Both the position numbers and the translations under genes were made by a program. The notes under the pieces are model-generated. The model was not told where the DNA came from, did no database searches, and saw nothing but the letters and a program-made list of their open reading frames with translations. Positions 1 through 64,000 of a DNA stretch of 64,000 bases are shown piece after piece. This DNA comes from Natronolimnobius sp. AArcel1. GTDB taxonomy: Archaea; Halobacteriota; Halobacteria; Halobacteriales; Natrialbaceae. Position 1 is the stretch's first letter; each line of letters begins with the position of its first letter. The DNA is taken from the NCBI RefSeq assembly GCF_011043775.1, contig NZ_JAAKXY010000005.1:124001-188000 (forward strand), read 5' to 3'.

Positions 1-249
1 ACAGCGCTCGTCGTCGACGATGATGGAGACGCAATCGATAACGCGACCGTAGACGTCGACGAGGGCGGACTGTTCGGTGAGAGCGAACGTGAAGACGTAA
101 ACGATGATGGCGAAGCCGTCTTCGAACTCGAGGATGGGACGTACGAACTCACAGCAACTGCAGGTGACTACGAGGACGCCACAGACGAAGTCGAAATCGA
201 CGGCGATGACGAGGTTGTTGTGCTGACGCTCGAGGGCACAGAGGAATAA
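1..249 (+). CDS. C-terminal end of a secreted or surface protein with an Ig-like repeat (5' truncated by window)
   Basis: Frame 1 is open from the first base to a TAA at 247-249, giving 82 residues. The protein is very acidic, rich in Asp, Glu, Val and Thr. It has the pattern of a carboxypeptidase-regulatory-like or PEGA-like beta domain (A-L-V-V-D-D-D-G-D-A-I-D-N-A-T-V-D-V, then G-T-Y-E-L-T-A-T-A-G). Such domains are common as stalks in haloarchaeal cell-surface proteins. Only the tail is visible, so the catalytic or binding part, if any, lies upstream of the window. Confidence 0.7.
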   Translation, partial: TALVVDDDGDAIDNATVDVDEGGLFGESEREDVNDDGEAVFELEDGTYELTATAGDYEDATDEVEIDGDDEVVVLTLEGTEE

Positions 250-437
250 CAGTTGCCGATTTCGGTGAGCTGAGCCATCAGCGAGTGATTCCAGCCCCTG
301 TGTTGGATGCAGGGCGCGAATTGGGTAGCGCTACGCAGCGACTCTACGCTTTTTCCTCTTTCAACTGGAACTGGATACCACAGTGAGCGGGTCTGAAAAA
401 TCCTCGAGGTTTGTGAGTGAGTCGGCTGAGCGGGCGT

Positions 438-2713
438 TCAGAGGTCGCTAAACGCCTCTTGCAAGATGTAGTAAGACTGTTTCCGGCGCTCGTGGTATGG
501 CGGCTCTTCCCATGTCTCCCAACTGAACTCGACTGCGGAATCGAACGTGAGTGTTCCGTCTTCAATTGCCGAGAGCGAATCCGTGATATTGAGGTTGGAT
601 TCGAGGTCGGTTGCGTCGCCGTCATCATCGGGATTGAACGTCACCGCAGTGAGAGAGATGTGGTCGATGGATCCACCGATGAACTCGCCCATCTCGAGGT
701 CTTCTTCCCAGAAGTCAGCGATGACCTCCCGCTGGCTTGGGTCCCCGAAATTGAGGAGAAGCCACGGGAGTCGGATCTCGATCATGTTTTCTTCGGGGGT
801 GACACAGACGTCCGTCAGTGAATCGAAGTCGTCGCTTGCTGGGTCGCCATTTCCAAAGTGTAGGGCACCAGTATCATAGCTCTCGAAGTCAATCGTTTCG
901 CCCGTGCTCGGGATCGTGAGTTCCTTGTTCAGCGCGAGTTGTATATCATGGAACTCACCGGTGTCTTTCTCGCCAGCGTACTCCTCCTGAGGGAGCATCT
1001 CGAGTTGGTCTGCGTAAAAGTAGTAGAAAATGTCGTAGTAGGCGTCAACAACCACTCGAGAGTCGTCTGGACCGGAGAGGTGAACGAGAAAGTCTACTCC
1101 GTTGTTCGTCTCGAGATCCGTGTTGTATGGGATTGTCGTGTTTCCCTGGTTGGGGATTGTGTCAAGGAGAACAAGCGTGTTCATCGCGTCCCAGTCGACC
1201 TCGGACCCGAGGTCCTCGTAGTCAAGTCGGAGGGACAGATACCGACAGTCCGCAGCCGCGGTAAGCCGAGTCAGTGTTCGACCCGCGTCGTACCCATCGT
1301 CGAGTGAAACAGGGCTGAACGCGTCGCTGGCCGTGTCGAGGGGAGTTGCACTCTCCCACTCTTCAGGGTCTCCGGAGAGCGTGATCATGGAATCTTGATC
1401 CTCACCAGGATCGAACGTCAGGACGCCAAACATCTGCTCGTTGGTTTGTACGTCAGACCAGAATGGACGACGATACGGGTCCATGTAGTCCATTGTGTTC
1501 CAAGTGCGCTTGAACCACTCATCCTGCCACGTGAAGACGAGGCCGCCAAGCGTCTCTGCGTCGACGATCTGTTCGTAGAGTTCGACAACCATCTCACCCT
1601 GCGTGCGTTCGTTGTGCCCCCCTTGGTGAAACCCGTGGACGTGTGTGTGTGCGTTCTCCCTCGCGAAGAGGGAATACCGAACTCACCGATGAGAACAGGA
1701 TAGTCGTTTGCCCCAACGAGGTCCTCGAGGTAGCCCCGATAACTACTTTCCTCGCCGGCGTCCGTGACGTAATTGACGTACTCCGGTTCGTGATTCAAAA
1801 AATCCGGGTAGTAGGGGTAGACATGGTATGTTGCGAAAAGACCACGATCGAACTCGTCAGTCGGATAGATATGATTAAGCGTGATGCTCGAGAGATCTTC
1901 CGTCTCAGAGGGTTCAGCAGGCTGGTCTAAGTGGTCCGTTGTCGGCCAGTTTGTGAAACTCAGGGGGCGTAGATCGCCGTATTCCTCATATTCGTATGTC
2001 GCCGTATCATCCATCCGTGCAGCTAACCAGTGTTCGAACGGTGTCGCGTCTTCCGTCTGGATGAAGGTCCCGTCGTACTCACCGAGGTCATCCCCATGCG
2101 TTTCGTCCGTATCGTAGACTACTTCAGGGTCCCATTCGATGCCAATGATGTAGCCGAGGACATATGGTGACACGTCGGCTTGGTACTCTCCACTCGCGTG
2201 TCCAGCTTCTGCGGGCAGAGACAGATTCCCGTGAACCGCGTCAATAATGTGTTGGATCCCCTCTCGGTGGTCGTCAATAATCGCAGAATCGAACGCATCA
2301 CGTTTCTCGTGCAGTGTCGCTTCAGTGATCCAGTTACCGTGCAAGAGGAAGAGGGGATCCTCGTTACTCTCGTTATGTTCTGCTAACGCCTCGTAAAACA
2401 CCGGTGGGTGAAGGGTATATGTTCTGATGACATTAGCGTTCATCTCCGAAATTCCGTCCAGCCATCGACTGTATTCCGATTTGGAGATTGCTGCCTCGCC
2501 GGGAAATCGCCCGGGTTTCGCCATACCGAGGTTTACGCCATGAGCGAGAACCTCTTGCCAATCTTCGTCATCTCGTCTTACCAGAAACGTATCGTCAGTC
2601 ACTCTCGACTCGAGGTTCTGTGGTTCTGGTGGTGGCGACATGTCAGCACAGCCGACAACAACTGATCCAAGAGAGGCTGCCCCGACCATTTGAAGGTACT
2701 CGCGACTATTCAT
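438..2713 (-). pseudogene. Secreted clan-A glycosidase-like lipoprotein, split by a frameshift in a GT dinucleotide repeat
   Basis: Two overlapping reading frames on the minus strand make one protein of about 757 residues if two bases are removed. The upstream frame starts at 2713 with a signal peptide ending V-V-V-G-C (lipobox-like) and holds a TIM-barrel-type domain: G-I-E-W at the usual acid/base strand and L-I-G-E-F-G at the usual nucleophile strand of clan GH-A enzymes. The downstream frame starts inside the barrel (T-H-V-H-G-F-H-Q-G-G) and continues through W-Q-D-E-W-F-K-R-T-W into a beta-rich C-terminal domain ending at 438. The frames meet in a (GT)5 tract at 1641-1650; four units instead of five would join them. 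Substrate is unknown. It could be a recent mutant, a sequencing error or a phase-variable gene. Confidence 0.65.
1641..1650. repeat. (GT)5 dinucleotide tract at the frameshift point
   Basis: Five GT units lie exactly where the upstream and downstream frames of the glycosidase-like lipoprotein cross. Losing one unit restores a single continuous frame. A run of six C occurs nearby at 1617-1622, but it lies wholly inside the downstream frame and does not explain the shift. Confidence 0.75.
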
Positions 2714-3061
2714 ATCCTATTACAGTAATTGAGATAGAGGCATAATTATTGCGCATATGCCGCTCAGACCCCAGTATAATGGCCATCGAGTATTTCATAA
2801 AGTAATTAATGTTCGTAAAGAGTTACTTCGAACACAACCCATAATTGACTCACTACTCCCATGTTAGATCAAGTCAGCTAGAGGTCACATTCACACGCTG
2901 TACTTGTCAGCTAGAAGTTGTCATGTGTGAAGAGGTTCTGCAGTTCATAACTAACAAAATATCAATTAATCAAACTACGCCACATTCTTTGCTAGTGTTG
3001 GAATGTGAAGACGGGTCAAAACTCATCGGTCGCAGCACAGCCACGAAAAAGCGGACGTGAG
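2714..3061. other. Intergenic region upstream of the glycosidase-like gene, with paired repeats
   Basis: No gene is evident. The stretch is AT-rich. GTCAGCTAGA occurs twice in direct orientation (2873-2882 and 2906-2915), and TTCACAC at 2890-2896 is matched by GTGTGAA at 2925-2931. A weak TATA-like AATAATTATG on the minus strand near 2740-2750 could serve the lipoprotein gene that starts at 2713. The repeats may bind a regulator, which is inference only. Confidence 0.4.
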
Positions 3062-4870
3062 TCACTCCACAGTGACGCTCTTCGCGAGGTTCCGTGGCTT
3101 ATCGATCGACCGCTCGAGAAGCGTCGCAGCGTGATACGACACCAGCTGTAACTGGACGTTCGCGAGCAGCCCTGCCCAGACGGGGTGCGTGTCGGGAACC
3201 GACAGATGTGCGTCGGCAACATCGACCAATGGAGACGTAGCAGGGCCAACAGCGACGATCGGTGCCCCTCGAGACTGTGCCTCGATTGCGTTGGTTTTCG
3301 TCTTCTCGTCGGCGTCACCAGTCGAGACGGCAAAGAGCGGTGACTTCTCGGTGACGAGTGCGAGCGGGCCGTGTTTGAGTTCGCCCGAAGCGAATCCTTC
3401 GGCGTGTTCGTAAGTGATTTCCTTAAACTTCAGTGCACCCTCGAGTGCGACCGAGTGGCTGAGGCCGTTGCCGATGAAGAAGTAGGACGTGCTGTTCATG
3501 AACTCACGAGCAAGCAGGCGCGCTTGAGACGTTTCGAGGACGGTTTCGACGTGCTGTGGGAAGTCCTCCAACGTCTCGAGGAGTTCTTCGGAATCGTCGA
3601 CGGGAGTTGCCTCAGGCACGTCTGCAGCAAGCCGCTGGGTGAGCAGCGTGAGCGTGACTGCCTGCGAAGAGTAGGTTTTCGTCGCGGCGACGCCGACTTC
3701 CGGGCCAGCACGGATGTAGATCGCGGTATCGGCTTCGCGTGCAGCAGTCGATCCCACGACGTTCGTCACGGCAAGCGTCTGTGCGTCGTGGCTGGCGGCC
3801 GTCCGAACGGCATCGAGCGTATCGGCGGTTTCACCACTCTGGGTGACGGCGATGACGAGCGTTGACTCGTCGATGGGGCCCGCCGAGGTCTCGTACTCGC
3901 TTGCACGAATCACAGCAGTCTGGAGTCCCGCTGTGCGCAACTGCTGGCCGGCGTACATCGCCGCATGGTAGGACGTCCCGCAAGCGACGAACTGAACCGT
4001 GTCAATATCTGCAAACTTCCCTGGCTCGAGGTCGTCGAACGAAACCGTTCCATTCTCGATGCGACCCTCAATGGTGTTTGCAAGCGCCGTCGGCTGGGAA
4101 TGAATCTCCTTTTCCATATAATGGTCGTACTCGCCTTTTCCGGCATCGTCCGGGTCCCAGTCGACGGTATCGACAGGACGCTCGACAGGCGTTCCACCGA
4201 GATCGGTGATCCGGTATGAATCAGGCTCGAGAACAACGAGATCGCCATCCTCGAGGTAAATCACCTGATCCGTGTAATCGAGAAACGCCGGGACATCACT
4301 CGCGAGGAACCACTCGTCATCGTCGAGGCCGAGCACGAGTGGGGACCCCTTCCGTGCTGCATAGACGCGCTCTTCGCCGTCGACGAGCGCGGCAATGGCG
4401 TAACTGCCCTCGAGTGTGTCGATGGCCTTGCGGATTGCCTGCTCGGTACTGGCGCTATCCTGGCGGTACTCGTCGATGAGATGCGGAATAACCTCAGTGT
4501 CAGTATCGCTGTGGAACTCATGTCCCTGTGACTGCAACTGGGCTCTGAGTTCGTCGTAGTTGTCGATGACACCATTGTGAACGACTGCGACGTCGCCGGC
4601 AGTGTCCGTATGCGGATGGGCGTTTTCGTCAGTCGGCGGCCCATGCGTACTCCAGCGAGTATGCCCGATTCCGATATTGCCACTCGGTCGGGTATCGAGC
4701 GTTGCTTTGAGGTCTGCAACCTCGCCGGAGGTCTTGTGGACTTTCACGCCCGAACCGTTCTGGACGGCGATCCCTGCTGAGTCATACCCCCGATACTCGA
4801 GGTTCTCGAGGCCCGAGAGCAGTGTCTCAGTTGCGTCACCGTGGCCAATGCGGGCGATGATGCCACACAT
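3062..4870 (-). CDS. glmS: Glutamine--fructose-6-phosphate aminotransferase (isomerizing)
   Basis: GlmS makes glucosamine-6-phosphate from fructose-6-phosphate and glutamine, the entry step to UDP-GlcNAc and amino-sugar glycans. The 602-residue protein begins M-C-G-I-I-A-R-I-G, so Cys2 is the N-terminal nucleophile of the class-II glutaminase domain (about 1-220). Two SIS sugar-isomerase domains follow (about 280-590), with S-G-E-T-A-D-T-L in the first. The tail K-S-V-T-V-E is typical of the family. An in-frame extension to 4912 exists, but it would bury the Cys, and a Shine-Dalgarno GGAGGT (plus strand 4880-4885) lies 9 nt before the chosen ATG. Single gene; it may supply the exopolysaccharide locus that begins 4 kb away. 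Confidence 0.95.
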   Translation of the reverse strand: MCGIIARIGHGDATETLLSGLENLEYRGYDSAGIAVQNGSGVKVHKTSGEVADLKATLDTRPSGNIGIGHTRWSTHGPPTDENAHPHTDTAGDVAVVHNGVIDNYDELRAQLQSQGHEFHSDTDTEVIPHLIDEYRQDSASTEQAIRKAIDTLEGSYAIAALVDGEERVYAARKGSPLVLGLDDDEWFLASDVPAFLDYTDQVIYLEDGDLVVLEPDSYRITDLGGTPVERPVDTVDWDPDDAGKGEYDHYMEKEIHSQPTALANTIEGRIENGTVSFDDLEPGKFADIDTVQFVACGTSYHAAMYAGQQLRTAGLQTAVIRASEYETSAGPIDESTLVIAVTQSGETADTLDAVRTAASHDAQTLAVTNVVGSTAAREADTAIYIRAGPEVGVAATKTYSSQAVTLTLLTQRLAADVPEATPVDDSEELLETLEDFPQHVETVLETSQARLLAREFMNSTSYFFIGNGLSHSVALEGALKFKEITYEHAEGFASGELKHGPLALVTEKSPLFAVSTGDADEKTKTNAIEAQSRGAPIVAVGPATSPLVDVADAHLSVPDTHPVWAGLLANVQLQLVSYHAATLLERSIDKPRNLAKSVTVE

Positions 4871-5297
4871 TAGTGAGCTACCTCCGTCCGAGAGACGGCT
4901 CCGGTGATCCAATCGGTGCGGTTCGGGGTCGACATCCAGCGTAGGGTACTAGGTCGTGTCATTGCTGTCACCTGCCCGCAGCCGTCGTCTCTGAGACGGG
5001 CGGGTCGCTACCTATCGCAAGGCTCGTCGCTCCCATTACTATATGAGAGATAAGCAGGATGCTATAGGGTGCAATAGACGGTTTCAGCCTGTGCAAGTCT
5101 CGAGGGACAAGAACGAATCAGACACGGCATACTCACGGCAGTCGGGACAGCCACTGCATAGACCACAGCCCGCTAAACAGCCGTTCGGGTAGCTGAAATC
5201 TGCAGTTGTTCAGCGTGCAACTGACTCGAACAGATGGGTCACTAAGATACGACTCACCGACAGTTAGTAGTACACAGATGTCGTAGTACAACATAGT
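4871..5297. other. Intergenic region between glmS and the AbrB/PIN pair
   Basis: No gene is evident. It holds the ribosome-binding site of glmS at its left edge and the operator-like repeats of the toxin-antitoxin pair at its right edge. The middle (about 5040-5230) is somewhat AT-rich with no recognisable feature. Confidence 0.4.
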
Positions 5298-5311
5298 ATG
5301 TCTAGTAGTAC
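5265..5311. promoter_or_regulatory. Triplicated GTAGTAC repeats over the antitoxin start, candidate autoregulatory operator
   Basis: GTAGTAC occurs at 5267-5273, 5283-5289 and 5305-5311; the first and third copies extend to TAGTAGTAC. The antitoxin ATG at 5298 lies between the second and third copy, so a bound repressor would block initiation. AbrB-type antitoxins usually repress their own promoters; this role is inferred. Confidence 0.45.
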
Positions 5312-5603
5312 TCGAGACCCAGAGGTCGTCCGCGTCTCGCAGAAGGGACAGGCAACGATTCCGAAGACGCTCCGAGAGAAGTTTGGGATCGATACTCCCG
5401 GCGAGGTGTTCATTTACGAAGAAGATGAGCGAATCATTGTTGAACCAGTCCCGTCACTCGAGGAACTGAGCGGAATTCACGCCGATACCGATCGCGAGCG
5501 TGGCGACGTGCTCGAGCAGGTTCGCGAACTGAAAGATGAGGACCACCAGCGTGAAGCGGCCCGTGCTGACCGACTCCGACCGGCTGACTCGGAGGATGAA
5601 TGA
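5298..5603 (+). CDS. AbrB/MazE-like (SpoVT-AbrB fold) antitoxin
   Basis: This 101-residue protein starts with a swapped-hairpin DNA-binding domain: V-S-Q-K-G-Q-A-T-I-P-K-T-L-R-E-K-F-G-I at about 14-32, then G-E-V-F-I-Y-E and I-I-V-E-P-V. The highly charged C-terminal half (about 50-101) would wrap the toxin. It is followed by a PIN-domain gene with a 4-nt ATGA overlap, the normal VapB-VapC arrangement. Expected role: neutralise the neighbouring RNase and repress the operon through the repeats at its start. Confidence 0.85.
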   Translation: MSSSTRDPEVVRVSQKGQATIPKTLREKFGIDTPGEVFIYEEDERIIVEPVPSLEELSGIHADTDRERGDVLEQVRELKDEDHQREAARADRLRPADSEDE

Positions 5604-6037
5604 GCGAGCGGTACGTCTTTGACACCGAAGCGATCATCGCATATCTCTACGATGAGCCAGGTCGGAGCATCGTCGAAGAGTATCTTCGAGACGTTCGTGA
5701 CGGGAATGTCGAAGGATTGCTGGCAGAGACCAACGCTGGGGAAGTACTCTATCTCGTTGCACGCTTTGAAGGAGTCGACGACAAACCCACGACAGACTCA
5801 CTTCGGACTGCCGATCGCGATCTCCGCGCGCTCGAGCGGTGGGGGATTCAAATCAAACGAGCTGACTGGCGACTTGCCGCCGAGGTGAAGGCGGATGGCC
5901 ACATCTCGTTCGCGGACGCACATGGCGTTGCACTCGCCTACGAGACGGATGCGACACTCATTGCCGGTGCTGATGACGACTTTGAGATGCTTCCAATTGA
6001 CGTCGACGTAGTCCGGTTTCGTGAGGATGGCGTTTGA
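5600..6037 (+). CDS. vapC: PIN-domain ribonuclease toxin, VapC family
   Basis: The 145-residue PIN domain has all the expected acidic residues: Asp8 in Y-V-F-D-T-E-A-I-I-A-Y-L, Glu43 in L-A-E-T-N-A-G-E, Asp106 in F-A-D-A-H-G-V-A-L-A, and the Asp125-127 cluster. VapC toxins cleave tRNA or rRNA when freed from the antitoxin. It overlaps the antitoxin by 4 nt. The stop codon TGA lies inside the sequence GTTTGACATCCTC, a terminus-like motif repeated 48 bp downstream at the tnpB element, so the C-terminus (R-E-D-G-V) may have been set by an insertion. Confidence 0.88.
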   Translation: MSERYVFDTEAIIAYLYDEPGRSIVEEYLRDVRDGNVEGLLAETNAGEVLYLVARFEGVDDKPTTDSLRTADRDLRALERWGIQIKRADWRLAAEVKADGHISFADAHGVALAYETDATLIAGADDDFEMLPIDVDVVRFREDGV

Positions 6038-6062
6038 CATCCTCTCACGATTAAACTCGTGG
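6032..6062. repeat. Solo right-end-like remnant of an IS200/IS605-family element
   Basis: GTTTGACATCCTC at 6032-6044 is followed by a hairpin CACGA-N6-TCGTG. The same 13 bases occur at 6080-6092 before a different hairpin, at the right end of the tnpB element. So two element ends of the same type sit in tandem, and the first one supplies the vapC stop codon. Confidence 0.5.
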
Positions 6063-6079
6063 GCCTTCTCGCCTAATCT

Positions 6080-7539
<1,460 letters not shown>

Positions 7540-7581
7540 TTTTGCGCCTGCTCATCACATAAGCCAAAATGCCGAGACGGT

Positions 7582-7607
7582 TATACTGTTGTATAGAGTA
7601 CGTATAG
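7582..7607. promoter_or_regulatory. TATAC/GTATA inverted repeat before the ribbon-helix-helix antitoxin
   Basis: TATAC-TGTT-GTATA (7582-7595) is a perfect inverted repeat, and a further GTATAG follows at 7602-7607, just before the ATG at 7610. Ribbon-helix-helix antitoxins bind short repeats of this kind to repress themselves; the assignment is inference. Confidence 0.4.
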
Positions 7608-7609
7608 CT

Positions 7610-7834
7610 ATGAGCACCGATAGACACTCTGTGCCGGTATCGCTCCCACCGGAATTGGTGAAAGAACTTGATTCGCTTGTCGAGGACGGCGTGTTTAGTT
7701 CACGGTCCGAAGCCCTCCGATATGGTGCCCGCCTCATCGTTCGCGAAGAACGACAAGCACGGCTTCATGACCAAACCGACGGTGAGGCGCGTGAAGAGGT
7801 TAAGAAACGCTTGGAGCGAAAGCGTGTATCTTGA
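7610..7834 (+). CDS. Ribbon-helix-helix (CopG/ParD-like) antitoxin
   Basis: The 74-residue protein carries a short RHH fold: strand V-P-V-S-L-P, helix P-E-L-V-K-E-L-D-S-L-V-E-D-G, turn V-F-S-S-R-S-E-A-L-R-Y-G-A, then a charged tail. This is the layout of haloarchaeal antitoxins paired with PIN toxins. An upstream in-frame extension reaches into the IS left end and is unlikely to be used. It overlaps a PIN gene that has lost its middle, so the antitoxin is probably an orphan or may act on other toxins. Confidence 0.75.
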   Translation: MSTDRHSVPVSLPPELVKELDSLVEDGVFSSRSEALRYGARLIVREERQARLHDQTDGEAREEVKKRLERKRVS

Positions 7835-8027
7835 TACCGATCCCATCCTTGCGCTCCTGAAAACCGGCGCCGCGGGAGAGTTGCGACGGAAATACGACCG
7901 ACTCACTGTCTTCGACGCGGTCCATCTTGGGACTACCTACACGCTCGAGGAGCCAATTGTGTCGACCGATACGCTCTACCCAGATATTGAGGAAGTCAGC
8001 CACGTCGATCCACGTGACCTCGAGTGA
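7824..8027 (+). pseudogene. Remnant of a VapC/PIN toxin with its central part deleted
   Basis: A GTG start overlaps the antitoxin end, as in intact pairs, and opens V-Y-L-D-T-D-P-I-L-A-L-L-K, the beta-1 motif with the first catalytic Asp. The frame then passes directly into G-E-L-R-R-K-Y-D-R-L-T-V-F-D-A-V-H-L-G, which is the third-acid motif near the end of a PIN domain, and ends P-R-D-L-E. Total length is 67 residues against about 130-145 for the family. The conserved central Glu segment is missing. An in-frame internal deletion is the simplest reading, and the product should be inactive. Confidence 0.65.
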
Positions 8028-8102
8028 TGGCACGTCTCAACGGTGGTCGTACAAACCGGAGTACTCACCACGAGGTGCGGAAAATTGCTTCTGCGAAGCG
8101 AC

Positions 8103-8158
8103 AGAGTGTGACATCCCGATGGAGGGATCCCACGATTTCAGTCGTGAGAAGAAGTCAA
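8103..8158. repeat. Degenerate IS200/IS605 right-end remnant in plus orientation
   Basis: The stretch contains GTGTGACATCCC, a small ATCCC/GGGAT stem, and the hairpin CACGA-TTTCAG-TCGTG (8131-8146), followed by GAAGTCAAG. The hairpin plus terminal GTCAA resembles the right ends near 6032-6112 and 41273. No transposase gene is attached. Its outer end coincides with the stop codon of the regulator gene that begins at 8823. Confidence 0.4.
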
Positions 8159-8823
8159 GCCAGCGGGTTTTCGGATTCGTCCGATTGATCCGACAGCTCT
8201 TCGTCGTCCATTGGTGGGGTGGATTCGGACAGGACGATAATGTTCTCCCGGCCGATCGATCGCTTCTCGATCGTGTCATCAGCGTGCATCTGCGAGCAGA
8301 TCCGACTGACCTTCGACTTCGACCAGCCGGTCTCGTCCGTAATCTCGTGTTGACGGATTCGACCGTGGTTTGCGACTAACAATCTGACGACTTTTCCTTC
8401 ATCGCTCAGGAATTTTGGCGGCGTCTCGGGTGAGAGTGTGTGTTCGTACCCCTGATGATCGGTCGTGTCTGCGCTGTGTGTCTGTGGCGCATCATGATTT
8501 TCCGAGTCGCCAGCGGGAGCATCGGTGTCGGTATCGGTGTCCGAGCGAATCGAACTGTCCGAACCCACATATGCACGGTCCGATGCACTCTCCAATAGGC
8601 GGAGGACGACGAGTCCGCCAATGAAGAGGAATAAAACCGCGAGCATGGCACCCTCCCAGGACGACGTGACGTCAGACAAGTGCAACCAGGTCCACGAGCC
8701 ACCGAGGATCTCGGTGGGCCATGCAATGATCGCGTGTACGTCGTGCTGGGGGGTCGTCACCGGAATTGACTCACGGTGGGTTGTGAGGGCGATTCCGGCG
8801 TCGGTTGGGACGGTTGAGGCCAT
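8155..8823 (-). CDS. Membrane-anchored winged-helix transcriptional regulator
   Basis: The 222-residue protein has an extracytoplasmic N-terminus, a single strong membrane segment (about 57-78: W-E-G-A-M-L-A-V-L-F-L-F-I-G-G-L-V-V-L), an Asp/Thr-rich linker, and a C-terminal winged helix (about 142-200) with R-I-R-Q-H-E-I-T-D-E-T-G-W-S-K-S-K-V-S-R-I. Such membrane-bound MarR/IclR-like regulators are common in haloarchaea. It is divergent from the exopolysaccharide operon starting at 9178, whose upstream region carries repeated GCAACC motifs, so local control is likely. The TGA stop lies in the GTCAAG terminus of an IS remnant. Start chosen at M-A-S-T-V; an extension to 8895 exists. Confidence 0.75.
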   Translation of the reverse strand: MASTVPTDAGIALTTHRESIPVTTPQHDVHAIIAWPTEILGGSWTWLHLSDVTSSWEGAMLAVLFLFIGGLVVLRLLESASDRAYVGSDSSIRSDTDTDTDAPAGDSENHDAPQTHSADTTDHQGYEHTLSPETPPKFLSDEGKVVRLLVANHGRIRQHEITDETGWSKSKVSRICSQMHADDTIEKRSIGRENIIVLSESTPPMDDEELSDQSDESENPLA

Positions 8824-9177
8824 GTGATATCGCGGTTCTGTTGCGGTCGACGGATCAGGTAGGGGTGGATGGGGTGGTGGAACCGTCGACCGCACTCGAG
8901 ACGATGCCAGAAACCCACTTCATTATAGAGCACTACAACCGGGCTTAACAACAGTTTAAATCCCTGCAACCGGGTGTGATTGAATTCTCTCGAGAACGGC
9001 ACCAAGCGCGCCTCGAGGCGCCTATTTCTCGCCGATGTAGCCGCTGCAACGGTTTATTCGCGCTATAGTAAACGGCCCCCATCGGGTTGGTGAGAGTCGA
9101 GGCACGCCCCGGTTGCGGGTGTCCTGCAACCAACACTCGCTGTCACAGGCAGTCTGTGGCGGCTACGCGACACGGGC
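8824..9177. promoter_or_regulatory. Divergent control region with repeated GCAACC-type motifs
   Basis: CAACCGGG occurs at 8936-8943 and 8967-8974 (31 bp apart). A perfect inverted repeat GGTTGC-N9-GCAACC lies at 9111-9131, and GCAACGG precedes a TATA-like GGTTTATTCG near 9050. No gene fits here. The spacing suggests sites for a regulator, possibly the divergently encoded winged-helix protein. Confidence 0.45.
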
Positions 9178-10587
9178 ATGTTCACTATGACAACGACACT
9201 CACCAATTCGGACACTCGAGCGGACGACGGAGAGCGCGACCAGACCGCCCGCGAATCGTCAGCCGGCGGACGAACGCTGACACACACTAGCGAGGCAATC
9301 TCGCGCGAAGCGACTGTCTGCGTCGTTGGCCTTGGCTACGTTGGCCTCCCGCTTGCAGTCGGGTTCGCACAGTCGAACTACCGCGTGATCGGCTTCGATA
9401 TCGACGAGAACACCGTCGAAACCCTGCAGTCGGGTATCGATACGACGGGAGATCTCTCAAACGAGGCGGTCCGTGATGACGACATCTCGTACACGACGAA
9501 TGCGGGCCAGATCGCCGAGGCCGATTACGTCATCATCACCGTCCCGACGCCAATCGACGACGACGAGCAACCGGATCTCAGCTACGTCGAACAGGCCGGA
9601 CGAACCGTCGGCTCGAGAATGGACCCTGGAACGACTGTTATCCTCGAGTCGACCGTCTACCCAGGAACGACTCGAGAGGTGCTCGTACCGGCGCTCGAAG
9701 CCGCTTCCGACCTCACCGCAGGCGAGGACTTCTTCGTTGGCTACTCGCCAGAACGAGCAACCCCGGGCGACCCTGAGCACGGCCTCTCAGACGTTATCAA
9801 GGTCGTCAGCGGCCAGAACGAGAAAGTGCTCGAGGATGTGGCGACGCTGTATGAGTCAGTTGTCGACGCGGGCGTCCATCGTGCGCCCTCGATCGAGGTC
9901 GCTGAAGCCTGTAAGGTCGTAGAGAACGCCCAGCGCGACGTGAACATTGCGTTCGTCAACGAACTCTCGATGGCGCTCGAGCGACTCGATGTTGACTCGC
10001 ACGCGGTGCTCGAGGCAGCAGGGACGAAGTGGAACTTCCACGACTACCGACCGGGACTGGTCGGTGGCCACTGCATCCCCGTCGACCCGTACTTCCTGGC
10101 CCATCGGTCGGCTCGCGAAGGGTTCGAACCCGACCTCCTTACTACCGGTCGGGCGGTCAACGAGTCAGTCCCTGAGCACATTGCAGAGCTGACGATCAAA
10201 GCACTCAACGACTGCTACAAGACACTTCGAGACAGTCGCGTACTGGTTCTCGGGCTGGCCTACAAGCCGGGCGTCGGCGATATCCGAAGCTCGAAAGTCG
10301 CGGCCGTTGTCGACGAACTGGCTGAGTACGGCGTCGACGTCGAGGGCTTCGATCCGTTCGCAGACAACGAGGCAGTAGAAGCGGCGTTCTCCCTCGAGGC
10401 ACAGGAGACGCTGTCGTTCGATGGCGTCGACGCGGTCTTGCTGGCGACACCCCACGCTGAGTTCGAACAGCTCGATCTCGAGGCCGTCGCGTCCGAACTC
10501 GCGGATCGACCGGCACTAGTCGACGTAACCGGCGCACTCGAGGAAGAGGCTGCAACGACGGCCGGCTTCGTCTATCGGAGGTTGTGA
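9178..10587 (+). CDS. Nucleotide-sugar 6-dehydrogenase (UDP-GlcNAc/ManNAc type, WecC/TviB-like)
   Basis: This family oxidises the C6 hydroxyl of a UDP-sugar to a uronic acid with two NAD+. The 469-residue protein has a dinucleotide-binding motif G-L-G-Y-V-G-L-P-L (about 51-59), then P-T-P-I-D-D-D-E-Q-P-D-L-S-Y, E-S-T-V-Y-P-G-T-T, and the catalytic cysteine Cys299 in G-G-H-C-I-P-V-D-P-Y. The motif G-L-A-Y-K-P-G-V-G-D-I-R-S-S is typical of the UDP-HexNAc dehydrogenase branch. It heads an operon of tightly packed glycosyltransferase genes, so it likely supplies an acidic sugar for a surface glycan. The first about 40 residues are a variable leader; ATG at 9187 is an alternative start. Confidence 0.88.
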   Translation: MFTMTTTLTNSDTRADDGERDQTARESSAGGRTLTHTSEAISREATVCVVGLGYVGLPLAVGFAQSNYRVIGFDIDENTVETLQSGIDTTGDLSNEAVRDDDISYTTNAGQIAEADYVIITVPTPIDDDEQPDLSYVEQAGRTVGSRMDPGTTVILESTVYPGTTREVLVPALEAASDLTAGEDFFVGYSPERATPGDPEHGLSDVIKVVSGQNEKVLEDVATLYESVVDAGVHRAPSIEVAEACKVVENAQRDVNIAFVNELSMALERLDVDSHAVLEAAGTKWNFHDYRPGLVGGHCIPVDPYFLAHRSAREGFEPDLLTTGRAVNESVPEHIAELTIKALNDCYKTLRDSRVLVLGLAYKPGVGDIRSSKVAAVVDELAEYGVDVEGFDPFADNEAVEAAFSLEAQETLSFDGVDAVLLATPHAEFEQLDLEAVASELADRPALVDVTGALEEEAATTAGFVYRRL

Positions 10588-10591
10588 ACCG

Positions 10592-11656
10592 ATGCGCATC
10601 GTCGTCACGATTCAACACCCCGGCCACGTCCACTTCTTTCGCCATCCGATCACGGAGTTAGAAGCACGCGGCCACGAGGTCTTCGTCTTCGCCCGGGAGA
10701 ACGACGTGGCAATCGACCTCCTCGAGGCCTACGACATCGATCACGAGGTGCTGGCCGGCGAGTCGGGCTCGCTGGTCTCGCTGGCGGCGGTGCAAGCCAC
10801 CTACGAGACGCGTCTTCTGGCTCGTGCCCGTCGAATCGATCCGGACGTGATTACGGCAATCGGCGGCGTCGCCGCCGCCCACGTCTCCTCGCTGTTGCGG
10901 GCCAAGAGCCTCGTCTTCTACGATACTGAGCACGCGACGCTCATTACGACACTTGGCTATCCGTTTGCCGACGTGATCTGCACCCCCGAGTGCTACCGTG
11001 AGGACATTGGCACAAAGCAGGTGACGTATCCAGGCTACCACGAACTCGCCTATCTCCACCCTGAGCGGTTCGATCCGGAGCCATCGATCCGTGAGTCAGT
11101 CGGCCTCGAGCCCGACGCGTCGTTCGCCGTTGTTCGACTCAGCAGTTGGGAGGCCTCGCACGACGTTGGCCACGGCGGATTCAACGATCCAAGTGACCTC
11201 ATCAATCGACTCGAGGAAGTCGGACTCGAGGTGTTGCTTTCCGTCGAAGGCGAGCCACCGGCCGAACTCGAGGCGTACCAGTTCTCGACGGCACCCGACC
11301 GAATGCACGACCTGCTTGCTGAGGCCGACGTAGTGTTGAGCGAAGGAGCGACGACGGCGGCAGAGGCTGCCGTTCTCGGTACGCCAGCAGTCTACGTAAA
11401 TCCGCTCTCGCTCGGCTATACGCGAGAACTCGATGCTGAATATGGCCTCCTCTTCGAGTACAGCGGCGAGAATCGCCACGTTCGCGGCCTCGAGCGAGCC
11501 GTCTCGATTGTCGAACACCCAACTGATGAGTGGGAGCGACGACGTGAACGACTGCTCGAGGAGCGCCTCGACGTGACGGCGTTCGTTGTTCGCCAGATTG
11601 AATCACTCGCCCAGCCACAGATGGCCGCCGGAACACCAGCGACGAATCCAGGGTAG
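10592..11656 (+). CDS. DUF354 family protein, glycosyltransferase-like
   Basis: The 354-residue protein starts M-R-I-V-V-T-I-Q-H-P-G-H-V-H-F-F-R and has a GT-B-like layout: N-terminal Rossmann half, then a C-terminal half with L-S-E-G-A-T-T-A-A-E-A-A-V-L-G-T-P-A-V (about 249-268), the donor-binding loop seen in UDP-GlcNAc 2-epimerase/MurG relatives. DUF354 members sit in archaeal polysaccharide clusters. It starts 4 bp after the dehydrogenase stop and ends 2 bp before the next glycosyltransferase, so co-translation is likely. Exact acceptor and donor unknown. Confidence 0.85.
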   Translation: MRIVVTIQHPGHVHFFRHPITELEARGHEVFVFARENDVAIDLLEAYDIDHEVLAGESGSLVSLAAVQATYETRLLARARRIDPDVITAIGGVAAAHVSSLLRAKSLVFYDTEHATLITTLGYPFADVICTPECYREDIGTKQVTYPGYHELAYLHPERFDPEPSIRESVGLEPDASFAVVRLSSWEASHDVGHGGFNDPSDLINRLEEVGLEVLLSVEGEPPAELEAYQFSTAPDRMHDLLAEADVVLSEGATTAAEAAVLGTPAVYVNPLSLGYTRELDAEYGLLFEYSGENRHVRGLERAVSIVEHPTDEWERRRERLLEERLDVTAFVVRQIESLAQPQMAAGTPATNPG

Positions 11657-11658
11657 CT

Positions 11659-12645
11659 ATGAAGGTACTGCAACTGGTTACATCGCCGAGACCGTTCTTC
11701 GAACAGCAAGTCACCGCACTCGAGGAGCGCGGTGTCGAGTGTACAGTCCTCGCCGTACCCGGATCATACGACGGTGACTCCTCGCGCTCGCCGCTCGAGT
11801 ATCTGCGATACTATCCACAGATACTCAAGGCTGTTCGCACGATGGAGTTCGACCTCGTCCACGCCAATTATGGACTCGTCGTTCCGTTTGCATTCACACA
11901 GCCGACGCGGCCACTCGTCACGACCCTGTGGGGAACCGACCTAATGAGCAATCGGACGTGGCTGCGGTCGATGAGTCGATTCGGTGCACGCTATACAGAC
12001 GCGACGATCGTTCCGAGTCCGGCCATGTCCGATGCGCTCGAGACGGACCATGAACTGATTCCCTTCGGTGTCGACACCGAGTTGTTCCGCCCGATTCCAC
12101 AGGCTGAGGCCCGCGAACGTATCGGCTGGGAGACGGATCGCCCGATTGCGCTCTTTCCGTACGACCGCACGCGGTCGGTAAAGGACTTCCCGCGAGCGAC
12201 ACGGCTCGTCGACGAAGCCGAGACTGATCTCGATATTCGACCCATCTCTGGCGTCGACCACGCAACGATGCCGTACTACATGAACGCCAGCGACGTCCTG
12301 TTGCTCACCTCGCGGCGTGAAAGCGGCCCGATGGTGATCAAGGAAGCTGCGGCGTGTCAGCTCCCGGTCGTCTCGACCGACGTCGGCTTCGTTCGCGAAA
12401 CGCTTGCAGACGTAGACAACTGCGTCGTCAGCGACGCAGATGCTGAGTTGATCGCCGGCCTCGAGCGAATCATTTCAGGCAGCGGCCGGACGAACGGCCG
12501 CGACGTAATCGACGACTTGAGCCTCGAGGAGATGGGCGACCAACTGCTCGAAGTGTATCAGACCGTGCTCGAACGCCGCGCTGGTGGCGAGCCGGACGAA
12601 GCGAACGAGAGACACCACCAGACCGAGGTGGACCATGGTGTATAG
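11659..12645 (+). CDS. Glycosyltransferase family 4
   Basis: The 328-residue GT-B enzyme opens M-K-V-L-Q-L-V-T and has the GT4 C-terminal signature: V-L-L-L-T-S-R-R-E-S-G-P-M-V-I-K-E-A-A-A-C-Q-L-P-V-V-S-T (about 213-240), where the Glu contacts the nucleotide sugar. The middle motif V-D-T-E-L-F-R-P is also typical. It likely adds one sugar to a lipid-linked glycan at the cytoplasmic face. It is 2 bp from the gene before it and overlaps the membrane protein gene after it. Confidence 0.9.
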   Translation: MKVLQLVTSPRPFFEQQVTALEERGVECTVLAVPGSYDGDSSRSPLEYLRYYPQILKAVRTMEFDLVHANYGLVVPFAFTQPTRPLVTTLWGTDLMSNRTWLRSMSRFGARYTDATIVPSPAMSDALETDHELIPFGVDTELFRPIPQAEARERIGWETDRPIALFPYDRTRSVKDFPRATRLVDEAETDLDIRPISGVDHATMPYYMNASDVLLLTSRRESGPMVIKEAAACQLPVVSTDVGFVRETLADVDNCVVSDADAELIAGLERIISGSGRTNGRDVIDDLSLEEMGDQLLEVYQTVLERRAGGEPDEANERHHQTEVDHGV

Positions 12646-14623
12646 AAAACTGGCCGACGCTCGGCCGTTTCGGCTGGATACGGTCGCTGCACTCCTTGGG
12701 CTCACGATTGCAATCGGGTTGCTCCCGCTGCAGTTGCTTGCCTCGCAGGTGTATCTCAACACCGTCCCGATTGTTCTCGGGACGGCCTGTGGGTTGTACC
12801 TCCTCTCGCTGTACCAGGAAGATGAGGCCGGGACAGTTCCGACACTTCCCTCGAGCGTGGCGATGGCACTGCCAGGGATTGTGCTGGCGGCGACCGCGGG
12901 ACTCGTGGCCATTGTCATCGTTCAGGAGACGCGGACGCCGCTGTTTTTCGCAGCAGCGAGCCTCGTCGCGACGACGATCGTCGGCCAGATTTTCTTCACC
13001 AGTGACGACGACTTCCATCCCGGCGTCCTGGTCCTTCAGATCGTCCTGTTCGCGTTCGTCTTCCGCTTTACGGCACTGTATGCGACACCCGGCTACATTG
13101 GAATCGATATCTGGACGCACGCAGAACTCACAGAGGCGATTCTACTCGAGGAGTCCCTGAGTGGCATTGCGGACGATAAACACTACGCAGCGCCGTTCTA
13201 TCACCTGTTGGTCGCCGCATCCGCGCTGGTGTACGACGTGCCGATTCGACTTGCAGTCTATCTCTCCGTCGGTCTCGTGATGCCATTATCAGTCCTGCTG
13301 GTCTATGCGACGACAAACCTGCTCGTCCCAGCGCGTTGGGCAACGCTTTCGGCGGCGTGTTATGCCGTCGCCAGCCACGTCACACTGTGGGGACTCCATC
13401 CAATCCCGACCAGTCTCGGCCTCGTCTTCTTCCTCGGGATGCTGTACGCACTCATCCGCGTGATGCGCATCGAGTACACCATCCGTGATTTCTCGCTGTT
13501 GGTCCTGATGAGCGTCGCCGTTGTCCTCACACACCAGGTATCGACGTTCATCATGCTCGTCTTGCTCCTGGCCGCATTCGTCGCCCAACTTGTCTTCGTC
13601 GCCGGCCCGCTCGGGCTCACACGACTCGATACGAGCGTCTTCCGGGCGAAAAAGCCGGTCAACCTCGTCGGCCTCGTCGTCTTCAACATCGGGCTCACCA
13701 TCTTCGCCTGGTCGCTGACGCCCTACCGACAGGATTCGTTCCTCGAGACCATCCTGAGTTTCTTCACCGAAACCCTCGAGGAGAGTGCCGGATTCCTCAA
13801 CATCGCAAGCGGCTCGACCGCGAGCGACGAGCAAGCAGCCGAGGAGGCAGCCACCTCACCAACGCTGCTCGAGCAACTGGTCCCCTACCTCGATATCCTT
13901 GGCTTCCTGTTCTTGCTGGGAGCGACGTTTGTCGGCTGTCTGTACGTCGTCCACCGACGCCGTGCAGAGCAGTCTGTGTTCACCCTGTTGCTCGCCTCGG
14001 CGTTCATGCTCGTGTTCGTCCTCGGATTCCCGATGTTTGGCATCCATAACTTCATCCCGAATCGGTGGTTCGCGTTCCTCTTCGCACCGATGGCGATTCT
14101 AGGCGCAATCGGCCTGCGAACGCTCAGCACGAATCTGAACCCGACAGTCGTCACCGCCGTTCTGTTGGTGTTCGCGCTGGTCTTCCCGGGCGCGATGATT
14201 GTCGCTGCCGAAAGCAACATCGACAATCCGATCTTTGGCGATCAACACGAACGACTTGCCTACGACGAACCCGATCTCGCAGCAGCCAACTCGATCGCCG
14301 ATCTGACGGGGTCGCCCGCCGGCAGTGAGATCCGCCCCGACCAACAACTCCATACGGACCACCCGTATCAGACGGTCATCACACGAACCGGGGCCTATCC
14401 GTCGACGACAACCGCCTCAGTTCCCGAGGATGGCGTGACAGACCACGACTACACGGTCTATCGCTCTGCCCAGTCATCCGATGGCGTCTACTTCACCGAC
14501 GAATACGGCGACAGCCGTATCGATCACATCGACCAGACCCAACTGTGTCGCGCCGACCACGCAACGGTCTACACAAACGGTGACGTGACAATGTGTACGC
14601 CCTCACCCGCCTCGAGTTCGTAG
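12635..14623 (+). CDS. Polytopic membrane protein, GT-C-like
   Basis: About 662 residues with roughly 12-14 hydrophobic segments spread over the first 560, and a soluble C-terminal part of about 110 residues. The loop Y-I-G-I-D-I-W-T-H-A-E-L after the fourth segment has an acidic motif in the place where GT-C glycosyltransferases (PMT/GT39-like) carry their catalytic Asp. That similarity is by pattern only. It overlaps the GT4 stop by 11 nt, so M-V-Y-R-K-L was chosen as start rather than the upstream ATG at 12584. Position in the operon suggests assembly or transfer of the glycan on the outer face. Confidence 0.75.
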   Translation: MVYRKLADARPFRLDTVAALLGLTIAIGLLPLQLLASQVYLNTVPIVLGTACGLYLLSLYQEDEAGTVPTLPSSVAMALPGIVLAATAGLVAIVIVQETRTPLFFAAASLVATTIVGQIFFTSDDDFHPGVLVLQIVLFAFVFRFTALYATPGYIGIDIWTHAELTEAILLEESLSGIADDKHYAAPFYHLLVAASALVYDVPIRLAVYLSVGLVMPLSVLLVYATTNLLVPARWATLSAACYAVASHVTLWGLHPIPTSLGLVFFLGMLYALIRVMRIEYTIRDFSLLVLMSVAVVLTHQVSTFIMLVLLLAAFVAQLVFVAGPLGLTRLDTSVFRAKKPVNLVGLVVFNIGLTIFAWSLTPYRQDSFLETILSFFTETLEESAGFLNIASGSTASDEQAAEEAATSPTLLEQLVPYLDILGFLFLLGATFVGCLYVVHRRRAEQSVFTLLLASAFMLVFVLGFPMFGIHNFIPNRWFAFLFAPMAILGAIGLRTLSTNLNPTVVTAVLLVFALVFPGAMIVAAESNIDNPIFGDQHERLAYDEPDLAAANSIADLTGSPAGSEIRPDQQLHTDHPYQTVITRTGAYPSTTTASVPEDGVTDHDYTVYRSAQSSDGVYFTDEYGDSRIDHIDQTQLCRADHATVYTNGDVTMCTPSPASSS

Positions 14624-14667
14624 AAGAATCACAGCACTTCCCGCTTCGATTCACACCTGCCGAACAC

Positions 14668-14961
14668 TCAGTCCTCGAAGTGGGCTGGCTGTTCGGACGC
14701 AGTCTGTGAACTGTCCACCGAGACGGTACTGTCTTCGACGGAGATACTCACTTCGGGGCCGCTTTCGACCCGAACGACGTACTCTCGATAGTGAAATGTG
14801 ATTTCTACCGGTGTGCTCGAGTCCCCGTCAGGCTGAGCGAGTGCATCTAGTGCCTCTGGGTCGACGACGTGAAACAGTGGTGGAGATAATTCGCTTGGTG
14901 AAACCCCTTCTTTCTGAGCGACTGCCTCGACAACCTGATACGACGGGGCATGTGAATCCAT
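14668..14961 (-). CDS. HalOD1 output-domain protein
   Basis: A 97-residue haloarchaeal family protein made of a single HalOD1 domain: V-V-E-A-V-A-Q-K-E-G-V-S-P-S-E-L-S-P-P-L (about 10-29), then V-V-D-P-E-A-L-D-A-L, and the beta strands V-E-I-T-F-H-Y-R-E-Y-V-V-R-V. HalOD1 domains occur alone or as outputs of two-component regulators, with unknown biochemical role. It converges on the exopolysaccharide operon that ends at 14623. Confidence 0.85.
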   Translation of the reverse strand: MDSHAPSYQVVEAVAQKEGVSPSELSPPLFHVVDPEALDALAQPDGDSSTPVEITFHYREYVVRVESGPEVSISVEDSTVSVDSSQTASEQPAHFED

Positions 14962-15165
14962 TACTTGCCACTGAGGGTGCGATTACGCATAAATATTTGC
15001 CCCAGAGTGAGCAGAATCGCAAACTGAGTCGACAATTGTGTGCAATTCGCATCTTAATAGGCATCGTAGCAGTTCGATGTATCCACAGTCGAAACTACTG
15101 CTCGCTGACGAAGATTCTCGCAGCACGAACGAAGGTTTACACAGATGGCGGGCCTGTACGAAGCT

Positions 15166-15639
15166 ATGAGTGAAGTTGCACTCGACAATGTCGATCGCGG
15201 GATCTTATTCATGTTACAAAAAGATGCCTGAAACATCACGATCGCCGAGATTGCAGCACAGGTCGACGTTGCTGCCAGCACCGTTCGCAACCGTATCGAG
15301 AGCATGGAGGAGACAGGCATCATTGAGGGATACTTCCCGAAGATCGATTACGAGAAGGCGAACTATCCGCTGCATGTACTGTTCGTCTGTAGCGCCCCCG
15401 CTGATGAGCGCGAACAGTTGGCCGCAACTATACTGGACCAGCATGGTGTCGTTGATGTCCGCGAGATGCTCACCAGCAAGCGCAACATCTACGTTGAAGT
15501 CGTCGCCACCGACACCCAAGACTTGACTGAGATCACCAACGAGTTTACGACGACAGGATTCAGTATCGAGTCCTCTGAGATCATTACTAACCACTACACT
15601 CGGCCCTGGGCAGAGTTCGAGTTCGATGATGAGAACTAA
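15166..15639 (+). pseudogene. Lrp/AsnC-family regulator interrupted by an in-frame TGA at codon 22
   Basis: From ATG 15166 the frame reads M-S-E-V-A-L-D-N-V-D-R-G-I-L-F-M-L-Q-K-D-A, then TGA (15229-15231), then N-I-T-I-A-E-I-A-A-Q-V-D-V-A-A-S-T-V-R-N-R-I, a canonical helix-turn-helix, and an RAM-type effector domain ending at 15639. Relatives have Arg at the stop position, so CGA to TGA is the likely change. Initiation at ATG 15304 would give only the 111-residue effector domain without DNA binding. Upstream and downstream parts remain well conserved, so the loss is recent, or it is a base-call error. Confidence 0.7.
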
Positions 15640-15819
15640 TTCAGCTGACCGATTGTCAAATCAGTTGGAGAGAAAGACGCTTTTGCAACTCAGTGCGCCA
15701 AAAGTGCGAAAATCGCAACCAATAAACTGCGTTTCCCGCAACTTTTTTGCGTACTGGAGCCGATTCGTTGGACGAGACAGATGAAGCAGTAACAGACACT
15801 CATCTGTTCCTTGGAAACT

Positions 15820-16173
15820 ATGACCATCCATTCGCCACGCGATTCGACTATTCACCGAGAGCGTGCGACACTTGACGACCTCTTCGAGGTACTCAGCAAG
15901 CCCATTCGACGCTGTATCCTGACCATGCTTGCCGACGCGAACCCAAGAGACGAACCCTCGTTCAGTCCACGTGACTTTACTTCCACCGAGCAACGCGAAG
16001 ATATCATGGCACGGCTGCACCACACTGACCTCCCGAAACTCGACGATGCGGGATTTATCGAGTGGGAACCTGATTCAAAGACGATCACGCGTGGGCCGCG
16101 CTTCGATGAAGTCGAACCGCTGATAACGCTGCTGACCGACAACCAAGATGAGCTTCCAGCAGGGTGGCCCTAA
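15820..16173 (+). CDS. DUF7344-like winged-helix protein
   Basis: The 117-residue protein has an ArsR-like winged helix: L-D-D-L-F-E-V-L-S-K-P-I-R-R-C-I-L-T-M-L (about 19-38), then H-H-T-D-L-P-K-L-D-D-A-G-F-I-E-W-E (about 66-82). This is the haloarchaeal pattern in which a helical 'L-x-N-x-R-R' segment is followed by an H-x-x-L-P-K-L recognition region. It has no membrane segment. A TTG nine bases upstream is in frame, but ATG is preferred. Probably a small transcription regulator; target unknown. Confidence 0.75.
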   Translation: MTIHSPRDSTIHRERATLDDLFEVLSKPIRRCILTMLADANPRDEPSFSPRDFTSTEQREDIMARLHHTDLPKLDDAGFIEWEPDSKTITRGPRFDEVEPLITLLTDNQDELPAGWP

Positions 16174-16247
16174 GCTGCCGCAACCGCCTGAAAATTCAGG
16201 TAATCAAAGAACTGGATTAAGAGAGTCGATTTGACGGAGCAAGACGA

Positions 16248-16883
16248 CTAGAAGAGTTCGTCAAGTGGCCGGTCTGCACCAGCTTCAGTCTCGGTATCTT
16301 GAGGCGGCTCAATGGGGGGCGCATCAAAGAGTCGGTCACCCTGTTCTCGAGCAGCGAGCGCATCATCGATAGCGTCCGCCGTTTCGCTATCTATGTATGG
16401 AATCTCGAGGGCTCCACGAACGCTCTCCGGCAGGGCTGGTCGGGGCGCATCCTGATGCCGTTCAATTTTGGCGGTGAGATAGAGATTTTCCTGAAGGGCA
16501 CGCAGAACCGGGACGTACCGCAGGTAGTGATACTCATCTAAGAGAGTGATTCCGTAGCTGGTTACTCCCCAAAACTCTCGTGGATCGTTATGTTCAGCCT
16601 CGTCGCCACGGTATGTGTACTTCGACATCACCTGCTTCTCTGCAAGTCGGTCGAGATGTTCGCGGATGGTGGAGCGGTTCTTGGGTACGAGGTACTCGAG
16701 TTCGTCAAGCGTCGCTAGGTGTGTCGGATGGCCAAGCACGGCTTGGATAATATGATAGCGGGTTTCCTGAGTGAGAAATTGGTGTGCCCGTCTCTGTTTC
16801 TCGATCGGCAAGACGTCGTCACCCCCAAAGGGATCTGTCCCGCTGCCGAGCGGGTTTTGTGGGTCCCCCGTGCTATTGCTCAT
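16248..16883 (-). CDS. Winged-helix transcriptional regulator
   Basis: 211 residues. An N-terminal Gly/Asp-rich leader precedes a winged helix (about 30-100): A-H-Q-F-L-T-Q-E-T-R-Y-H-I-I-Q-A-V-L-G-H-P, then L-V-P-K-N-R-S-T-I-R-E-H-L-D-R-L and a wing V-M-S-K-Y-T-Y-R-G. The C-terminal part (about 108-185) is predicted helical and may dimerise or bind a ligand. Divergent from the uncharacterised gene at 16998, with 114 bp between them, so it may regulate that gene. Confidence 0.78.
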   Translation of the reverse strand: MSNSTGDPQNPLGSGTDPFGGDDVLPIEKQRRAHQFLTQETRYHIIQAVLGHPTHLATLDELEYLVPKNRSTIREHLDRLAEKQVMSKYTYRGDEAEHNDPREFWGVTSYGITLLDEYHYLRYVPVLRALQENLYLTAKIERHQDAPRPALPESVRGALEIPYIDSETADAIDDALAAREQGDRLFDAPPIEPPQDTETEAGADRPLDELF

Positions 16884-16997
16884 ACGTATTTGTTCCGTCT
16901 CAACTCATGTAACTGTTCGGGCAATAGAGGTTGGGTTTGTCGGATATTTCCAACCTGGGAATGAATCTTTAAGTCGAACACATATGTAGTCGTGAAC

Positions 16998-17837
16998 ATG
17001 AGTGATTCACGAGTACCGCGAAATTCATACGTGGTCTATCGGGCTGTCAGCCGGATTTTCGAGGGGATCAACTCTCCACCACAAGGGGACTATCACGAGG
17101 TCGTACGGTATATGAACGAAGAACTCCCGCGGTTTGAACAGGCAGATAGTAGCTACCTGGTTCTTGGAAGTTATCGCAGTGGGTACGGACGGCGCCTTCG
17201 AGAGTTTGCTAATTGTCTCAATATGCCAACAAACGCAGAAGCAATCGTCCTGGGAGATACAACGAACCTGGAGACCGAAGTCATTCCTGAGTTTGACATA
17301 AAGATTAATTTGCTCGGTGAGGCGGCAGATTATATCGCTGGTGTATATGAAAAAGAAGACGGTGGTGAGAGCCCAGAACTCGGGATCATCAGGGCGCTTT
17401 TTGTGACTAAAACCTCCATATTCCCACGCGATTATACTGGCCTGACCCACGAAAGTGTAGAGACCCGAGAAGATGTTATTCAGGCCGCTCTGGCGGTCTA
17501 CTACGCTGATTTCGGTCAAACTGAGAGTGAGCAAGAAGTCGCGGAAAAGAAGAAAGCCGAACTCGCTTCACTACTGACAATAGCACAAGCGGAAGGTATT
17601 GAGATCAGCGAGCGGGAACTCACAGATATCATCAAAGAGCGCCAGAGCAGAATCGATGAGCCTCCGGCCGAATATAGCTGGGTTCATCTGAGCTTCTTTA
17701 AACGGTTTGAGTCAATGGATCAGTGCCACCCCTGGACGACAATGGCAGAACTGCGAGACCTCGCTGACGAGATGCCAGGACCAGAACGCCCACGATGGGA
17801 AACTGAATTCGACGTAGAGATGGTTCGCGACCAGTGA
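16998..17837 (+). CDS. Uncharacterised protein
   Basis: The 279-residue protein is not one I recognise. The first half has the look of an alpha/beta domain (Y-L-V-L-G-S-Y-R-S-G-Y-G-R-R-L-R-E-F-A-N-C-L at about 53-74). The middle is charged and helical with a possible coiled coil (A-E-K-K-K-A-E-L-A-S-L-L at about 178-189). The tail carries W-V-H-L-S-F-F-K-R-F. GC content is lower than in its neighbours. A TATA-like CTTTAA at 16968-16973 lies 27 nt upstream of ATG 16998, which supports a leaderless start there rather than at the GTG two codons earlier. Divergent from a winged-helix gene. Confidence 0.7.
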   Translation: MSDSRVPRNSYVVYRAVSRIFEGINSPPQGDYHEVVRYMNEELPRFEQADSSYLVLGSYRSGYGRRLREFANCLNMPTNAEAIVLGDTTNLETEVIPEFDIKINLLGEAADYIAGVYEKEDGGESPELGIIRALFVTKTSIFPRDYTGLTHESVETREDVIQAALAVYYADFGQTESEQEVAEKKKAELASLLTIAQAEGIEISERELTDIIKERQSRIDEPPAEYSWVHLSFFKRFESMDQCHPWTTMAELRDLADEMPGPERPRWETEFDVEMVRDQ

Positions 17838-17883
17838 CATCCTTTGTGCCGTTCACAGCGGGTGAGGGCGCCACTTCGAGTAC

Positions 17884-18462
17884 TTACTCGAGTCGAGAGC
17901 GGAGTGCGTGCCAGCAGTCACTGGCGAGTGGGGCACCGTCGTATAGCCAGAGGGCACTCACGGCAAGCACAATAGTGAGTTGCACGAGAGCGGCCTCGGA
18001 GAGACCGCCGCTCACGAGTTGATTGAGATACCGAACGAAGTAGACAACGAAATGATCGAGGAAGCCGCCGTGATCGTGGGCTGGCGGCGATTCGAGCGGC
18101 CAGAGGATCACGCGTAACTCCGGGTCGCGACCCATACGCATCGGGTTGAGGACATCGGTGATAAGATGGGAGAGGTACGCCAGCGAAAACGCCCCTGTTA
18201 GGAGTCGACCGTCTGGAATGCGGTCCATCATCGCAAACACGGCAAGACAGACGACTGGAAACACAAAAATCGAATGCCCGATTGCATAGCCGGTCTCGGT
18301 GATACCGAACGTCCATGCGAGGGGCTTATCGATCAGATCGGGAAGCTGTGAGCCAACGACAACGGCTATTGTTTCTCGAGTTGTGGGCGGTCGCCGCCAG
18401 GTAACGTGGACCAGCAGCGAATACAGCACGTACGCGAAAATGAGGTGCTCCCACGGCCACAT
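17884..18462 (-). CDS. YdjM-like membrane-bound metal-dependent hydrolase family protein
   Basis: 192 residues with about four to five membrane segments. The family motif is visible: H-L-I-F-A-Y near the N-terminus, S-Q-L-P-D-L-I-D-K-P (about 38-47), G-H-S-I-F (about 62-66), and L-S-H-L-I-T-D-V-L-N-P (about 96-106). These His and Asp residues are the putative metal ligands of the DUF457/YdjM family, whose substrate is unknown. Its start codon overlaps the stop of the DUF1616 gene (TAATG), so the two are translated as a pair. Confidence 0.82.
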   Translation of the reverse strand: MWPWEHLIFAYVLYSLLVHVTWRRPPTTRETIAVVVGSQLPDLIDKPLAWTFGITETGYAIGHSIFVFPVVCLAVFAMMDRIPDGRLLTGAFSLAYLSHLITDVLNPMRMGRDPELRVILWPLESPPAHDHGGFLDHFVVYFVRYLNQLVSGGLSEAALVQLTIVLAVSALWLYDGAPLASDCWHALRSRLE

Positions 18463-19457
18463 TATGTTCCCTCCATCGGAAGTTGGATTGCGCGATAGGC
18501 GTTTTCGGCCGTCGGCTCCGATGGCGGCTCATCATCGTACAGCAACAGCGTCAGTCGGAGTTCCGAGTCGGTCATCGTCGGCGTCACATCGAGCGTCTGG
18601 TGAACGGTTTCGCCATCAGCGACCGTCTCCGTCTGTCGGTCCACCTCATCCTGCTCATGGACAGTGACAGAGCTTTCGTTCCCATCGCCGTAACTCACGT
18701 CCTCGAGCAAGACGACGGTTGTGTACGTCCGTTCTTCGTGCTCGTGGTTCGTAATCGTCGTCTCGAGTTCGTGTGAGTCCTCGTCCTCGAACGTTGCCTC
18801 GTACATTGTCTCTTGGTCACCGTCGACGCCCTCGCTCTCGATTGCAAATTCGGTGAAGCCGTCATGCTGTGGCGGGTTAGCAACGGCAAAGCCAACGGTC
18901 CCAGCAACAAGAACCAGACCGACGACGATTGCAATGTTGTACGCTCGAGTACTGGGACGGTCATACAGCGTCGCTTGAGCCGTGAATACTGGGACCATGG
19001 ACCGAACCGATGGTGTATAGCGACGAGTAGGTGTGCAACGGTATCGAGCGACGATTGAGACGAGTGCACACAGAATGGTTACACCCGCGATCCCGAACAG
19101 TACCGGTTCGAGGGTCACACCCCTAGGGGACACGGACGCAAAAAGGGTGATCGTGGGAACGATAGCAACGCTAAAAACAATTGATAAGACTATTCGTTCG
19201 ATTGACTCGAGGCCGCCGCTTGCGAGTAACGGATTTCCGAGTCCGGTTTTGCCCTCATCAAACAACTGGTATGCCTCGTTTGGCTCATCTGGAAACAGCG
19301 CTGAAACGAGCGCATACCCCGGAAGGAAGCAGATGAGCGGAATCGCAAGGAGGATTCGTCCGATGCCACTGATTCCGGAAATAATGCCAAACGAAAGGCC
19401 GCCAGCGATGACGATCACCAGTGTGAGGTCGAAAAACCACCAGTTGGTGTTGCTCAT
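18462..19457 (-). CDS. DUF1616 family membrane protein
   Basis: 331 residues. Four to five membrane segments in the first about 180 residues include F-L-P-G-Y-A-L-V-S-A-L-F-P (about 45-57), a hallmark of this archaeal family. The C-terminal part (about 195-320) is predicted extracellular and beta-rich, with repeated E-x-T-x-T-I-x-N-H-E-H-E-x-R patterns. DUF1616 genes are regular members of haloarchaeal and methanogen cell-surface polysaccharide clusters, but the function is unknown. It forms a two-gene operon with the YdjM-like gene. Confidence 0.85.
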   Translation of the reverse strand: MSNTNWWFFDLTLVIVIAGGLSFGIISGISGIGRILLAIPLICFLPGYALVSALFPDEPNEAYQLFDEGKTGLGNPLLASGGLESIERIVLSIVFSVAIVPTITLFASVSPRGVTLEPVLFGIAGVTILCALVSIVARYRCTPTRRYTPSVRSMVPVFTAQATLYDRPSTRAYNIAIVVGLVLVAGTVGFAVANPPQHDGFTEFAIESEGVDGDQETMYEATFEDEDSHELETTITNHEHEERTYTTVVLLEDVSYGDGNESSVTVHEQDEVDRQTETVADGETVHQTLDVTPTMTDSELRLTLLLYDDEPPSEPTAENAYRAIQLPMEGT

Positions 19458-19849
19458 ATACGTGCTACGAGGAGTGGTGGGTGGTTTATTATCGGCCCAG
19501 TAAGCCCCAGTGAGTGGGGGTCGTCGGACGGCCGTCTGACGCCATCATATACTATTTCCGACAGAGATTATTTTGACGTTCTCAGCGGCCGCTCTGGACG
19601 GTTCCAGAAAGTGCAACAGACGGAAATCGTGGATAATCGTACAGCATAATACTAGCTCGATATAGCCAGGAAGAAACACCCCACCCCATATTCCATATTC
19701 CAAATAGAGCTGCTCAGAACAGCGTTTATGGAGTTTAAAAATGACTAGAAATCATTCACGGGGCTGTTAAAATCTGGTAAATTGAACCGTCACGAAATAC
19801 ACTGTTTCTATGCTTTATTACCCACCTGTGGATAGGGGAAATCGACGCG
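19458..19849. other. Intergenic region between DUF1616 and a DUF7344-like gene
   Basis: No gene seen. A near-perfect palindrome around GTCGGACGGCCGTCTGAC lies at about 19528-19545. A TATA-like CTTTATTACC near 19812-19821 fits a promoter for the next plus-strand gene. The rest is AT-rich and featureless to me. Confidence 0.4.
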
Positions 19850-20440
19850 ATGAGATCGACACATATCACCATGGAAGAACAGTCCAACCGGGAATCGGAC
19901 ACAGAAGAAACGGACGCCGGTTCGGAGCCGACGGTGTCGAAGGACGATCTGTTTCACCTGCTGCAAAACGAGCGCAGACGCATGGTCATCCGGTATCTTC
20001 GCGGGACCGAAGGGCCTGTACGCATGCGCGATGTTGCAGAACAGGTTGCAGCCTGGGAGCACGAGACGACCGTTGAGGAGCTCACGTCGAAACAGCGCCA
20101 GCGCGTCTATATTCCACTCTACCAGTCACACCTCACGAAACTTGACGAGGCGGGCGTCATCGACTATCAGAAAGATCGCGGGATCGTCGAACGAAAACCG
20201 TTCGCCGACACGGTAGATGCCTATCTCGATATCGACGTGAACGAGGACCAACCAGACGAATCAGCCACCACAGAAGAGAGCTGGGACGACTACTATATCG
20301 TCGCAACAGCTGTCTGTTATATGGTCCTATTCGGCGCCGTAATAGAACTGCCCTTCATGTCAATCCTGTCAGGGATCGGCCTCAGTGCACTGATCCTGTT
20401 CCTCTTCACTGTGCTCACGATTACCCGACTTGTTAACTAA
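19850..20440 (+). CDS. DUF7344-like winged-helix protein with two C-terminal membrane segments
   Basis: 196 residues. An acidic leader is followed by a winged helix (about 30-115): F-H-L-L-Q-N-E-R-R-R-M-V-I-R-Y-L-R, then Y-Q-S-H-L-T-K-L-D-E-A-G-V-I-D-Y. Two hydrophobic segments end the protein (about 143-163 and 168-192). The family is haloarchaeal; membrane anchoring suggests it senses or is held at the membrane. A TATA-like box about 30 nt upstream supports ATG 19850, but M-E-E-Q at 19871 is also possible. It is convergent with a relative on the other strand. Confidence 0.78.
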   Translation: MRSTHITMEEQSNRESDTEETDAGSEPTVSKDDLFHLLQNERRRMVIRYLRGTEGPVRMRDVAEQVAAWEHETTVEELTSKQRQRVYIPLYQSHLTKLDEAGVIDYQKDRGIVERKPFADTVDAYLDIDVNEDQPDESATTEESWDDYYIVATAVCYMVLFGAVIELPFMSILSGIGLSALILFLFTVLTITRLVN

Positions 20441-20462
20441 CACAGGGACTCAGCCGACTGTT

Positions 20463-20999
20463 CTAGACGACACTCGGAACGAACCAGACGATCGTCGTCG
20501 TCACGACCGTCACCGTAAGCGCCGTCATCAGTGAAACCGAAATCAGTGTGAGCAACGCAAACAACACGACGAGCGACACCGTTCCGAAAACAGCCGGTGA
20601 AAGCGCTGGCCCCTCGTTCCTGTCCGTCATCGACCGTTCGACAACCCCCTGTGTTTCATCGAACTCGATTTCACCTGCTGCCTCGAGTGCTGGCAGTCGT
20701 TCTTGGTGAAGGCGCTCGTGGACGCCAGCCCAGGTATCGAGTGGCGGTTGTGCGGGAGCGATCAACTGATCCGTGAGTTCATCGACGGTTGCTGGCAACT
20801 GTACATCCTCGAGGACCACACGCAATTCGTCATCGTCGTCGGGAACGAACGCGTCAACCTCGGTGGCCCCTACTGCGTGAGGGCCTTGCAGGTTATGATA
20901 AATCGGGATATCCGGACCAGGAGGGGGTTCAGAGCCTTCTGAACACTCATCGGGGGGAGTGTTCGATGAAGGGCGCAACCAAGACGGCGTCAGACGCAT
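20463..20999 (-). CDS. Divergent DUF7344-like protein with C-terminal membrane segments
   Basis: 178 residues. The first about 50 are Pro/Glu-rich and unlike the family. The middle keeps part of the winged-helix pattern (V-D-E-L-T-D-Q-L, then H-E-R-L-H-Q-E-R-L-P-A-L-E-A-A-G-E-I-E-F-D-E). Two hydrophobic stretches end the protein. The R-R-R helix at the start of the domain, present in the neighbour at 19850, is missing here, so DNA binding is doubtful. Start chosen at M-R-L-T-P; an in-frame ATG at 21038 also exists. Probably a diverged or decaying paralogue. Confidence 0.55.
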   Translation of the reverse strand: MRLTPSWLRPSSNTPPDECSEGSEPPPGPDIPIYHNLQGPHAVGATEVDAFVPDDDDELRVVLEDVQLPATVDELTDQLIAPAQPPLDTWAGVHERLHQERLPALEAAGEIEFDETQGVVERSMTDRNEGPALSPAVFGTVSLVVLFALLTLISVSLMTALTVTVVTTTIVWFVPSVV

Positions 21000-21148
21000 A
21001 TTGCGCGCTACCCCCTCGTTGCATATAAGCATTTTCACGGTTTATCCGGCTCAAACCATTTCAGCCGAGCCTAGAGCGGATTTTACCGGCAAACGAGGCG
21101 TGCGCGAAACGTCTGTGAGAACTAATACGTGCATAATGCAGCCGATGA

Positions 21149-22855
21149 CTACGGATTGATCGACTGGATGGGCTGGAGCCATCGTTGAAGTGTAGGGTCC
21201 GTCTCGGCCCACGGATCGAACCAGCCACGGAGATCGGTGATCCGAAGTTTGTGTCGGGCTGGCAGTGGATGAGCCGACTCGAGATCATCCAACAGTCGCT
21301 GGTCGAAGTCATGTGTTTCGAAGAGGTGTTCACGATTCGGCCATGGCGGTTCGAAGGAGGGGAGAAACGGTGTCTTCCGACGAACAAAGCCTTCGATTTC
21401 GTTGAGAAGTGCGACATCATGGGGGCGGTCCGGTGGCCGATGGCGAAGAATCGAATCATCGACCTGCTCGCAGGCCTCGAGGAACGTCGCCGTCGTCCGA
21501 TGGGCTGGTGGCGTCCGGAGATGCCAGTCGATCAGTTCGCGATCTGTCGCCAGAAACGACGTGATGAAGTGATCCGAAAGCTGGGCGTGGAACGGAATCG
21601 ATGGCTGATTGGCGATGCCACAACACGTCAGTGTGTTCTGGACATCCCCCGCCCGTGATTGACAGGCATCGAACGCATCGCCAACAGCAGCTCTAACGAA
21701 CGACTCTGGCGATTCGTCAAATGCCGTTCGGTCAGCGAGTTCGAGACTTGCCGCCTGACTGTATCCAAACTTCTCGAGGAGAGTATCGATAGGGTTTGGA
21801 TCAGACTCGAGTCCACCGACCGGGATGCGCTTGTCGAGGACATCGACCGTCTCTCGTGCGGTGAAGTGACCGCGGAAGAAGGTATCACAGAGCAGGCCGT
21901 GATACATGGTATCGACGCCGATATCGTCGGTATAGCCGGCGTGGTGAATGTGCAGCGACTCTTTGATCCCCTGTGAGTACCGAATCTTTGTGTCATCGGG
22001 ACGAAGGTAGCGTTCGTCCGGTGGAAACGCAGTGTGGGCTGCACCGTACTGAGCAGCGAGACGCTTTGCGCCCCGTACCTCCTGTGCATCTGGTGAGCCG
22101 ACCGTGTACGCGTGGTCGATTTGATCGACCTGAGAGAGGATGATCCGGGAGTCATAGCCAGCCGACAACAGAACTCCCTTTTTGCCAGGAAGTCTCGAGC
22201 GACGCCTGAGCGCACGTTCGAGCCGGGTTGCCAGTTCGTCTACGTAGTCGAACGGTTCGGGCTGATAGACGAATCGGTCGAGTGGGGTGTATCCGGACAA
22301 CTCGAGTCGGCTATCGATCGGGAGTCGATGCAATCCCTCGAGCGCCGTCTTTTCTCCGAGGATGACGCCAAGATGCAGGTACTCGAGCACGCCGGTTCGA
22401 TCTGGTGTTGGGTCCGGTACCGTCTGACCAACGGCTGCAGCGTCAGTACCGAACACTCGAGTCCCGGGATCGTCGGTGTAGAAACACTCTCGCGAGCGAA
22501 CCGGGTCGGTTGCGACGAATGCCTCAGCAACTTCCTCGTGGTCGAGGACAACGAGATACGACCCGTTGAGGTCTCGAAGAACGCCGTGGCCGCGGCGTTC
22601 GTACTGGTCAACGAGCCACTCGGCCGAGTTCACGGGATCGTCACTGTTAGATTCAGGGACGTACAGTTCGCCCCAAACGACACAACAGCACTTGTCGTCG
22701 CTGTACTGTGCGCTCCAACCAGGTGCGCCGAGGTCGTCGTCTCTGAGTCCGACCGTTAGCCGCGGGCCGGAACAGACCACATCGAACGCGTCGGTCGATC
22801 TGACGCGGTCAAACTGCTCGCGATCACCGAAGACGCCAAAGAGTTCCCTATGCAT
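21149..22855 (-). CDS. Asparagine-synthase-like amidotransferase lacking the N-terminal cysteine
   Basis: 568 residues. The N-terminal half resembles a class-II glutaminase fold (L-F-G-V-F-G-D near the start, then S-G-P-R-L-T-V-G-L-R-D-D) but begins M-H-R-E-L rather than M-C, so glutamine hydrolysis by the usual nucleophile is not possible. The C-terminal half has the ATP-pyrophosphatase loop G-V-L-L-S-A-G-Y-D-S-R-I-I-L. Such enzymes in exopolysaccharide loci may use free ammonia or another amine to amidate sugar acids. ATG 22873 is an alternative start. Neighbours are a glycan-deacetylase gene and the membrane genes above. Confidence 0.75.
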   Translation of the reverse strand: MHRELFGVFGDREQFDRVRSTDAFDVVCSGPRLTVGLRDDDLGAPGWSAQYSDDKCCCVVWGELYVPESNSDDPVNSAEWLVDQYERRGHGVLRDLNGSYLVVLDHEEVAEAFVATDPVRSRECFYTDDPGTRVFGTDAAAVGQTVPDPTPDRTGVLEYLHLGVILGEKTALEGLHRLPIDSRLELSGYTPLDRFVYQPEPFDYVDELATRLERALRRRSRLPGKKGVLLSAGYDSRIILSQVDQIDHAYTVGSPDAQEVRGAKRLAAQYGAAHTAFPPDERYLRPDDTKIRYSQGIKESLHIHHAGYTDDIGVDTMYHGLLCDTFFRGHFTARETVDVLDKRIPVGGLESDPNPIDTLLEKFGYSQAASLELADRTAFDESPESFVRAAVGDAFDACQSRAGDVQNTLTCCGIANQPSIPFHAQLSDHFITSFLATDRELIDWHLRTPPAHRTTATFLEACEQVDDSILRHRPPDRPHDVALLNEIEGFVRRKTPFLPSFEPPWPNREHLFETHDFDQRLLDDLESAHPLPARHKLRITDLRGWFDPWAETDPTLQRWLQPIQSINP

Positions 22856-22869
22856 TGTCATCGTTTCAA

Positions 22870-23044
22870 TCACTCCATGCGCTCGTCAGCGTACGAAGTC
22901 GGGGTGCCCGACTGGAGTGCTCTCACGTACGCCTCATACAGTGTATTGTAGCGTGTTACCGACGATCGCTCGAACGGAAACGGCGATCCCAAGTACCGAA
23001 CTACAACGTTCCGTATCACTAGCAGTCCGTCTGCAGTACCAGCC
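22870..23044 (-). pseudogene. Short coding remnant upstream of the asparagine-synthase-like gene
   Basis: On the minus strand an open frame of about 58 residues reads from about L-L-A-G-T-A-D-G-L-L-V-I-R through Y-L-G-S-P-F-P-F-E-R-S and R-Y-N-T-L-Y-E-A-Y-V-R-A-L-Q-S-G to S-Y-A-D-E-R-M-E and a TGA at 22870-22872. A stop codon bounds it upstream, and there is no ATG. The pattern resembles the last residues of a larger enzyme, perhaps a glycosyltransferase. Its end overlaps the alternative start region of the next gene, as in a former operon. Confidence 0.3.
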
Positions 23045-23170
23045 AATAACTATGGTATCGATAAGCCTCGAGAGCAGCATAGTCGCCTGTTTCAGCGAAT
23101 CGAATAGGCAGTGGCGTCGGGGCCTATCGGCTCTATAATAATGGCGTCACTGTCGGTAGCAGCGACTACT

Positions 23171-24535
23171 ATGTCACAGCACCGTTCGACACGCCGACGA
23201 CTCCTTGCACTCTCGGGCGCAGCAGGACTCACCGGTATCGCAGGCTGTGCAGACCGACTTGACTCGATTACCGGCGACAACGGCGATGTCGGAGCTGACA
23301 ACGGCAACGAAAGCGAGAACGAGTCCGAAACCGGCGCCGATATCGATGATGGCGACGGACCGGCCGCGCCCGTCGACGGCGTCCCGGAACTCGAAACCGA
23401 GTACGACAGTCGCGAGCAGTACCGCCAACCTGGCCACCAACTCGACGATTTCAGTGACCTCGACCAGTGGGAAGTCGTGCAGGGATCTGGCGAGGCAGAT
23501 GAAGACGTCGTCTTCGATGGCGACCAGAGCTTCCGACTCGAGTCCGACGGCGAGGAGAATATCGTTGCAGAGCGCAGTCTCGAGGGCGAAGACCTGACGG
23601 AAATGGACCTGTCGGTTGCCGTTCGAACGTCGACACCGCAGAACATCACGATCAACCTGCGACTCGTCGATCAGTTCGGAAGCGAGCGTGTGCACTCGCT
23701 GCGCGAGGTTACCTATCGCGAACCCGATATCGGCTGGTTCCGCGCAAGTCCTGGCGTTTTCGAGCAAGACGACTACGAACCCACAATGGACCATCTTGAC
23801 CGTCTTGAAATTCAGGTACTGCACTCAATGGATGAGGCTGAGGTCTGGATTGACGACGTACGAACGCACGAGCGCCCCGATCAGGGGTACGTGATGCTAG
23901 TCTGGGATGACGGGTTCTCGGACTACTACGAGACTGCATCACCTCTCCACGACGAGTTCGACTTCCAGACGGTACAGGCACCGGTCCCACAGTGGACCGA
24001 GCAAGGTCGTGACGGGATTATGTCCGTCTCCGAACTCCAAGAGCGCCAGGAGGCAGGCGACCAGATCGTCGTCCACGGAACGCATGAGCCAATTCACGAG
24101 TACGACGATGAGGACGCAATCGACGCCCGACTTCGACAGGACAAACACTGGTTCATCCAGAACGACTTCGAAGGTGCGAACTACATCGTCTTCCCGCACA
24201 ACAGCTTCGATAACACGAGCCTCGAGTACACCACACAGTATCACTACTGCGGCGGGTTCAACCAGGCAGGCGACGTCAACACGACGAGTGTCTACGGCTT
24301 CGATCCGCTGGTGCTTCCCCGAACAATCGGCCACGACCTCGAGATCTCGAAACGCTGTGTGGATCTCGCCGCAGAGCACAACCAGTGTACCATCCTGAAC
24401 TTCCACGCCTTCGACGAAGACAACACGATGCCCGCGGACGACTACGAGGAACTCCTCGAGCACATCGACGACGCCGATGTCGAGGTTATCACGTTCGACG
24501 ACCTCTGGGAGATGCGGACAGAACCACACTATTAA
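23171..24535 (+). CDS. Secreted polysaccharide deacetylase-family lipoprotein
   Basis: 454 residues. Tat signal R-S-T-R-R-R-L-L-A-L-S-G with lipobox I-A-G-C, an acidic linker, a beta-rich carbohydrate-binding-like domain (about 95-235), and a C-terminal NodB-like barrel. Metal and catalytic positions are present: W245-D246-D247-G248 and the H-E-P-I-H motif (His305, His309). It likely removes N- or O-acetyl groups from an extracellular glycan. In-frame ATGs upstream (23111, 23141) would put extra residues before the Tat motif and are less likely. One of three related proteins in this locus. Confidence 0.83.
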   Translation: MSQHRSTRRRLLALSGAAGLTGIAGCADRLDSITGDNGDVGADNGNESENESETGADIDDGDGPAAPVDGVPELETEYDSREQYRQPGHQLDDFSDLDQWEVVQGSGEADEDVVFDGDQSFRLESDGEENIVAERSLEGEDLTEMDLSVAVRTSTPQNITINLRLVDQFGSERVHSLREVTYREPDIGWFRASPGVFEQDDYEPTMDHLDRLEIQVLHSMDEAEVWIDDVRTHERPDQGYVMLVWDDGFSDYYETASPLHDEFDFQTVQAPVPQWTEQGRDGIMSVSELQERQEAGDQIVVHGTHEPIHEYDDEDAIDARLRQDKHWFIQNDFEGANYIVFPHNSFDNTSLEYTTQYHYCGGFNQAGDVNTTSVYGFDPLVLPRTIGHDLEISKRCVDLAAEHNQCTILNFHAFDEDNTMPADDYEELLEHIDDADVEVITFDDLWEMRTEPHY

Positions 24536-24827
24536 CCGCCTCACGTTGCCGAACAGCACCGTCGTGCTGACGCACACATGAGTTTTCTGAGGACATCAGC
24601 AACAGCGTTGAGTGCTGGAACGCAGTGATACGGGACAAGACAGCCATAGCCACAGTGGATCAAAAACCATACTTTGGATAATCATACTTCAAAGTACGAT
24701 ATTGGCTGCAGTGTCGTCCACAGAAATCTGACTCTCGAGTACGCCAGAATAGTATCAGAGACAGGGAAACGGGGCGCAAAACAGGGAACCGACCATGGAA
24801 GCCGACTGTTCTGAGAGAGCGTCGTGG

Positions 24828-26039
24828 TCAGTCCGTCGAGAGCGTGATCGATTCGGTTGCCGTTCGACCGGCGTCGTCGGTCACCCGTAACACGATCGAG
24901 TCCCGGCCGTTGTCGCCAGCCGTAACCTCGAGAAGTTCGCCAGTCTCGTCGAACGAACCAGTGGCACCAATATCCCACTCGGCGGAAACCAGGGTTCCCG
25001 TTTGGGCACTCGAGCAGGTCCCATCAAGGGTAACACTCTGGCCTGCCTCGAGAGCAAGTTCTGAACCAGTTTCAGGTTCGGGCCTGATTTCGGCGATGGG
25101 TGCGTCCGCGTCGTCTGGGCCATTGTCGTCGTCCGTGTCATCCGCTGGAGATGACTCACTGTCATCGTCCTGGTCTGCTGTCTCCTCATCCACGTCAGGT
25201 GCGTGTCCGTTGTCGGGATCATCCTCGAATACCGTATCGGCGACGAGTCGTTCGGTGATCGCGAGGTGCCACTTGACGCGAGTCTCGAGAGCGACGTCAG
25301 TCGAAAGTGTCTCGACAAGATACGCATCAGCATCTAGGTCTCGTGCAGCCTTATGGACGAGCAAGCCACTCGGTTCGGTGTTCGGCCCGGAGAAGGGACC
25401 AGTTTCGAACGCGAGTGTCGAATCATCAACGTACTGTTCAGTCGCGAAGTCAGCCGCCGCTGTGGCGGTTTCGACCGCGGTCGGTCCACTCGAGTGAAAG
25501 ATTGCCTGCCCGACGCCATCGACCGGATCGCCAGCATAGAGGCCCGTTGATTCGTGAAGGTCGACAACGACGTCAGGGTCGTACTCGCGGAGGACATCCC
25601 AGATTCCCTGGGCAAGGTCAGACTCCGGATCCGCACCTTCGGGGAACTGCCGATTGAGATCACTCCAGTCGTCACCACTGCGAGTGCCCTGTTCGACAGC
25701 GACTGCGTGAGCTTCTGGAATTACAACGAGCGTTCCGGCATCGATCCGCCAGTCAACGATTTCGCCTGCAGCCTCGTAGCCAGCGACTTCGTTGCCGTGG
25801 ATTCCACCAATAACAACAGCGGTCCCCCCGTCAACCGGTGCGTCGATAACGTGTGCTGTCGTTTCGTGGACTGTTCCCTCCAGAATCGGAACCGAGTCTC
25901 GTGAAAGGTCTTCCTCACCCGTTTCAGCGCTAGTCATCTCCTCGAGTTCGCCACTGACTGTCCCAGCACCAACGCCGGTGACCGCGCAGCCAGTTGCGAT
26001 AGCCAATACAGATCGTCGCGAAAGCGTCTCGCGTTGCAT
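24828..26039 (-). CDS. Secreted M14-family deacylase/aspartoacylase-like protein with a PKD-like domain
   Basis: 403 residues. Tat-type signal L-S-R-R-S-V-L-A-I-A. The catalytic domain has the zinc motif G-I-H-G-N-E (His81, Glu84) and the third ligand His162 in V-V-D-L-H-E-S, as in succinylglutamate desuccinylase/AstE-like enzymes. The C-terminal part (about 305-403) follows an acidic linker and looks like a PKD/Ig-like domain (G-Q-S-V-T-L-D-G-T-C-S-S, ending T-E-S-I-T-L-S). Substrate unknown; an amide or ester on the cell-surface glycan is plausible from context. An in-frame ATG at 26153 precedes the Tat motif by 38 residues and is rejected. Confidence 0.8.
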   Translation of the reverse strand: MQRETLSRRSVLAIATGCAVTGVGAGTVSGELEEMTSAETGEEDLSRDSVPILEGTVHETTAHVIDAPVDGGTAVVIGGIHGNEVAGYEAAGEIVDWRIDAGTLVVIPEAHAVAVEQGTRSGDDWSDLNRQFPEGADPESDLAQGIWDVLREYDPDVVVDLHESTGLYAGDPVDGVGQAIFHSSGPTAVETATAAADFATEQYVDDSTLAFETGPFSGPNTEPSGLLVHKAARDLDADAYLVETLSTDVALETRVKWHLAITERLVADTVFEDDPDNGHAPDVDEETADQDDDSESSPADDTDDDNGPDDADAPIAEIRPEPETGSELALEAGQSVTLDGTCSSAQTGTLVSAEWDIGATGSFDETGELLEVTAGDNGRDSIVLRVTDDAGRTATESITLSTD

Positions 26040-26234
26040 GCGACCGCTGATACGAACGAGGTGGTGTTTACTATCCCAGCGATAATGACTGAAGGCATGC
26101 CATTTCAGCGCTGAAACGGTCGGTTTCGTACTCGAGAACAGTTTCGAGGGCAACGACCGACCCGCGACTCGAGTGTTGCGATGTGGTCAACAGTTTCGAG
26201 GACGAAGTGACGTCAGGCTACAACGGTGCACTGG

Positions 26235-27548
26235 TCAACAGACGCCGTGGCGCTCGTAAAACCGCCGCACACGATCATCCGTCAGCAGCGGGCCGTGCAC
26301 CTGAATTGATTTCAGTCCGGGGTAGCTGTTGGCCTCGATGACGGTGAACGACCCGTCATCATCGGCAACGAGGATGTCCCAGCCGACGTAGGGAACGAAC
26401 GAGCAGGCGTCAGCCATCTCGAGGATGCGCTCTCGAATGTGGGACCAGCCGGGAACGTGAGCGCCCTCGACCTGTGCGTCGGTGTCTGGATGTCGAGAGT
26501 GCCACGCAACCGTCCCGTCGATGGGCAGTTGCGCGCCATTGCTAAGCTCCCCGGTCTCGGGATCGATGGCCGCCGAAAGACCGCCCTGAGAGAAGTTATC
26601 GAGTGGGACGGAGTCACTCGTCCCCATCCGATGGATCGCTGCGGCGATGAACGGCTCACCGGCTGCCGCGTCGTACATAGTGATGATGCGAAGCGTGTTC
26701 GGCGTCTCCGGATACAGACCGGCCGCGAACGGGCCCTGTTCGACGTACTCACAGACAAGGTACTCCTCGAGAGTGGAGACTAGCGACCGAAACTCGGCCT
26801 CAGTGTAGGAGTCGCCGTTGACCCGATAGCCCGCCTCGGTGCGAGTACACAGCAAGACGTTGTTCCCGCCACCGCCTCGAACCCACTTGAGGACGAGACG
26901 GCCTTCGGCTTCGAGGCGTTCGACGACCCGCTGGGCAGCGTTTCGAGTTGTGACATTGTCCGCTTGCGTCCCCTGCGTGTCCACGGATTGATCCTGTTCT
27001 CCGTCTTGTTGGTGGCTCACGCTGGGCTCAGGCACACCCGTGATGGCCGGTCCGCCGTCAGTCAATTCTTGCGGGCCGACACTCTCAGCACTGTCGTCGA
27101 TTGGATGGTACGTCCCATCTCGAAGCATGCCGTAGACCGCCATCCGATGGGCGTCGAACGGCTGCATCACCCGGTGAAAGAGGAGTTTGTTCGAGAGCGC
27201 GACCGACCACGTTCCATTGACCCGCTTCGAACGGACAAACCGCCGGTAGTCGGTGACGTAGTCTCGATACGTCGATTCCTCGAGGTCATAGAGGGCATCA
27301 GAACGGGTCAAGAACCCGCGACGCCAGAGCCAAAGGCGGCGTTTGAGTGGCCTCGAGACGGTGGATGAACGCTCGGTCGCCGCCAAATCCTGTACGCCTC
27401 TGACCGTGTGATAGAGCTGTCGGACGTTCACAGCTGTCGCTGCCTGACGCTCGGCGATAGTTATCGGTCGGTCAAGACCGTTGCACTCTCGAGAACGGTC
27501 GTCGATAGGTTCGCTCCCGCACCCATCAAATAGAGGGTGTTCGATCAT
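26235..27548 (-). CDS. Sugar-transfer-associated ATP-grasp protein
   Basis: 437 residues. The N-terminal helical part (about 60-140) includes S-N-K-L-L-F-H-R-V-M. The ATP-grasp core shows V-L-K-W-V-R-G-G-G-G-N-N-V (phosphate-binding loop), C-E-Y-V-E-Q-G (hinge), N-T-L-R-I-I-T, and the metal-binding end V-G-W-D-I-L-V-A-D-D-D-G-S-F-T-V-I-E-A-N. This family (ATPgrasp_ST) is found in polysaccharide loci and is thought to ligate an amino acid or similar acid to a sugar. The reading frame stays open to 28112, but that part is antisense to the DoxX gene. Divergent from DoxX with 42 bp between starts. Confidence 0.85.
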   Translation of the reverse strand: MIEHPLFDGCGSEPIDDRSRECNGLDRPITIAERQAATAVNVRQLYHTVRGVQDLAATERSSTVSRPLKRRLWLWRRGFLTRSDALYDLEESTYRDYVTDYRRFVRSKRVNGTWSVALSNKLLFHRVMQPFDAHRMAVYGMLRDGTYHPIDDSAESVGPQELTDGGPAITGVPEPSVSHQQDGEQDQSVDTQGTQADNVTTRNAAQRVVERLEAEGRLVLKWVRGGGGNNVLLCTRTEAGYRVNGDSYTEAEFRSLVSTLEEYLVCEYVEQGPFAAGLYPETPNTLRIITMYDAAAGEPFIAAAIHRMGTSDSVPLDNFSQGGLSAAIDPETGELSNGAQLPIDGTVAWHSRHPDTDAQVEGAHVPGWSHIRERILEMADACSFVPYVGWDILVADDDGSFTVIEANSYPGLKSIQVHGPLLTDDRVRRFYERHGVC

Positions 27549-27590
27549 CGTCGTGGGGCCCCTCTGTACAAATACAAGAGCTGACCCACA

Positions 27591-28157
27591 ATGTCCACAA
27601 CAACGCAAAACAAACTCGAAAGCCGATACGCGGGAATTACACTTGAAGGACACCCTCACGCGCTGACTGCGTGGTTCGTCGTCGCCCTCCGACTCGTGAT
27701 GGGCGGCATGATTCTGTTCGCGGGATTGGGCAAGTTCGCAATCGTTAGCGGCGAAGCGTTCGACGCCAGTGGCTTTCTGATTCATGGTGTCGACCCAGCC
27801 AGCCCCGTCAGCGGCCTCTTCGCCGCGATGGCCGGTAACGCGGCCCTCCTCGAGGTCATCAACGTCATCGTGCCAGTTACGCAGGTGCTGATCGGCGTTG
27901 CGCTGATCGCCGGCGCGTTCGTCCGTCTGGCTGCCCTCGGCGGCGCAATCCAGATGGCAATGTTCTACCTCGGCGGCTGGGAAGGCCAGTGGCTCGCGTT
28001 GTTCGACTCGACGCTGATCTACGCCGTCCTGTTCCTGGCACTGGGCGCGTTCGCCGCCGGTCGAATCGCCGGCCTCGACCGCTACATCGAACAACTCACC
28101 GTCGGCGGCCAACCGCTCCTCGAGCGGTTCCCCAAACTCCGGTACGTCTTGGGCTAA
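27591..28157 (+). CDS. DoxX family membrane protein
   Basis: 188 residues with four membrane segments: about 28-48, 80-100 (I-N-V-I-V-P-V-T-Q-V-L-I-G-V-A-L), 106-122 and 133-152. The motif R-L-V-M-G-G-M-I-L-F-A-G-L-G-K-F is typical of DoxX/DoxD-like proteins, associated with quinone or thiosulfate redox reactions at the membrane. The usual partner subunit is not adjacent, so the exact role here is open. Confidence 0.85.
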   Translation: MSTTTQNKLESRYAGITLEGHPHALTAWFVVALRLVMGGMILFAGLGKFAIVSGEAFDASGFLIHGVDPASPVSGLFAAMAGNAALLEVINVIVPVTQVLIGVALIAGAFVRLAALGGAIQMAMFYLGGWEGQWLALFDSTLIYAVLFLALGAFAAGRIAGLDRYIEQLTVGGQPLLERFPKLRYVLG

Positions 28158-28267
28158 GAGAGGCGTCTCGAGCCACGTTCAGAAGTGGCTCTCTGGTATC
28201 TTCTTCTCCGAACGGTCCACTGGACCAAAACACCCAAGTCATTATCGCGATAATCATTATCCAACGT

Positions 28268-29668
28268 ATGACCTTCTACGACCGGGAGGACGAACTCGCG
28301 TCACTTGAGACAGCATATTCATCGCCTGGTCACGCTTTCTACGTGGTTTACGGACGCCGACGCGTCGGAAAGACTGCGCTTCTCAAAGCGTTTTGTGCTG
28401 ATCGCCCCCATCTGTATTATCTCGCCGCGCAGGAGGCAGAAGATCGTCAACGTGAAAAGTTCGTCGAACAGGTCGCCGATGCGTTCGATGATCGTGTGCC
28501 TAGAATCGACGGTTGGGACGACGCATTCGAGTATCTCGGTGAGAAGCTCGAGACAGAGAGTCGAGTCGTTGTCATTGACGAATTTCCGTACTTAGTCGAC
28601 GAAAACGACTCGCTCCCGTCGTATATTCAATCGTTCGTCGACGAGCAACTCCAAAACACCGACTCGATGCTCGTCTTGTGTGGCTCGAGCGTGAGTACGA
28701 TGGAATCTGAGGTACTCGGCCATGAAAGCCCGCTGTACGGTCGTCGAACTGGACAGATCGACCTTCAGCCGTTTTCGTTCCAGCAAGCCTACGACGTGAT
28801 CTCTGACGATATCGCGGATGCGATCCGGTCGTACTCCATCACCGGAGGGACACCGATGTATCTCACGCTCTTCGACTACGACGACTCACTAGCCGAGAAT
28901 ATCCAGACGCACATCCTTTCGCCGACAGCAATGCTGTACAACGAGCCGGAGTTTCTACTTCGAACCGAGCTTCGAAATCCGGCCCGCTACTTGAGTATCC
29001 TCGAGGCGGTGGCACTCGGGCAGACGACACCGAACGAAATAGCAGGAGCGACTGGCATCGATTCCGGGCCGCTTTCGAAGTATCTCCAGACGCTTCGTCG
29101 CCTTCGACTCCTCGAGCGTGAGGTTCCGGTCACAGCAACCAGAAAAAAGTCCAAGCGCTCCCGGTACCGAGTTGCGGATGAGTTTCTCCGATTCTGGTTC
29201 CGCTACGTCGAGCCAAATCGCTCGAGTATCGAAGAAGCGCCGTCTATCGTTTTTGAGGGGACAATTGAGCCAGATTTACCAACACACGTTGCGACAACGT
29301 TCGAGGATATTTGCAACGAGGCCGTCTGGGAGCTCATCAGACGAGGTGAACTGGAGCCGTACTCCGAGGTGGGTCGATGGTGGTACGGGGAAGACGAGAT
29401 CGATATCGTCGGCCTCGCACCCAACGACGACCGGGTACTCCTCGCCGAATGCAAATGGACCACTGATCCGGTTGGCTACGGGCTCGTTGATGACCTTCAA
29501 AAAAAGGCCACAAACGTTCGCTGGGGGCCGAAAGATCGATCCGAGCACTTTGTCCTGTTTTCGAAAAGCGGCTTCGTCGATGGCCTCGCTTCGGAACTCG
29601 ACGAGAGTTGGTTGCTGGTCGACTTGGACGACCTCGAGCAGGTGTTCTCAGGCCCTCCCAACGCTTGA
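28268..29668 (+). CDS. Archaeal ATPase with C-terminal DUF234 nuclease-like domain
   Basis: 466 residues. The Walker A loop G-R-R-R-V-G-K-T (29-36) and Walker B R-V-V-V-I-D-E-F-P-Y (about 99-108) belong to the archaeal STAND-like ATPase family. A winged helix follows (T-P-N-E-I-A-G-A-T-G-I-D-S-G-P-L-S-K-Y). The end is DUF234, with D-E-I-D-I-V-G and L-L-A-E-C-K-W (about 378-400), a PD-(D/E)xK-type arrangement. These proteins occur singly or in arrays in archaea and are suspected mobile or defence-related elements. The frame extends upstream to 27989, but the protein begins naturally at M-T-F-Y-D-R. Confidence 0.85.
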   Translation: MTFYDREDELASLETAYSSPGHAFYVVYGRRRVGKTALLKAFCADRPHLYYLAAQEAEDRQREKFVEQVADAFDDRVPRIDGWDDAFEYLGEKLETESRVVVIDEFPYLVDENDSLPSYIQSFVDEQLQNTDSMLVLCGSSVSTMESEVLGHESPLYGRRTGQIDLQPFSFQQAYDVISDDIADAIRSYSITGGTPMYLTLFDYDDSLAENIQTHILSPTAMLYNEPEFLLRTELRNPARYLSILEAVALGQTTPNEIAGATGIDSGPLSKYLQTLRRLRLLEREVPVTATRKKSKRSRYRVADEFLRFWFRYVEPNRSSIEEAPSIVFEGTIEPDLPTHVATTFEDICNEAVWELIRRGELEPYSEVGRWWYGEDEIDIVGLAPNDDRVLLAECKWTTDPVGYGLVDDLQKKATNVRWGPKDRSEHFVLFSKSGFVDGLASELDESWLLVDLDDLEQVFSGPPNA

Positions 29669-29798
29669 AAGTCACTGTATTGACTTACTCTCGTGAATCT
29701 ACTGTACACTACAAATCGAGTATCAAACGGTAGCCCTGGAAACAGCACCCATTGGGTTTTGTCTCTTTTTCCAGCGACTCGGTTTGAACGAAGCGAAG

Positions 29799-29996
29799 TC
29801 AGAAAACGGCCGAAAGCATCGCTAAGAGATCGATCTTCACGCCTACCCACTCAACTCCCTTATATCCCAGAAAGATTCCGATAATTCCGAGGACACCGGG
29901 GAGACTTGGTGGGGCTGGGATGGGGATTTGTATCACACTAAATAGGGCCCCGACGAAGACCCCTGCCAGCAAGGCCAAAACGAGTGTTGAACCCAT
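29799..29996 (-). CDS. XapX-domain (DUF1427-like) small membrane protein
   Basis: 65 residues with two membrane segments: S-T-L-V-L-A-L-L-A-G-V-F-V-G-A-L-F and P-G-V-L-G-I-I-G-I-F-L-G-Y-K-G-V-E-W. The P-x-P-A-P-P-S-L-P-G-V-L-G-I-x-G-I loop between them is the XapX family signature. Function unknown; some relatives sit beside purine-nucleoside genes. ATG at 30002 would add two residues. The track of longer upstream sequence in the same frame is GC-rich hairpin DNA and is not believable as protein. Confidence 0.7.
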   Translation of the reverse strand: MGSTLVLALLAGVFVGALFSVIQIPIPAPPSLPGVLGIIGIFLGYKGVEWVGVKIDLLAMLSAVF

Positions 29997-30377
29997 ATGC
30001 ATACCTGTTGTTCGCGTACAATAGAGTATTCGGTGTGCCGCGCTCGTGAGCGAGTCACTATACAGTAGCTGGTAGAAGTGCATGTAAGATACAGGCGAAC
30101 CTCTTTTCGCCTCGGGTGCGCTTCGCGCACCGCTCGACGAAAACCCGTTCATGCCAAAAAGCCGGCCTCGCTTCGCTCGACCGGGGAATCGCGCTCACTA
30201 CCGGGTCCTTCGGACCGCTCATTCGCACGAATGCTCGTGTTCGATTCGCACCCAGTATTCAGCACGGATGCTAAAACCTATCACCCGTTGAGGATTTCAA
30301 CAGACCCACTGCATACCCATCCGGGACGGCAGTTGTTGACAGCGTAGACGCCGACCCCAACGAGTGGACGATGACCG
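29997..30377. other. Intergenic tract with a series of GC-rich hairpins
   Basis: No gene is convincing. Between about 30110 and 30230 there are several short stems: GGTGCGC-TTC-GCGCACC, a CCGG...CCGG stem around CTTCGCTCG, and GGTCC-TTC-GGACC. This kind of CTTCG-looped hairpin cluster is common in haloarchaeal intergenic DNA. It may be a terminator array or remnant DNA. Confidence 0.4.
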
Positions 30378-31376
30378 CTATACAGTTGCTCGGAGGCGAC
30401 TCGAGAGTGCCCCCATACCCACGACGGTCACGACGAGAAGAACGACGAACGGCACCAACATCGCTGCTGGGCGCCGACGGATGCCGGCCCCAGCGCACCA
30501 GCAGAGTCCGGGGACATGACGTGCAGACACCGATGCCGCTCGCAAGTGCCACGTGGCTTTGAGTGGGCGGCCCTCTGCGAGGAACCGCTTTGCGAGAATG
30601 AGGTGGTGAGTGGCGCGGATGTCGTAGCCCTTCGCCTCGAACCGGTCGACGGCAGCCTCATACGCTGAGAGGTACTGCTCGCTCGCCTGTTCGATGACGG
30701 CTGCCGGTGGGTGGCCAGTCGGTTCCCGCCGGACCAGTTCCTCGTCGACGTAGGCGAGTTTGCCGTGCTCGAGGACGCGCAGACAGAACTCCGGGTCCTG
30801 GAATCGGTCGAGCGTCTCGTCGAACCCGCCAGCCTCCCGTGCGATGGCCGTCTCGACGAGCAGTGTCGACCCGGCACCGGGCTGGACGTTGTCCGCGAGG
30901 ATTTCGCCGATGAGTTTCTCGCCGCCCTCTCTGGTCGGTTCGGTATCGGCGTTCGAAAGGGCAGACGCAGCGACACGCTGTACGCGCCCGCTCGCACCGG
31001 AGAGTTCGAAGCCTGCATCGCAGTAGACCCCAACCCACTCGTCCGGGCGGTCCTCGAGAGCGGCGAGTTGACGCTCGAGTTTCTCGGGATGCCACTCGTC
31101 GTCCGAATCGAGAAAGGCGATATACTCGCCGCGGGCGTGTTCGATGCCCGTGTTTCGGGCGACGTTTGCCCCCTGATTGGTTGCATGGACGACCGGCCGG
31201 ACCCGTGAGTCCACGTCCTGGTAGGTCGCAAGCACCGAGGCAGTATCGTCGGTCGAACCGTCGTCGACGACGAGTATCTCGAGATCGTCGATGGTCTGTG
31301 CAAGTGTGCTCTCGAGCGCCCGAGGAAGCGTTGGCGCTCTGTTATACGTCGGAATGACGACGCTAACGCGAGTCAT
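30378..31376 (-). CDS. Glycosyltransferase family 2
   Basis: 332 residues. The GT-A domain starts V-S-V-V-I-P-T-Y-N-R-A with V-V-D-D-G-S-T-D-D-T (about 36-45) and the metal-binding F-L-D-S-D-D-E-W (about 88-95). The acceptor side has Q-D-P-E-F-C-L-R-V-L (about 193-202). A hydrophobic stretch near the C-terminus (about 307-323) may anchor it in the membrane. It probably adds a sugar to a lipid-linked intermediate of the local glycan. Confidence 0.9.
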   Translation of the reverse strand: MTRVSVVIPTYNRAPTLPRALESTLAQTIDDLEILVVDDGSTDDTASVLATYQDVDSRVRPVVHATNQGANVARNTGIEHARGEYIAFLDSDDEWHPEKLERQLAALEDRPDEWVGVYCDAGFELSGASGRVQRVAASALSNADTEPTREGGEKLIGEILADNVQPGAGSTLLVETAIAREAGGFDETLDRFQDPEFCLRVLEHGKLAYVDEELVRREPTGHPPAAVIEQASEQYLSAYEAAVDRFEAKGYDIRATHHLILAKRFLAEGRPLKATWHLRAASVSARHVPGLCWCAGAGIRRRPAAMLVPFVVLLVVTVVGMGALSSRLRATV

Positions 31377-31565
31377 TTCCCGGTGGTTGCCCCTCGAGTG
31401 GGTTTATTATCACGTCGATAAACCACGTCTTGAGCCGGTATCGGAGCCATCTCGACAGTTCTCACTGGCACCGGTGGACTCGAGAGCCACGCACGGGAGT
31501 CGTCGGTCGCGAGAGCGCTGCTAATGGCTCTATAAGAAAGAGGAACTGATTCGTCGCCTCGAGTA

Positions 31566-32870
31566 ATGACGCATCGAAGCCGACGAACAGTCGTGACGTC
31601 AATTGCAACGGCCGGGACGCTCGGTCTTGCGGGCTGTCTCTCGAGCGTTTCCGAGTGGCGCGACAGGGACGATGATGATGAGGAGGCACCGCCTGACGGT
31701 CCGATGCCGGAGTCGGAAACGGACGATACAGACGAGGAGCCGACCGGAACCGACGCAACGGTCGGCCTGCCCGGCGAGCCAATCGACTCGTTCGAAGACC
31801 TCGACGGCTGGGTGTCGATGATCGACGCGGGCACACTCGAGGCCACGACGGACGAGCCGTACGCCGGAACGCAATCGGCCCAGCTCACAGCCGGTGACGA
31901 CACCGAACACGCAACGATTTATCGGACGTTCTCGGGAGGGATTGACCTCTCCGAGTCGAATCTCTCGCTGGCGGTGTTGTTCAGCGGGCGCGAGCAACTC
32001 CATCTCACGCTCGAGTTGTTCGCCCCGAACGTGCGGGCCGTCCACACCATGGAACGGACGCTCGTCGGACCGACCGACCGCTGGATGCGCGTCGACTTCG
32101 GGACGACTCAGGTCGAGGGCGACCCCGATCTCAGTGATATCCGCGAGATACGCCTGCGCGCTCGCCGTCGTGGCGACCCCTCCGGCTCGATAGACTGTCG
32201 GATCGACGATCTTCGGGCGGTCGACCGACCGGAGACGGGCGCAGTCATGATGCTATTCGACGGCACTCTCGAGAGTCACCACGAGGTCGCGCTCTCGCAT
32301 ATGGAGGGTTACGATTTCACGGGCGTTGAGGCCGTTATTCCCGACGCTGTCGGCGACGGTGGGCGACTCACGATCACCCAACTCGAGGACCTCGTCGACG
32401 CTGGCTGGGACGTGGCCGCCCGGCCCCGAACCGGCGCGCAGTCGCTTCCTGAGTTTACCCCCGAACAGCAGGAAGGCGCACTCGAGCGGACGAACGCCTA
32501 CCTCGAGAATCGTGGGTTCTCGGATGGGACGAACCACTTCGTCACGCCCCGAAACATCCTCGGTCCAGAGACGATCGATCTTGTCAGAGAGCACCACAAA
32601 CAGGCGTTCCGCTACGGCGGCGCACCGAACGCCCTGCCACTGACGGACCCACACAACGTTGGCTTTTTCGACGCCGATGCTGGCGAGACGACACAAGCGT
32701 ATCTCGAGCACGCTGCAGACTACGGCCAACTCGCTGTCTTGCACGTCGAAGAGATCGGCGACGAGGGCATGAGCGAGGCTGCCTTCGTCGACCTGCTCGA
32801 GTACATCGACGACCTCAGTCTCGAGGTCATCACGGCGTCGGAACTCTTGGCGGACCGGGGTGAGCCCTGA
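31566..32870 (+). CDS. Polysaccharide-deacetylase-like lipoprotein with degenerate active site
   Basis: 434 residues with the same plan as the protein at 23171: Tat signal R-S-R-R-T-V-V-T-S-I, lipobox L-A-G-C, an acidic linker, a beta domain starting I-D-S-F-E-D-L-D-G-W, and a NodB-like C-terminal part ending L-E-V-I-T-A-S-E-L-L. Where the paralogue has W-D-D-G-F, this one reads L-F-D-G-T, and the H-x-x-x-H zinc motif is replaced (A-A-R-P-R-T-G). Catalysis by the NodB mechanism is therefore unlikely; a binding role is possible. Its stop overlaps the start of the next GT2 gene (TGATG). Confidence 0.75.
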   Translation: MTHRSRRTVVTSIATAGTLGLAGCLSSVSEWRDRDDDDEEAPPDGPMPESETDDTDEEPTGTDATVGLPGEPIDSFEDLDGWVSMIDAGTLEATTDEPYAGTQSAQLTAGDDTEHATIYRTFSGGIDLSESNLSLAVLFSGREQLHLTLELFAPNVRAVHTMERTLVGPTDRWMRVDFGTTQVEGDPDLSDIREIRLRARRRGDPSGSIDCRIDDLRAVDRPETGAVMMLFDGTLESHHEVALSHMEGYDFTGVEAVIPDAVGDGGRLTITQLEDLVDAGWDVAARPRTGAQSLPEFTPEQQEGALERTNAYLENRGFSDGTNHFVTPRNILGPETIDLVREHHKQAFRYGGAPNALPLTDPHNVGFFDADAGETTQAYLEHAADYGQLAVLHVEEIGDEGMSEAAFVDLLEYIDDLSLEVITASELLADRGEP

Positions 32871-33937
32871 TGTATCGCGATCTCTCCGTCGGCGTCGTGA
32901 TGCCCGCGTACAACGAGGAAGGATTCGTCGGCGACGTACTCTGTGAGATGCCCGACTTCGTCGACCGGCTCTACGTGATCGACGACCGCTCGAGCGACGG
33001 TACCTGGGAGGAGATTCTCGAGGCCGCTCGCGAGGACGCACACAGCGATTCGAACGGTGATTCCAGCGCGAGCCGCGAGGATACCGGGAGACTGGTCGCT
33101 GATGGCGGGACCTCCGCGCTCTCGAGGCGGGCGTCGGTCGGCGAGCCAATTGGTCGCGTCGTCCCAATTCAACACCGATCAAATCGGGGCGCTGGCGGGG
33201 CGATCAAAACCGGGTATCTGGCAGCACTCGAGGAGGATATCGACGCAACGGTCACCGTCGATGCAGACGGGCAGATGGACCTCTCGCAGATGCCTCGCTT
33301 GCTCGATCCGCTCGCTGAGGGAGAAGCTGACTACGCGAAAGGGAATCGACTTCTCTCGGCGGAGTATCGGGCGGCGATGCCCCGTTTTCGGTTCGTCGGC
33401 AACGCACTCCTGACGTTCCTCACGAAGATTGCGTCGGGCTACTGGAAAACGATGGACCCCCAAAACGGGTACACGGCCATCTCTAACGTCGCACTCGAGG
33501 CGATCAACGTCGAGGGACTCTACGAGTACTACGGCTACTGTAACGACCTGCTGGTGACGTTGAACGTCCACAACCTGCGCGTTGCAGACGTGGCAATGCC
33601 AGCCGTCTACGGCGACGAAGAGTCGAGCATCCAGTACTCGGAGTACATCCCGAAGGTGTCGACCATGCTACTTCGGAACTTCCTCTGGCGGCTCAAAACG
33701 AAACACCTCGTCCTCGATTTCCACCCCCTCGCGTTGTTCTACCTTATCGGCGCGGGACTGGGCGCGGCCGGAGTCGTCGCGACAGGACTGACGATGATTA
33801 CGGCGCTTTTGAGCATTGGAATCGGCGTTTCAGCCTCGAGCATCCTGCTTCTGTTCGTCGCCAGCGCCGCCTTCCTCCTGTTTGCGATGGTGTTCGATAT
33901 GGGCGAGCACGAACACCTCGAGATGCAAGTTCGATAG
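32870..33937 (+). CDS. Dolichyl-phosphate sugar synthase-like GT2 (DPM1 type) with C-terminal membrane segments
   Basis: 355 residues. The GT-A core has G-V-V-M-P-A-Y-N-E-E-G-F, V-I-D-D-R-S-S-D-G-T (about 36-45) and V-T-V-D-A-D-G-Q-M-D (the DxD region, about 125-134). G-Y-T-A-I-S-N-V-A-L and W-R-L-K-T-K-H are typical of archaeal dolichyl-phosphate sugar synthases. An insert of about 30 residues (about 47-80) is Ser/Arg/Asp-rich. Two membrane segments follow (about 285-345). It likely makes a dolichyl-phosphate-linked sugar for the outer-face transferases. Confidence 0.87.
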   Translation: MYRDLSVGVVMPAYNEEGFVGDVLCEMPDFVDRLYVIDDRSSDGTWEEILEAAREDAHSDSNGDSSASREDTGRLVADGGTSALSRRASVGEPIGRVVPIQHRSNRGAGGAIKTGYLAALEEDIDATVTVDADGQMDLSQMPRLLDPLAEGEADYAKGNRLLSAEYRAAMPRFRFVGNALLTFLTKIASGYWKTMDPQNGYTAISNVALEAINVEGLYEYYGYCNDLLVTLNVHNLRVADVAMPAVYGDEESSIQYSEYIPKVSTMLLRNFLWRLKTKHLVLDFHPLALFYLIGAGLGAAGVVATGLTMITALLSIGIGVSASSILLLFVASAAFLLFAMVFDMGEHEHLEMQVR

Positions 33938-33994
33938 GCAGGGATTTCGGAGAGGCGGGCGCTGTCAACCACAGACTTGGCTCAGCTGCAACCG

Positions 33995-34336
33995 TTAGGA
34001 AGAGATGTAGTCGATTGTTTGTGTTGCCACGTCTGTGAGGCGTTCGTCGGTGAGGCAAGTCAGATAGAATTCCACTTCGGCAGCGCTGTTGAGAGTTGCA
34101 AGCGACCACGGAAGGACGTGGCTTTGTTCTCCAAGCGGATCACCCGCGTAGTCACCGTCTCTGAGCGTGATCGAGTCTTTGTGGTAGGTTTTCGAAGAGA
34201 GCAACACAGTGATGAGTTGTAACCCGTGGGTAGAGAACTGAGGAGTCCCCAAAACGAGCAGTGGGCGACCTTTTTCAGAGAGCGGGTCGATCCCCCAGAC
34301 GATATCACCACGTTCCAGTTCTTCGAACGCAGTCAC
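33995..34336 (-). CDS. PemK/MazF-like toxin
   Basis: 113 residues. It opens L-E-R-G-D-I-V-W-G-I-D-P, then G-R-P-L-L-V-L-G-T-P (about 23-32), the G-R-P-x-L-V-L strand of the PemK/MazF fold, and ends with a helix L-T-D-V-A-T-Q-T-I-D-Y. MazF toxins are sequence-specific mRNA interferases. It overlaps the preceding winged-helix gene by 4 nt (ATGA), the standard layout of haloarchaeal pairs of this kind. Confidence 0.8.
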   Translation of the reverse strand: MTAFEELERGDIVWGIDPLSEKGRPLLVLGTPQFSTHGLQLITVLLSSKTYHKDSITLRDGDYAGDPLGEQSHVLPWSLATLNSAAEVEFYLTCLTDERLTDVATQTIDYISS

Positions 34337-34692
34337 TGCACGGTCTCCATCTCATCAGTCTGTAGCTCCTCGAGGCGTTCGGCTCCGTACTGCTCGTCTG
34401 CACCCTCGTGATACTGATGGAGCTGGTATGCAGATCGAAGTCGGTTCTCGTCGTCTGTAATCGCCCAATATGGGCGCTTGTGTCGGACAAGACCGCGCTC
34501 TTTCAGTCGTGAAAGGATTGCACTGACAGTGTCTGTCTCGAGGTCAAGACGGTCAGCGATCATTGCTGCCTTCCACGCACGGTCGTTGTTCTCGTCGAGG
34601 AACGATACGATCCGCTCGGTGTCGTTTCGCTCCTCGAATGCGTCGTCGTCGGCGTTCTCGAACTCGTCGATATCGATGGTGCCGCTCGACAT
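34333..34692 (-). CDS. Winged-helix (MarR-like) antitoxin or regulator of the MazF-like pair
   Basis: 119 residues. The acidic leader is followed by a winged helix: I-V-S-F-L-D-E-N-N-D-R-A-W-K-A-A-M-I-A-D, V-S-A-I-L-S-R-L-K-E-R-G-L-V-R-H-K, and wing Y-W-A-I-T-D. The remaining C-terminal region would contact the toxin. It replaces the usual AbrB or RHH antitoxin in this pair. Start chosen at M-S-S-G-T; M-F-Q-Q nine codons earlier is in frame. Confidence 0.78.
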   Translation of the reverse strand: MSSGTIDIDEFENADDDAFEERNDTERIVSFLDENNDRAWKAAMIADRLDLETDTVSAILSRLKERGLVRHKRPYWAITDDENRLRSAYQLHQYHEGADEQYGAERLEELQTDEMETVQ

Positions 34693-34983
34693 AATCTGAT
34701 GTTGGTACTGTTGGAACATAGCTGTTTGGAACGTTGGTTACGCTAGTCTTGATGTGACTACCCCCGAGGAAATACGCCTCCCACGTTATCGGTTCCAAAA
34801 TAGGGTGATCTCAACTCGCGATCGCGGATAAAAATCCTCGCTCAGTGTTAATTAGCCCTGATTGATCAGCGGAGTAGTTACATTTTCGATGGCAAATATA
34901 ATTATAGAGGTGTTGACCATGGCAGTAGTTACAAACAGTACGCCAAATTTTACTGACCGATTTGCCGGGTCTGCTCGTCTCAG

Positions 34984-35145
34984 ATGACCAGCCGCCGTAT
35001 TACAAAGCAGACCCGCTGCCGCTACTGTATCGAGGAACTCGAGCACAACGATATCCTCGAGGAGACAACGGGGAACGAGCGCAATCGCGAATTCCGTGCG
35101 ATCGAGATTTTCGAAATTCTCGAGCGGCCACCTCAGACATACTGA
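34984..35145 (+). pseudogene. C-terminal winged-helix fragment, Fic-protein-like
   Basis: A 53-residue open frame contains E-E-L-E-H-N-D-I-L-E-E-T-T-G-N-E-R-N-R-E-F-R followed by A-I-E-I-F-E-I-L. This matches the pattern of the last winged helix of haloarchaeal Fic/DOC AMP-transferases (L-E-x-x-G-I-L-E-E-T-T-G-x-x-R-N-R-x-F). The Fic catalytic domain is absent, and a stop lies ten codons upstream, so it looks like a remnant. AT-rich surroundings also suggest decayed DNA. Confidence 0.4.
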
Positions 35146-35209
35146 GAACCCAAGGTGTGTACGAACGCGACGGCAGGCCTATGCTCGCTAGCACCAGTGA
35201 CTACTCGAG

Positions 35210-35764
35210 ATGACGCTTGACGTGGACGGGAGCGACGACTATCACGTAGTCTGGGAATCGGAGTCGTTCCGGAAGTGGACGGGGATCGTCACGGCTGAGT
35301 CCGAGCGGATTCTCACTGCGAGACTCACGCGGTTAGACGGCACTCTGGACGTCCACTTCGAAACACCTGGCGGGGCCCGTCTCTATCGCGCCCGCGCCGA
35401 CAGACAACACGGAATGTGGGGGACATACACGATCACCGAGGAATCAACTGGAAGGCCGCTTGGATACGTCGAAAAGCACGTTCCTCGAGTACGAGAACGG
35501 TGGGAGATTCGCGACTCGGCGGACGTCCACGTCGCGGATATCACGGAAGGGGTCGTGCGTGGGATACTGACGAGACAGCTGAACGCGCCTGCAAAGTGGG
35601 CGCTCGTCGACACCGATGGAAACCCTCTCGGTGCGGTCTCCGATGATTTTCGTCTGTGGGGGTACTCGTGTACGCTCCATTTCAGTTCGTCTCAGCGCCG
35701 ATCAGAACTGCGACAACTGCTTCTCCTAGGGACGGTCGTGCGCTACTCGAGATTCCTTCAGTAG
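35210..35764 (+). CDS. LURP-one/scramblase-like beta-barrel protein
   Basis: 184 residues that are almost all beta-strand by pattern, with repeats of the type G-x-W-G-T-Y-T-I, P-L-G-Y-V-E-K-H-V, W-E-I-R-D-S-A-D-V-H-V-A-D-I, A-K-W-A-L-V-D-T-D-G-N-P-L-G-A-V-S. This is how LURP-one-related/tubby-like proteins look. No catalytic residues are known in the family. I assign it by fold pattern only. It converges on the flippase gene with 17 bp between stops. Confidence 0.55.
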   Translation: MTLDVDGSDDYHVVWESESFRKWTGIVTAESERILTARLTRLDGTLDVHFETPGGARLYRARADRQHGMWGTYTITEESTGRPLGYVEKHVPRVRERWEIRDSADVHVADITEGVVRGILTRQLNAPAKWALVDTDGNPLGAVSDDFRLWGYSCTLHFSSSQRRSELRQLLLLGTVVRYSRFLQ

Positions 35765-35781
35765 GGCAGCAGGTACCTGGC

Positions 35782-37416
35782 TCAGGGCAATACGACTGAA
35801 GCGTCGATCCCCAAAACCCCCACGGCAAGCCCCGACGCGAACAAAGACAGCCCAACGCCGACCAGCAGGAGTTGGAGCCAGTTTTGCGGAGAGCCACCCC
35901 CGAAACCCTCGAGTTGCGTCTGGAGTGTACTGGCACTCGAGCCGAGTGGACCCGGAAACGCCGACAGAATCTTGAGTGGCTCTGTCAGGTCGAGTGCGCC
36001 GACCAGCAAGGCAAACCCGAGGTAAAGGACGAAGCCGACCGGTGGGACGACGAGGAGAGCGAGCCACGGATTCGAAATCGTAGCGGCAAGCGCGAAGATC
36101 GGAACGGCAGCAAAGAGCGTTGCCAGTGTTGCTCGACCCAGTCGAGCGTCTGCGAGCGGGTCGAAACCGACCTGCCGTGCGCTCCAGCAGTGGAGGACGA
36201 ACATCGAGCCGTAGCCAATACTGGTCGCGATTGCTGCGCCGTGCATACCGTACGTCGGGATCAACAGGATATTGAGGACGACGTTGACACCGGCTGCGAC
36301 ACCGGTTGCAGCGACGGGATAGCGAAGCGTTCCGTTCCCCTGTGAGACAGCCAGAACCGGCCTGGCGAGGGCAAACCCAAGCGCGCCGGGCAAGAGTAAC
36401 AACAGCGGGTCGATAGCCGGCTCAGCCTCAGCGCCGAAGTACAGTGGAATCGCAACATCGGCAAGCGCCGCAAGTCCGACTGCCATGACGCCTGTCAGGA
36501 GAAACGTATACCGAGTCGTTCGAGATGCGAGATCCGTGATCTTCCAGGTTTGGTTTTTCGACCACAGTTCAGACGTTGAATGGACGAACACCGTCTGCAG
36601 CGCCAGCGGGACGAACCAGAGGAACTCGGCAATCTGGAGGGCAGCCCGGTAGTTCCCAACGTCGGAACTCTCGCGGAACTGCTGGAGCATCAGAATGTCG
36701 ACGTGGTACAGCGACATCAACAAGAACACGAGGACAATACTCATCGAATTGAACGTGAGCATCTGCGTTCGCGGGAACCGGTCGGTCGGCGTCAAAAACA
36801 CCGATAGAAGCGACACGCGGCTATGGACGAGCGCCAATCCGACAACCGCGACGAGCGTACTCGCGACGATGTGGCCAAGGAGCGCGCCAGCGACACCGAA
36901 GCCGACGTATGCCAGCGGAATCGTGACGACGACGAAGCCGACCTTATCCAGGATTTTCAGCGGTTCCGAGTAGCGCTCGAGGCCGAATCCCATGAGCGTC
37001 TTTCGGGCATAGTCGCGAAACTGGGCCGTCACGACGAGGATTGCGAGGATGTAGAAGTACACTGCTCGGTCCTCGCCGAAGGCGAGCGAGACGTAACCGA
37101 ACTCGGTGGCGGCGACCATAACGAGGATGCCGATTGCCCCGAGCCAGATCGCAAGCCGCAGGTAAAAGCCGACGACGTGTTCCTGCCAGTTGGCGACGGA
37201 GCGGTCCTCAGCGAGATACTTCCGGACGCCATCGGTGATGCCAGAGCTGACGAAGATCATGTAGATGGCAAACACCGAGAGCAAGACCGCGTAGTCACCG
37301 TAGGCCGACGCGCCGAGGAATCGGTACAGAAGCGGCGTCGAGACGGCAGTAACGATCAAGACGATGACCTTCGCGCTGACGACCGAGAAGATGCCACTCG
37401 CGAGGCTTCTGTTCAT
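35782..37416 (-). CDS. Polysaccharide flippase, Wzx/MOP superfamily
   Basis: 544 residues with about 12 to 14 membrane segments. The N-terminus (S-V-V-S-A-K-V-I-V-L-I-V-T-A-V-S-T-P-L-L-Y-R-F-L-G) and following Y-G-D-Y-A-V-L are typical of RfbX/Wzx proteins, which flip lipid-linked oligosaccharides across the membrane. It is the export step expected in this glycan locus. GTG at 37422 is an alternative start. Confidence 0.9.
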   Translation of the reverse strand: MNRSLASGIFSVVSAKVIVLIVTAVSTPLLYRFLGASAYGDYAVLLSVFAIYMIFVSSGITDGVRKYLAEDRSVANWQEHVVGFYLRLAIWLGAIGILVMVAATEFGYVSLAFGEDRAVYFYILAILVVTAQFRDYARKTLMGFGLERYSEPLKILDKVGFVVVTIPLAYVGFGVAGALLGHIVASTLVAVVGLALVHSRVSLLSVFLTPTDRFPRTQMLTFNSMSIVLVFLLMSLYHVDILMLQQFRESSDVGNYRAALQIAEFLWFVPLALQTVFVHSTSELWSKNQTWKITDLASRTTRYTFLLTGVMAVGLAALADVAIPLYFGAEAEPAIDPLLLLLPGALGFALARPVLAVSQGNGTLRYPVAATGVAAGVNVVLNILLIPTYGMHGAAIATSIGYGSMFVLHCWSARQVGFDPLADARLGRATLATLFAAVPIFALAATISNPWLALLVVPPVGFVLYLGFALLVGALDLTEPLKILSAFPGPLGSSASTLQTQLEGFGGGSPQNWLQLLLVGVGLSLFASGLAVGVLGIDASVVLP

Positions 37417-37422
37417 CGCCAC

Positions 37423-37761
37423 GGCCGTGGGTCACCCCCGTTCGAAACGTGGCGAGTCACGGTGCCGGGCGGACAGCGATGAGCGCAGAGAGAGACCACA
37501 ATATCAGTGGCGTGTCGCTCTTGGGACCTTATTATAGCCGTGTTAAACGCCACAGTGACTGTCTTCGACGGCGGAGATCGACCAAGCCACTCGGTCTCGA
37601 GTCAGCATCATCGCTTCGAGCGTCTCCAGAGCTACCGAATGCACACCCCAGTAGGACAGACTAGTTTCGTTCGCAAAACCGCAAGACGGTGTGGAGAATC
37701 GCTCTCACAGCCATTAACCGAAATATAAATATAGAGTCGACGGGCCGACAGTAGTGCGAAG
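37423..37761. promoter_or_regulatory. Divergent promoter region between flippase and deacetylase genes
   Basis: No gene seen. A strong TATA element (AATATAAATATAG, 37722-37734) lies about 34 nt before the ATG at 37762, giving a leader of only a few bases. A second TATA-like CTTATTATAG near 37528 may be unused or serve the flippase direction. Confidence 0.5.
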
Positions 37762-38913
37762 ATGGATCAGCAATCGACGCGTCGGCGACTCATCGAGGCG
37801 ACCGGTGTCGGTATGCTCGGACTGACGGCCGGCTGTGTCAGTCGCTGGACTGAACGCGACGAAAACGGCGACTCGAGCGAGGAGTCGGAGTCTCGAGAGA
37901 GTGCCGCGGACGGCGGCACTGATACTGAGACAAGCACAGACGACGCCGCAAGCGAAGATGAGAGGGACGAAGACGAGAATACAGACGACGTCCCGAGCAT
38001 TGATGGCGGGGCTGTCGTGTTCGTCTACGACGATGGGCCAATCGAAGACTACGAGCAGGCGTTTCCGGTCCATCAGGAGTTCGACGCCCCCGCAACTGCC
38101 GGCATCGTCTCGGAGTGGATCGGCCGCGAAGACTACAACGGCACCGACTGGATGGCCGTCGACCACCTGGAGAAACTCGCCGATGCAGGCTGGGAAATCG
38201 CGTCACACACGACCGCCCACACCGCACTCGGTGCGTTCGACCTCGTCGAAGACGTCGAGTCGAACGAGACGCGAATCTATCCCGAACAGCGAAATCACGG
38301 CTTTCACCACGGCTACGAAATTGAAATCACGGACGGCAACGAGAGCGTGCGTCGGACTGTTGTCGACTCCGACACCGACGAGATCGGTGGTTACCTCGAG
38401 TTCGACGAGCCGGTTGGGGTAGCGTTCGACGCTAGCGAGACAGTCGAACAATATCCGGATGACGTCATGCACGAGTTCCTCGAGGAGTCGAAACAGGACC
38501 TCGAGGAGTACGGCTTCGACGTCGACACGCTATTGGCACCGTACGATATCGTCGACGAACGAACAGTCGAGATCGCTCGAGAGTACTACGACGGTATTTC
38601 GAACGTCCACCCGGGGTCGATGCACAACGATCCCGAAGCGTTCGATCCGTTCGGAACAAACCGTGACTATTTCATCGAGTTCACGACCCGTGAGGAAGTA
38701 CAAGCAGAACTCGATCAGGTCGCCGAGCAAGAGGCCCTCAGCATACTTGGCGCCCACACGTTCAAAGACGAAGTGACCGAAGAGCGAATCCGTGAAACCC
38801 TCGAGTGGGTCGACGAACGCGATCTCGATGTAGTGACGTTCCGTGAAGCGATTGCAGCAACCGAGGCACTCGATCTCGAGTTAGTTCACACGCGCACACC
38901 ACGTTTCCGGTGA
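37762..38913 (+). CDS. Secreted polysaccharide deacetylase lipoprotein
   Basis: 383 residues. Tat signal T-R-R-R-L-I-E-A-T-G with lipobox L-T-A-G-C, an acidic Ser/Glu/Asp linker of about 50 residues, then the NodB domain. Active-site motifs are complete: Y89-D90-D91-G92 and S-H-T-T-A-H (His149, His153). C-terminal motif I-L-G-A-H-T-F lies near 330-336. It should deacetylate an extracellular amino-sugar polymer. The last residues (T-P-R-F-R) are encoded by an origin-recognition box, so the gene and the replication origin overlap. Confidence 0.87.
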   Translation: MDQQSTRRRLIEATGVGMLGLTAGCVSRWTERDENGDSSEESESRESAADGGTDTETSTDDAASEDERDEDENTDDVPSIDGGAVVFVYDDGPIEDYEQAFPVHQEFDAPATAGIVSEWIGREDYNGTDWMAVDHLEKLADAGWEIASHTTAHTALGAFDLVEDVESNETRIYPEQRNHGFHHGYEIEITDGNESVRRTVVDSDTDEIGGYLEFDEPVGVAFDASETVEQYPDDVMHEFLEESKQDLEEYGFDVDTLLAPYDIVDERTVEIAREYYDGISNVHPGSMHNDPEAFDPFGTNRDYFIEFTTREEVQAELDQVAEQEALSILGAHTFKDEVTEERIRETLEWVDERDLDVVTFREAIAATEALDLELVHTRTPRFR

Positions 38914-39608
38914 AATGATGAGTTAGCAGGGACTGGTGCTGGTTGGCTATCGGTGATTCTACAGGTGGAACAGGCCAAGTGCCTCGGAGTTGGCCGAAGA
39001 CGTTGCTTCCCGTGACTGAGCAAAGCGAAGCTAACAGGAACTGCGCTCCTGCAAGGTCAGCGGAACTTCGCTCCGCCAAAGCCAACAATGACCCCAAGAC
39101 CCCGATATCATTTAATGACGAGACGGCTCTCGTCTTGAACAGCCTGACCTGAAGCGATTTGTGAGGGACTGAAAGGGAGACAGAAACTCGGACAGACACA
39201 CCGGATTTCCGGTGAAAGCATTCGAAACTGTGACCGTCGCTTGAGGGAATGGGAACTGGTCACCCAAGTAGCAGTGTTTTGGATTGTACTATCATCTCAT
39301 CTCTACCCTAGTTATATATACCTCTAAAGAGTATAGTCCATTAAGTCAATTGCATTCAAAATAAAGCAACAATTGCTTTTTGGTTGGACCTGAACAACTT
39401 CTTACGAATGGGCTCTGTCTCGGAGAGTACCTTCAACTGCTCTGTTTGCCTTCTTTCGCTGTTCTGTCTCTCTTTCACACAACGTTTCCGTTGTAAGCTA
39501 ACCCCCATTTCCCCTGGACCACCCACACTCTCGAGACCGGTTTCACCGGAAACGTGGTGTGTGTGTCTCGGCGAAACGTTCAAGAGATTTCACCGGAAAC
39601 ACGGTGTC
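38895..39608. repeat. Left cluster of five origin-recognition-box repeats
   Basis: Consensus: CACACC or GACACC, three variable bases, then TTTCCGGTGAAA. Copies in plus orientation at 38895-38915, 39197-39217 and, degenerate, 39476-39496; in minus orientation at 39541-39561 and 39588-39608. The first overlaps the end of the deacetylase gene. The last ends 7 bp before the orc1 start codon, where it could also let Orc1 repress itself. Confidence 0.8.
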
Positions 39609-39615
39609 TAAGTAA

Positions 39616-40827
39616 ATGTCTGACTCCGACGACCTCTTTGTCCGTACGGATCCAATCTTTGTCAATAAGGAACTCCTAGAGATTAGCCACGTTCCCGATG
39701 AGGGTCGTATCGTGGGTCGAGACGACGAAATTGGCCAACTCGCGAATGCAGTTAACCCCGCAATTTTCGGCCAAAGTCCGAGCAACGTCTTGATTTACGG
39801 GAAAACAGGGACCGGGAAATCACTGTGTGCGAAACACGTCTCGAGCCGACTTGTCGATACGGCCAAGGAAGAAGGGACGAACGTCACCTACGTATACGTT
39901 GATTGTGCGCAGGATAGTACCGAAACCCAAACTGTCCAGACAATCGCTAGCTCAGTGAACAACGACGAGACTGAGATCTACATTCCGGACAAAGGAATCA
40001 GTACGGCGACGTACTACAAACGACTCTGGCGAATCCTCGACCAAGCGTACGATGTGGTGCTGGTGATTCTTGACGAGATTGACAAACTCGAGGACGATGC
40101 GATTCTCATGCAACTCTCTCGTGCGGGCGAAGCTGGGAAACTCACGAACTGCAAGGTTGGTGTCGTTGGAATTAGTAACAAGATCAAGTATCGAGATCGG
40201 ATGGACGAGCGCGTTAAATCGAGCCTCTGTGAACGCGAGTTCGTGTTCCCGCCGTATGATGCGAACCAGCTCAACGATATTATGTCCGCCCGGAGTGATG
40301 CGTTCCGTGAGGGCGTTCTTGGTGAGGGTGTTATTCCTCGTGCAGCAGCACTCGCTGCTCGAGAGCACGGTGATGCACGCAAGGCAATTGATATTCTTCG
40401 GTATGCTGGTGAGATTGCTCAGTCATCGGGCGCTGATATGGTTCGCGAAGAGTTCGTCGTCCAGGCTCGAGAACGGGCCGAAGTCGATCGATTCAGAGAG
40501 TTAATCCGTGGTTCGACACCGCATTCGAAATACGTGTTACAGGCACTGACGGTGCTTTCGCTCGAGCAGAATACCGCAACAGACGGTCCGGAACAGGGAT
40601 TCCGGACAACCCGAATTTACGAAGTTTACGAGCAGATTTGCCGTCAAGAGGGTGTCGACACGCTCTCACTGCGACGCGTACGTGATCTGTTAAAAGAGCA
40701 TGCGTTTTTGGATGTCATCGAACAGTCTCGCCACAGTGGCGGCAGTGCCGAAGGCAGCTATACGGAACACATGCTTCTCGAGGACCCCGAAGTCGTCAAA
40801 AACGTTCTTGCAGACTCTCTCGAGTAA
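39616..40827 (+). CDS. orc1/cdc6: Orc1/Cdc6 replication initiator
   Basis: 403 residues. AAA+ domain with Walker A G-K-T-G-T-G-K-S (62-69) and Walker B L-V-I-L-D-E-I-D-K-L (about 149-158). Sensor-2 region G-D-A-R-K-A-I-D-I-L-R (about 253-263) and a C-terminal winged helix (about 300-400) that binds the origin boxes. Archaeal Orc1/Cdc6 recruits the MCM helicase. Repeats of the matching box type on both sides indicate that this protein fires the local origin. Haloarchaea carry several such gene-origin pairs on chromosomes and megaplasmids. Confidence 0.95.
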   Translation: MSDSDDLFVRTDPIFVNKELLEISHVPDEGRIVGRDDEIGQLANAVNPAIFGQSPSNVLIYGKTGTGKSLCAKHVSSRLVDTAKEEGTNVTYVYVDCAQDSTETQTVQTIASSVNNDETEIYIPDKGISTATYYKRLWRILDQAYDVVLVILDEIDKLEDDAILMQLSRAGEAGKLTNCKVGVVGISNKIKYRDRMDERVKSSLCEREFVFPPYDANQLNDIMSARSDAFREGVLGEGVIPRAAALAAREHGDARKAIDILRYAGEIAQSSGADMVREEFVVQARERAEVDRFRELIRGSTPHSKYVLQALTVLSLEQNTATDGPEQGFRTTRIYEVYEQICRQEGVDTLSLRRVRDLLKEHAFLDVIEQSRHSGGSAEGSYTEHMLLEDPEVVKNVLADSLE

Positions 40828-40895
40828 TCCTTCTAGGTTGGTGATCAGACCGACTGAATTCGACTTTTGGTACCTACTCTGCTTGAGTTCGTCTC

Positions 40896-41567
40896 GTTCA
40901 CCGGAAATCCGGTGTGTTGTGTTCGTTTCCGTCACAGAGACACCGTGTTTCCGGTGTAAATGAGTGTCTCGATACCTGTATTTTCTCTTGGTCGCTTTTT
41001 GAGACGCCGTCTTGTTCACCGGAAACCTGGTGTGTCCCAGTGGAGTATTATATAACAACTGAAACGGTTTACACACCAATCGCACAGCCTTCGTGCGATT
41101 GGGTGTGCACTGACTTTCAGTGGCTACTATAGCTGTTTCATGCTTTCCCGGACACTGGGCTTCCGGTGAAATACACTGGTATCGTCTGGAACTTGTGGAT
41201 AGATTCAATTCAGTTCTGGAAGGTACGCAGCGTTCGCCTCGAGCAACGCTTGGGTCATTTCGTAAAAATCTGATTCCCACGACTTTAGGCGCGGGAGGAG
41301 GTCAAGTCCTGGTCACAGCTAATTGCTACTGCAGGTATCGATTTCCCTTTCGAAGGCCTTGCCACCCGTCTTATATCGCTCTGACTCGAATGGACTGTGG
41401 CGAGGTATGGGGTCTGTCGTTGCCACCGGCCGCACCCCGTGGTGTCGGGCCACCTCGCCGCTTATCACTCACAGGCATGAGTCCGATCTTCCCCAGAAAC
41501 ACACCACGTTTCCGGTGGAACGCTGCACACCTATACCGACAGAAGAGACACCGAGTTTCCGGTGAAA
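40896..41567. repeat. Right cluster of six origin-recognition-box repeats
   Basis: Copies in minus orientation at 40896-40916 and 41014-41034; in plus orientation at 40939-40959, 41151-41171 (degenerate), 41500-41520 and 41547-41567. The core TTTCCGGTG is kept in all but the copy at 41151, which has CTTCCGGTG. An IS right-end remnant lies between the fourth and fifth copy. Confidence 0.8.
41273..41306. repeat. Solo IS200/IS605 right-end-like sequence inside the origin
   Basis: TTCCCACGACTTTAGGCGCGGGAGG followed by AGGTCAA resembles the right ends near 6080-6112 and 8131-8158 (hairpin, then GAGG/AAG and GTCAA) and reads in plus orientation. The adjacent 41330-41480 segment is GC-rich and has no convincing gene. 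Confidence 0.35.
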
Positions 41568-41695
41568 CAAATTCTATTATTTATCATTGCTTGTAATTAT
41601 CACACTTTGATGAGTCGATCTGGCAGTTCGACCCTCGATAAAATGCAGCTGGTCGAACGATGGACGTTCGACCGAGGATATTCCGTCAGTAGTGC

Positions 41696-41998
41696 CTAGA
41701 GTTCGTCTTCCTCGTCGGATTCGTTCTCGTCTTCGTCATCGGTGTCATCATCGTCAACTTCTGTGTCATCGTCATCCTCGAGGCCGTCGTCTTCGTCACC
41801 GTTCAGATCATCATCGTCTGCATCGGTATCGTCTTCATCACCGTCCAGGTCGTCATCCATCCCGTCATCGTCGTCGATTTCGTTTTCGCCATCGACTGGC
41901 TCTTCATCATCGTCGTCCATACAGCCTGCCAGTGTTGCGACCGTACCAGCGCCGAGTACCGCTGTGAATCGTCGTCGGCTGAGGGTTGGTGCTTTCAT
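41696..41998 (-). CDS. Small, extremely acidic Tat lipoprotein
   Basis: 100 residues. Signal L-S-R-R-R-F-T-A-V-L-G with lipobox L-A-G-C, and then more than 70 residues that are almost only Asp and Glu with few Gly, Thr or Asn. No domain is visible. It may be a surface-charge or cation-binding lipoprotein, or just a decayed remnant of a larger lipoprotein. A minus-strand TATA-like CTTATTTAG near 42029 fits a near-leaderless start. Confidence 0.6.
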   Translation of the reverse strand: MKAPTLSRRRFTAVLGAGTVATLAGCMDDDDEEPVDGENEIDDDDGMDDDLDGDEDDTDADDDDLNGDEDDGLEDDDDTEVDDDDTDDEDENESDEEDEL

Positions 41999-42482
41999 AG
42001 TGTGCGTTTTGGGCGATGACGAATTGCTAAATAAGGCTGAGAGTCCGTTGCAGTGAATTATTTCGATTAAGACGAATTCCAACGCTTGCAGTCTTTGCAA
42101 CAGACACTTATGACAACCAACATCTTTTATTCGTTTTGTGATTCTCCTTCTCGTGGGGCTTACACTCACATTAATTGGCGTTCGACGGTTGTCGTGCCAT
42201 CAGATACACTGTCTGATTGCTGTACCCCACTCGAGTTTGTCTGTTTACTATCGGGTTTCCAACGCCGGTAGGATTGTCCCAGGAGTTTGTGTGGTGGGAT
42301 CTGTCGAGAGCCAACTCTGGCTCGTTTTTCCGGTGCTTTCGGGGCTTACCCCTCCCATAATGAAGTACTCGGGTATCTACGCAGTCGATAGCGTATCGTG
42401 TCCCACCGACTGCTGTCGCTGCCGATGGCGTTCAACTGCGACCGATCACCTCGGTGGCGACTCTCACTTCGCATTCCGACCG
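41999..42482. other. Intergenic region between the acidic lipoprotein and a phosphodiesterase-like gene
   Basis: No convincing gene. It holds the promoter of the lipoprotein (left edge). A TATA-like TCTTTTATTCG near 42123 could start a long leader for the plus-strand gene at 42483; the frame of that gene is open back to 42138, but the start at M-T-Q-P-N is preferred. Confidence 0.35.
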
Positions 42483-44180
42483 ATGACCCAACCAAACCGC
42501 CGAGATAAACCTGTATCGACGAGGAGTATCGATCCCGCCTCGAGCGAGCTAGAGACGTTACTTATCGGCATCGACGCGGGCAGCCTGTCGATCTTCGAAC
42601 GGCTGTTCGATGCGGATCGCATTCCGACGATCGAACGACTCTGTACGGAGGGTGTTTCTGCCCCCCTCGAGTCCCAGATTCCGCCCTGGACACCGAGTGC
42701 GTGGCCATCGATCTATACCGGTGTCAACCCCGGAAAGCACGGTGCGATTGGGTTCGTTGGCTACGACGGCTACGATTGGCACGTCACGAGCAACGACGAC
42801 GTCCATGAGCACTCGCTGTGGACACTGCTCGATCAACACGATCGCTCGAGTGTTGTCGTCAATGCACCCGTTACACACCCACCCGACGAGTTCGATGGCG
42901 CGGTGATTCCTGGATTTCTTGGCCCCGAAGATCCACCGTGCCATCCGGAGGGGCTCTTAGCGGACGTCCGCCAGGAAATCGGCGACTATCGTGTCTACCC
43001 GAGCTATACACGAGATTCCGACTCGCTATCGACACCGGAAAAACTCGAGGAGTACTGCAGGTTGATCGGAACGCGTGGCGCTGCCTTTCGCTATCTCGTC
43101 GACGAGTACAACCCCGAATTCGGGTTCGTCCAGTTCCAGAAGACTGATACGGTCTTTCACGAATTCGACGGCGATGAGGCGGCGGTCGATCGCGTCTATG
43201 AGGAAACTGACGACCAGATCGCTGCTATCCTCGAGCATTGCGACCCGGAGCGGGTGTTTCTCGTCAGCGACCACGGGATGGGGCCCTACGAGGGTTCTGA
43301 GTTCCGAATCAACGAGTATCTCCGCGATGCGGACTATCTCGAGACGACGACTGGTGGAAAGGGCATGCCTTCGTGGACGCCGATGCGCAGGCGGCTTCGG
43401 GAGGGCGAAGAGTGCGAGACGTGGGAGCCCGGTGTCGCCGCACGCACGCTGTCGGTCATGGCTCGTTTTGGCTTGACTGCCAGTCGCATCCGGGCTGCTC
43501 TCGAGCGGGTTGGACTGGCTGAATTTGTAATCTCCCATGCCCCGGGAGGGATTTCACGGACGGCAAACGAACAGGTTGACTTTGCTCAGTCGATTGCGTA
43601 CGTCCGCGCCCGAACGGAACTTGGTGTGCGGATCAACCTTGAGGGTCGGGATCCTGCGGGTGTCGTCTCGCCAGCGGCGTACGAACGGATTCGTGAGGAA
43701 CTCATCCGCGACTTGCAGTCTGTGAAGACGCCTGATGGCGAGCCATTCTTTGAAACCGTTGCACCGAGTGAGCGCTACTTCCACGGGCCGCACCACGACG
43801 CGACGGTCGATATCGTCACCATTCCAGCGAACTTCGATCACATGATAACCGAGCAACTGGGCGGTACGACCGACGGTTATTTCGACTCGGCTGAACCCTG
43901 GAATCACAAACTCGAGGGAGTGTTCGTCGCAGCGGGCGATGGCATTGATTCGGATACAGCACTCGACAGCGCCCATATTTTCGACGTTGCGCCGACGATC
44001 ATGGCTGCGATGGACTTGCCTGTTAGTGACCGAATGGATGGCAGCGTCGTCCCAGTTCTGGACTCGACTGACGCAGTCGAGTCAATCAGCTATCCATCGT
44101 ACGAGGACGACGAAATCAGTCGAACTGAGCCTGATGCAGACGTCACTGAGCGGCTGGCTGATCTTGGCTACATGGAGTGA
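42483..44180 (+). CDS. Alkaline-phosphatase-superfamily phosphodiesterase/nucleotide pyrophosphatase
   Basis: 565 residues. The metal-binding start is L-L-I-G-I-D-A-G-S-L (about 27-36), followed by P-P-W-T-P-S-A-W-P-S-I-Y-T-G (nucleophile Thr/Ser region, about 69-82), and V-S-D-H-G-M-G (about 261-267) for the second metal. The end L-A-D-L-G-Y-M is typical of the type-I phosphodiesterase family in archaea. It may hydrolyse nucleotide-sugar or lipid-linked phosphates. It lies between the origin and a bacterio-opsin-activator-like gene. Confidence 0.85.
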   Translation: MTQPNRRDKPVSTRSIDPASSELETLLIGIDAGSLSIFERLFDADRIPTIERLCTEGVSAPLESQIPPWTPSAWPSIYTGVNPGKHGAIGFVGYDGYDWHVTSNDDVHEHSLWTLLDQHDRSSVVVNAPVTHPPDEFDGAVIPGFLGPEDPPCHPEGLLADVRQEIGDYRVYPSYTRDSDSLSTPEKLEEYCRLIGTRGAAFRYLVDEYNPEFGFVQFQKTDTVFHEFDGDEAAVDRVYEETDDQIAAILEHCDPERVFLVSDHGMGPYEGSEFRINEYLRDADYLETTTGGKGMPSWTPMRRRLREGEECETWEPGVAARTLSVMARFGLTASRIRAALERVGLAEFVISHAPGGISRTANEQVDFAQSIAYVRARTELGVRINLEGRDPAGVVSPAAYERIREELIRDLQSVKTPDGEPFFETVAPSERYFHGPHHDATVDIVTIPANFDHMITEQLGGTTDGYFDSAEPWNHKLEGVFVAAGDGIDSDTALDSAHIFDVAPTIMAAMDLPVSDRMDGSVVPVLDSTDAVESISYPSYEDDEISRTEPDADVTERLADLGYME

Positions 44181-44237
44181 AACTCTCTCCTTATGCTCTG
44201 TTTGAGCGGCTGAAACCGTCTTACTTGGGCGATAAGT

Positions 44238-44939
44238 ATGGGCTGTACTTGCGAGTCTCACAACACCGATCACTCGATGGGATTCATTGCAGATGTCCGT
44301 CTGGCTCACGACGCGCTTCCGCTGGTCCCGACGATGAAGCGCCAGCCCGATCTCACGCTGAGGCGTGAGTACGAGACGACCTATAATGGCACTCAGATGC
44401 AGTTCATTTCCGTCTTCGGTGACGAAACCGACACCCTCGAGGAGGTCCTTGCAGACGATGCGACCGTTTCTGCGGCAACGGAAGTCGCCACGTTTGGACA
44501 GCGGTCGATCTATCGGTTGACCATTGACACCCATCTTGAGATCGTCCCGGGCGAGTGTAGCGAGTGTGGCGTATTCGTCTTTACTGCGACGAGCACCAAC
44601 GCTGCGTGGAGTGTCCGACTGTATCTGCCTGACAGAGAGTCGTTGGCGGCGATTCGACACTGGTACCGCGACCACGGCGTCTCGTTCCGGGTGACAAAGC
44701 TGTGTGACTCTGGTGTCTCCGACGAAGGCACGTACTTCTTGACCGACAATCAGCGTGAAATCCTCCTTTTGGCATACGAGGCTGGCTACTTCGATATCCC
44801 GCGGGATATCACACAGGATGACCTGGCTGATCGGCTCGACGTGACCGATTCAGCCGTCTCCCAGCAACTTCGGCGGGCCATCTCGATGTTGATTGCAGCC
44901 ACACTCGAGAACGACCGAACTGCCGACACAACTATCTAA
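44238..44939 (+). CDS. Bacterio-opsin-activator-like HTH-10 regulator
   Basis: 233 residues. The N-terminal domain starts F-I-A-D-V-R-L-A-H-D-A-L-P-L-V-P-T (about 16-32), the usual beginning of haloarchaeal HTH-10 proteins. The C-terminal helix-turn-helix (about 170-225) reads L-T-D-N-Q-R-E-I-L-L-L-A-Y-E-A-G-Y-F, R-D-I-T-Q-D-D-L-A-D-R-L-D-V-T and S-A-V-S-Q-Q-L-R-R-A. ATG at 44277 (M-G-F-I-A) matches family starts better, but 44238 is open. Target unknown. Confidence 0.85.
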   Translation: MGCTCESHNTDHSMGFIADVRLAHDALPLVPTMKRQPDLTLRREYETTYNGTQMQFISVFGDETDTLEEVLADDATVSAATEVATFGQRSIYRLTIDTHLEIVPGECSECGVFVFTATSTNAAWSVRLYLPDRESLAAIRHWYRDHGVSFRVTKLCDSGVSDEGTYFLTDNQREILLLAYEAGYFDIPRDITQDDLADRLDVTDSAVSQQLRRAISMLIAATLENDRTADTTI

Positions 44940-45285
44940 TCTGTGATAACAGCACTAACTCTACTCTCGAGGTATCCCGTTGTCGGCTCCGAAGAGACTT
45001 CTTCTGGTTATAAACGCCTCTACAGAGGCTATACGTCGAGAATCGAGATCGATATCTCACCACTGTTGATCACAGTGAAACCGTTTTAGACTGTGGAAAA
45101 ATCATAATTCTCAGTTCGAGGGAACGATTAGTACTTAAAAACTTGCTATCCGAACCCCTAGTTACTCGGCCGCCTCGTTACTTCAATAGCAGTGACTATC
45201 AATGACGGAACGACGCGGGATGCGAGATGCGGAGTTGGGGGATGAGGCGCGGAGGCGACCGACGACGGATTCTCACTCTGCCACG
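44940..45285. other. Intergenic region upstream of the beta-helix protein
   Basis: No gene seen. GCCTC-TACA-GAGGC forms a perfect small hairpin near 45025, a possible terminator of the regulator gene. A TATA-like TACTTAAAAAC lies near 45132-45142. Confidence 0.4.
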
Positions 45286-46830
45286 ATGTCGACCCGATCT
45301 CGGCGGACGTTTTTGCGGGGAGTCGCCGTAACGGGGGCAACGACACTGGGTGTTCTCTCGAGTGCAAGCTCACCAGCAGCAGCGTTTCACGAGAACTACG
45401 ACACTGTCGTCGATGTCGTCGACGCCGGAGCGGACAACACCGGTGGAGACTCGATTACGCCGGTTCTCGAGGAACTGCGGGCGGATAATACGGCGTTCGT
45501 CTTTCCGGAAGGGAGGTACTCTATGGACTCTCAGTTCCGATTTACCGGGTTCGAGAACATCGGCTTTTTCGGACGGGACGCGACGATTGTTCCTGCGCCG
45601 TACCACGAGTTCGATGGACCACGGTTCCGCCTGTTTCGGCTCGGCGTTTCGTACAACCCTGGTCAGCGCCTCCGATTCGAGGGATTCGATGTCGATCAGA
45701 CGGCGGCTGAGACAGGTATCCGCGTCATCGAGGCGACGATTGCACAGGATCTGCAGGTACGCAATATTACAATTGACGGCGAACACGACAGTGGGACGTG
45801 GGGTCCGGGCATGTTCGCGATCAGCGATCCGAACGGCCAGGGTGTCGTCGAACGCTTCCGTGCGCCTGATGGCGGCCGCCATGCTGATGACACGCCGAAC
45901 GCGGGGAATCTCTGGCGCGGCCCAATCGGGATCGAGGCGAATACGAACGTCGGTCACCTCGAGTTTAGAGACTGTGAACTTGGCGGCTTTCCGGATAACG
46001 GCTTGTATGCGGTCAACGAGGAGGGAACGGTCATCATCGACGGTGGCCGATTTGCAAACAGCAACGGCGCGAACGTCCGCCTCGGTGGGCAGGACAGCGT
46101 CATTCGAGATGCCACCGTCGCTGTTAACCGAACGCGGTCGTACGACAACAGCCAGCGAGGGATTCGCCTCGAGAACGGCGACAACCTCGGGATTTCTGAT
46201 GTCGATATCTCAATCTCGTCGCCACAGTCGACCAGCCACGCGATTTCGGTAATGAACACGTGCAGTCAGTCACGAGTCGACGGGGCCTCACTCGAACTCC
46301 GCGGTGACGATGTCAATCATGGAATCGTCGTCTCGCCTGATGCTGGGTTCTCTCATATCGTCGACTGTGATATCGTCCACGAAACGGCCGGTGGCTACCC
46401 GCTGTGGATCCGGGAGACAGACAAACAGGACCGCGTCCTGGTCGAACTCACTGACATTTCCGGTGAGGCTGGCGTCACCGGCGCTGGACTCCGTGACGGC
46501 ATCCGTTGTGGCCGGGATAACTGTCGATTCAGTCACGTAAACGTCGATCAGCTAGGCCGAAACGGTGCCGACCGCAATGGCCTCGTGATCACCGGTGATG
46601 ACGCTACTGTCTATAGAAGCGATCTCCATGCGAGTCAGTATCCGTACGTTGACCAGGGCAACGGCAATCACCTCCGGAATTCGACTGCTGAGTCCGCCAC
46701 TAGTTCTCTCGAGGGTGTCCGACTGTATCCCGATATCGAGGGTCCCGAATTGCGAGAAAACCACATCGGGAACGGAATCGATGATCTCGGTGCTACTGAC
46801 GTACTGGCGTGGCGCAATACAATCTCGTAG
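45286..46830 (+). CDS. Secreted right-handed parallel beta-helix protein
   Basis: 514 residues. A Tat signal (R-S-R-R-T-F-L-R-G-V-A-V-T-G) ends near A-A-A-F, after which come many short repeats of the beta-helix type (I-R-D-A-T-V, L-R-F-E-G-F-D-V, V-R-N-I-T-I-D-G, V-I-I-D-G-G-R-F-A-N-S-N-G-A-N-V). Pectate-lyase-superfamily folds of this kind bind or cut polysaccharides; I cannot identify catalytic residues. No lipobox, so it is probably secreted free. An upstream in-frame ATG at 45202 is rejected because it would precede the Tat motif by 28 residues. Confidence 0.8.
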   Translation: MSTRSRRTFLRGVAVTGATTLGVLSSASSPAAAFHENYDTVVDVVDAGADNTGGDSITPVLEELRADNTAFVFPEGRYSMDSQFRFTGFENIGFFGRDATIVPAPYHEFDGPRFRLFRLGVSYNPGQRLRFEGFDVDQTAAETGIRVIEATIAQDLQVRNITIDGEHDSGTWGPGMFAISDPNGQGVVERFRAPDGGRHADDTPNAGNLWRGPIGIEANTNVGHLEFRDCELGGFPDNGLYAVNEEGTVIIDGGRFANSNGANVRLGGQDSVIRDATVAVNRTRSYDNSQRGIRLENGDNLGISDVDISISSPQSTSHAISVMNTCSQSRVDGASLELRGDDVNHGIVVSPDAGFSHIVDCDIVHETAGGYPLWIRETDKQDRVLVELTDISGEAGVTGAGLRDGIRCGRDNCRFSHVNVDQLGRNGADRNGLVITGDDATVYRSDLHASQYPYVDQGNGNHLRNSTAESATSSLEGVRLYPDIEGPELRENHIGNGIDDLGATDVLAWRNTIS

Positions 46831-47407
46831 ACCTGTCCAACTTGGGTGCCGATGGCTCTTCTTCGTTCTCTGCTCGAACGTTTCCAACTACTCGTCCCAT
46901 CTCATCTTCGCTGTCTACTCTATCTCTCTTGGCTATTCTCCCTCTCGCATCTCTTTTACCTATTGTGACTATCTCACCTATTGTATCTGTCTCGTCTATT
47001 TCGCCTATCTCATCTACTTCGCTTGTCGCTTCTATTGTGACTCTTCATTTCCTTTTTCAGATGGCCGATCTAGCTGGACATATGTCTCCAATAGGTATCT
47101 TAGGTACTTTTTCTTCTGTAGCTATTGTGTCTATTGCATCTAATATGGCTATTGTACGTGCTCTATCTATCTTTTTTATTTCTCCTCTTGCCCCTTCACA
47201 GCGCGCTTCTACTCGACTTCCTCATCTGCAATAGGTGGCTTGTACAACCCATCTATTTCACCTATTGTATCTTTGCTACCTAAGGTACCTACCGAAGTTA
47301 GCTGCGGTATTATTAAGTGGAACCAATCATATTCTGTTATTGTCCGTTGAAACAGGCATTTGTGGAATAATAGGTGCCTATTCAAACCCTAGCGGGCAGC
47401 GCCAACA
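46831..47407. promoter_or_regulatory. Pyrimidine-rich tract with ACCTATTG iterons upstream of parA: candidate centromere and operator
   Basis: The plus strand from about 46860 to 47230 is strongly C/T-rich. ACCTATTG occurs exactly at 46958-46965, 46976-46983 and 47260-47267, and in reverse (CAATAGGT) at 47089-47096 and 47229-47236. Related TAGGTAC/TACCTA forms lie at 47101-47107 and 47277-47292. AATAGG-TG-CCTATT at 47369-47382 is a perfect palindrome overlapping a TATA-like GAATAATAG just before the ParA start. Iterated sites beside parA often serve as parS-like centromeres and as operators. A long hydrophobic open frame here is a by-product of composition. Confidence 0.6.
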
Positions 47408-48295
47408 ATGTCAGCAGCAACTCCCCCACGCGCTGTGAGCGTGGTCATCCTGAAAGGCGGTGTCGGTAAATCAACGACCTCGATGAATCTTGCGCGTCAG
47501 CTCGCTGAACGCGGGCGGGTCCTGTTTGCAGACCTTGACCCAAATGGGCACGCAACGAACGGCTTGGGGTTCACCGAGGCTTACCAGGCGACGGTCAATC
47601 TTGGAGACGTAATTCTTGAGGGTGATGCCACACCACACGATTTGATTCAACCAACTGATCACGAGTTCGACCTCCTCCCATCATCGAATACACTCGAGGA
47701 TGTCGAAAAGGATCTCGCGGGTGCAATGCAGGGGTCGGCACGAGTCAAGTCGAAGATTGTCGACCCATTGCTTGGTGAGGAATACGATTACGTCGTCTTT
47801 GATTGTCCAGCCTATCCGGGAATGTTAAACAACAACGCACTCGTCGCAACGGGGAACGTGATGATTCCGCTCGAGCCTGGTTCGAGTGCAATCGGTGGGT
47901 ACAAGCGAACGATGGAGCGACTGATCGAACCAGCGCGTGAGTATATCGACGTCGACGTCCTTGCGGTTGTTCCAAACAAACTCTCGGATCGGATCGATCA
48001 ACAGACCGAAGACCGTGAACTTCTCGAGAATCTCAACACGGCGACCTATGAGGTTAATCCTGGTCAGCCGCTTCAAGAGGCAGTCCCACCGTTTGCTCGG
48101 ATCACGAGCGAAGAATTTGAGGCGATCGACGCTGGTGAAATGACGACACCGAAGCCAGGAATTCGGCATCGATCGGCACTGTCGCGGTCGCTTCAACACA
48201 ACCAGCCGCTACAGGACTACGATCCCGAAAGTGACCAAATCGAGTATTACGAGGAACTCGCTGAAATCGTTGCGGGCGGAGGGATCGATCGATGA
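47408..48295 (+). CDS. parA: ParA-family partition ATPase
   Basis: 295 residues. Deviant Walker A K-G-G-V-G-K-S-T (16-23) with the signature lysine, followed by L-F-A-D-L-D-P-N-G-H-A-T and Walker B Y-V-V-F-D-C-P-A (about 118-125). These ATPases move plasmids or chromosome origins by dynamic binding to DNA. Its partner gene overlaps by 4 nt (ATGA). Eight kb from the orc1/origin block, it fits a segregation module for the same replicon. The iterons directly upstream are the likely site of action. Confidence 0.92.
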   Translation: MSAATPPRAVSVVILKGGVGKSTTSMNLARQLAERGRVLFADLDPNGHATNGLGFTEAYQATVNLGDVILEGDATPHDLIQPTDHEFDLLPSSNTLEDVEKDLAGAMQGSARVKSKIVDPLLGEEYDYVVFDCPAYPGMLNNNALVATGNVMIPLEPGSSAIGGYKRTMERLIEPAREYIDVDVLAVVPNKLSDRIDQQTEDRELLENLNTATYEVNPGQPLQEAVPPFARITSEEFEAIDAGEMTTPKPGIRHRSALSRSLQHNQPLQDYDPESDQIEYYEELAEIVAGGGIDR

Positions 48296-48852
48296 GCAAT
48301 CCATTTGATGATCTCAAGAGTGATGACGACGACTCAGCGTCTGAGACTGACTCGAGTGCGTCGTCAGCGACTGACACTGCCGATGCGGAGTCAACAGACG
48401 ACGCGTCGCCACCAACAGATGGACCGTCTGAATCTGAATCGCCAGCATCGTCGTCATCACCGTCACCATCGCCGTCGGTGCCGGAAGAGTCAACGCCTTC
48501 GCAGGATGAATCCACGAGCGTGGCTGCCGATAGTTCTGCTGACAACTCGTCGGAATCGTCACCAACAACTGAGACGGAAGATGAGGACACCGACGCGTCC
48601 GAGCCAGAGCCAGCCGAGACTGGTCCGGCGTTCGAGTACAGCGAAGTTCGGCAGAAACCCCTGTATGCACGTGATGAAACGTGGGACGAACTCGAGGATG
48701 AACTCGGCATTACAGTAATCCCGGAACTTCGTCGGATGGGAATTCGTGATGAGGAGACACGAGAAATTCACGATGCGGTCTTGAAAGTTGCAATCGAGCA
48801 TAGTGACGAACTGCCGGATGCAATCGCGGACGTTCGTCGGCAGTCTGAGTAG
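48292..48852 (+). CDS. Small acidic partner of ParA, candidate centromere-binding protein
   Basis: 186 residues. The first about 110 residues are low-complexity Ser/Asp/Glu/Pro, predicted disordered. The last about 75 form a compact conserved-looking part: F-E-Y-S-E-V-R-Q-K-P-L-Y-A-R-D-E-T-W-D-E, L-R-R-M-G-I-R-D-E-E-T-R-E-I-H-D-A-V-L-K-V-A-I. It does not look like canonical ParB. As the second gene of a parA operon it is the best candidate for the DNA-binding adaptor, with a helical C-terminal domain. Function is inferred from position. Confidence 0.7.
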   Translation: MSNPFDDLKSDDDDSASETDSSASSATDTADAESTDDASPPTDGPSESESPASSSSPSPSPSVPEESTPSQDESTSVAADSSADNSSESSPTTETEDEDTDASEPEPAETGPAFEYSEVRQKPLYARDETWDELEDELGITVIPELRRMGIRDEETREIHDAVLKVAIEHSDELPDAIADVRRQSE

Positions 48853-48883
48853 TTGTCCCCGCCAGCGCGTTCGTGTACGCGTA

Positions 48884-48912
48884 CTCTTATCGGCTCTCCG
48901 TACATCTGTACG
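48884..48912. promoter_or_regulatory. Promoter of the GH95 gene with CGTACA-TC-TGTACG operator
   Basis: A TATA-like CTCTTAT (48884-48890) lies about 28 nt before the GTG start at 48916, so the transcript is probably leaderless. A perfect inverted repeat CGTACA-TC-TGTACG (48899-48912) occupies the space between TATA and start, where a bound protein would repress. The same CGTACA half-site occurs in the same position at the dehydrogenase promoter (54526-54531). Confidence 0.5.
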
Positions 48913-48915
48913 ACG

Positions 48916-51240
48916 GTGTCAGTAACACCACCTTCGGGACCGGACGCTACACTGTGGTACCGAGAACCAGCAAGCGGCCCCCTCGAGTCGTTGCCAGTCG
49001 GGAACGGACGACTTGGTGCGTTACTCACGGGAGACCCAGCATGTGAACAGATCGTATTGAATGAAGAGACGCTGTGGGCCGGCGATGGAAGTCCTCGATG
49101 GAACGATTCGGCAAATGAACAGCTATCTGCTGTTCGAGATCTTCTCTTTGACGGTGCCTACGAGGAAGCACAGGCTCTCGCTGATCGGCATCTCATGGGA
49201 GAGCCAGTTACACTGCACCCCTATCAGAAATTTGGTGAACTCACCCTCGAGTGTGGCCATGAGTCTGTCGAGGCCTATTGTCGGGAACTAAACCTCGAGA
49301 CTGCAATTGCGACAACGACGTATACGGTTGATCAGGCAACAATCACACGTGAGTCGTTCGTCTCTGCTCCGGATGATATCATTGTCCTTCGAGTCGACTG
49401 TGATCAAGTCGGAGAACTCTCTGCATCGTTGTCGCTTGACCGTAGCCAAGACGCCCGAGCCACTGCAGTCGGCAACGAACTCATCCTCCGCGGACAGATC
49501 TTGAACCTGCCGCGATCTGAAGACGAACGCTACAGCAGAACCGTTGATGGGTGGGGCCTTCGGTTTGAGTCCTGCGCTCGTGTCTCTGTCGAGGGTGAGG
49601 CTGCGACAATTAGTACGGATGGAGACCAACTCCAGGTCGAGAACGCAGATTCGTTCTCTGTTCATATCGCTGCTGAAACTGACTTCCAGACGGAGGCGCC
49701 CACTGACGCATGCAGTACCACTCTGAACGCTGCCGAGCGCCCCTACGACGATATCCGGGCCGCACATATCGCTGAACACCGAGATCGGTTCTCTCGAGTG
49801 TCGCTAGATCTTGGTGACCCACCCGCAGAACCGACCGATGAGCGTCTCGAAGCCGTTACAACTGGCCGCGCCGATCCACATCTATCGGCGCTCTATTTTC
49901 AGTACGGGAGATATCTGCTTCTTGCAAGTTCCAGGCCGGGATGTCTCCCTGCGACGCTGCAAGGGATCTGGAACTGGGAGTTTGAACCACCTTGGAACTC
50001 CGGCTATACGACGAATATCAACCTCGAGATGAATTACTGGTTAGCAGAACCAGGGAATCTTCACGAGTGTGTTGAGCCACTTGTATCATTTACTGAATCA
50101 CTCTCTGAAACCGGACACAAAACAGCACAAAAGCACTACGACTGTCGTGGCTGGGTCCTACATCACAATACTGACCTCTGGCGACATACCACTCCCGTTG
50201 ATGGTGCCCAATGGGGCATGTGGCCAACAGGTGCTGCCTGGCTCTGTCGGCATCTGTGGGAGCGATATGAGTTTTCCAGAGACGAGACCTTCCTTCGTGA
50301 AACCGCGTACCCCGTTATGAAGGCAGCTGCTGAGTTTTTGGTCGACTTTTGCGTAAAAGACGACGGTGTCTACGTCACTGCTCCGTCTACCTCTCCCGAA
50401 AACCCGTATACTGCCCCTGATGGGAGCGAGGTTACGATTGCGATTGCCCCATCGATGGACACACAACTGATAACTGACCTTTTCTCTCACTGTATTGAGG
50501 CAACTGAAACCCTGGAGTGTGACTCACAGTTTGGTGCGACTCTCGAGTCGATGCTCGCTGATTTGCCACCGCTGCAGATCGGCGCACACGGCCAGTTACA
50601 GGAGTGGCGACACGACTATACGGAAGCTGAGCCTGGTCACCGACACATTTCTCATCTGTACGCTCACCATCCCGGTGACCAGATCACGCTCCGTGAGACA
50701 CCAGCACTCGCAGATGCGGTACGCACGACACTCGAGCGTCGACTTGAACACGGTGGTGGACACACTGGATGGAGTCGCGCATGGCTAATCAATCAGTTTG
50801 CGCGACTCGAAGCGGGGGAGCACGCCCATGAACACCTGTTAGAACTGCTCGCTGGATCTACTGCCCCAAATCTGTTTGATCTGCACCCGCCCTTCCAGAT
50901 TGACGGGAACTTCGGGGGTGCTGCGGGAATTCTCGAGATGCTGGTACAGAGTCACGCGGGTGAATTACACCTTCTTCCAGCACTTCCAGACGCGTGGGAT
51001 GCTGGTTACATCGAAGGAATTCGTGCCCGTGGGGGCTTCGAGGTCGACCTTGAGTGGGATGATGGACGTATTCAATCCGCCCAGATCACATCTGAGTGTG
51101 GTGAGCACTTACGGGTCAGAACACGTACCGACTGCGATGTGTTCGTCGATGGCGACTCTGTTTCGCCGACCCGTCCCGAAACAGGCGTTGTTGCACTCGA
51201 GACTGGATGTGGCGAGACCGTGACGCTCCAGAGACGGTGA
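48916..51240 (+). CDS. GH95-family alpha-L-fucosidase-like glycosidase
   Basis: About 774 residues. The N-terminal beta domain opens [23 protein letters not shown], a GH95 signature. The (alpha/alpha)6 barrel has [16 protein letters not shown], containing the two Asn of the GH95 mechanism, T-S-P-E-N-P-Y with the catalytic Glu region, and D-G-N-F-G-G with the Asp. Related enzymes cut 1,2-linked fucose or galactose. No signal peptide is seen, so it is probably cytoplasmic and acts on imported oligosaccharides. GTG 48916 was chosen from the TATA spacing; the TTG at 48853 is unlikely. Confidence 0.88.
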
Positions 51241-51298
51241 TGTTCTTTCCCCGCCGGAACTGTCATGCGGTACACTTCTCACCAAATTAATCGCTCCC

Positions 51299-51306
51299 TT
51301 TATTAT
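51299..51306 (+). promoter_or_regulatory. TATA box of the GH51 gene
   Basis: TTTATTAT is centred about 28 nt before ATG 51331, which indicates a leaderless transcript and decides the start in favour of M-A-D-A-T over the upstream in-frame ATG at 51265. Confidence 0.55.
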
Positions 51307-51330
51307 CTGTGTGCGAAAATAGATCGCTAC

Positions 51331-52824
51331 ATGGCCGATGCAACAGTAACTGTACATAGTGAAGCAGTTGTTGGACATATTAACCCTGAATTCCACGGGC
51401 ACTTTTCAGAACACCTTGGACGGTGTGTTTACGAGGGTCTCTGGCACAGCGACAGCGCTGATGAGGATGGCTATCGTGAGGACGTTCTTGAACTGATCAA
51501 GGACCTCGATATTCCTGTTCTTCGATGGCCCGGTGGCTGTTTCGCTGATGACTATCATTGGGAGGATGGCGTTGGCCCACAAGAAGAGCGTCCACGGCGA
51601 CGAAACCTCTTCTGGGCACAGGGTCCGGAGGAAGTTCCCGAAGAGTCCAACGCCTTTGGTACCGACGAATTCCTGCAGTTCTGTGAAGCGGTTGGCACGG
51701 AGCCGTATCTGGCTGCCAACGTTGGCTCTGGCGATCCACAGGAGGCTGCTGACTGGGTCGAATATTGTAACTACGACGGCAACACGGAACTCGCAAACCG
51801 CCGACGCGAGAACGGTCACGACGACCCCTACGAAGTGAAATTCTGGGGACTTGGAAACGAAAACTGGGGCTGTGGTGGCCGAATGAGTCCTGAACAGTAC
51901 GCCCGCGAGTACCGGCGCTTTGCCACCTACGTTGGCACCCAGTCCGGACTGATGTTCGAGCACGACCTCGAGCTCATTGCCTGTGGCTTTGAACACCACG
52001 AGTGGAACCGCCGCTTCTTGGAGGAGATCGCAGACAGTTCGTGGGGCCCAGAGTTCCCGCTTGATCACCTTACCCTGCATCACTACTACGGCCAGACGAT
52101 GACGGTCTCGGAGTCAGACGAAGATGACTACGATGCGTTCCTCGCTGATGCACTCGAGACTGACGGTCACATCGAAGCGATCGCCGGCGCAATTGACGCT
52201 ATCGCGACGACCCGTGATATCGGTGTCATCGTCGACGAGTGGGGTGCCTGGCATCCCGAAGCAGTCTCGGAAAACGGCCTCGAGCAGCCAGGAACGGTTC
52301 TCGATGCACTCTCTGCAGCGGCTGTGCTCGACATTTTCAACGACCACAGTGACGTGGTGACGATGTCGAACATCGCACAGACGATCAACGTCCTGCAGTG
52401 TCTCGTCGAGACGAACGCGGACGACGCATGGGCACGCCCAACGTACCACGTGTTCGATTCCTATGCACCGCACAAGGGCAACGATGCGATTCAGACGACG
52501 GTCGATACGCCAGCCCGCGACCTCGAGGATGACCGCGAACTCCCACTCGTGCAGGGATCGGCGTCGACTGATGGTGAGGAGACGTTCATCTCGCTCACGA
52601 ACCTCGATTGCCGTGACGAACAGACTGTTTCGGTGGCTGTCGAGGGCGAGGCACCAGAGTCGGTCGAGGCGACCCTGCTGTTTGGCGACCACGAGCCTAG
52701 CGCAACGGTTACTCCGGACAACGCCGCTGAGTTCGAACCGGAGACCACCGACGTCGATGTCGATGGGAACACGATCAGTGTTGATCTCCCACCAGCGACA
52801 GTCGCGACCCTGACACTCTCGTAA
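51331..52824 (+). CDS. GH51-family alpha-L-arabinofuranosidase
   Basis: 497 residues. The retaining mechanism residues are clear: acid/base Glu177 in G-L-G-N-E-N-W-G and nucleophile Glu303 in V-I-V-D-E-W-G-A-W-H. The motif L-R-W-P-G-G-C-F-A-D-D-Y (about 65-76) lines the substrate pocket in this family. A beta-sandwich completes the C-terminus. No signal peptide, so likely cytoplasmic. It releases arabinofuranose from oligosaccharides. It follows the GH95 gene by 90 bp but has its own promoter. Confidence 0.92.
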   Translation: MADATVTVHSEAVVGHINPEFHGHFSEHLGRCVYEGLWHSDSADEDGYREDVLELIKDLDIPVLRWPGGCFADDYHWEDGVGPQEERPRRRNLFWAQGPEEVPEESNAFGTDEFLQFCEAVGTEPYLAANVGSGDPQEAADWVEYCNYDGNTELANRRRENGHDDPYEVKFWGLGNENWGCGGRMSPEQYAREYRRFATYVGTQSGLMFEHDLELIACGFEHHEWNRRFLEEIADSSWGPEFPLDHLTLHHYYGQTMTVSESDEDDYDAFLADALETDGHIEAIAGAIDAIATTRDIGVIVDEWGAWHPEAVSENGLEQPGTVLDALSAAAVLDIFNDHSDVVTMSNIAQTINVLQCLVETNADDAWARPTYHVFDSYAPHKGNDAIQTTVDTPARDLEDDRELPLVQGSASTDGEETFISLTNLDCRDEQTVSVAVEGEAPESVEATLLFGDHEPSATVTPDNAAEFEPETTDVDVDGNTISVDLPPATVATLTLS

Positions 52825-53196
52825 CGACGGGAGTTCTCTGTTCGACCCCACTTTTATTTTCCGTGGCTTGAAACAGGCTCTCGAGCCGGTACCTTTGCGC
52901 TGCGTCCTAGACGTGCACAACTCCTCTTCATCATAATAATGATGATGAATAATCACATAGGTTTATTATCTGCTATGGAATAGCTACCCATGGCGAGGCG
53001 TGACAGATTAGCCATACAGTTCGGGCGTGTTACTGTATGGGCTGGCATACGACGCGGCCCTCGCTGGTGGCCACGGGAGTTCCATTCCAACTCCGGTGGC
53101 TATCGCCGCGTTTTCAACGGAAGCAGGATACCGAGTAACCTGTTGACCTGATCCACTCACAGAAAGAGATTTCCTACTTGATTTTCATTCAGAGGC
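52825..53196. other. Region after the GH51 gene: possible small leaderless ORF and hairpin
   Basis: CCATACAG at 53012-53019 pairs with CTGTATGG at 53033-53040. A TATA-like TTTATTAT (52962-52969) stands about 25 nt before the ATG of a 53-codon frame (52990-53151), described separately. AT-rich triplet repeats (CATAATAATGATGATG) occur at about 52932-52947. Nothing else is recognisable. Confidence 0.4.
52990..53151 (+). CDS. Candidate small basic protein, leaderless
   Basis: 53 residues with several Arg and Trp (I-R-R-G-P-R-W-W-P-R-E-F-H in the middle). The ATG is spaced about 25 nt from a TATA-like box. Unlike nearly all other proteins here it is basic. I do not recognise a family. The evidence is the promoter and the open frame only; the hairpin inside it could instead mean a small RNA. 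Confidence 0.3.
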   Translation: MARRDRLAIQFGRVTVWAGIRRGPRWWPREFHSNSGGYRRVFNGSRIPSNLLT

Positions 53197-53403
53197 ATGG
53201 TCAACTTTTCCGAGGGGATAAGCGATGATTCTCTCCTTGCTTATTGCGTGGCTTTCGGGATTGTCATCGGTACGTCGCTCGGGTTTTTGACAGGATCGAT
53301 CGCCGGTAATCCCTTTATCGGGCCGATGGGTCCCGCTATCGGCATTACTGTCGGTCTTGCAGCCTGGTTTCTGCTGTCTGAGAACACGAATACGAGTCGG
53401 TGA
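53197..53403 (+). CDS. Small membrane protein
   Basis: 68 residues with two hydrophobic segments (Y-C-V-A-F-G-I-V-I-G-T-S-L-G-F-L and A-I-G-I-T-V-G-L-A-A-W-F-L-L) joined by a short glycine-rich loop, giving a glycine-zipper-like hairpin. No known domain. It stands alone between the arabinofuranosidase and dehydrogenase genes. Confidence 0.55.
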   Translation: MVNFSEGISDDSLLAYCVAFGIVIGTSLGFLTGSIAGNPFIGPMGPAIGITVGLAAWFLLSENTNTSR

Positions 53404-53471
53404 CAGGCTGTTTTCTCGTACTGCTCGTACACGCCTATGGGTCCGGTGACCCGTCACTTTCTCTGTCTTCG

Positions 53472-54515
53472 TTACGCGTGCAGTTCGCTGACGTCGAAAA
53501 CAGGCTTGCAGGTCTCGCCACCGAGGAACGCGGTGAATGCGTCGTCAGCCGACAGCAGCGAGTAGCGCTCGTCGATGAACGTTTCACAGTCGACGGCACC
53601 TGAGGCGATCAGGCGCAGCGAGCGCTCGAAGTCTTCGTACATCGAGGCGTACGAACACTGCAGGTCGATTTCAGCGCGCACGAGCGGCGAGTATTCCATT
53701 GTTGTTTCGCCGGTCTGGCCGACGAGGACGATCTGGCCGCCTTTACGGACTTCGTCGACGGCCATCGTCAACCCCGAGGGGTGGCCCGTCGTGTCGAAGA
53801 CAACGTCGTAGCCGATGCCATCCGTTCGTTCGTCACGAATGGACTCGAGATCATCTTCGACGACGTTGATCGTATCGAAGCCGAACTCCTCGGCGAGTGG
53901 CAGTCGGTAGTTGGTATCCTGACCGACACCGGCGACGACGACTTCGCCGCCCTGTTCGCGGGCGATCTGTGCCGTGAGCTGACCGATTGGGCCGGGGCCA
54001 GCGACCAGTACGCGGTCGCCCGCGCCCACGCGTGAGTTCTCTATCACCGCTCGAGCGGCGATACTGGTGGGTTCGACGACGGCGGCGTTGCGAAGCGAGA
54101 CATCATCGGGCACGGGATGGAGTGCGCGCTCGGGGACGGTGACGTACTGGGTGTAGGCACCGTGGTGGTCGACGCCGGTGATAACGGCGTTCTGGCAGAC
54201 ATTCTCTTCGCCGATTTTGCACTGATAACACTCGCCACAGCCGCGAATCGGACGTTCGACGATGCGGTCACCGACGGCGTACTCGCTGACGTTGTCGCCG
54301 GTGTCGACGACCGTTCCAGCGTACTCGTGACCGATAATCGTCGGCAGTTCCATGCGCTCGAAGGCGGATTTGAACTTGTAGATGCCTGCGTCGCTCCCGC
54401 ACAATCCCGCGTGAGAGACTTCAATGAGCGCTTCGTCTGGTCCCGGTGCTGGCTTATCGACCTCGAGTAGTTCCATCGCCCCGTCCGTTCGGTCTGTTTT
54501 GGCAAGTCCTCGCAT
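53472..54515 (-). CDS. Zinc-dependent alcohol dehydrogenase, medium-chain family
   Basis: 347 residues. Catalytic zinc ligands Cys39 and His63-Glu64 (G-L-C-G-S-D and G-H-E-Y-A-G), structural zinc cysteines Cys93, Cys96, Cys99 and Cys107 in G-C-G-E-C-Y-Q-C, and NAD(P)-binding G-P-G-P-I-G (about 177-182). It resembles sugar- and polyol-oxidising members (L-threonine/sorbitol/galactitol dehydrogenase type), so a role in pentose or fucose oxidation is plausible. A minus-strand ATTTTATAC box at 54538-54546 lies 27 nt before the ATG at 54515, which decides the start against the ATG at 54536. Confidence 0.85.
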   Translation of the reverse strand: MRGLAKTDRTDGAMELLEVDKPAPGPDEALIEVSHAGLCGSDAGIYKFKSAFERMELPTIIGHEYAGTVVDTGDNVSEYAVGDRIVERPIRGCGECYQCKIGEENVCQNAVITGVDHHGAYTQYVTVPERALHPVPDDVSLRNAAVVEPTSIAARAVIENSRVGAGDRVLVAGPGPIGQLTAQIAREQGGEVVVAGVGQDTNYRLPLAEEFGFDTINVVEDDLESIRDERTDGIGYDVVFDTTGHPSGLTMAVDEVRKGGQIVLVGQTGETTMEYSPLVRAEIDLQCSYASMYEDFERSLRLIASGAVDCETFIDERYSLLSADDAFTAFLGGETCKPVFDVSELHA

Positions 54516-54525
54516 AGTCGATGTT

Positions 54526-54546
54526 CGTACAGTCATCGTATAAAAT
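54526..54546 (-). promoter_or_regulatory. Dehydrogenase promoter with CGTACA motif
   Basis: The TATA element (plus strand GTATAAAAT, 54538-54546) is followed on the minus strand by TGTACG (54531-54526), then the start codon at 54515. The motif position equals that of the perfect repeat at the GH95 promoter. Confidence 0.45.
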
Positions 54547-54915
54547 CCTCTGAAACGGATGCTGCTGAGGTGTATAGGTCCTGTCTCGTTTGGAATGGCC
54601 TGTTACTGTGTTTCTGAAGGAGAGATACTCGTCAAATCGTCCTTTCGTTCGCTATCGTTTACGTACTTATGTCTGTAAAAGACCGATCATTGGATATTCT
54701 TCCTCTCATTGAGAAATATAGTCGAAACTGTTGGTTCGTTTTGTTATTGAACACCCAGCGACCAGCGGCTATTGATCAAAAATATTAAAAACAGGTCCCA
54801 CTCGTGCTTTGAACGGGATTAATTCCAGTCCAAATGTCTAGATAACAGAGTTCTGAAGGCCGCTAACCGCCACTTCGCACTGAATGTTTACTGAGATTAA
54901 ACAGTTCCCAGAACA

Positions 54916-54923
54916 TTTATAAT
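54916..54923 (+). promoter_or_regulatory. TATA box of the first solute-binding protein gene
   Basis: TTTATAAT is centred 27 nt before ATG 54947. The same box at the same distance precedes the paralogue on the other strand (61712-61719). Confidence 0.6.
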
Positions 54924-54946
54924 ACTCTATAATCAATGTCTCCTTG

Positions 54947-56788
54947 ATGGTGGCTAACAAACACCGCAAGGATACTCTGTCACGAAGAACACTGTTGGCT
55001 GTTTCAGGAGCTGCTGGTGCAGCAGTACTCGCTGGATGCTTCGGTAGTAGCGACGATGACGATGACGATCCCACGGATCTTCTCGAAGATGATGGACTCG
55101 AGTCTATCATCGACGACGTCGATTTCAACGAAAATTACGAAGAAGAGTTCAATGAGGCTGTTCCCGCAGGAGCACTCAACCCGTACAATGATCAGTACCT
55201 CTTTAACCCATTCCACGTGAGCTGGAATGGTGGCGATGGCGGTCAAGAATTTACTAACGAGTACCTCGCAGTATACAACACGGAACTTGGGGAGTTCCTG
55301 CCACGGGTTGCTGAGTCGTGGGATATTGCTGATGACCTGACTACGACAATTTACTTCGAGGAAGATTACGCGTGGTCGGATGGGAGCGATATCACGGCAC
55401 ACGACTTCGAGACGCAAATGCGGATCAGCTCCTACATGGATATGGGGATGCAGACCTTCGTCGATCCCGACGAGGGCATCTACGCTGAGGATGATTACAC
55501 GCTGGTCATCGAAACCCGCGACGAGTACAGTGATCTCGAGGATGAACTGTGGATGAACAACTGGGCAGAGACAATCCTGCAGGTCTCTAACGAGCAGTAT
55601 GGTCATTTCATCGAAGCGTTTGAAAACGCTGATGACGAAGATGAGATGCAAAGCATCCGTGAAGATGTGCTCAATTTCGAGCCCAGCTGGGACCAAGCGC
55701 TCTTCTCAGGGCCATTCATCTTTGCCGAGGCAAACGAGCAGTTTGCGGATCAGGTTCCAAACCCTGGGCACCCGATTGCAAAAGATTGGGATTTCTACCT
55801 TCGAAACGGCGTGTACGAGGACGAAGAGGCCATCCAGTCTGGTGAGGGGACGTGGATCCACAACGATCCAACGATCGATGATATCCCAGATATCTACGAG
55901 GAACCGCCAGTGTCGTATTCCGGTCAGACGTTTGCGCTTATCTTTGGCGTTGAGGATGAGTACATCCGTGACTACCCCGAAGTTCGGCAGGCGATTGCCT
56001 ACGCCATCGACATGGAAAACATCGCCCGGGTCACCTCACCAGGGACCCCCGTCGATGAGTACGCCAGTGGTATCGACGCGGGATATGTCGAGAACTTCGT
56101 CCACGACGACGTCCTCGAGGCGATGACAAACTACGCCCCAGAGGATACAGACACTGCCGCGGAACTCCTCGAGGAGGTCGGTTTCGAGAACGATGATGGT
56201 GAGTGGCTTACCCCTGATGGCGACACGTGGACGCTCAATTTCCCGGTTGGCGATTGGTTCGAGGACCACTCGGAGATGGTCTCGAACAACCTCTCGGAGT
56301 TTGGAATCGATATGGACTACTATGTCCAGGAGTTCCCAACGTGGCAGTCTGAGCACGAACAGAATCTGGATTACGATCTGATGCTTCAGTTGAATTACGG
56401 GATGGCGCGTGATTACCACCCATACTCTGATCTCGAAGAGGAGTTCAACAATCCAGACCGTGGACTGTTCACCGAGCGGACTGGTATCGTCGATGAGGAA
56501 GTCGAAGTCCCAGAAGTGGGCAACCCAGATGGCGACATGGTCACGTTCAATATCGAGGACGAACTCGAGGCCATGGCAACGGCCACGGACGAAGAAGAGC
56601 TCATGGAGCACACGTCCAATCTTGCGTGGGTGCACAACCAACTGCTTCCCGGTGCTCCAATGTTCCCGTGGAGTGAGCATTACTGGGTCAACGCAGGCGA
56701 GTGGGACTTCGATCTCGATTCAGACGATTGGACGACATCGAATCGTATCTCACACTACTTGCTCCAGAATGGCCTTCAGCCGGAGTGA
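54947..56788 (+). CDS. ABC-type solute-binding lipoprotein, family 5 (DppA/OppA-like)
   Basis: 613 residues. Tat signal L-S-R-R-T-L-L-A-V-S-G with lipobox L-A-G-C, an Asp-rich linker, then the extended two-lobe family-5 fold (A-E-S-W-D-I-A-D-D-L, I-T-A-H-D-F, Y-P-E-V-R-Q-A-I-A-Y-A-I-D). Family 5 proteins carry peptides, nickel or oligosaccharides; the flanking glycosidases argue for oligosaccharides. No permease or ATPase genes follow, so it must use components encoded elsewhere. It is highly similar to the protein at 59871. Confidence 0.88.
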   Translation: MVANKHRKDTLSRRTLLAVSGAAGAAVLAGCFGSSDDDDDDPTDLLEDDGLESIIDDVDFNENYEEEFNEAVPAGALNPYNDQYLFNPFHVSWNGGDGGQEFTNEYLAVYNTELGEFLPRVAESWDIADDLTTTIYFEEDYAWSDGSDITAHDFETQMRISSYMDMGMQTFVDPDEGIYAEDDYTLVIETRDEYSDLEDELWMNNWAETILQVSNEQYGHFIEAFENADDEDEMQSIREDVLNFEPSWDQALFSGPFIFAEANEQFADQVPNPGHPIAKDWDFYLRNGVYEDEEAIQSGEGTWIHNDPTIDDIPDIYEEPPVSYSGQTFALIFGVEDEYIRDYPEVRQAIAYAIDMENIARVTSPGTPVDEYASGIDAGYVENFVHDDVLEAMTNYAPEDTDTAAELLEEVGFENDDGEWLTPDGDTWTLNFPVGDWFEDHSEMVSNNLSEFGIDMDYYVQEFPTWQSEHEQNLDYDLMLQLNYGMARDYHPYSDLEEEFNNPDRGLFTERTGIVDEEVEVPEVGNPDGDMVTFNIEDELEAMATATDEEELMEHTSNLAWVHNQLLPGAPMFPWSEHYWVNAGEWDFDLDSDDWTTSNRISHYLLQNGLQPE

Positions 56789-57363
56789 TCAACGCAGAGA
56801 GCTTGTGATTGGTCTACTCTGATCGGGTCTGGCATCACGTCGGTCGGTATTTTTTGGCTGCTGTGTCAGGATAGTGATCACTATCTTCCATAGCACTCCT
56901 TTGTATCTGTGCATGAGAATAGCTTTCTTTGTGAATACGGAGCTAGTATCCCTCTGTACTTCTCAGAACCCTTCAAAACTGACATATTGTCAGTAACATA
57001 GGTCTGTAACTGCTCTGTAGGACGTCAAACCCCCCAAAGGCTATCTGTGTGTTTAGCTATCATCGCTTACTCTGATTCAGGACGTACTCTTTAAATTCCG
57101 ACTATGATGACTACTGTTCTGTAATTGTGAGGGGTATCTCTCTATTGGTGTAAAACGATTCATACAGATACCGAAACAACTGCTACGAGTCCCATCTGGA
57201 TCGTATCCTCGTGGTTCCCACATCTTTTAATTCGGCTGGACAATCCCGAACGTACAGCCGTTGTACGGCCAAGTATGACTGTACACAAAAACGATGGAAT
57301 CTGGTTTTGATTCGCTCAGGATCGAAAAACTTCCGTCTCTGGTGTAGGTGTGTGCGCTTTACC
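56789..57363. other. Convergent intergenic region with three perfect palindromes and an isolated promoter-like element
   Basis: No gene seen. GATAGTGA-TCACTATC (56870-56885) and ACTGACA-TAT-TGTCAGT (56978-56994) are perfect palindromes; a T-run at about 56849-56855 may end the solute-binding-protein transcript. Farther on, TTTTAA (57225-57230) with a BRE-like CCCACAT upstream is followed, near the predicted start site, by CGTACA-GCCGT-TGTACG (57251-57267). Only an 11-codon frame follows, so this may be the promoter of a small RNA or of a lost gene. Confidence 0.45.
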
Positions 57364-59706
57364 CTACCTGTCTAATTCACTGACTGTAACTGTTTCACTG
57401 TCGCTCTCCAATCTTGCTGTGGTTGCCTGTATCTCGAGAGTCCCGCTCTCACGACATGCACTGATGACGGCAATACAGGTCCCGCGGTAGGCCGAACGCG
57501 TTTCACCGACCCAGGATTCACCACTGTCGAAATTGCCGTTATCAACGCCAACGAGGTCGCCTGAACCGGAGACATCGAAGTGGATCTCGTGGGTCGCTCG
57601 TGGAATTCGGACACCGTTTTCGTCAGTGACTGTTGCACGAACATACACAAGATCGCGCCCATCTGGTTTGATCGATTCTCGGTCTGCCTCGAGTTCGATT
57701 CGCGCTGGCTCACCGGCAGTCTTGAGCGTGTGCTCGTCGACGATTTCGCCGTCTTCTTTCGCGACTGCGCGGAGCGTTCCCGGTTTGTACGGTACGTACC
57801 ATTCCATCGGCCGCGCACCGAAGTCAGCGGTGTGTTGGATGCCGAGGCGCTCTCCGTTCTGATAGAGTTCGACGGACTCGGCGTTCGTGAAGGTGAATAC
57901 GTTGACGAACCCGCGTGAATCCTCGCGGTCGGGGAAGTTCCAGTGTGCCGATAGCGGTGGCCAACTCCATGGCGGTCGTGCTGCGGGCCGGTCGCGTTTG
58001 TGATCGATTGCGGCAGCGAAGATCATCGGTTCGGAAGCCCATGCGGCCTGATGGAAGCGCCCAGAGGGTTTGATCGCCCCGGTGGTATCGATCAACCCGG
58101 TTGGCCACCCTTTACTCGGCCACTCGCGGGCTTCACCGAGATAATCGATCCCTGGCCAAATGAACTGCCCGCAGACGTCATCGTGATCTTCGACATCGTA
58201 CCACGGGTTACGTGGAACGAACGCGAGCGGATCGTCACCGGAGCCACGGAAGAAGGGGCGACATTCAGAGCCGACGATCGGAATATCGATGCCTTCCTCG
58301 CGATAGTCGTCGTACCAGTGTTCCTGATAATTACAAGAAAGGATGTCGACGTGTTCGGCGACGCGTGCAATGTTCTCGATAACTCCTTCGGTCCCATCTC
58401 CCCAACCCGGGTTTCCGTACGTTACCGGCCGGGTCGGATCCATCTCACTTGCGGCCTCGGTGAGCATCGCGAGATCCTCGATCATCTCGTCTTCACCTTG
58501 ATCGTAGTTTTCGTTTCCGACACTCCAACAGACAACCGACGGGTGATTGCGATCGCGGTCGATCATCGCTTTCAGATCCGCACGCCACCACTCGTCAAAC
58601 CACTCGTCAACGCCTTCGTGGCGCCACTTATCGTACACCTCATCGATAACCAGAAAGCCCATTTCATCGCAGAGATCGAGGAGTTCGGTCTGGGGAGGGT
58701 TGTGTGCCGTCCGAATTGCATTACAGCCCAGTTCTTGGAGTGTTTCAAGACGGCGCTCGAGGGCCGGTTTTGTTACGGCGGCACCGAGACAGCCTGCACC
58801 GTGGTGGAGATTGACGCCTTTGAGATCGATAGACTCGTCGTTAAGAAAAAAGCCGGCATCGGTCGTCCACTCGAATGTTCGGATGCCAAACGGCGTCACG
58901 TAGTCATCGACGGGGTCATTTGCCCGGTAGACAACACTACGTGCAACATAGCGAGCTGGATCCGTGAGCGTCCACCGGTTAGGGTCAGCGATCGAAAATC
59001 GTTGTGTAACCTCACTGGTCTCGTCTCCTGCGAGGGATGCGCCAGTACGCACCGTTTCGACAACATCACCGTTCGGGTCGATAATATCGGTCTCGAGCGT
59101 GTACTCGATGGAACTTGAGGCCGTATTTTCAACCGTCGTTACGACCTGCAAGTCGGCTCGGTGGCTGTTGAGGGCGGTCGTCTGCACGTCAGTCCCGAAC
59201 GGGGTAACGGCAAGTGAGTCGGTTTCAATCAGGTAGACGTCGCGATATATACCTGAGCCGGTGTACCAACGACTGTGTGGGTACTCGTCGTTGTCGACAC
59301 GGACGGCGAGCGTTTCGCCGCCGCTGACATCGACCTCGGTGAGATCGTAGTGGACAGTTGAGTAGCCGTACGGTCGGTGACCGACGTGTTCACCATCGAT
59401 GTAGACGTCGAAGTTTCGGTAGACACCGTCGAAACGGAGCGTCGCCTCGCCGCTAATTTCGTCGGGGAGTTCACGACGATACCAGCCGATGCCACCCGGC
59501 GCATACCCTTGTTGTTCGCCGCCAGGATTATCCTGGTCGAAGGGTCCCTCGATACTCCAGTCGTGCGGTATCTCGAGGTGGTCCCATCCAATCTCGTCGA
59601 GGCTTGGATCTGCGCCATTCTCGAGGTCGCCGGGGTGGAATCGCCACGCTGTCTCGAGTCGCCGCACTCGCCGCTGTTCTAGTGATGGACCGATATCTGT
59701 CAGCAT
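57364..59706 (-). CDS. GH2-family beta-glycosidase (beta-galactosidase/glucuronidase type)
   Basis: 780 residues. Sugar-binding jelly-roll (about 40-160: I-P-H-D-W-S-I-E-G-P-F, V-Y-R-N-F-D-V-Y-I-D-G-E), Ig-like domain, then TIM barrel with V-N-L-H-H-G-A, the acid/base Glu in W-S-V-G-N-E-N-Y and the nucleophile Glu in I-V-G-S-E-C-R-P. C-terminal Ig-like domains follow. No signal peptide, so probably cytoplasmic. The exact linkage and sugar cannot be read. The frame continues to 59976 but only over its neighbour's coding end; M-L-T-D-I-G is the natural start. It lies between two solute-binding genes and is convergent with one of them. Confidence 0.88.
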   Translation of the reverse strand: MLTDIGPSLEQRRVRRLETAWRFHPGDLENGADPSLDEIGWDHLEIPHDWSIEGPFDQDNPGGEQQGYAPGGIGWYRRELPDEISGEATLRFDGVYRNFDVYIDGEHVGHRPYGYSTVHYDLTEVDVSGGETLAVRVDNDEYPHSRWYTGSGIYRDVYLIETDSLAVTPFGTDVQTTALNSHRADLQVVTTVENTASSSIEYTLETDIIDPNGDVVETVRTGASLAGDETSEVTQRFSIADPNRWTLTDPARYVARSVVYRANDPVDDYVTPFGIRTFEWTTDAGFFLNDESIDLKGVNLHHGAGCLGAAVTKPALERRLETLQELGCNAIRTAHNPPQTELLDLCDEMGFLVIDEVYDKWRHEGVDEWFDEWWRADLKAMIDRDRNHPSVVCWSVGNENYDQGEDEMIEDLAMLTEAASEMDPTRPVTYGNPGWGDGTEGVIENIARVAEHVDILSCNYQEHWYDDYREEGIDIPIVGSECRPFFRGSGDDPLAFVPRNPWYDVEDHDDVCGQFIWPGIDYLGEAREWPSKGWPTGLIDTTGAIKPSGRFHQAAWASEPMIFAAAIDHKRDRPAARPPWSWPPLSAHWNFPDREDSRGFVNVFTFTNAESVELYQNGERLGIQHTADFGARPMEWYVPYKPGTLRAVAKEDGEIVDEHTLKTAGEPARIELEADRESIKPDGRDLVYVRATVTDENGVRIPRATHEIHFDVSGSGDLVGVDNGNFDSGESWVGETRSAYRGTCIAVISACRESGTLEIQATTARLESDSETVTVSELDR

Positions 59707-59870
59707 TGGGTTCCCTGTTTCGCATCCCCCGTAACTAAACTTCCGGTTATTATTCTTTTCTCGCCATGTTTCTCCGACTGCGATCAGGAACATGTTGCTA
59801 TCGCTGACTGTGAGCAGGCGCGGACGATTCGCTGTGGCCCTCGGTGCGTCGTCAGTTAGCCTCCCGTCTG

Positions 59871-61688
59871 TTATCGCGGTGAGAGTCCGTTCTCGAGCAG
59901 GTAGTGAATTTCGCGGTTCGTGTTTAGCCAGTCGTCCGATTCGATATCGAAGTCCCACTCGCCTGCATTGACCCAATAGTGTTCACTCCAGGGCATAATT
60001 GAGACGCCAGGCAGCAGGTAATTGTGCGCCCAGGCGAGTTCACTTGCATAATCCTGGAGTTCTTCCTCGCTCTGGGCCAGTCGCATCGCATCGAGTTCCT
60101 CGTCGAGATTCATCGTGATCATCTCACCGTCTGAATTCCCAACTTCGGGAACCTCAACTTCTTCATCGAAGAATCCGAGATCGTCGATTGCGTGTCGATC
60201 AGGGTGGCGGAACGCGCCATCTAAATCTGAGTACGGGTGGTAGCTTCCTGCCATCCCATAGTTAAGATGAACAGTCATATCGTACTCGAACGTTTGTGCG
60301 TGTTCTGACTCCCAGGTTGGGAACTCCGTAACGTAATAATCCATATCGATCCCAAACTCCGAGAGGTTGTTCGAGATAACCTGTGAGTGGTCCTCGAACC
60401 AATCTCCGACGGGGAAATTAATTGTCCACTCATCGCCATCAGGGGTGAACCACTGGCCATCATCCTGTTCAAACCCAACTTCTTCGAGTAGCTCCGTAGC
60501 CGTGTCTGTATCGTGCGGCGTGTAGTTTGTCATCGCCTCGAGGACGTCTTCGTCGACGAAATTCTCGACGTAGCCAGCATCGATGCCTGTCCCGTACTCG
60601 TCCAGTGGGGTCCCTGGTGAGGTTACGTCGACCAGGTTCTGCATATCGACTGCATACGAGAGTGCCTGTCGCACTTCGGGGTAGTCTCGGATATACTCGT
60701 CTTGTGACCCGAACAGAATCGCAAACGACTGCCCGGAGAACGACACCGGTGGCTCCTCATAAATATCCGGTAGATCCTCGAGTTGAGGCTCTGCGTGTTC
60801 CCAGTCCACTTCTCCTGCACGGAGTCCTTCTTCCCCCTCGTAAACACCCGTCCGAAGGTAGAAGTCCCACTCCTGTGCGATCGGATGTTCCGGGTTTGGA
60901 ATCTGGTCTGAATATTGTTCGTTCGCTTCGACGTAGACGAACGGCCCCGAGTACAGCGCTTCGTTCCAACTCAACTCGAGTTCGATCAGGTCTTGTTGGA
61001 CCGACTCTACCCCATCGTCATCATTGGCGTCTTCGAACCGCTCGACATACTGGCCGAATTGCTCTTCGGAGACGAACAGAATCGTTTCTGCCCATTGATT
61101 CATCCAGAGGCCTTCCTCGAGGTCGGTGAACTCGTCGTTGGGTTCAATGACGAACGTGTAGTCGCCCTCTGTATAAAACCCATCTTCAGGGTCGACGTAA
61201 TCCTCTAATCCAACCTGCATGTAGGCGTCGAGTTTAAGTTGTGTCACGAGGTCGTTCGCCGTGATGTCGGTGCCGTTTGACCAAGCGTACTCGTCGCTGA
61301 TCGTAACTGTTGTCGTGAGGTCATCGTCGACCTCCCAGTCCGCAGCGAGTCGCTGAACGAACTCGTCGGTTTCGGTATTGTAGACTGAGAGGTACTCATT
61401 GCCGAACAACTGGTCTACGTCACCAACGATGTGATAGGGGTTCCGAACGAACTCATCGTTGTAGGGATTCGCCGAGTCCGGAACCACTTGATGGAACTCG
61501 TCTTCGTAGTCTTCGTTGTAATCTACCTCGTCGAGAATATCTTCGTACTCATCGCCGTCGATGAGATCGGACGCATCGTCATCCCCACCACCGAAACAGC
61601 CTGCAAGCATCGTTGCACCGGCTGCCCCCGATAGTCCCAATAGTGTTCGTCGCGAGAGTCTCTTCTGATGGCTAGCGCTTTTTCGCAT
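59871..61688 (-). CDS. ABC-type solute-binding lipoprotein, family 5, paralogue of the protein at 54947
   Basis: 605 residues. Tat signal L-S-R-R-T-L-L-G-L-S-G with lipobox L-A-G-C and an Asp-rich linker. The shared stretches with the other copy are many (D-I-Y-E-E-P-P-V-S, E-Y-I-R-D-Y-P-E-V-R-Q-A, N-F-P-V-G-D-W-F-E-D-H-S), so the two arose by duplication and keep the same fold; differences may tune ligand specificity. No transporter subunits are adjacent. The TATA box at 61712-61719 sits 27 nt before ATG 61688, which decides the start against the ATGs at 61706 and 61709. Confidence 0.88.
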   Translation of the reverse strand: MRKSASHQKRLSRRTLLGLSGAAGATMLAGCFGGGDDDASDLIDGDEYEDILDEVDYNEDYEDEFHQVVPDSANPYNDEFVRNPYHIVGDVDQLFGNEYLSVYNTETDEFVQRLAADWEVDDDLTTTVTISDEYAWSNGTDITANDLVTQLKLDAYMQVGLEDYVDPEDGFYTEGDYTFVIEPNDEFTDLEEGLWMNQWAETILFVSEEQFGQYVERFEDANDDDGVESVQQDLIELELSWNEALYSGPFVYVEANEQYSDQIPNPEHPIAQEWDFYLRTGVYEGEEGLRAGEVDWEHAEPQLEDLPDIYEEPPVSFSGQSFAILFGSQDEYIRDYPEVRQALSYAVDMQNLVDVTSPGTPLDEYGTGIDAGYVENFVDEDVLEAMTNYTPHDTDTATELLEEVGFEQDDGQWFTPDGDEWTINFPVGDWFEDHSQVISNNLSEFGIDMDYYVTEFPTWESEHAQTFEYDMTVHLNYGMAGSYHPYSDLDGAFRHPDRHAIDDLGFFDEEVEVPEVGNSDGEMITMNLDEELDAMRLAQSEEELQDYASELAWAHNYLLPGVSIMPWSEHYWVNAGEWDFDIESDDWLNTNREIHYLLENGLSPR

Positions 61689-61711
61689 CGACTCTACGTG
61701 CTGCATCATAG

Positions 61712-61719
61712 ATTATAAA
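61712..61719 (-). promoter_or_regulatory. TATA box of the second solute-binding protein gene
   Basis: On the minus strand TTTATAAT is centred about 27 nt before ATG 61688. Box sequence and spacing equal those of the paralogue at 54916. Confidence 0.6.
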
Positions 61720-62187
61720 GGTTAGGGTACACAACACTCAACTGCCATATTCGGCAGTGTCCGCATCGCCTGAACGACTTTTTGTTCGCTCCCAATCTTG
61801 TTATGACACTTGTACACAAGATATATACCATCCGCTTGTGTGGATACGGCTACCAGCGCCGTCGAGTGTATGATCCGTTCTCGGATTCATCCCCTCGCTC
61901 TGGTCGGTGTCTGGTTGCTCGCTGTGGCGGCGCTGGGGGGCCGATACTGCCTGCCTCGCGGTTACAGCGTATCAAACTGGCTGACCGGTGTCCGATGGCA
62001 CCTGTTGCTGGCATCAACACGCTATCGACTTCGGTCACCACGCATTCGTACATTCGAACTGTCCTTTTCGCATGTCTCTCGAGGTCGCTCTTGCAGCGAG
62101 TAGTAGCTGCGCACAGCATCTTCGACAGCCTCTAGTTTCGTCACAAGAAATATGTGCCATCAAACCGTTACTGTTGCGTATGATACT
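61720..62187. other. Intergenic region upstream of the IclR gene
   Basis: A 77-codon open frame (61870-62103) covers a locally GC-rich part, with one hydrophobic segment near its start, but no promoter or family supports it. CTTGTACACAAG at about 61809-61820 is a near-palindrome, with ATATATACC just after. The rest shows nothing recognisable. Confidence 0.35.
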
Positions 62188-63021
62188 ATGGTGAACTACG
62201 AGTACAGCGTTCGGTCGGTCGAGACCGTGTTTCGAATCATCGAGACGCTTGACGAGTTGGGTGCAGCCGGGATTTCTGAACTTGCAGCGGAGGCTGATGT
62301 CTCCAACAGTACAGTACATAAGCATGTCAACACGCTTCGGTCGATGGGATACGTAAAAAAGGACGGCACAACGTACTCCTTGACGCTCCACTTTCTCGGG
62401 ATTGGTATCCGCGCCCGCGCGCAATACGACATCGTTCGTACTGCGAAATCGATAGTCGACGACCTCAGTACCCGTACCGAACTGATCACATCCCTTGTCG
62501 TCCTTGAGGACGGATACGGTGTTTTCACGTATCGCTCGCCGCCGTCTGTGAGTTCACCTGGGTCGCTGCCAGCTATTGGCGATCGAACCTACCTCCAAAC
62601 GACGGCTGCCGGAAAGGCGATGCTCTCAAAGCTTGAGTGGGACGCAGTCCGTTCGATTATCGACGACGTTGGGCTTCCGGATCCGTCTGATCGGACTGGC
62701 AGTTCGGATCGCGATCCCAAGCAGGAGCTCCCGTTACAGGACTACTCGACGAGCCGTCGCGGGCGGACGATCTTTCATCTGAGACGGGAACTCCAATCCA
62801 TTCAGGAGCAGGGGTACGCACTCGAGCGTGATGAACACGGAACCACTCACCCAGCCCTTGCAGCACCGATTACCATCGGTGGAACGCCGGTTGCAGCTCT
62901 CTCTGTTTCTGCTTATAGTCGACAGCGGACACAACTGCTTGGGCAGACGCCTTCGTTGGCCACACAGGTAACGGACGCTGCTGCCGATGTCGAAGCAAAA
63001 ATCTCCAGATTAGAGACGTAA
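62188..63021 (+). CDS. IclR-family transcriptional regulator
   Basis: 277 residues. The N-terminal winged helix (about 10-65) has V-E-T-V-F-R-I-I-E-T-L-D-E-L-G-A-A-G-I-S, E-A-D-V-S-N-S-T-V-H-K-H-V-N-T-L and G-Y-V-K-K-D-G. The C-terminal effector domain shows T-A-A-G-K-A-M-L-S (about 146-154) and Y-A-L-E-R-D-E (about 210-216). IclR regulators control sugar and aromatic catabolism by binding palindromic operators. Next to the glycosidase and binding-protein genes it is the obvious local regulator; the CGTACA repeats are candidate sites. M-V-N-Y-E-Y was chosen over an upstream ATG at 62152. Confidence 0.88.
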   Translation: MVNYEYSVRSVETVFRIIETLDELGAAGISELAAEADVSNSTVHKHVNTLRSMGYVKKDGTTYSLTLHFLGIGIRARAQYDIVRTAKSIVDDLSTRTELITSLVVLEDGYGVFTYRSPPSVSSPGSLPAIGDRTYLQTTAAGKAMLSKLEWDAVRSIIDDVGLPDPSDRTGSSDRDPKQELPLQDYSTSRRGRTIFHLRRELQSIQEQGYALERDEHGTTHPALAAPITIGGTPVAALSVSAYSRQRTQLLGQTPSLATQVTDAAADVEAKISRLET

Positions 63022-64000
63022 TCGAATTTCTGCTGTGTTCAATTTCGACAGTCGAAATCCGATCAGTTCTAGTAGACTATTCGCGGTGTGTTTTACGCTT
63101 GTATGTCTGTATTTTTAGCTACGTCGTGTGTAACTGATCGCTCTCAGAAACCTGTATTGACCCCGTTTTCACTGACGGACTTCCGTAACGGGACCGCATG
63201 AACAGGGTTAGTGGTACAACGACTCTCTCCTCGTTGGAATGCTGGTATTTCGCTTTGCGAAATCCTTCCCAAGGCGGATTGCTCACACTCGAGAGGAAGT
63301 ATAGTGACTGTCTGGTGTCTACTGTTGTTTCCTATTGACTTCCTGTTAGTATGTTGTATAATCGGACTTTCTCACTCAAACCACATCGCAAATATCTATT
63401 ATGTGCCGAAAAGATATTACAATAGCACAATTGTAATTGGCCGTGGTGGTAATTCGGAAAATCAATCATTCGGGAGTGAAACTGACCAGGGGGCGGTGCT
63501 ACTAACTCTACTCTGCGGTTTGAGTACCGCAGTAACTAACTATCTAATATACTATTGTCCATTTTGATATATTGGGGGATTTTTACATATCCTGATTGGT
63601 AATTGAGTTCCTGCGGTGACTCTGCAGCCAGATATCGGTTTGATTTGGTTTAGTATTGATGATGCTGGATCTATGGGTGATCTGGTTTTGGTGAGTCCAC
63701 ACTCTTTGACCATTATATGGCGTTGTACACTATAACCCGTTATTTTGATATCTGAACGCACGACTTCAGATTGCCGAAAACCGGCTAAGGCTATCGTCCA
63801 TTTTCAATCTAGTTGAACTGTTGTGATTATTTGGCAGTCTCTCTTAGGCGTACATAGTACAAAAACTCACTTGAATGATGTGTCTTCATAGAATAAGAAC
63901 GTTGTACATGTTCGATTTTCGACTATCTGTGTATAGATGTGGTTCCAACTCATCATTCTAATAGGTACGATAGGTACCTATTTTGATTTCCAGCGATACT
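63022..64000. other. AT-rich region without convincing genes
   Basis: Open frames here lack haloarchaeal codon use. ATTTCGC-TTT-GCGAAAT (63247-63263) and CTGCGGT-TTGAGT-ACCGCAG (63511-63530) are perfect hairpins. The right end carries a palindrome related to the parA iterons, given separately. The low GC suggests acquired or decaying DNA. Confidence 0.45.
63960..63982. repeat. AATAGGTAC inverted repeat related to the parA iterons
   Basis: AATAGGTAC at 63960-63968 and GTACCTATT at 63974-63982 form a perfect 9-bp inverted repeat; inside it, ATAGGTACCTAT (63970-63981) is itself a perfect palindrome. The AATAGG/CCTATT core is that of the palindrome at the parA promoter, 16.5 kb to the left. Confidence 0.5.

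Follow-up and report, generated by a model that had tools for sequence, protein, structure and literature searches.

The 64-kb stretch of Natronolimnobius sp. AArcel1 DNA analysed here (the window) carries a two-gene operon made up of parA and a small partner gene, preceded by an intergenic tract that is bounded by the end of a beta-helix gene (46830) and the start of parA (47408). The features of this locus are collected in Table 1. The ParA protein has no extra N-terminal DNA-binding domain and is a member of the ParA/Soj Walker-type ATPases: it matches the Pfam families AAA_31 (107 bits, cut-off 27) and CbiA (50.4 bits, cut-off 25.4), and its solved relatives are Soj/ParA proteins. Its score against the NCBIfam equivalog NF041546 ParA_partition (59.1 bits) lies below the cut-off of 180. 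Every one of the 48 close-group loci shows a 4-bp overlap between parA and the partner gene, and the gene that follows the operon varies between loci. Downstream of the operon in the window (48853-52824) are two large ORFs which, judged from reading the sequence, resemble glycoside hydrolases and are probably unrelated cargo.

Table 1. Features of the parA-partner locus, in positions of the window (a dot marks features given without strand).
Feature	Position	Strand	Remarks
9-bp iteron array, register A	46885..47172	.	32 unit positions, 17 with exact in-phase CTA/TAG core
9-bp iteron array, register B	47232..47294	.	adjoins the predicted parA promoter at its end
TATA-like element TTATTAAG of the parA operon	47310..47317	+	predicted; orthologues keep a TTAAG immediately behind their last iteron
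Leader stem, conserved	47342..47397	+	5' arm GTCCGTTGA (47342-47350), 3' arm AGCGGGC (47391-47397), palindrome enclosed
Palindrome AATAGGTGCCTATT	47369..47382	.	two cores overlapping at 4-bp offset; kept in orthologue leaders
parA	47408..48295	+	Walker-type partition ATPase, 295 aa; KGGVGKS at residues 16-22
Partner gene	48292..48852	+	186 aa; NPFDDL N-terminus, acidic linker, conserved C-terminal domain (about 77 aa); putative adaptor that would bind the centromere

The tract in front of parA is 70% pyrimidine and aligns when set out in 9-bp rows. The earlier note had reported at least five copies of ACCTATTG in both orientations within 310 bp of a pyrimidine-rich, gene-free tract, and both observations hold. 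Exactly five copies occur in the whole window (46958+, 46976+, 47089-, 47229- and 47260+), all of them between 46958 and 47267, with 0.67 expected window-wide, and a raw repeat search already made copies at 9- and 18-bp spacings visible. As the repeat unit, which the note took it to be, ACCTATTG proved too narrow. The five copies are part of a larger contiguous array of 9-bp iterons with a symmetric core. In register A, 17 of 21 CTA/TAG cores share one phase of nine; they point forward (nnnCTA) for the most part, and the reversed cores at 47092 and 47101 are included in the count. Register B, with its phase moved by 5 bp relative to register A, holds cores at 47232 (reverse), 47250, 47259, 47277 and 47286.

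Over the 500 bp before parA, the 9-bp periodicity reaches a z of 9.9 against Markov shuffles. Once codon periodicity is subtracted, it ranks as the top 9-bp array of the 64-kb window (0.211 vs 0.088 for the next best) and of the 567-kb contig (z = 9.8 vs 4.6). The top raw 9/18-lag signal of the window, near 41702, belongs to an Asp-rich low-complexity ORF on the minus strand (41696-42169), which is a coding repeat and not a set of iterons.

Consensus units across loci pointed to a 6-bp core, TASSTA, combined with a 3-bp spacer; the core is symmetric and reads TACCTA, TAGGTA or TAGCTA. Other branches carry units of the AGGTACCT/CACCTAAGG types, TTCGTACGA, ATTGTAGAA/ATTTCTACA and ATTTCTATA. To place the cores relative to one another, centre-to-centre spacing was determined for cores in forward (ACCTA) and reverse (TAGGT) orientation in the close group of loci. 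Multiples of 9 bp account for 243 of the 303 pairs on one strand, 56 of the 68 forward-reverse pairs and 140 of the 162 reverse-forward pairs; a minor class sits at +4/+5. In the parA coding sequence, used as a control, the motifs were too rare and yielded no pairs. Forward and reverse cores share a common dyad on the 9-bp pitch. Cores can be flipped without loss of register, which is what reading of each unit by a protein with two-fold symmetry (a dimer) would predict.

ParA orthologues were drawn from two sources, genomes within the family and named genome contigs, which gave 47 further distinct loci, mostly from Natrialbaceae together with Haladaptatus and Halovivax. With all loci turned the same way, the region upstream of parA contains ACCTATTG or CCTATTG in nearly all of them, and the majority have it in both orientations. 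Forty divergent loci were fetched as well. We then surveyed repeat lags over the 500 bp before parA in the 87 parA-partner loci whose upstream region was long enough. In 84 of the 87 the top lag is 9 (48 loci), 18 (32) or 27 (4), the remaining three having 5, 6 or 22, and the 9-bp periodicity exceeds a z of 3 in 85, with loci L058 and L136 as weak members. The earlier note had proposed to look for iterons beside orthologous parA genes, and there they are clearly kept. Identity over the 87 loci is 0.35 at lag 9 vs 0.24 at lags 8 and 17. At lag 12 it is not raised (0.25), so the array signal is not codon periodicity.

The pyrimidine-rich tract, as well as the stronger raw 9/18-lag signal inside the Asp-rich ORF, could suggest that the repeats are functionless and arose through slippage, or from coding or low-complexity sequence. 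We consider this extremely improbable, as the flat lag 12 is joined by a signal that persists after codon-periodicity correction, by flipped cores that stay in dyad register, and by the class-wide recurrence of the array at the equivalent place. Coding periodicity and chance were rejected as a general explanation by the repeat-lag, z-score and dyad-register tests.

Three chromosome-like loci, L173, L174 and L177, have no 9-bp array (z of 0.1, 0.4 and -0.3). They belong to a divergent branch with the N-terminus MPDDNRFAGL, and two of them lie on chromosome-sized contigs. At least in that branch the module works differently or the site has been lost, and these loci are possibly a domesticated form. 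In a Mantel test, array divergence correlates with the distance between ParA proteins (Spearman 0.61) no less than with that between partners (0.53), so that sequence alone cannot name the reader of the array.

Four replicons were scanned whole, namely the own contig, two Natronorubrum plasmids of 55 kb and 115 kb, and pNMAG02. On all four, the array beside parA ranks first among 9-bp arrays (z of 9.8, 8.1, 8.5 and 13.5). Extra arrays with matching unit were found 3-6 kb from parA at three loci (L039, L043 and L068), and pNMAG02 has one near 103.5 kb, about 97 kb from its parA-side array. Within the 4.56-Mb genome of the window's strain, the ACCTATTGNNNCTA pattern occurs once, at this array, and five of the seven matches of a three-unit pattern fall here as well; five other ParA-like genes of the genome, which have different neighbours, are not accompanied by an array. 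The module is present at 79 places in 74 plasmid records, or about one per replicon, and in the plasmid records listed the partner is annotated as 'hypothetical protein' or is absent from the annotation.

Some genomes hold more than one such system. Three co-resident systems in genome G151 have units of the AGGTACCT, AATTTCTATA and TACTnnAnCTACT types, the two in G367 have CCTATTG vs TCGTACGA, and the two in G156 have units of the AGGTACCT vs ATTGTAGAA types. Different units in co-resident systems, as seen by inspection of this small sample, are what incompatibility avoidance would predict.

The partner protein is made up of a conserved NPFDDL N-terminus, a long acidic low-complexity linker of variable length and a conserved C-terminal domain. 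This layout, with the acidic linker, recurs throughout the close group (48 of 48 loci), and relatives detected with the C-terminus profile occur in 196 of the 391 haloarchaeal genomes sampled. The partner has no family match in Pfam, NCBIfam or PHROGs. Searches of 51 family members against Pfam and NCBIfam, with E up to 10, gave scattered chance-level matches and no ParB family, and the partner profile matched nothing when run against the sequences of the PDB. The earlier note was therefore right that the second gene is not a canonical ParB; it represents a conserved family without a name. By these searches of Pfam, NCBIfam and PHROGs, the module falls outside canonical ParABS, for which a ParB-type second gene (CTPase/HTH) and parS would be expected.

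An AF2 monomer model of the partner domain, based on 51 aligned domains, has a pLDDT of 89 and contains helices at residues 19-39, 47-60 and 62-76, with the conserved, non-helical residues 1-18 leading directly into the first of them. Foldseek searches with this model gave no PDB or viral fold match and only weak helical rows (Z of 3.1 at best); since the protein is probably a dimer, a single-chain model makes a weak query, and this null result does not count against a known fold. A different ParA operon of the same genome (L004, C10:31208-32406, with a contig end near) encodes a 136-aa partner with a sub-threshold match to RHH_7. Profile alignment of the partner with this L004-type family by hhalign covers 59 columns (E of 2e-4, probability 47%), below accepted significance. 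Taken with the core symmetry and the short repeat pitch, this match makes us lean towards a ribbon-helix-helix-like dimer as a working guess for the partner domain; in that fold, strand-helix-helix chains pair and place their two strands in the major groove. A bolder and more doubtful reading, though a possible one, is that the partner is a new archaeal centromere-binding family with its own fold, which would coat contiguous 9-bp sites as part of a general haloarchaeal plasmid-segregation machinery, with units that diversify for coexistence and a structured leader RNA that adds expression control.

Between the array and parA lies a short leader. The earlier note had found a palindrome here and let it overlap the parA promoter. 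The palindrome AATAGGTGCCTATT is present, but the TATA-like element TTATTAAG in front of it places it in the 5' leader, probably downstream of the promoter. It combines two cores, offset by 4 bp as in the minor class. Its exact form recurs in about half of the orthologue loci, nearly always 36-48 bp before the start codon. The 4.56-Mb genome holds two occurrences, both on this contig; the second (L143 2802-2815, C5:474801-474814) is intergenic, without an array, and lies between amidohydrolase-like and regulator-like genes.

From the TTAAG element to the start codon, the orthologue leaders follow the order GTCCGYTGA, palindrome, AGCGGRC, with GGAG next in many. The outer elements form a closing stem of eight pairs, in which 94% of cells are paired vs 33-68% in slid versions. 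Three pairs are changed on both sides, a count that was reached in 79 of 500 shuffles, and the covariation score and paired cells were matched by none of the 500. Leader folding gives a z of -2.5 in the window, and of -4.2, -5.5 and, in one case, only -1.9 in relatives. An Rfam search of 46500-49000 returned nothing of note and left the stem unmatched. The palindrome thus lies inside a structured leader, and selection on RNA and selection on DNA both fit this arrangement; RNA control of the parA operon by the stem is possible.

The array abuts the conserved TATA-like element, and together with the palindrome in the leader this raises the question of whether it is an operator only, through which the partner or ParA regulates parA expression without a role in segregation. 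We regard this as unlikely. The one-register array spans 288 bp here and several hundred bp in relatives, which exceeds what an operator needs; arrays with matching unit are found away from parA on some replicons; and the module count is about one per plasmid replicon. Furthermore, plasmid pSM19035 provides a precedent in which one array type serves both on promoters and as centromere (PMC9499535).

An orc1 gene lies 6.6 kb upstream of the module in the window, and orc1 also neighbours the module on two Haloferax plasmids, pHME505 (L182) and pSVX82-2 (L183). The repeats could accordingly be replication-origin iterons bound by an initiator such as Orc1/Cdc6, which we hold to be very improbable. 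Of 32 flanked loci, a few of which have truncated flanks, only 10 showed an Orc1 homologue, whereas the array accompanies parA and partner nearly everywhere; no prominent array is found at orc1 in this window; and the unit varies with the parA-partner branch. Linkage to an orc1 origin, part of the earlier proposal, therefore stands for this window and, on the evidence of the 32 flanked loci, was rejected as a general feature.

Set against these alternatives, the locus is best read, from its anatomy, as a type Ib-like partition module. Its short ParA (295 aa, P-loop at residues 16-22) is without an N-terminal DNA-binding domain, and repeats upstream of parA are present in 84 of 87 loci, with the centromere role of these arrays as a candidate one. 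The module likely serves DNA partition of a large haloarchaeal replicon, with the array at 46885-47294 as candidate centromere. The earlier note's partition system with a new adaptor and a new site thus retains its conserved array and its unnamed non-ParB partner family and loses its repeat unit, its palindrome position and its general orc1 linkage.

We infer the following course of events. Partner dimers would bind the array, one on each symmetric 6-bp core every 9 bp, and neighbouring dimers, side by side, would coat the array DNA. The NPFDDL tip, carried on the long acidic flexible linker, would reach ParA, which would sit on nucleoid DNA with ATP and have its ATPase controlled by the tip. 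Replicon copies would thereby be moved or kept apart. Binding of the partner at the array probably also represses the parA operon (autoregulation), because the array extends to the parA TATA box and the leader contains the two-core palindrome.

The module invites comparison with several known systems. ParF-ParG of TP228 is a type Ib system, with a small ParA without N-terminal DNA-binding domain, a small downstream partner with disordered N-terminus and a site upstream of parA. The present module shares the small ParA and the small downstream partner, whose N-terminus is presumably flexible, and has a candidate site upstream of parA; it differs in unit and pitch, its linker is much longer and acidic, and its partner is without RHH family match. 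In pSM19035, the centromeres consist of 7-10 contiguous 7-bp repeats that overlap promoters, each repeat being bound by one RHH dimer, and at least four contiguous repeats are needed for ParA activation (PMC9499535). Like this delta-omega-parS system of Firmicutes, the haloarchaeal module combines ParA with a small DNA-binding partner (binding here being presumed) and has contiguous short iterons, direct and inverted, over partition-gene promoters, with several arrays on some plasmids (PMC9499535). The pSM19035 repeat is a 7-bp non-palindromic WATCACW, in contrast to the 9-bp unit with symmetric TASSTA-type core described here (PMC9499535). Further differences are the long acidic linker, a C-terminal domain without detected sequence relation, the archaeal host and the conserved leader stem. 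By its anatomy, the present module should work like that of pSM19035.

Among archaea, AspA-ParB-ParA of Sulfolobus pNOB8 and SegAB of Sulfolobales likewise represent ParA-based segregation with a non-canonical DNA-binding partner (PMC5120986, PMC12284271). The former is a three-gene cassette, unlike the two-gene operon found here. The contiguous 9-bp array beside parA and the different lineage distinguish the present module from these systems. Closer at hand are other ParA operons of haloarchaea, whose partner weakly resembles RHH_7 (L004, alignment A4) and which have the same operon layout with a linker and a small C-terminal domain. In both partner types this domain begins with a strand-like P[ML]Y motif, with a weak profile match. 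In contrast to the present module, the one L004-type copy in this genome has no 9-bp array before parA.

A 2016 review lists molecular segregation systems from Sulfolobales only (PMC5120986). The open-access literature, searched chiefly for haloarchaeal and archaeal partition and with subscription papers and preprints mostly outside the scope, does not describe the arrays and the partner, and in the literature found the segregation of the many haloarchaeal megaplasmids is hardly studied. The array is very probably the 'centromere' by which haloarchaea share out large plasmids at division, as its sequence and distribution suggest. This would provide a defined candidate centromere, an adaptor family present in about half of the sampled class and a possible specificity code between unit sequence and protein branch, and it opens plasmid partition and incompatibility in archaea to direct tests. 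Haloferax mediterranei, which is genetically tractable, has one family member on its plasmid pHME505; the arrays on this plasmid and on pSVX82-2 of Haloferax lucentense are strong (z of 10.7 and 10.5) and are built from ATTGTAGAA-type units.
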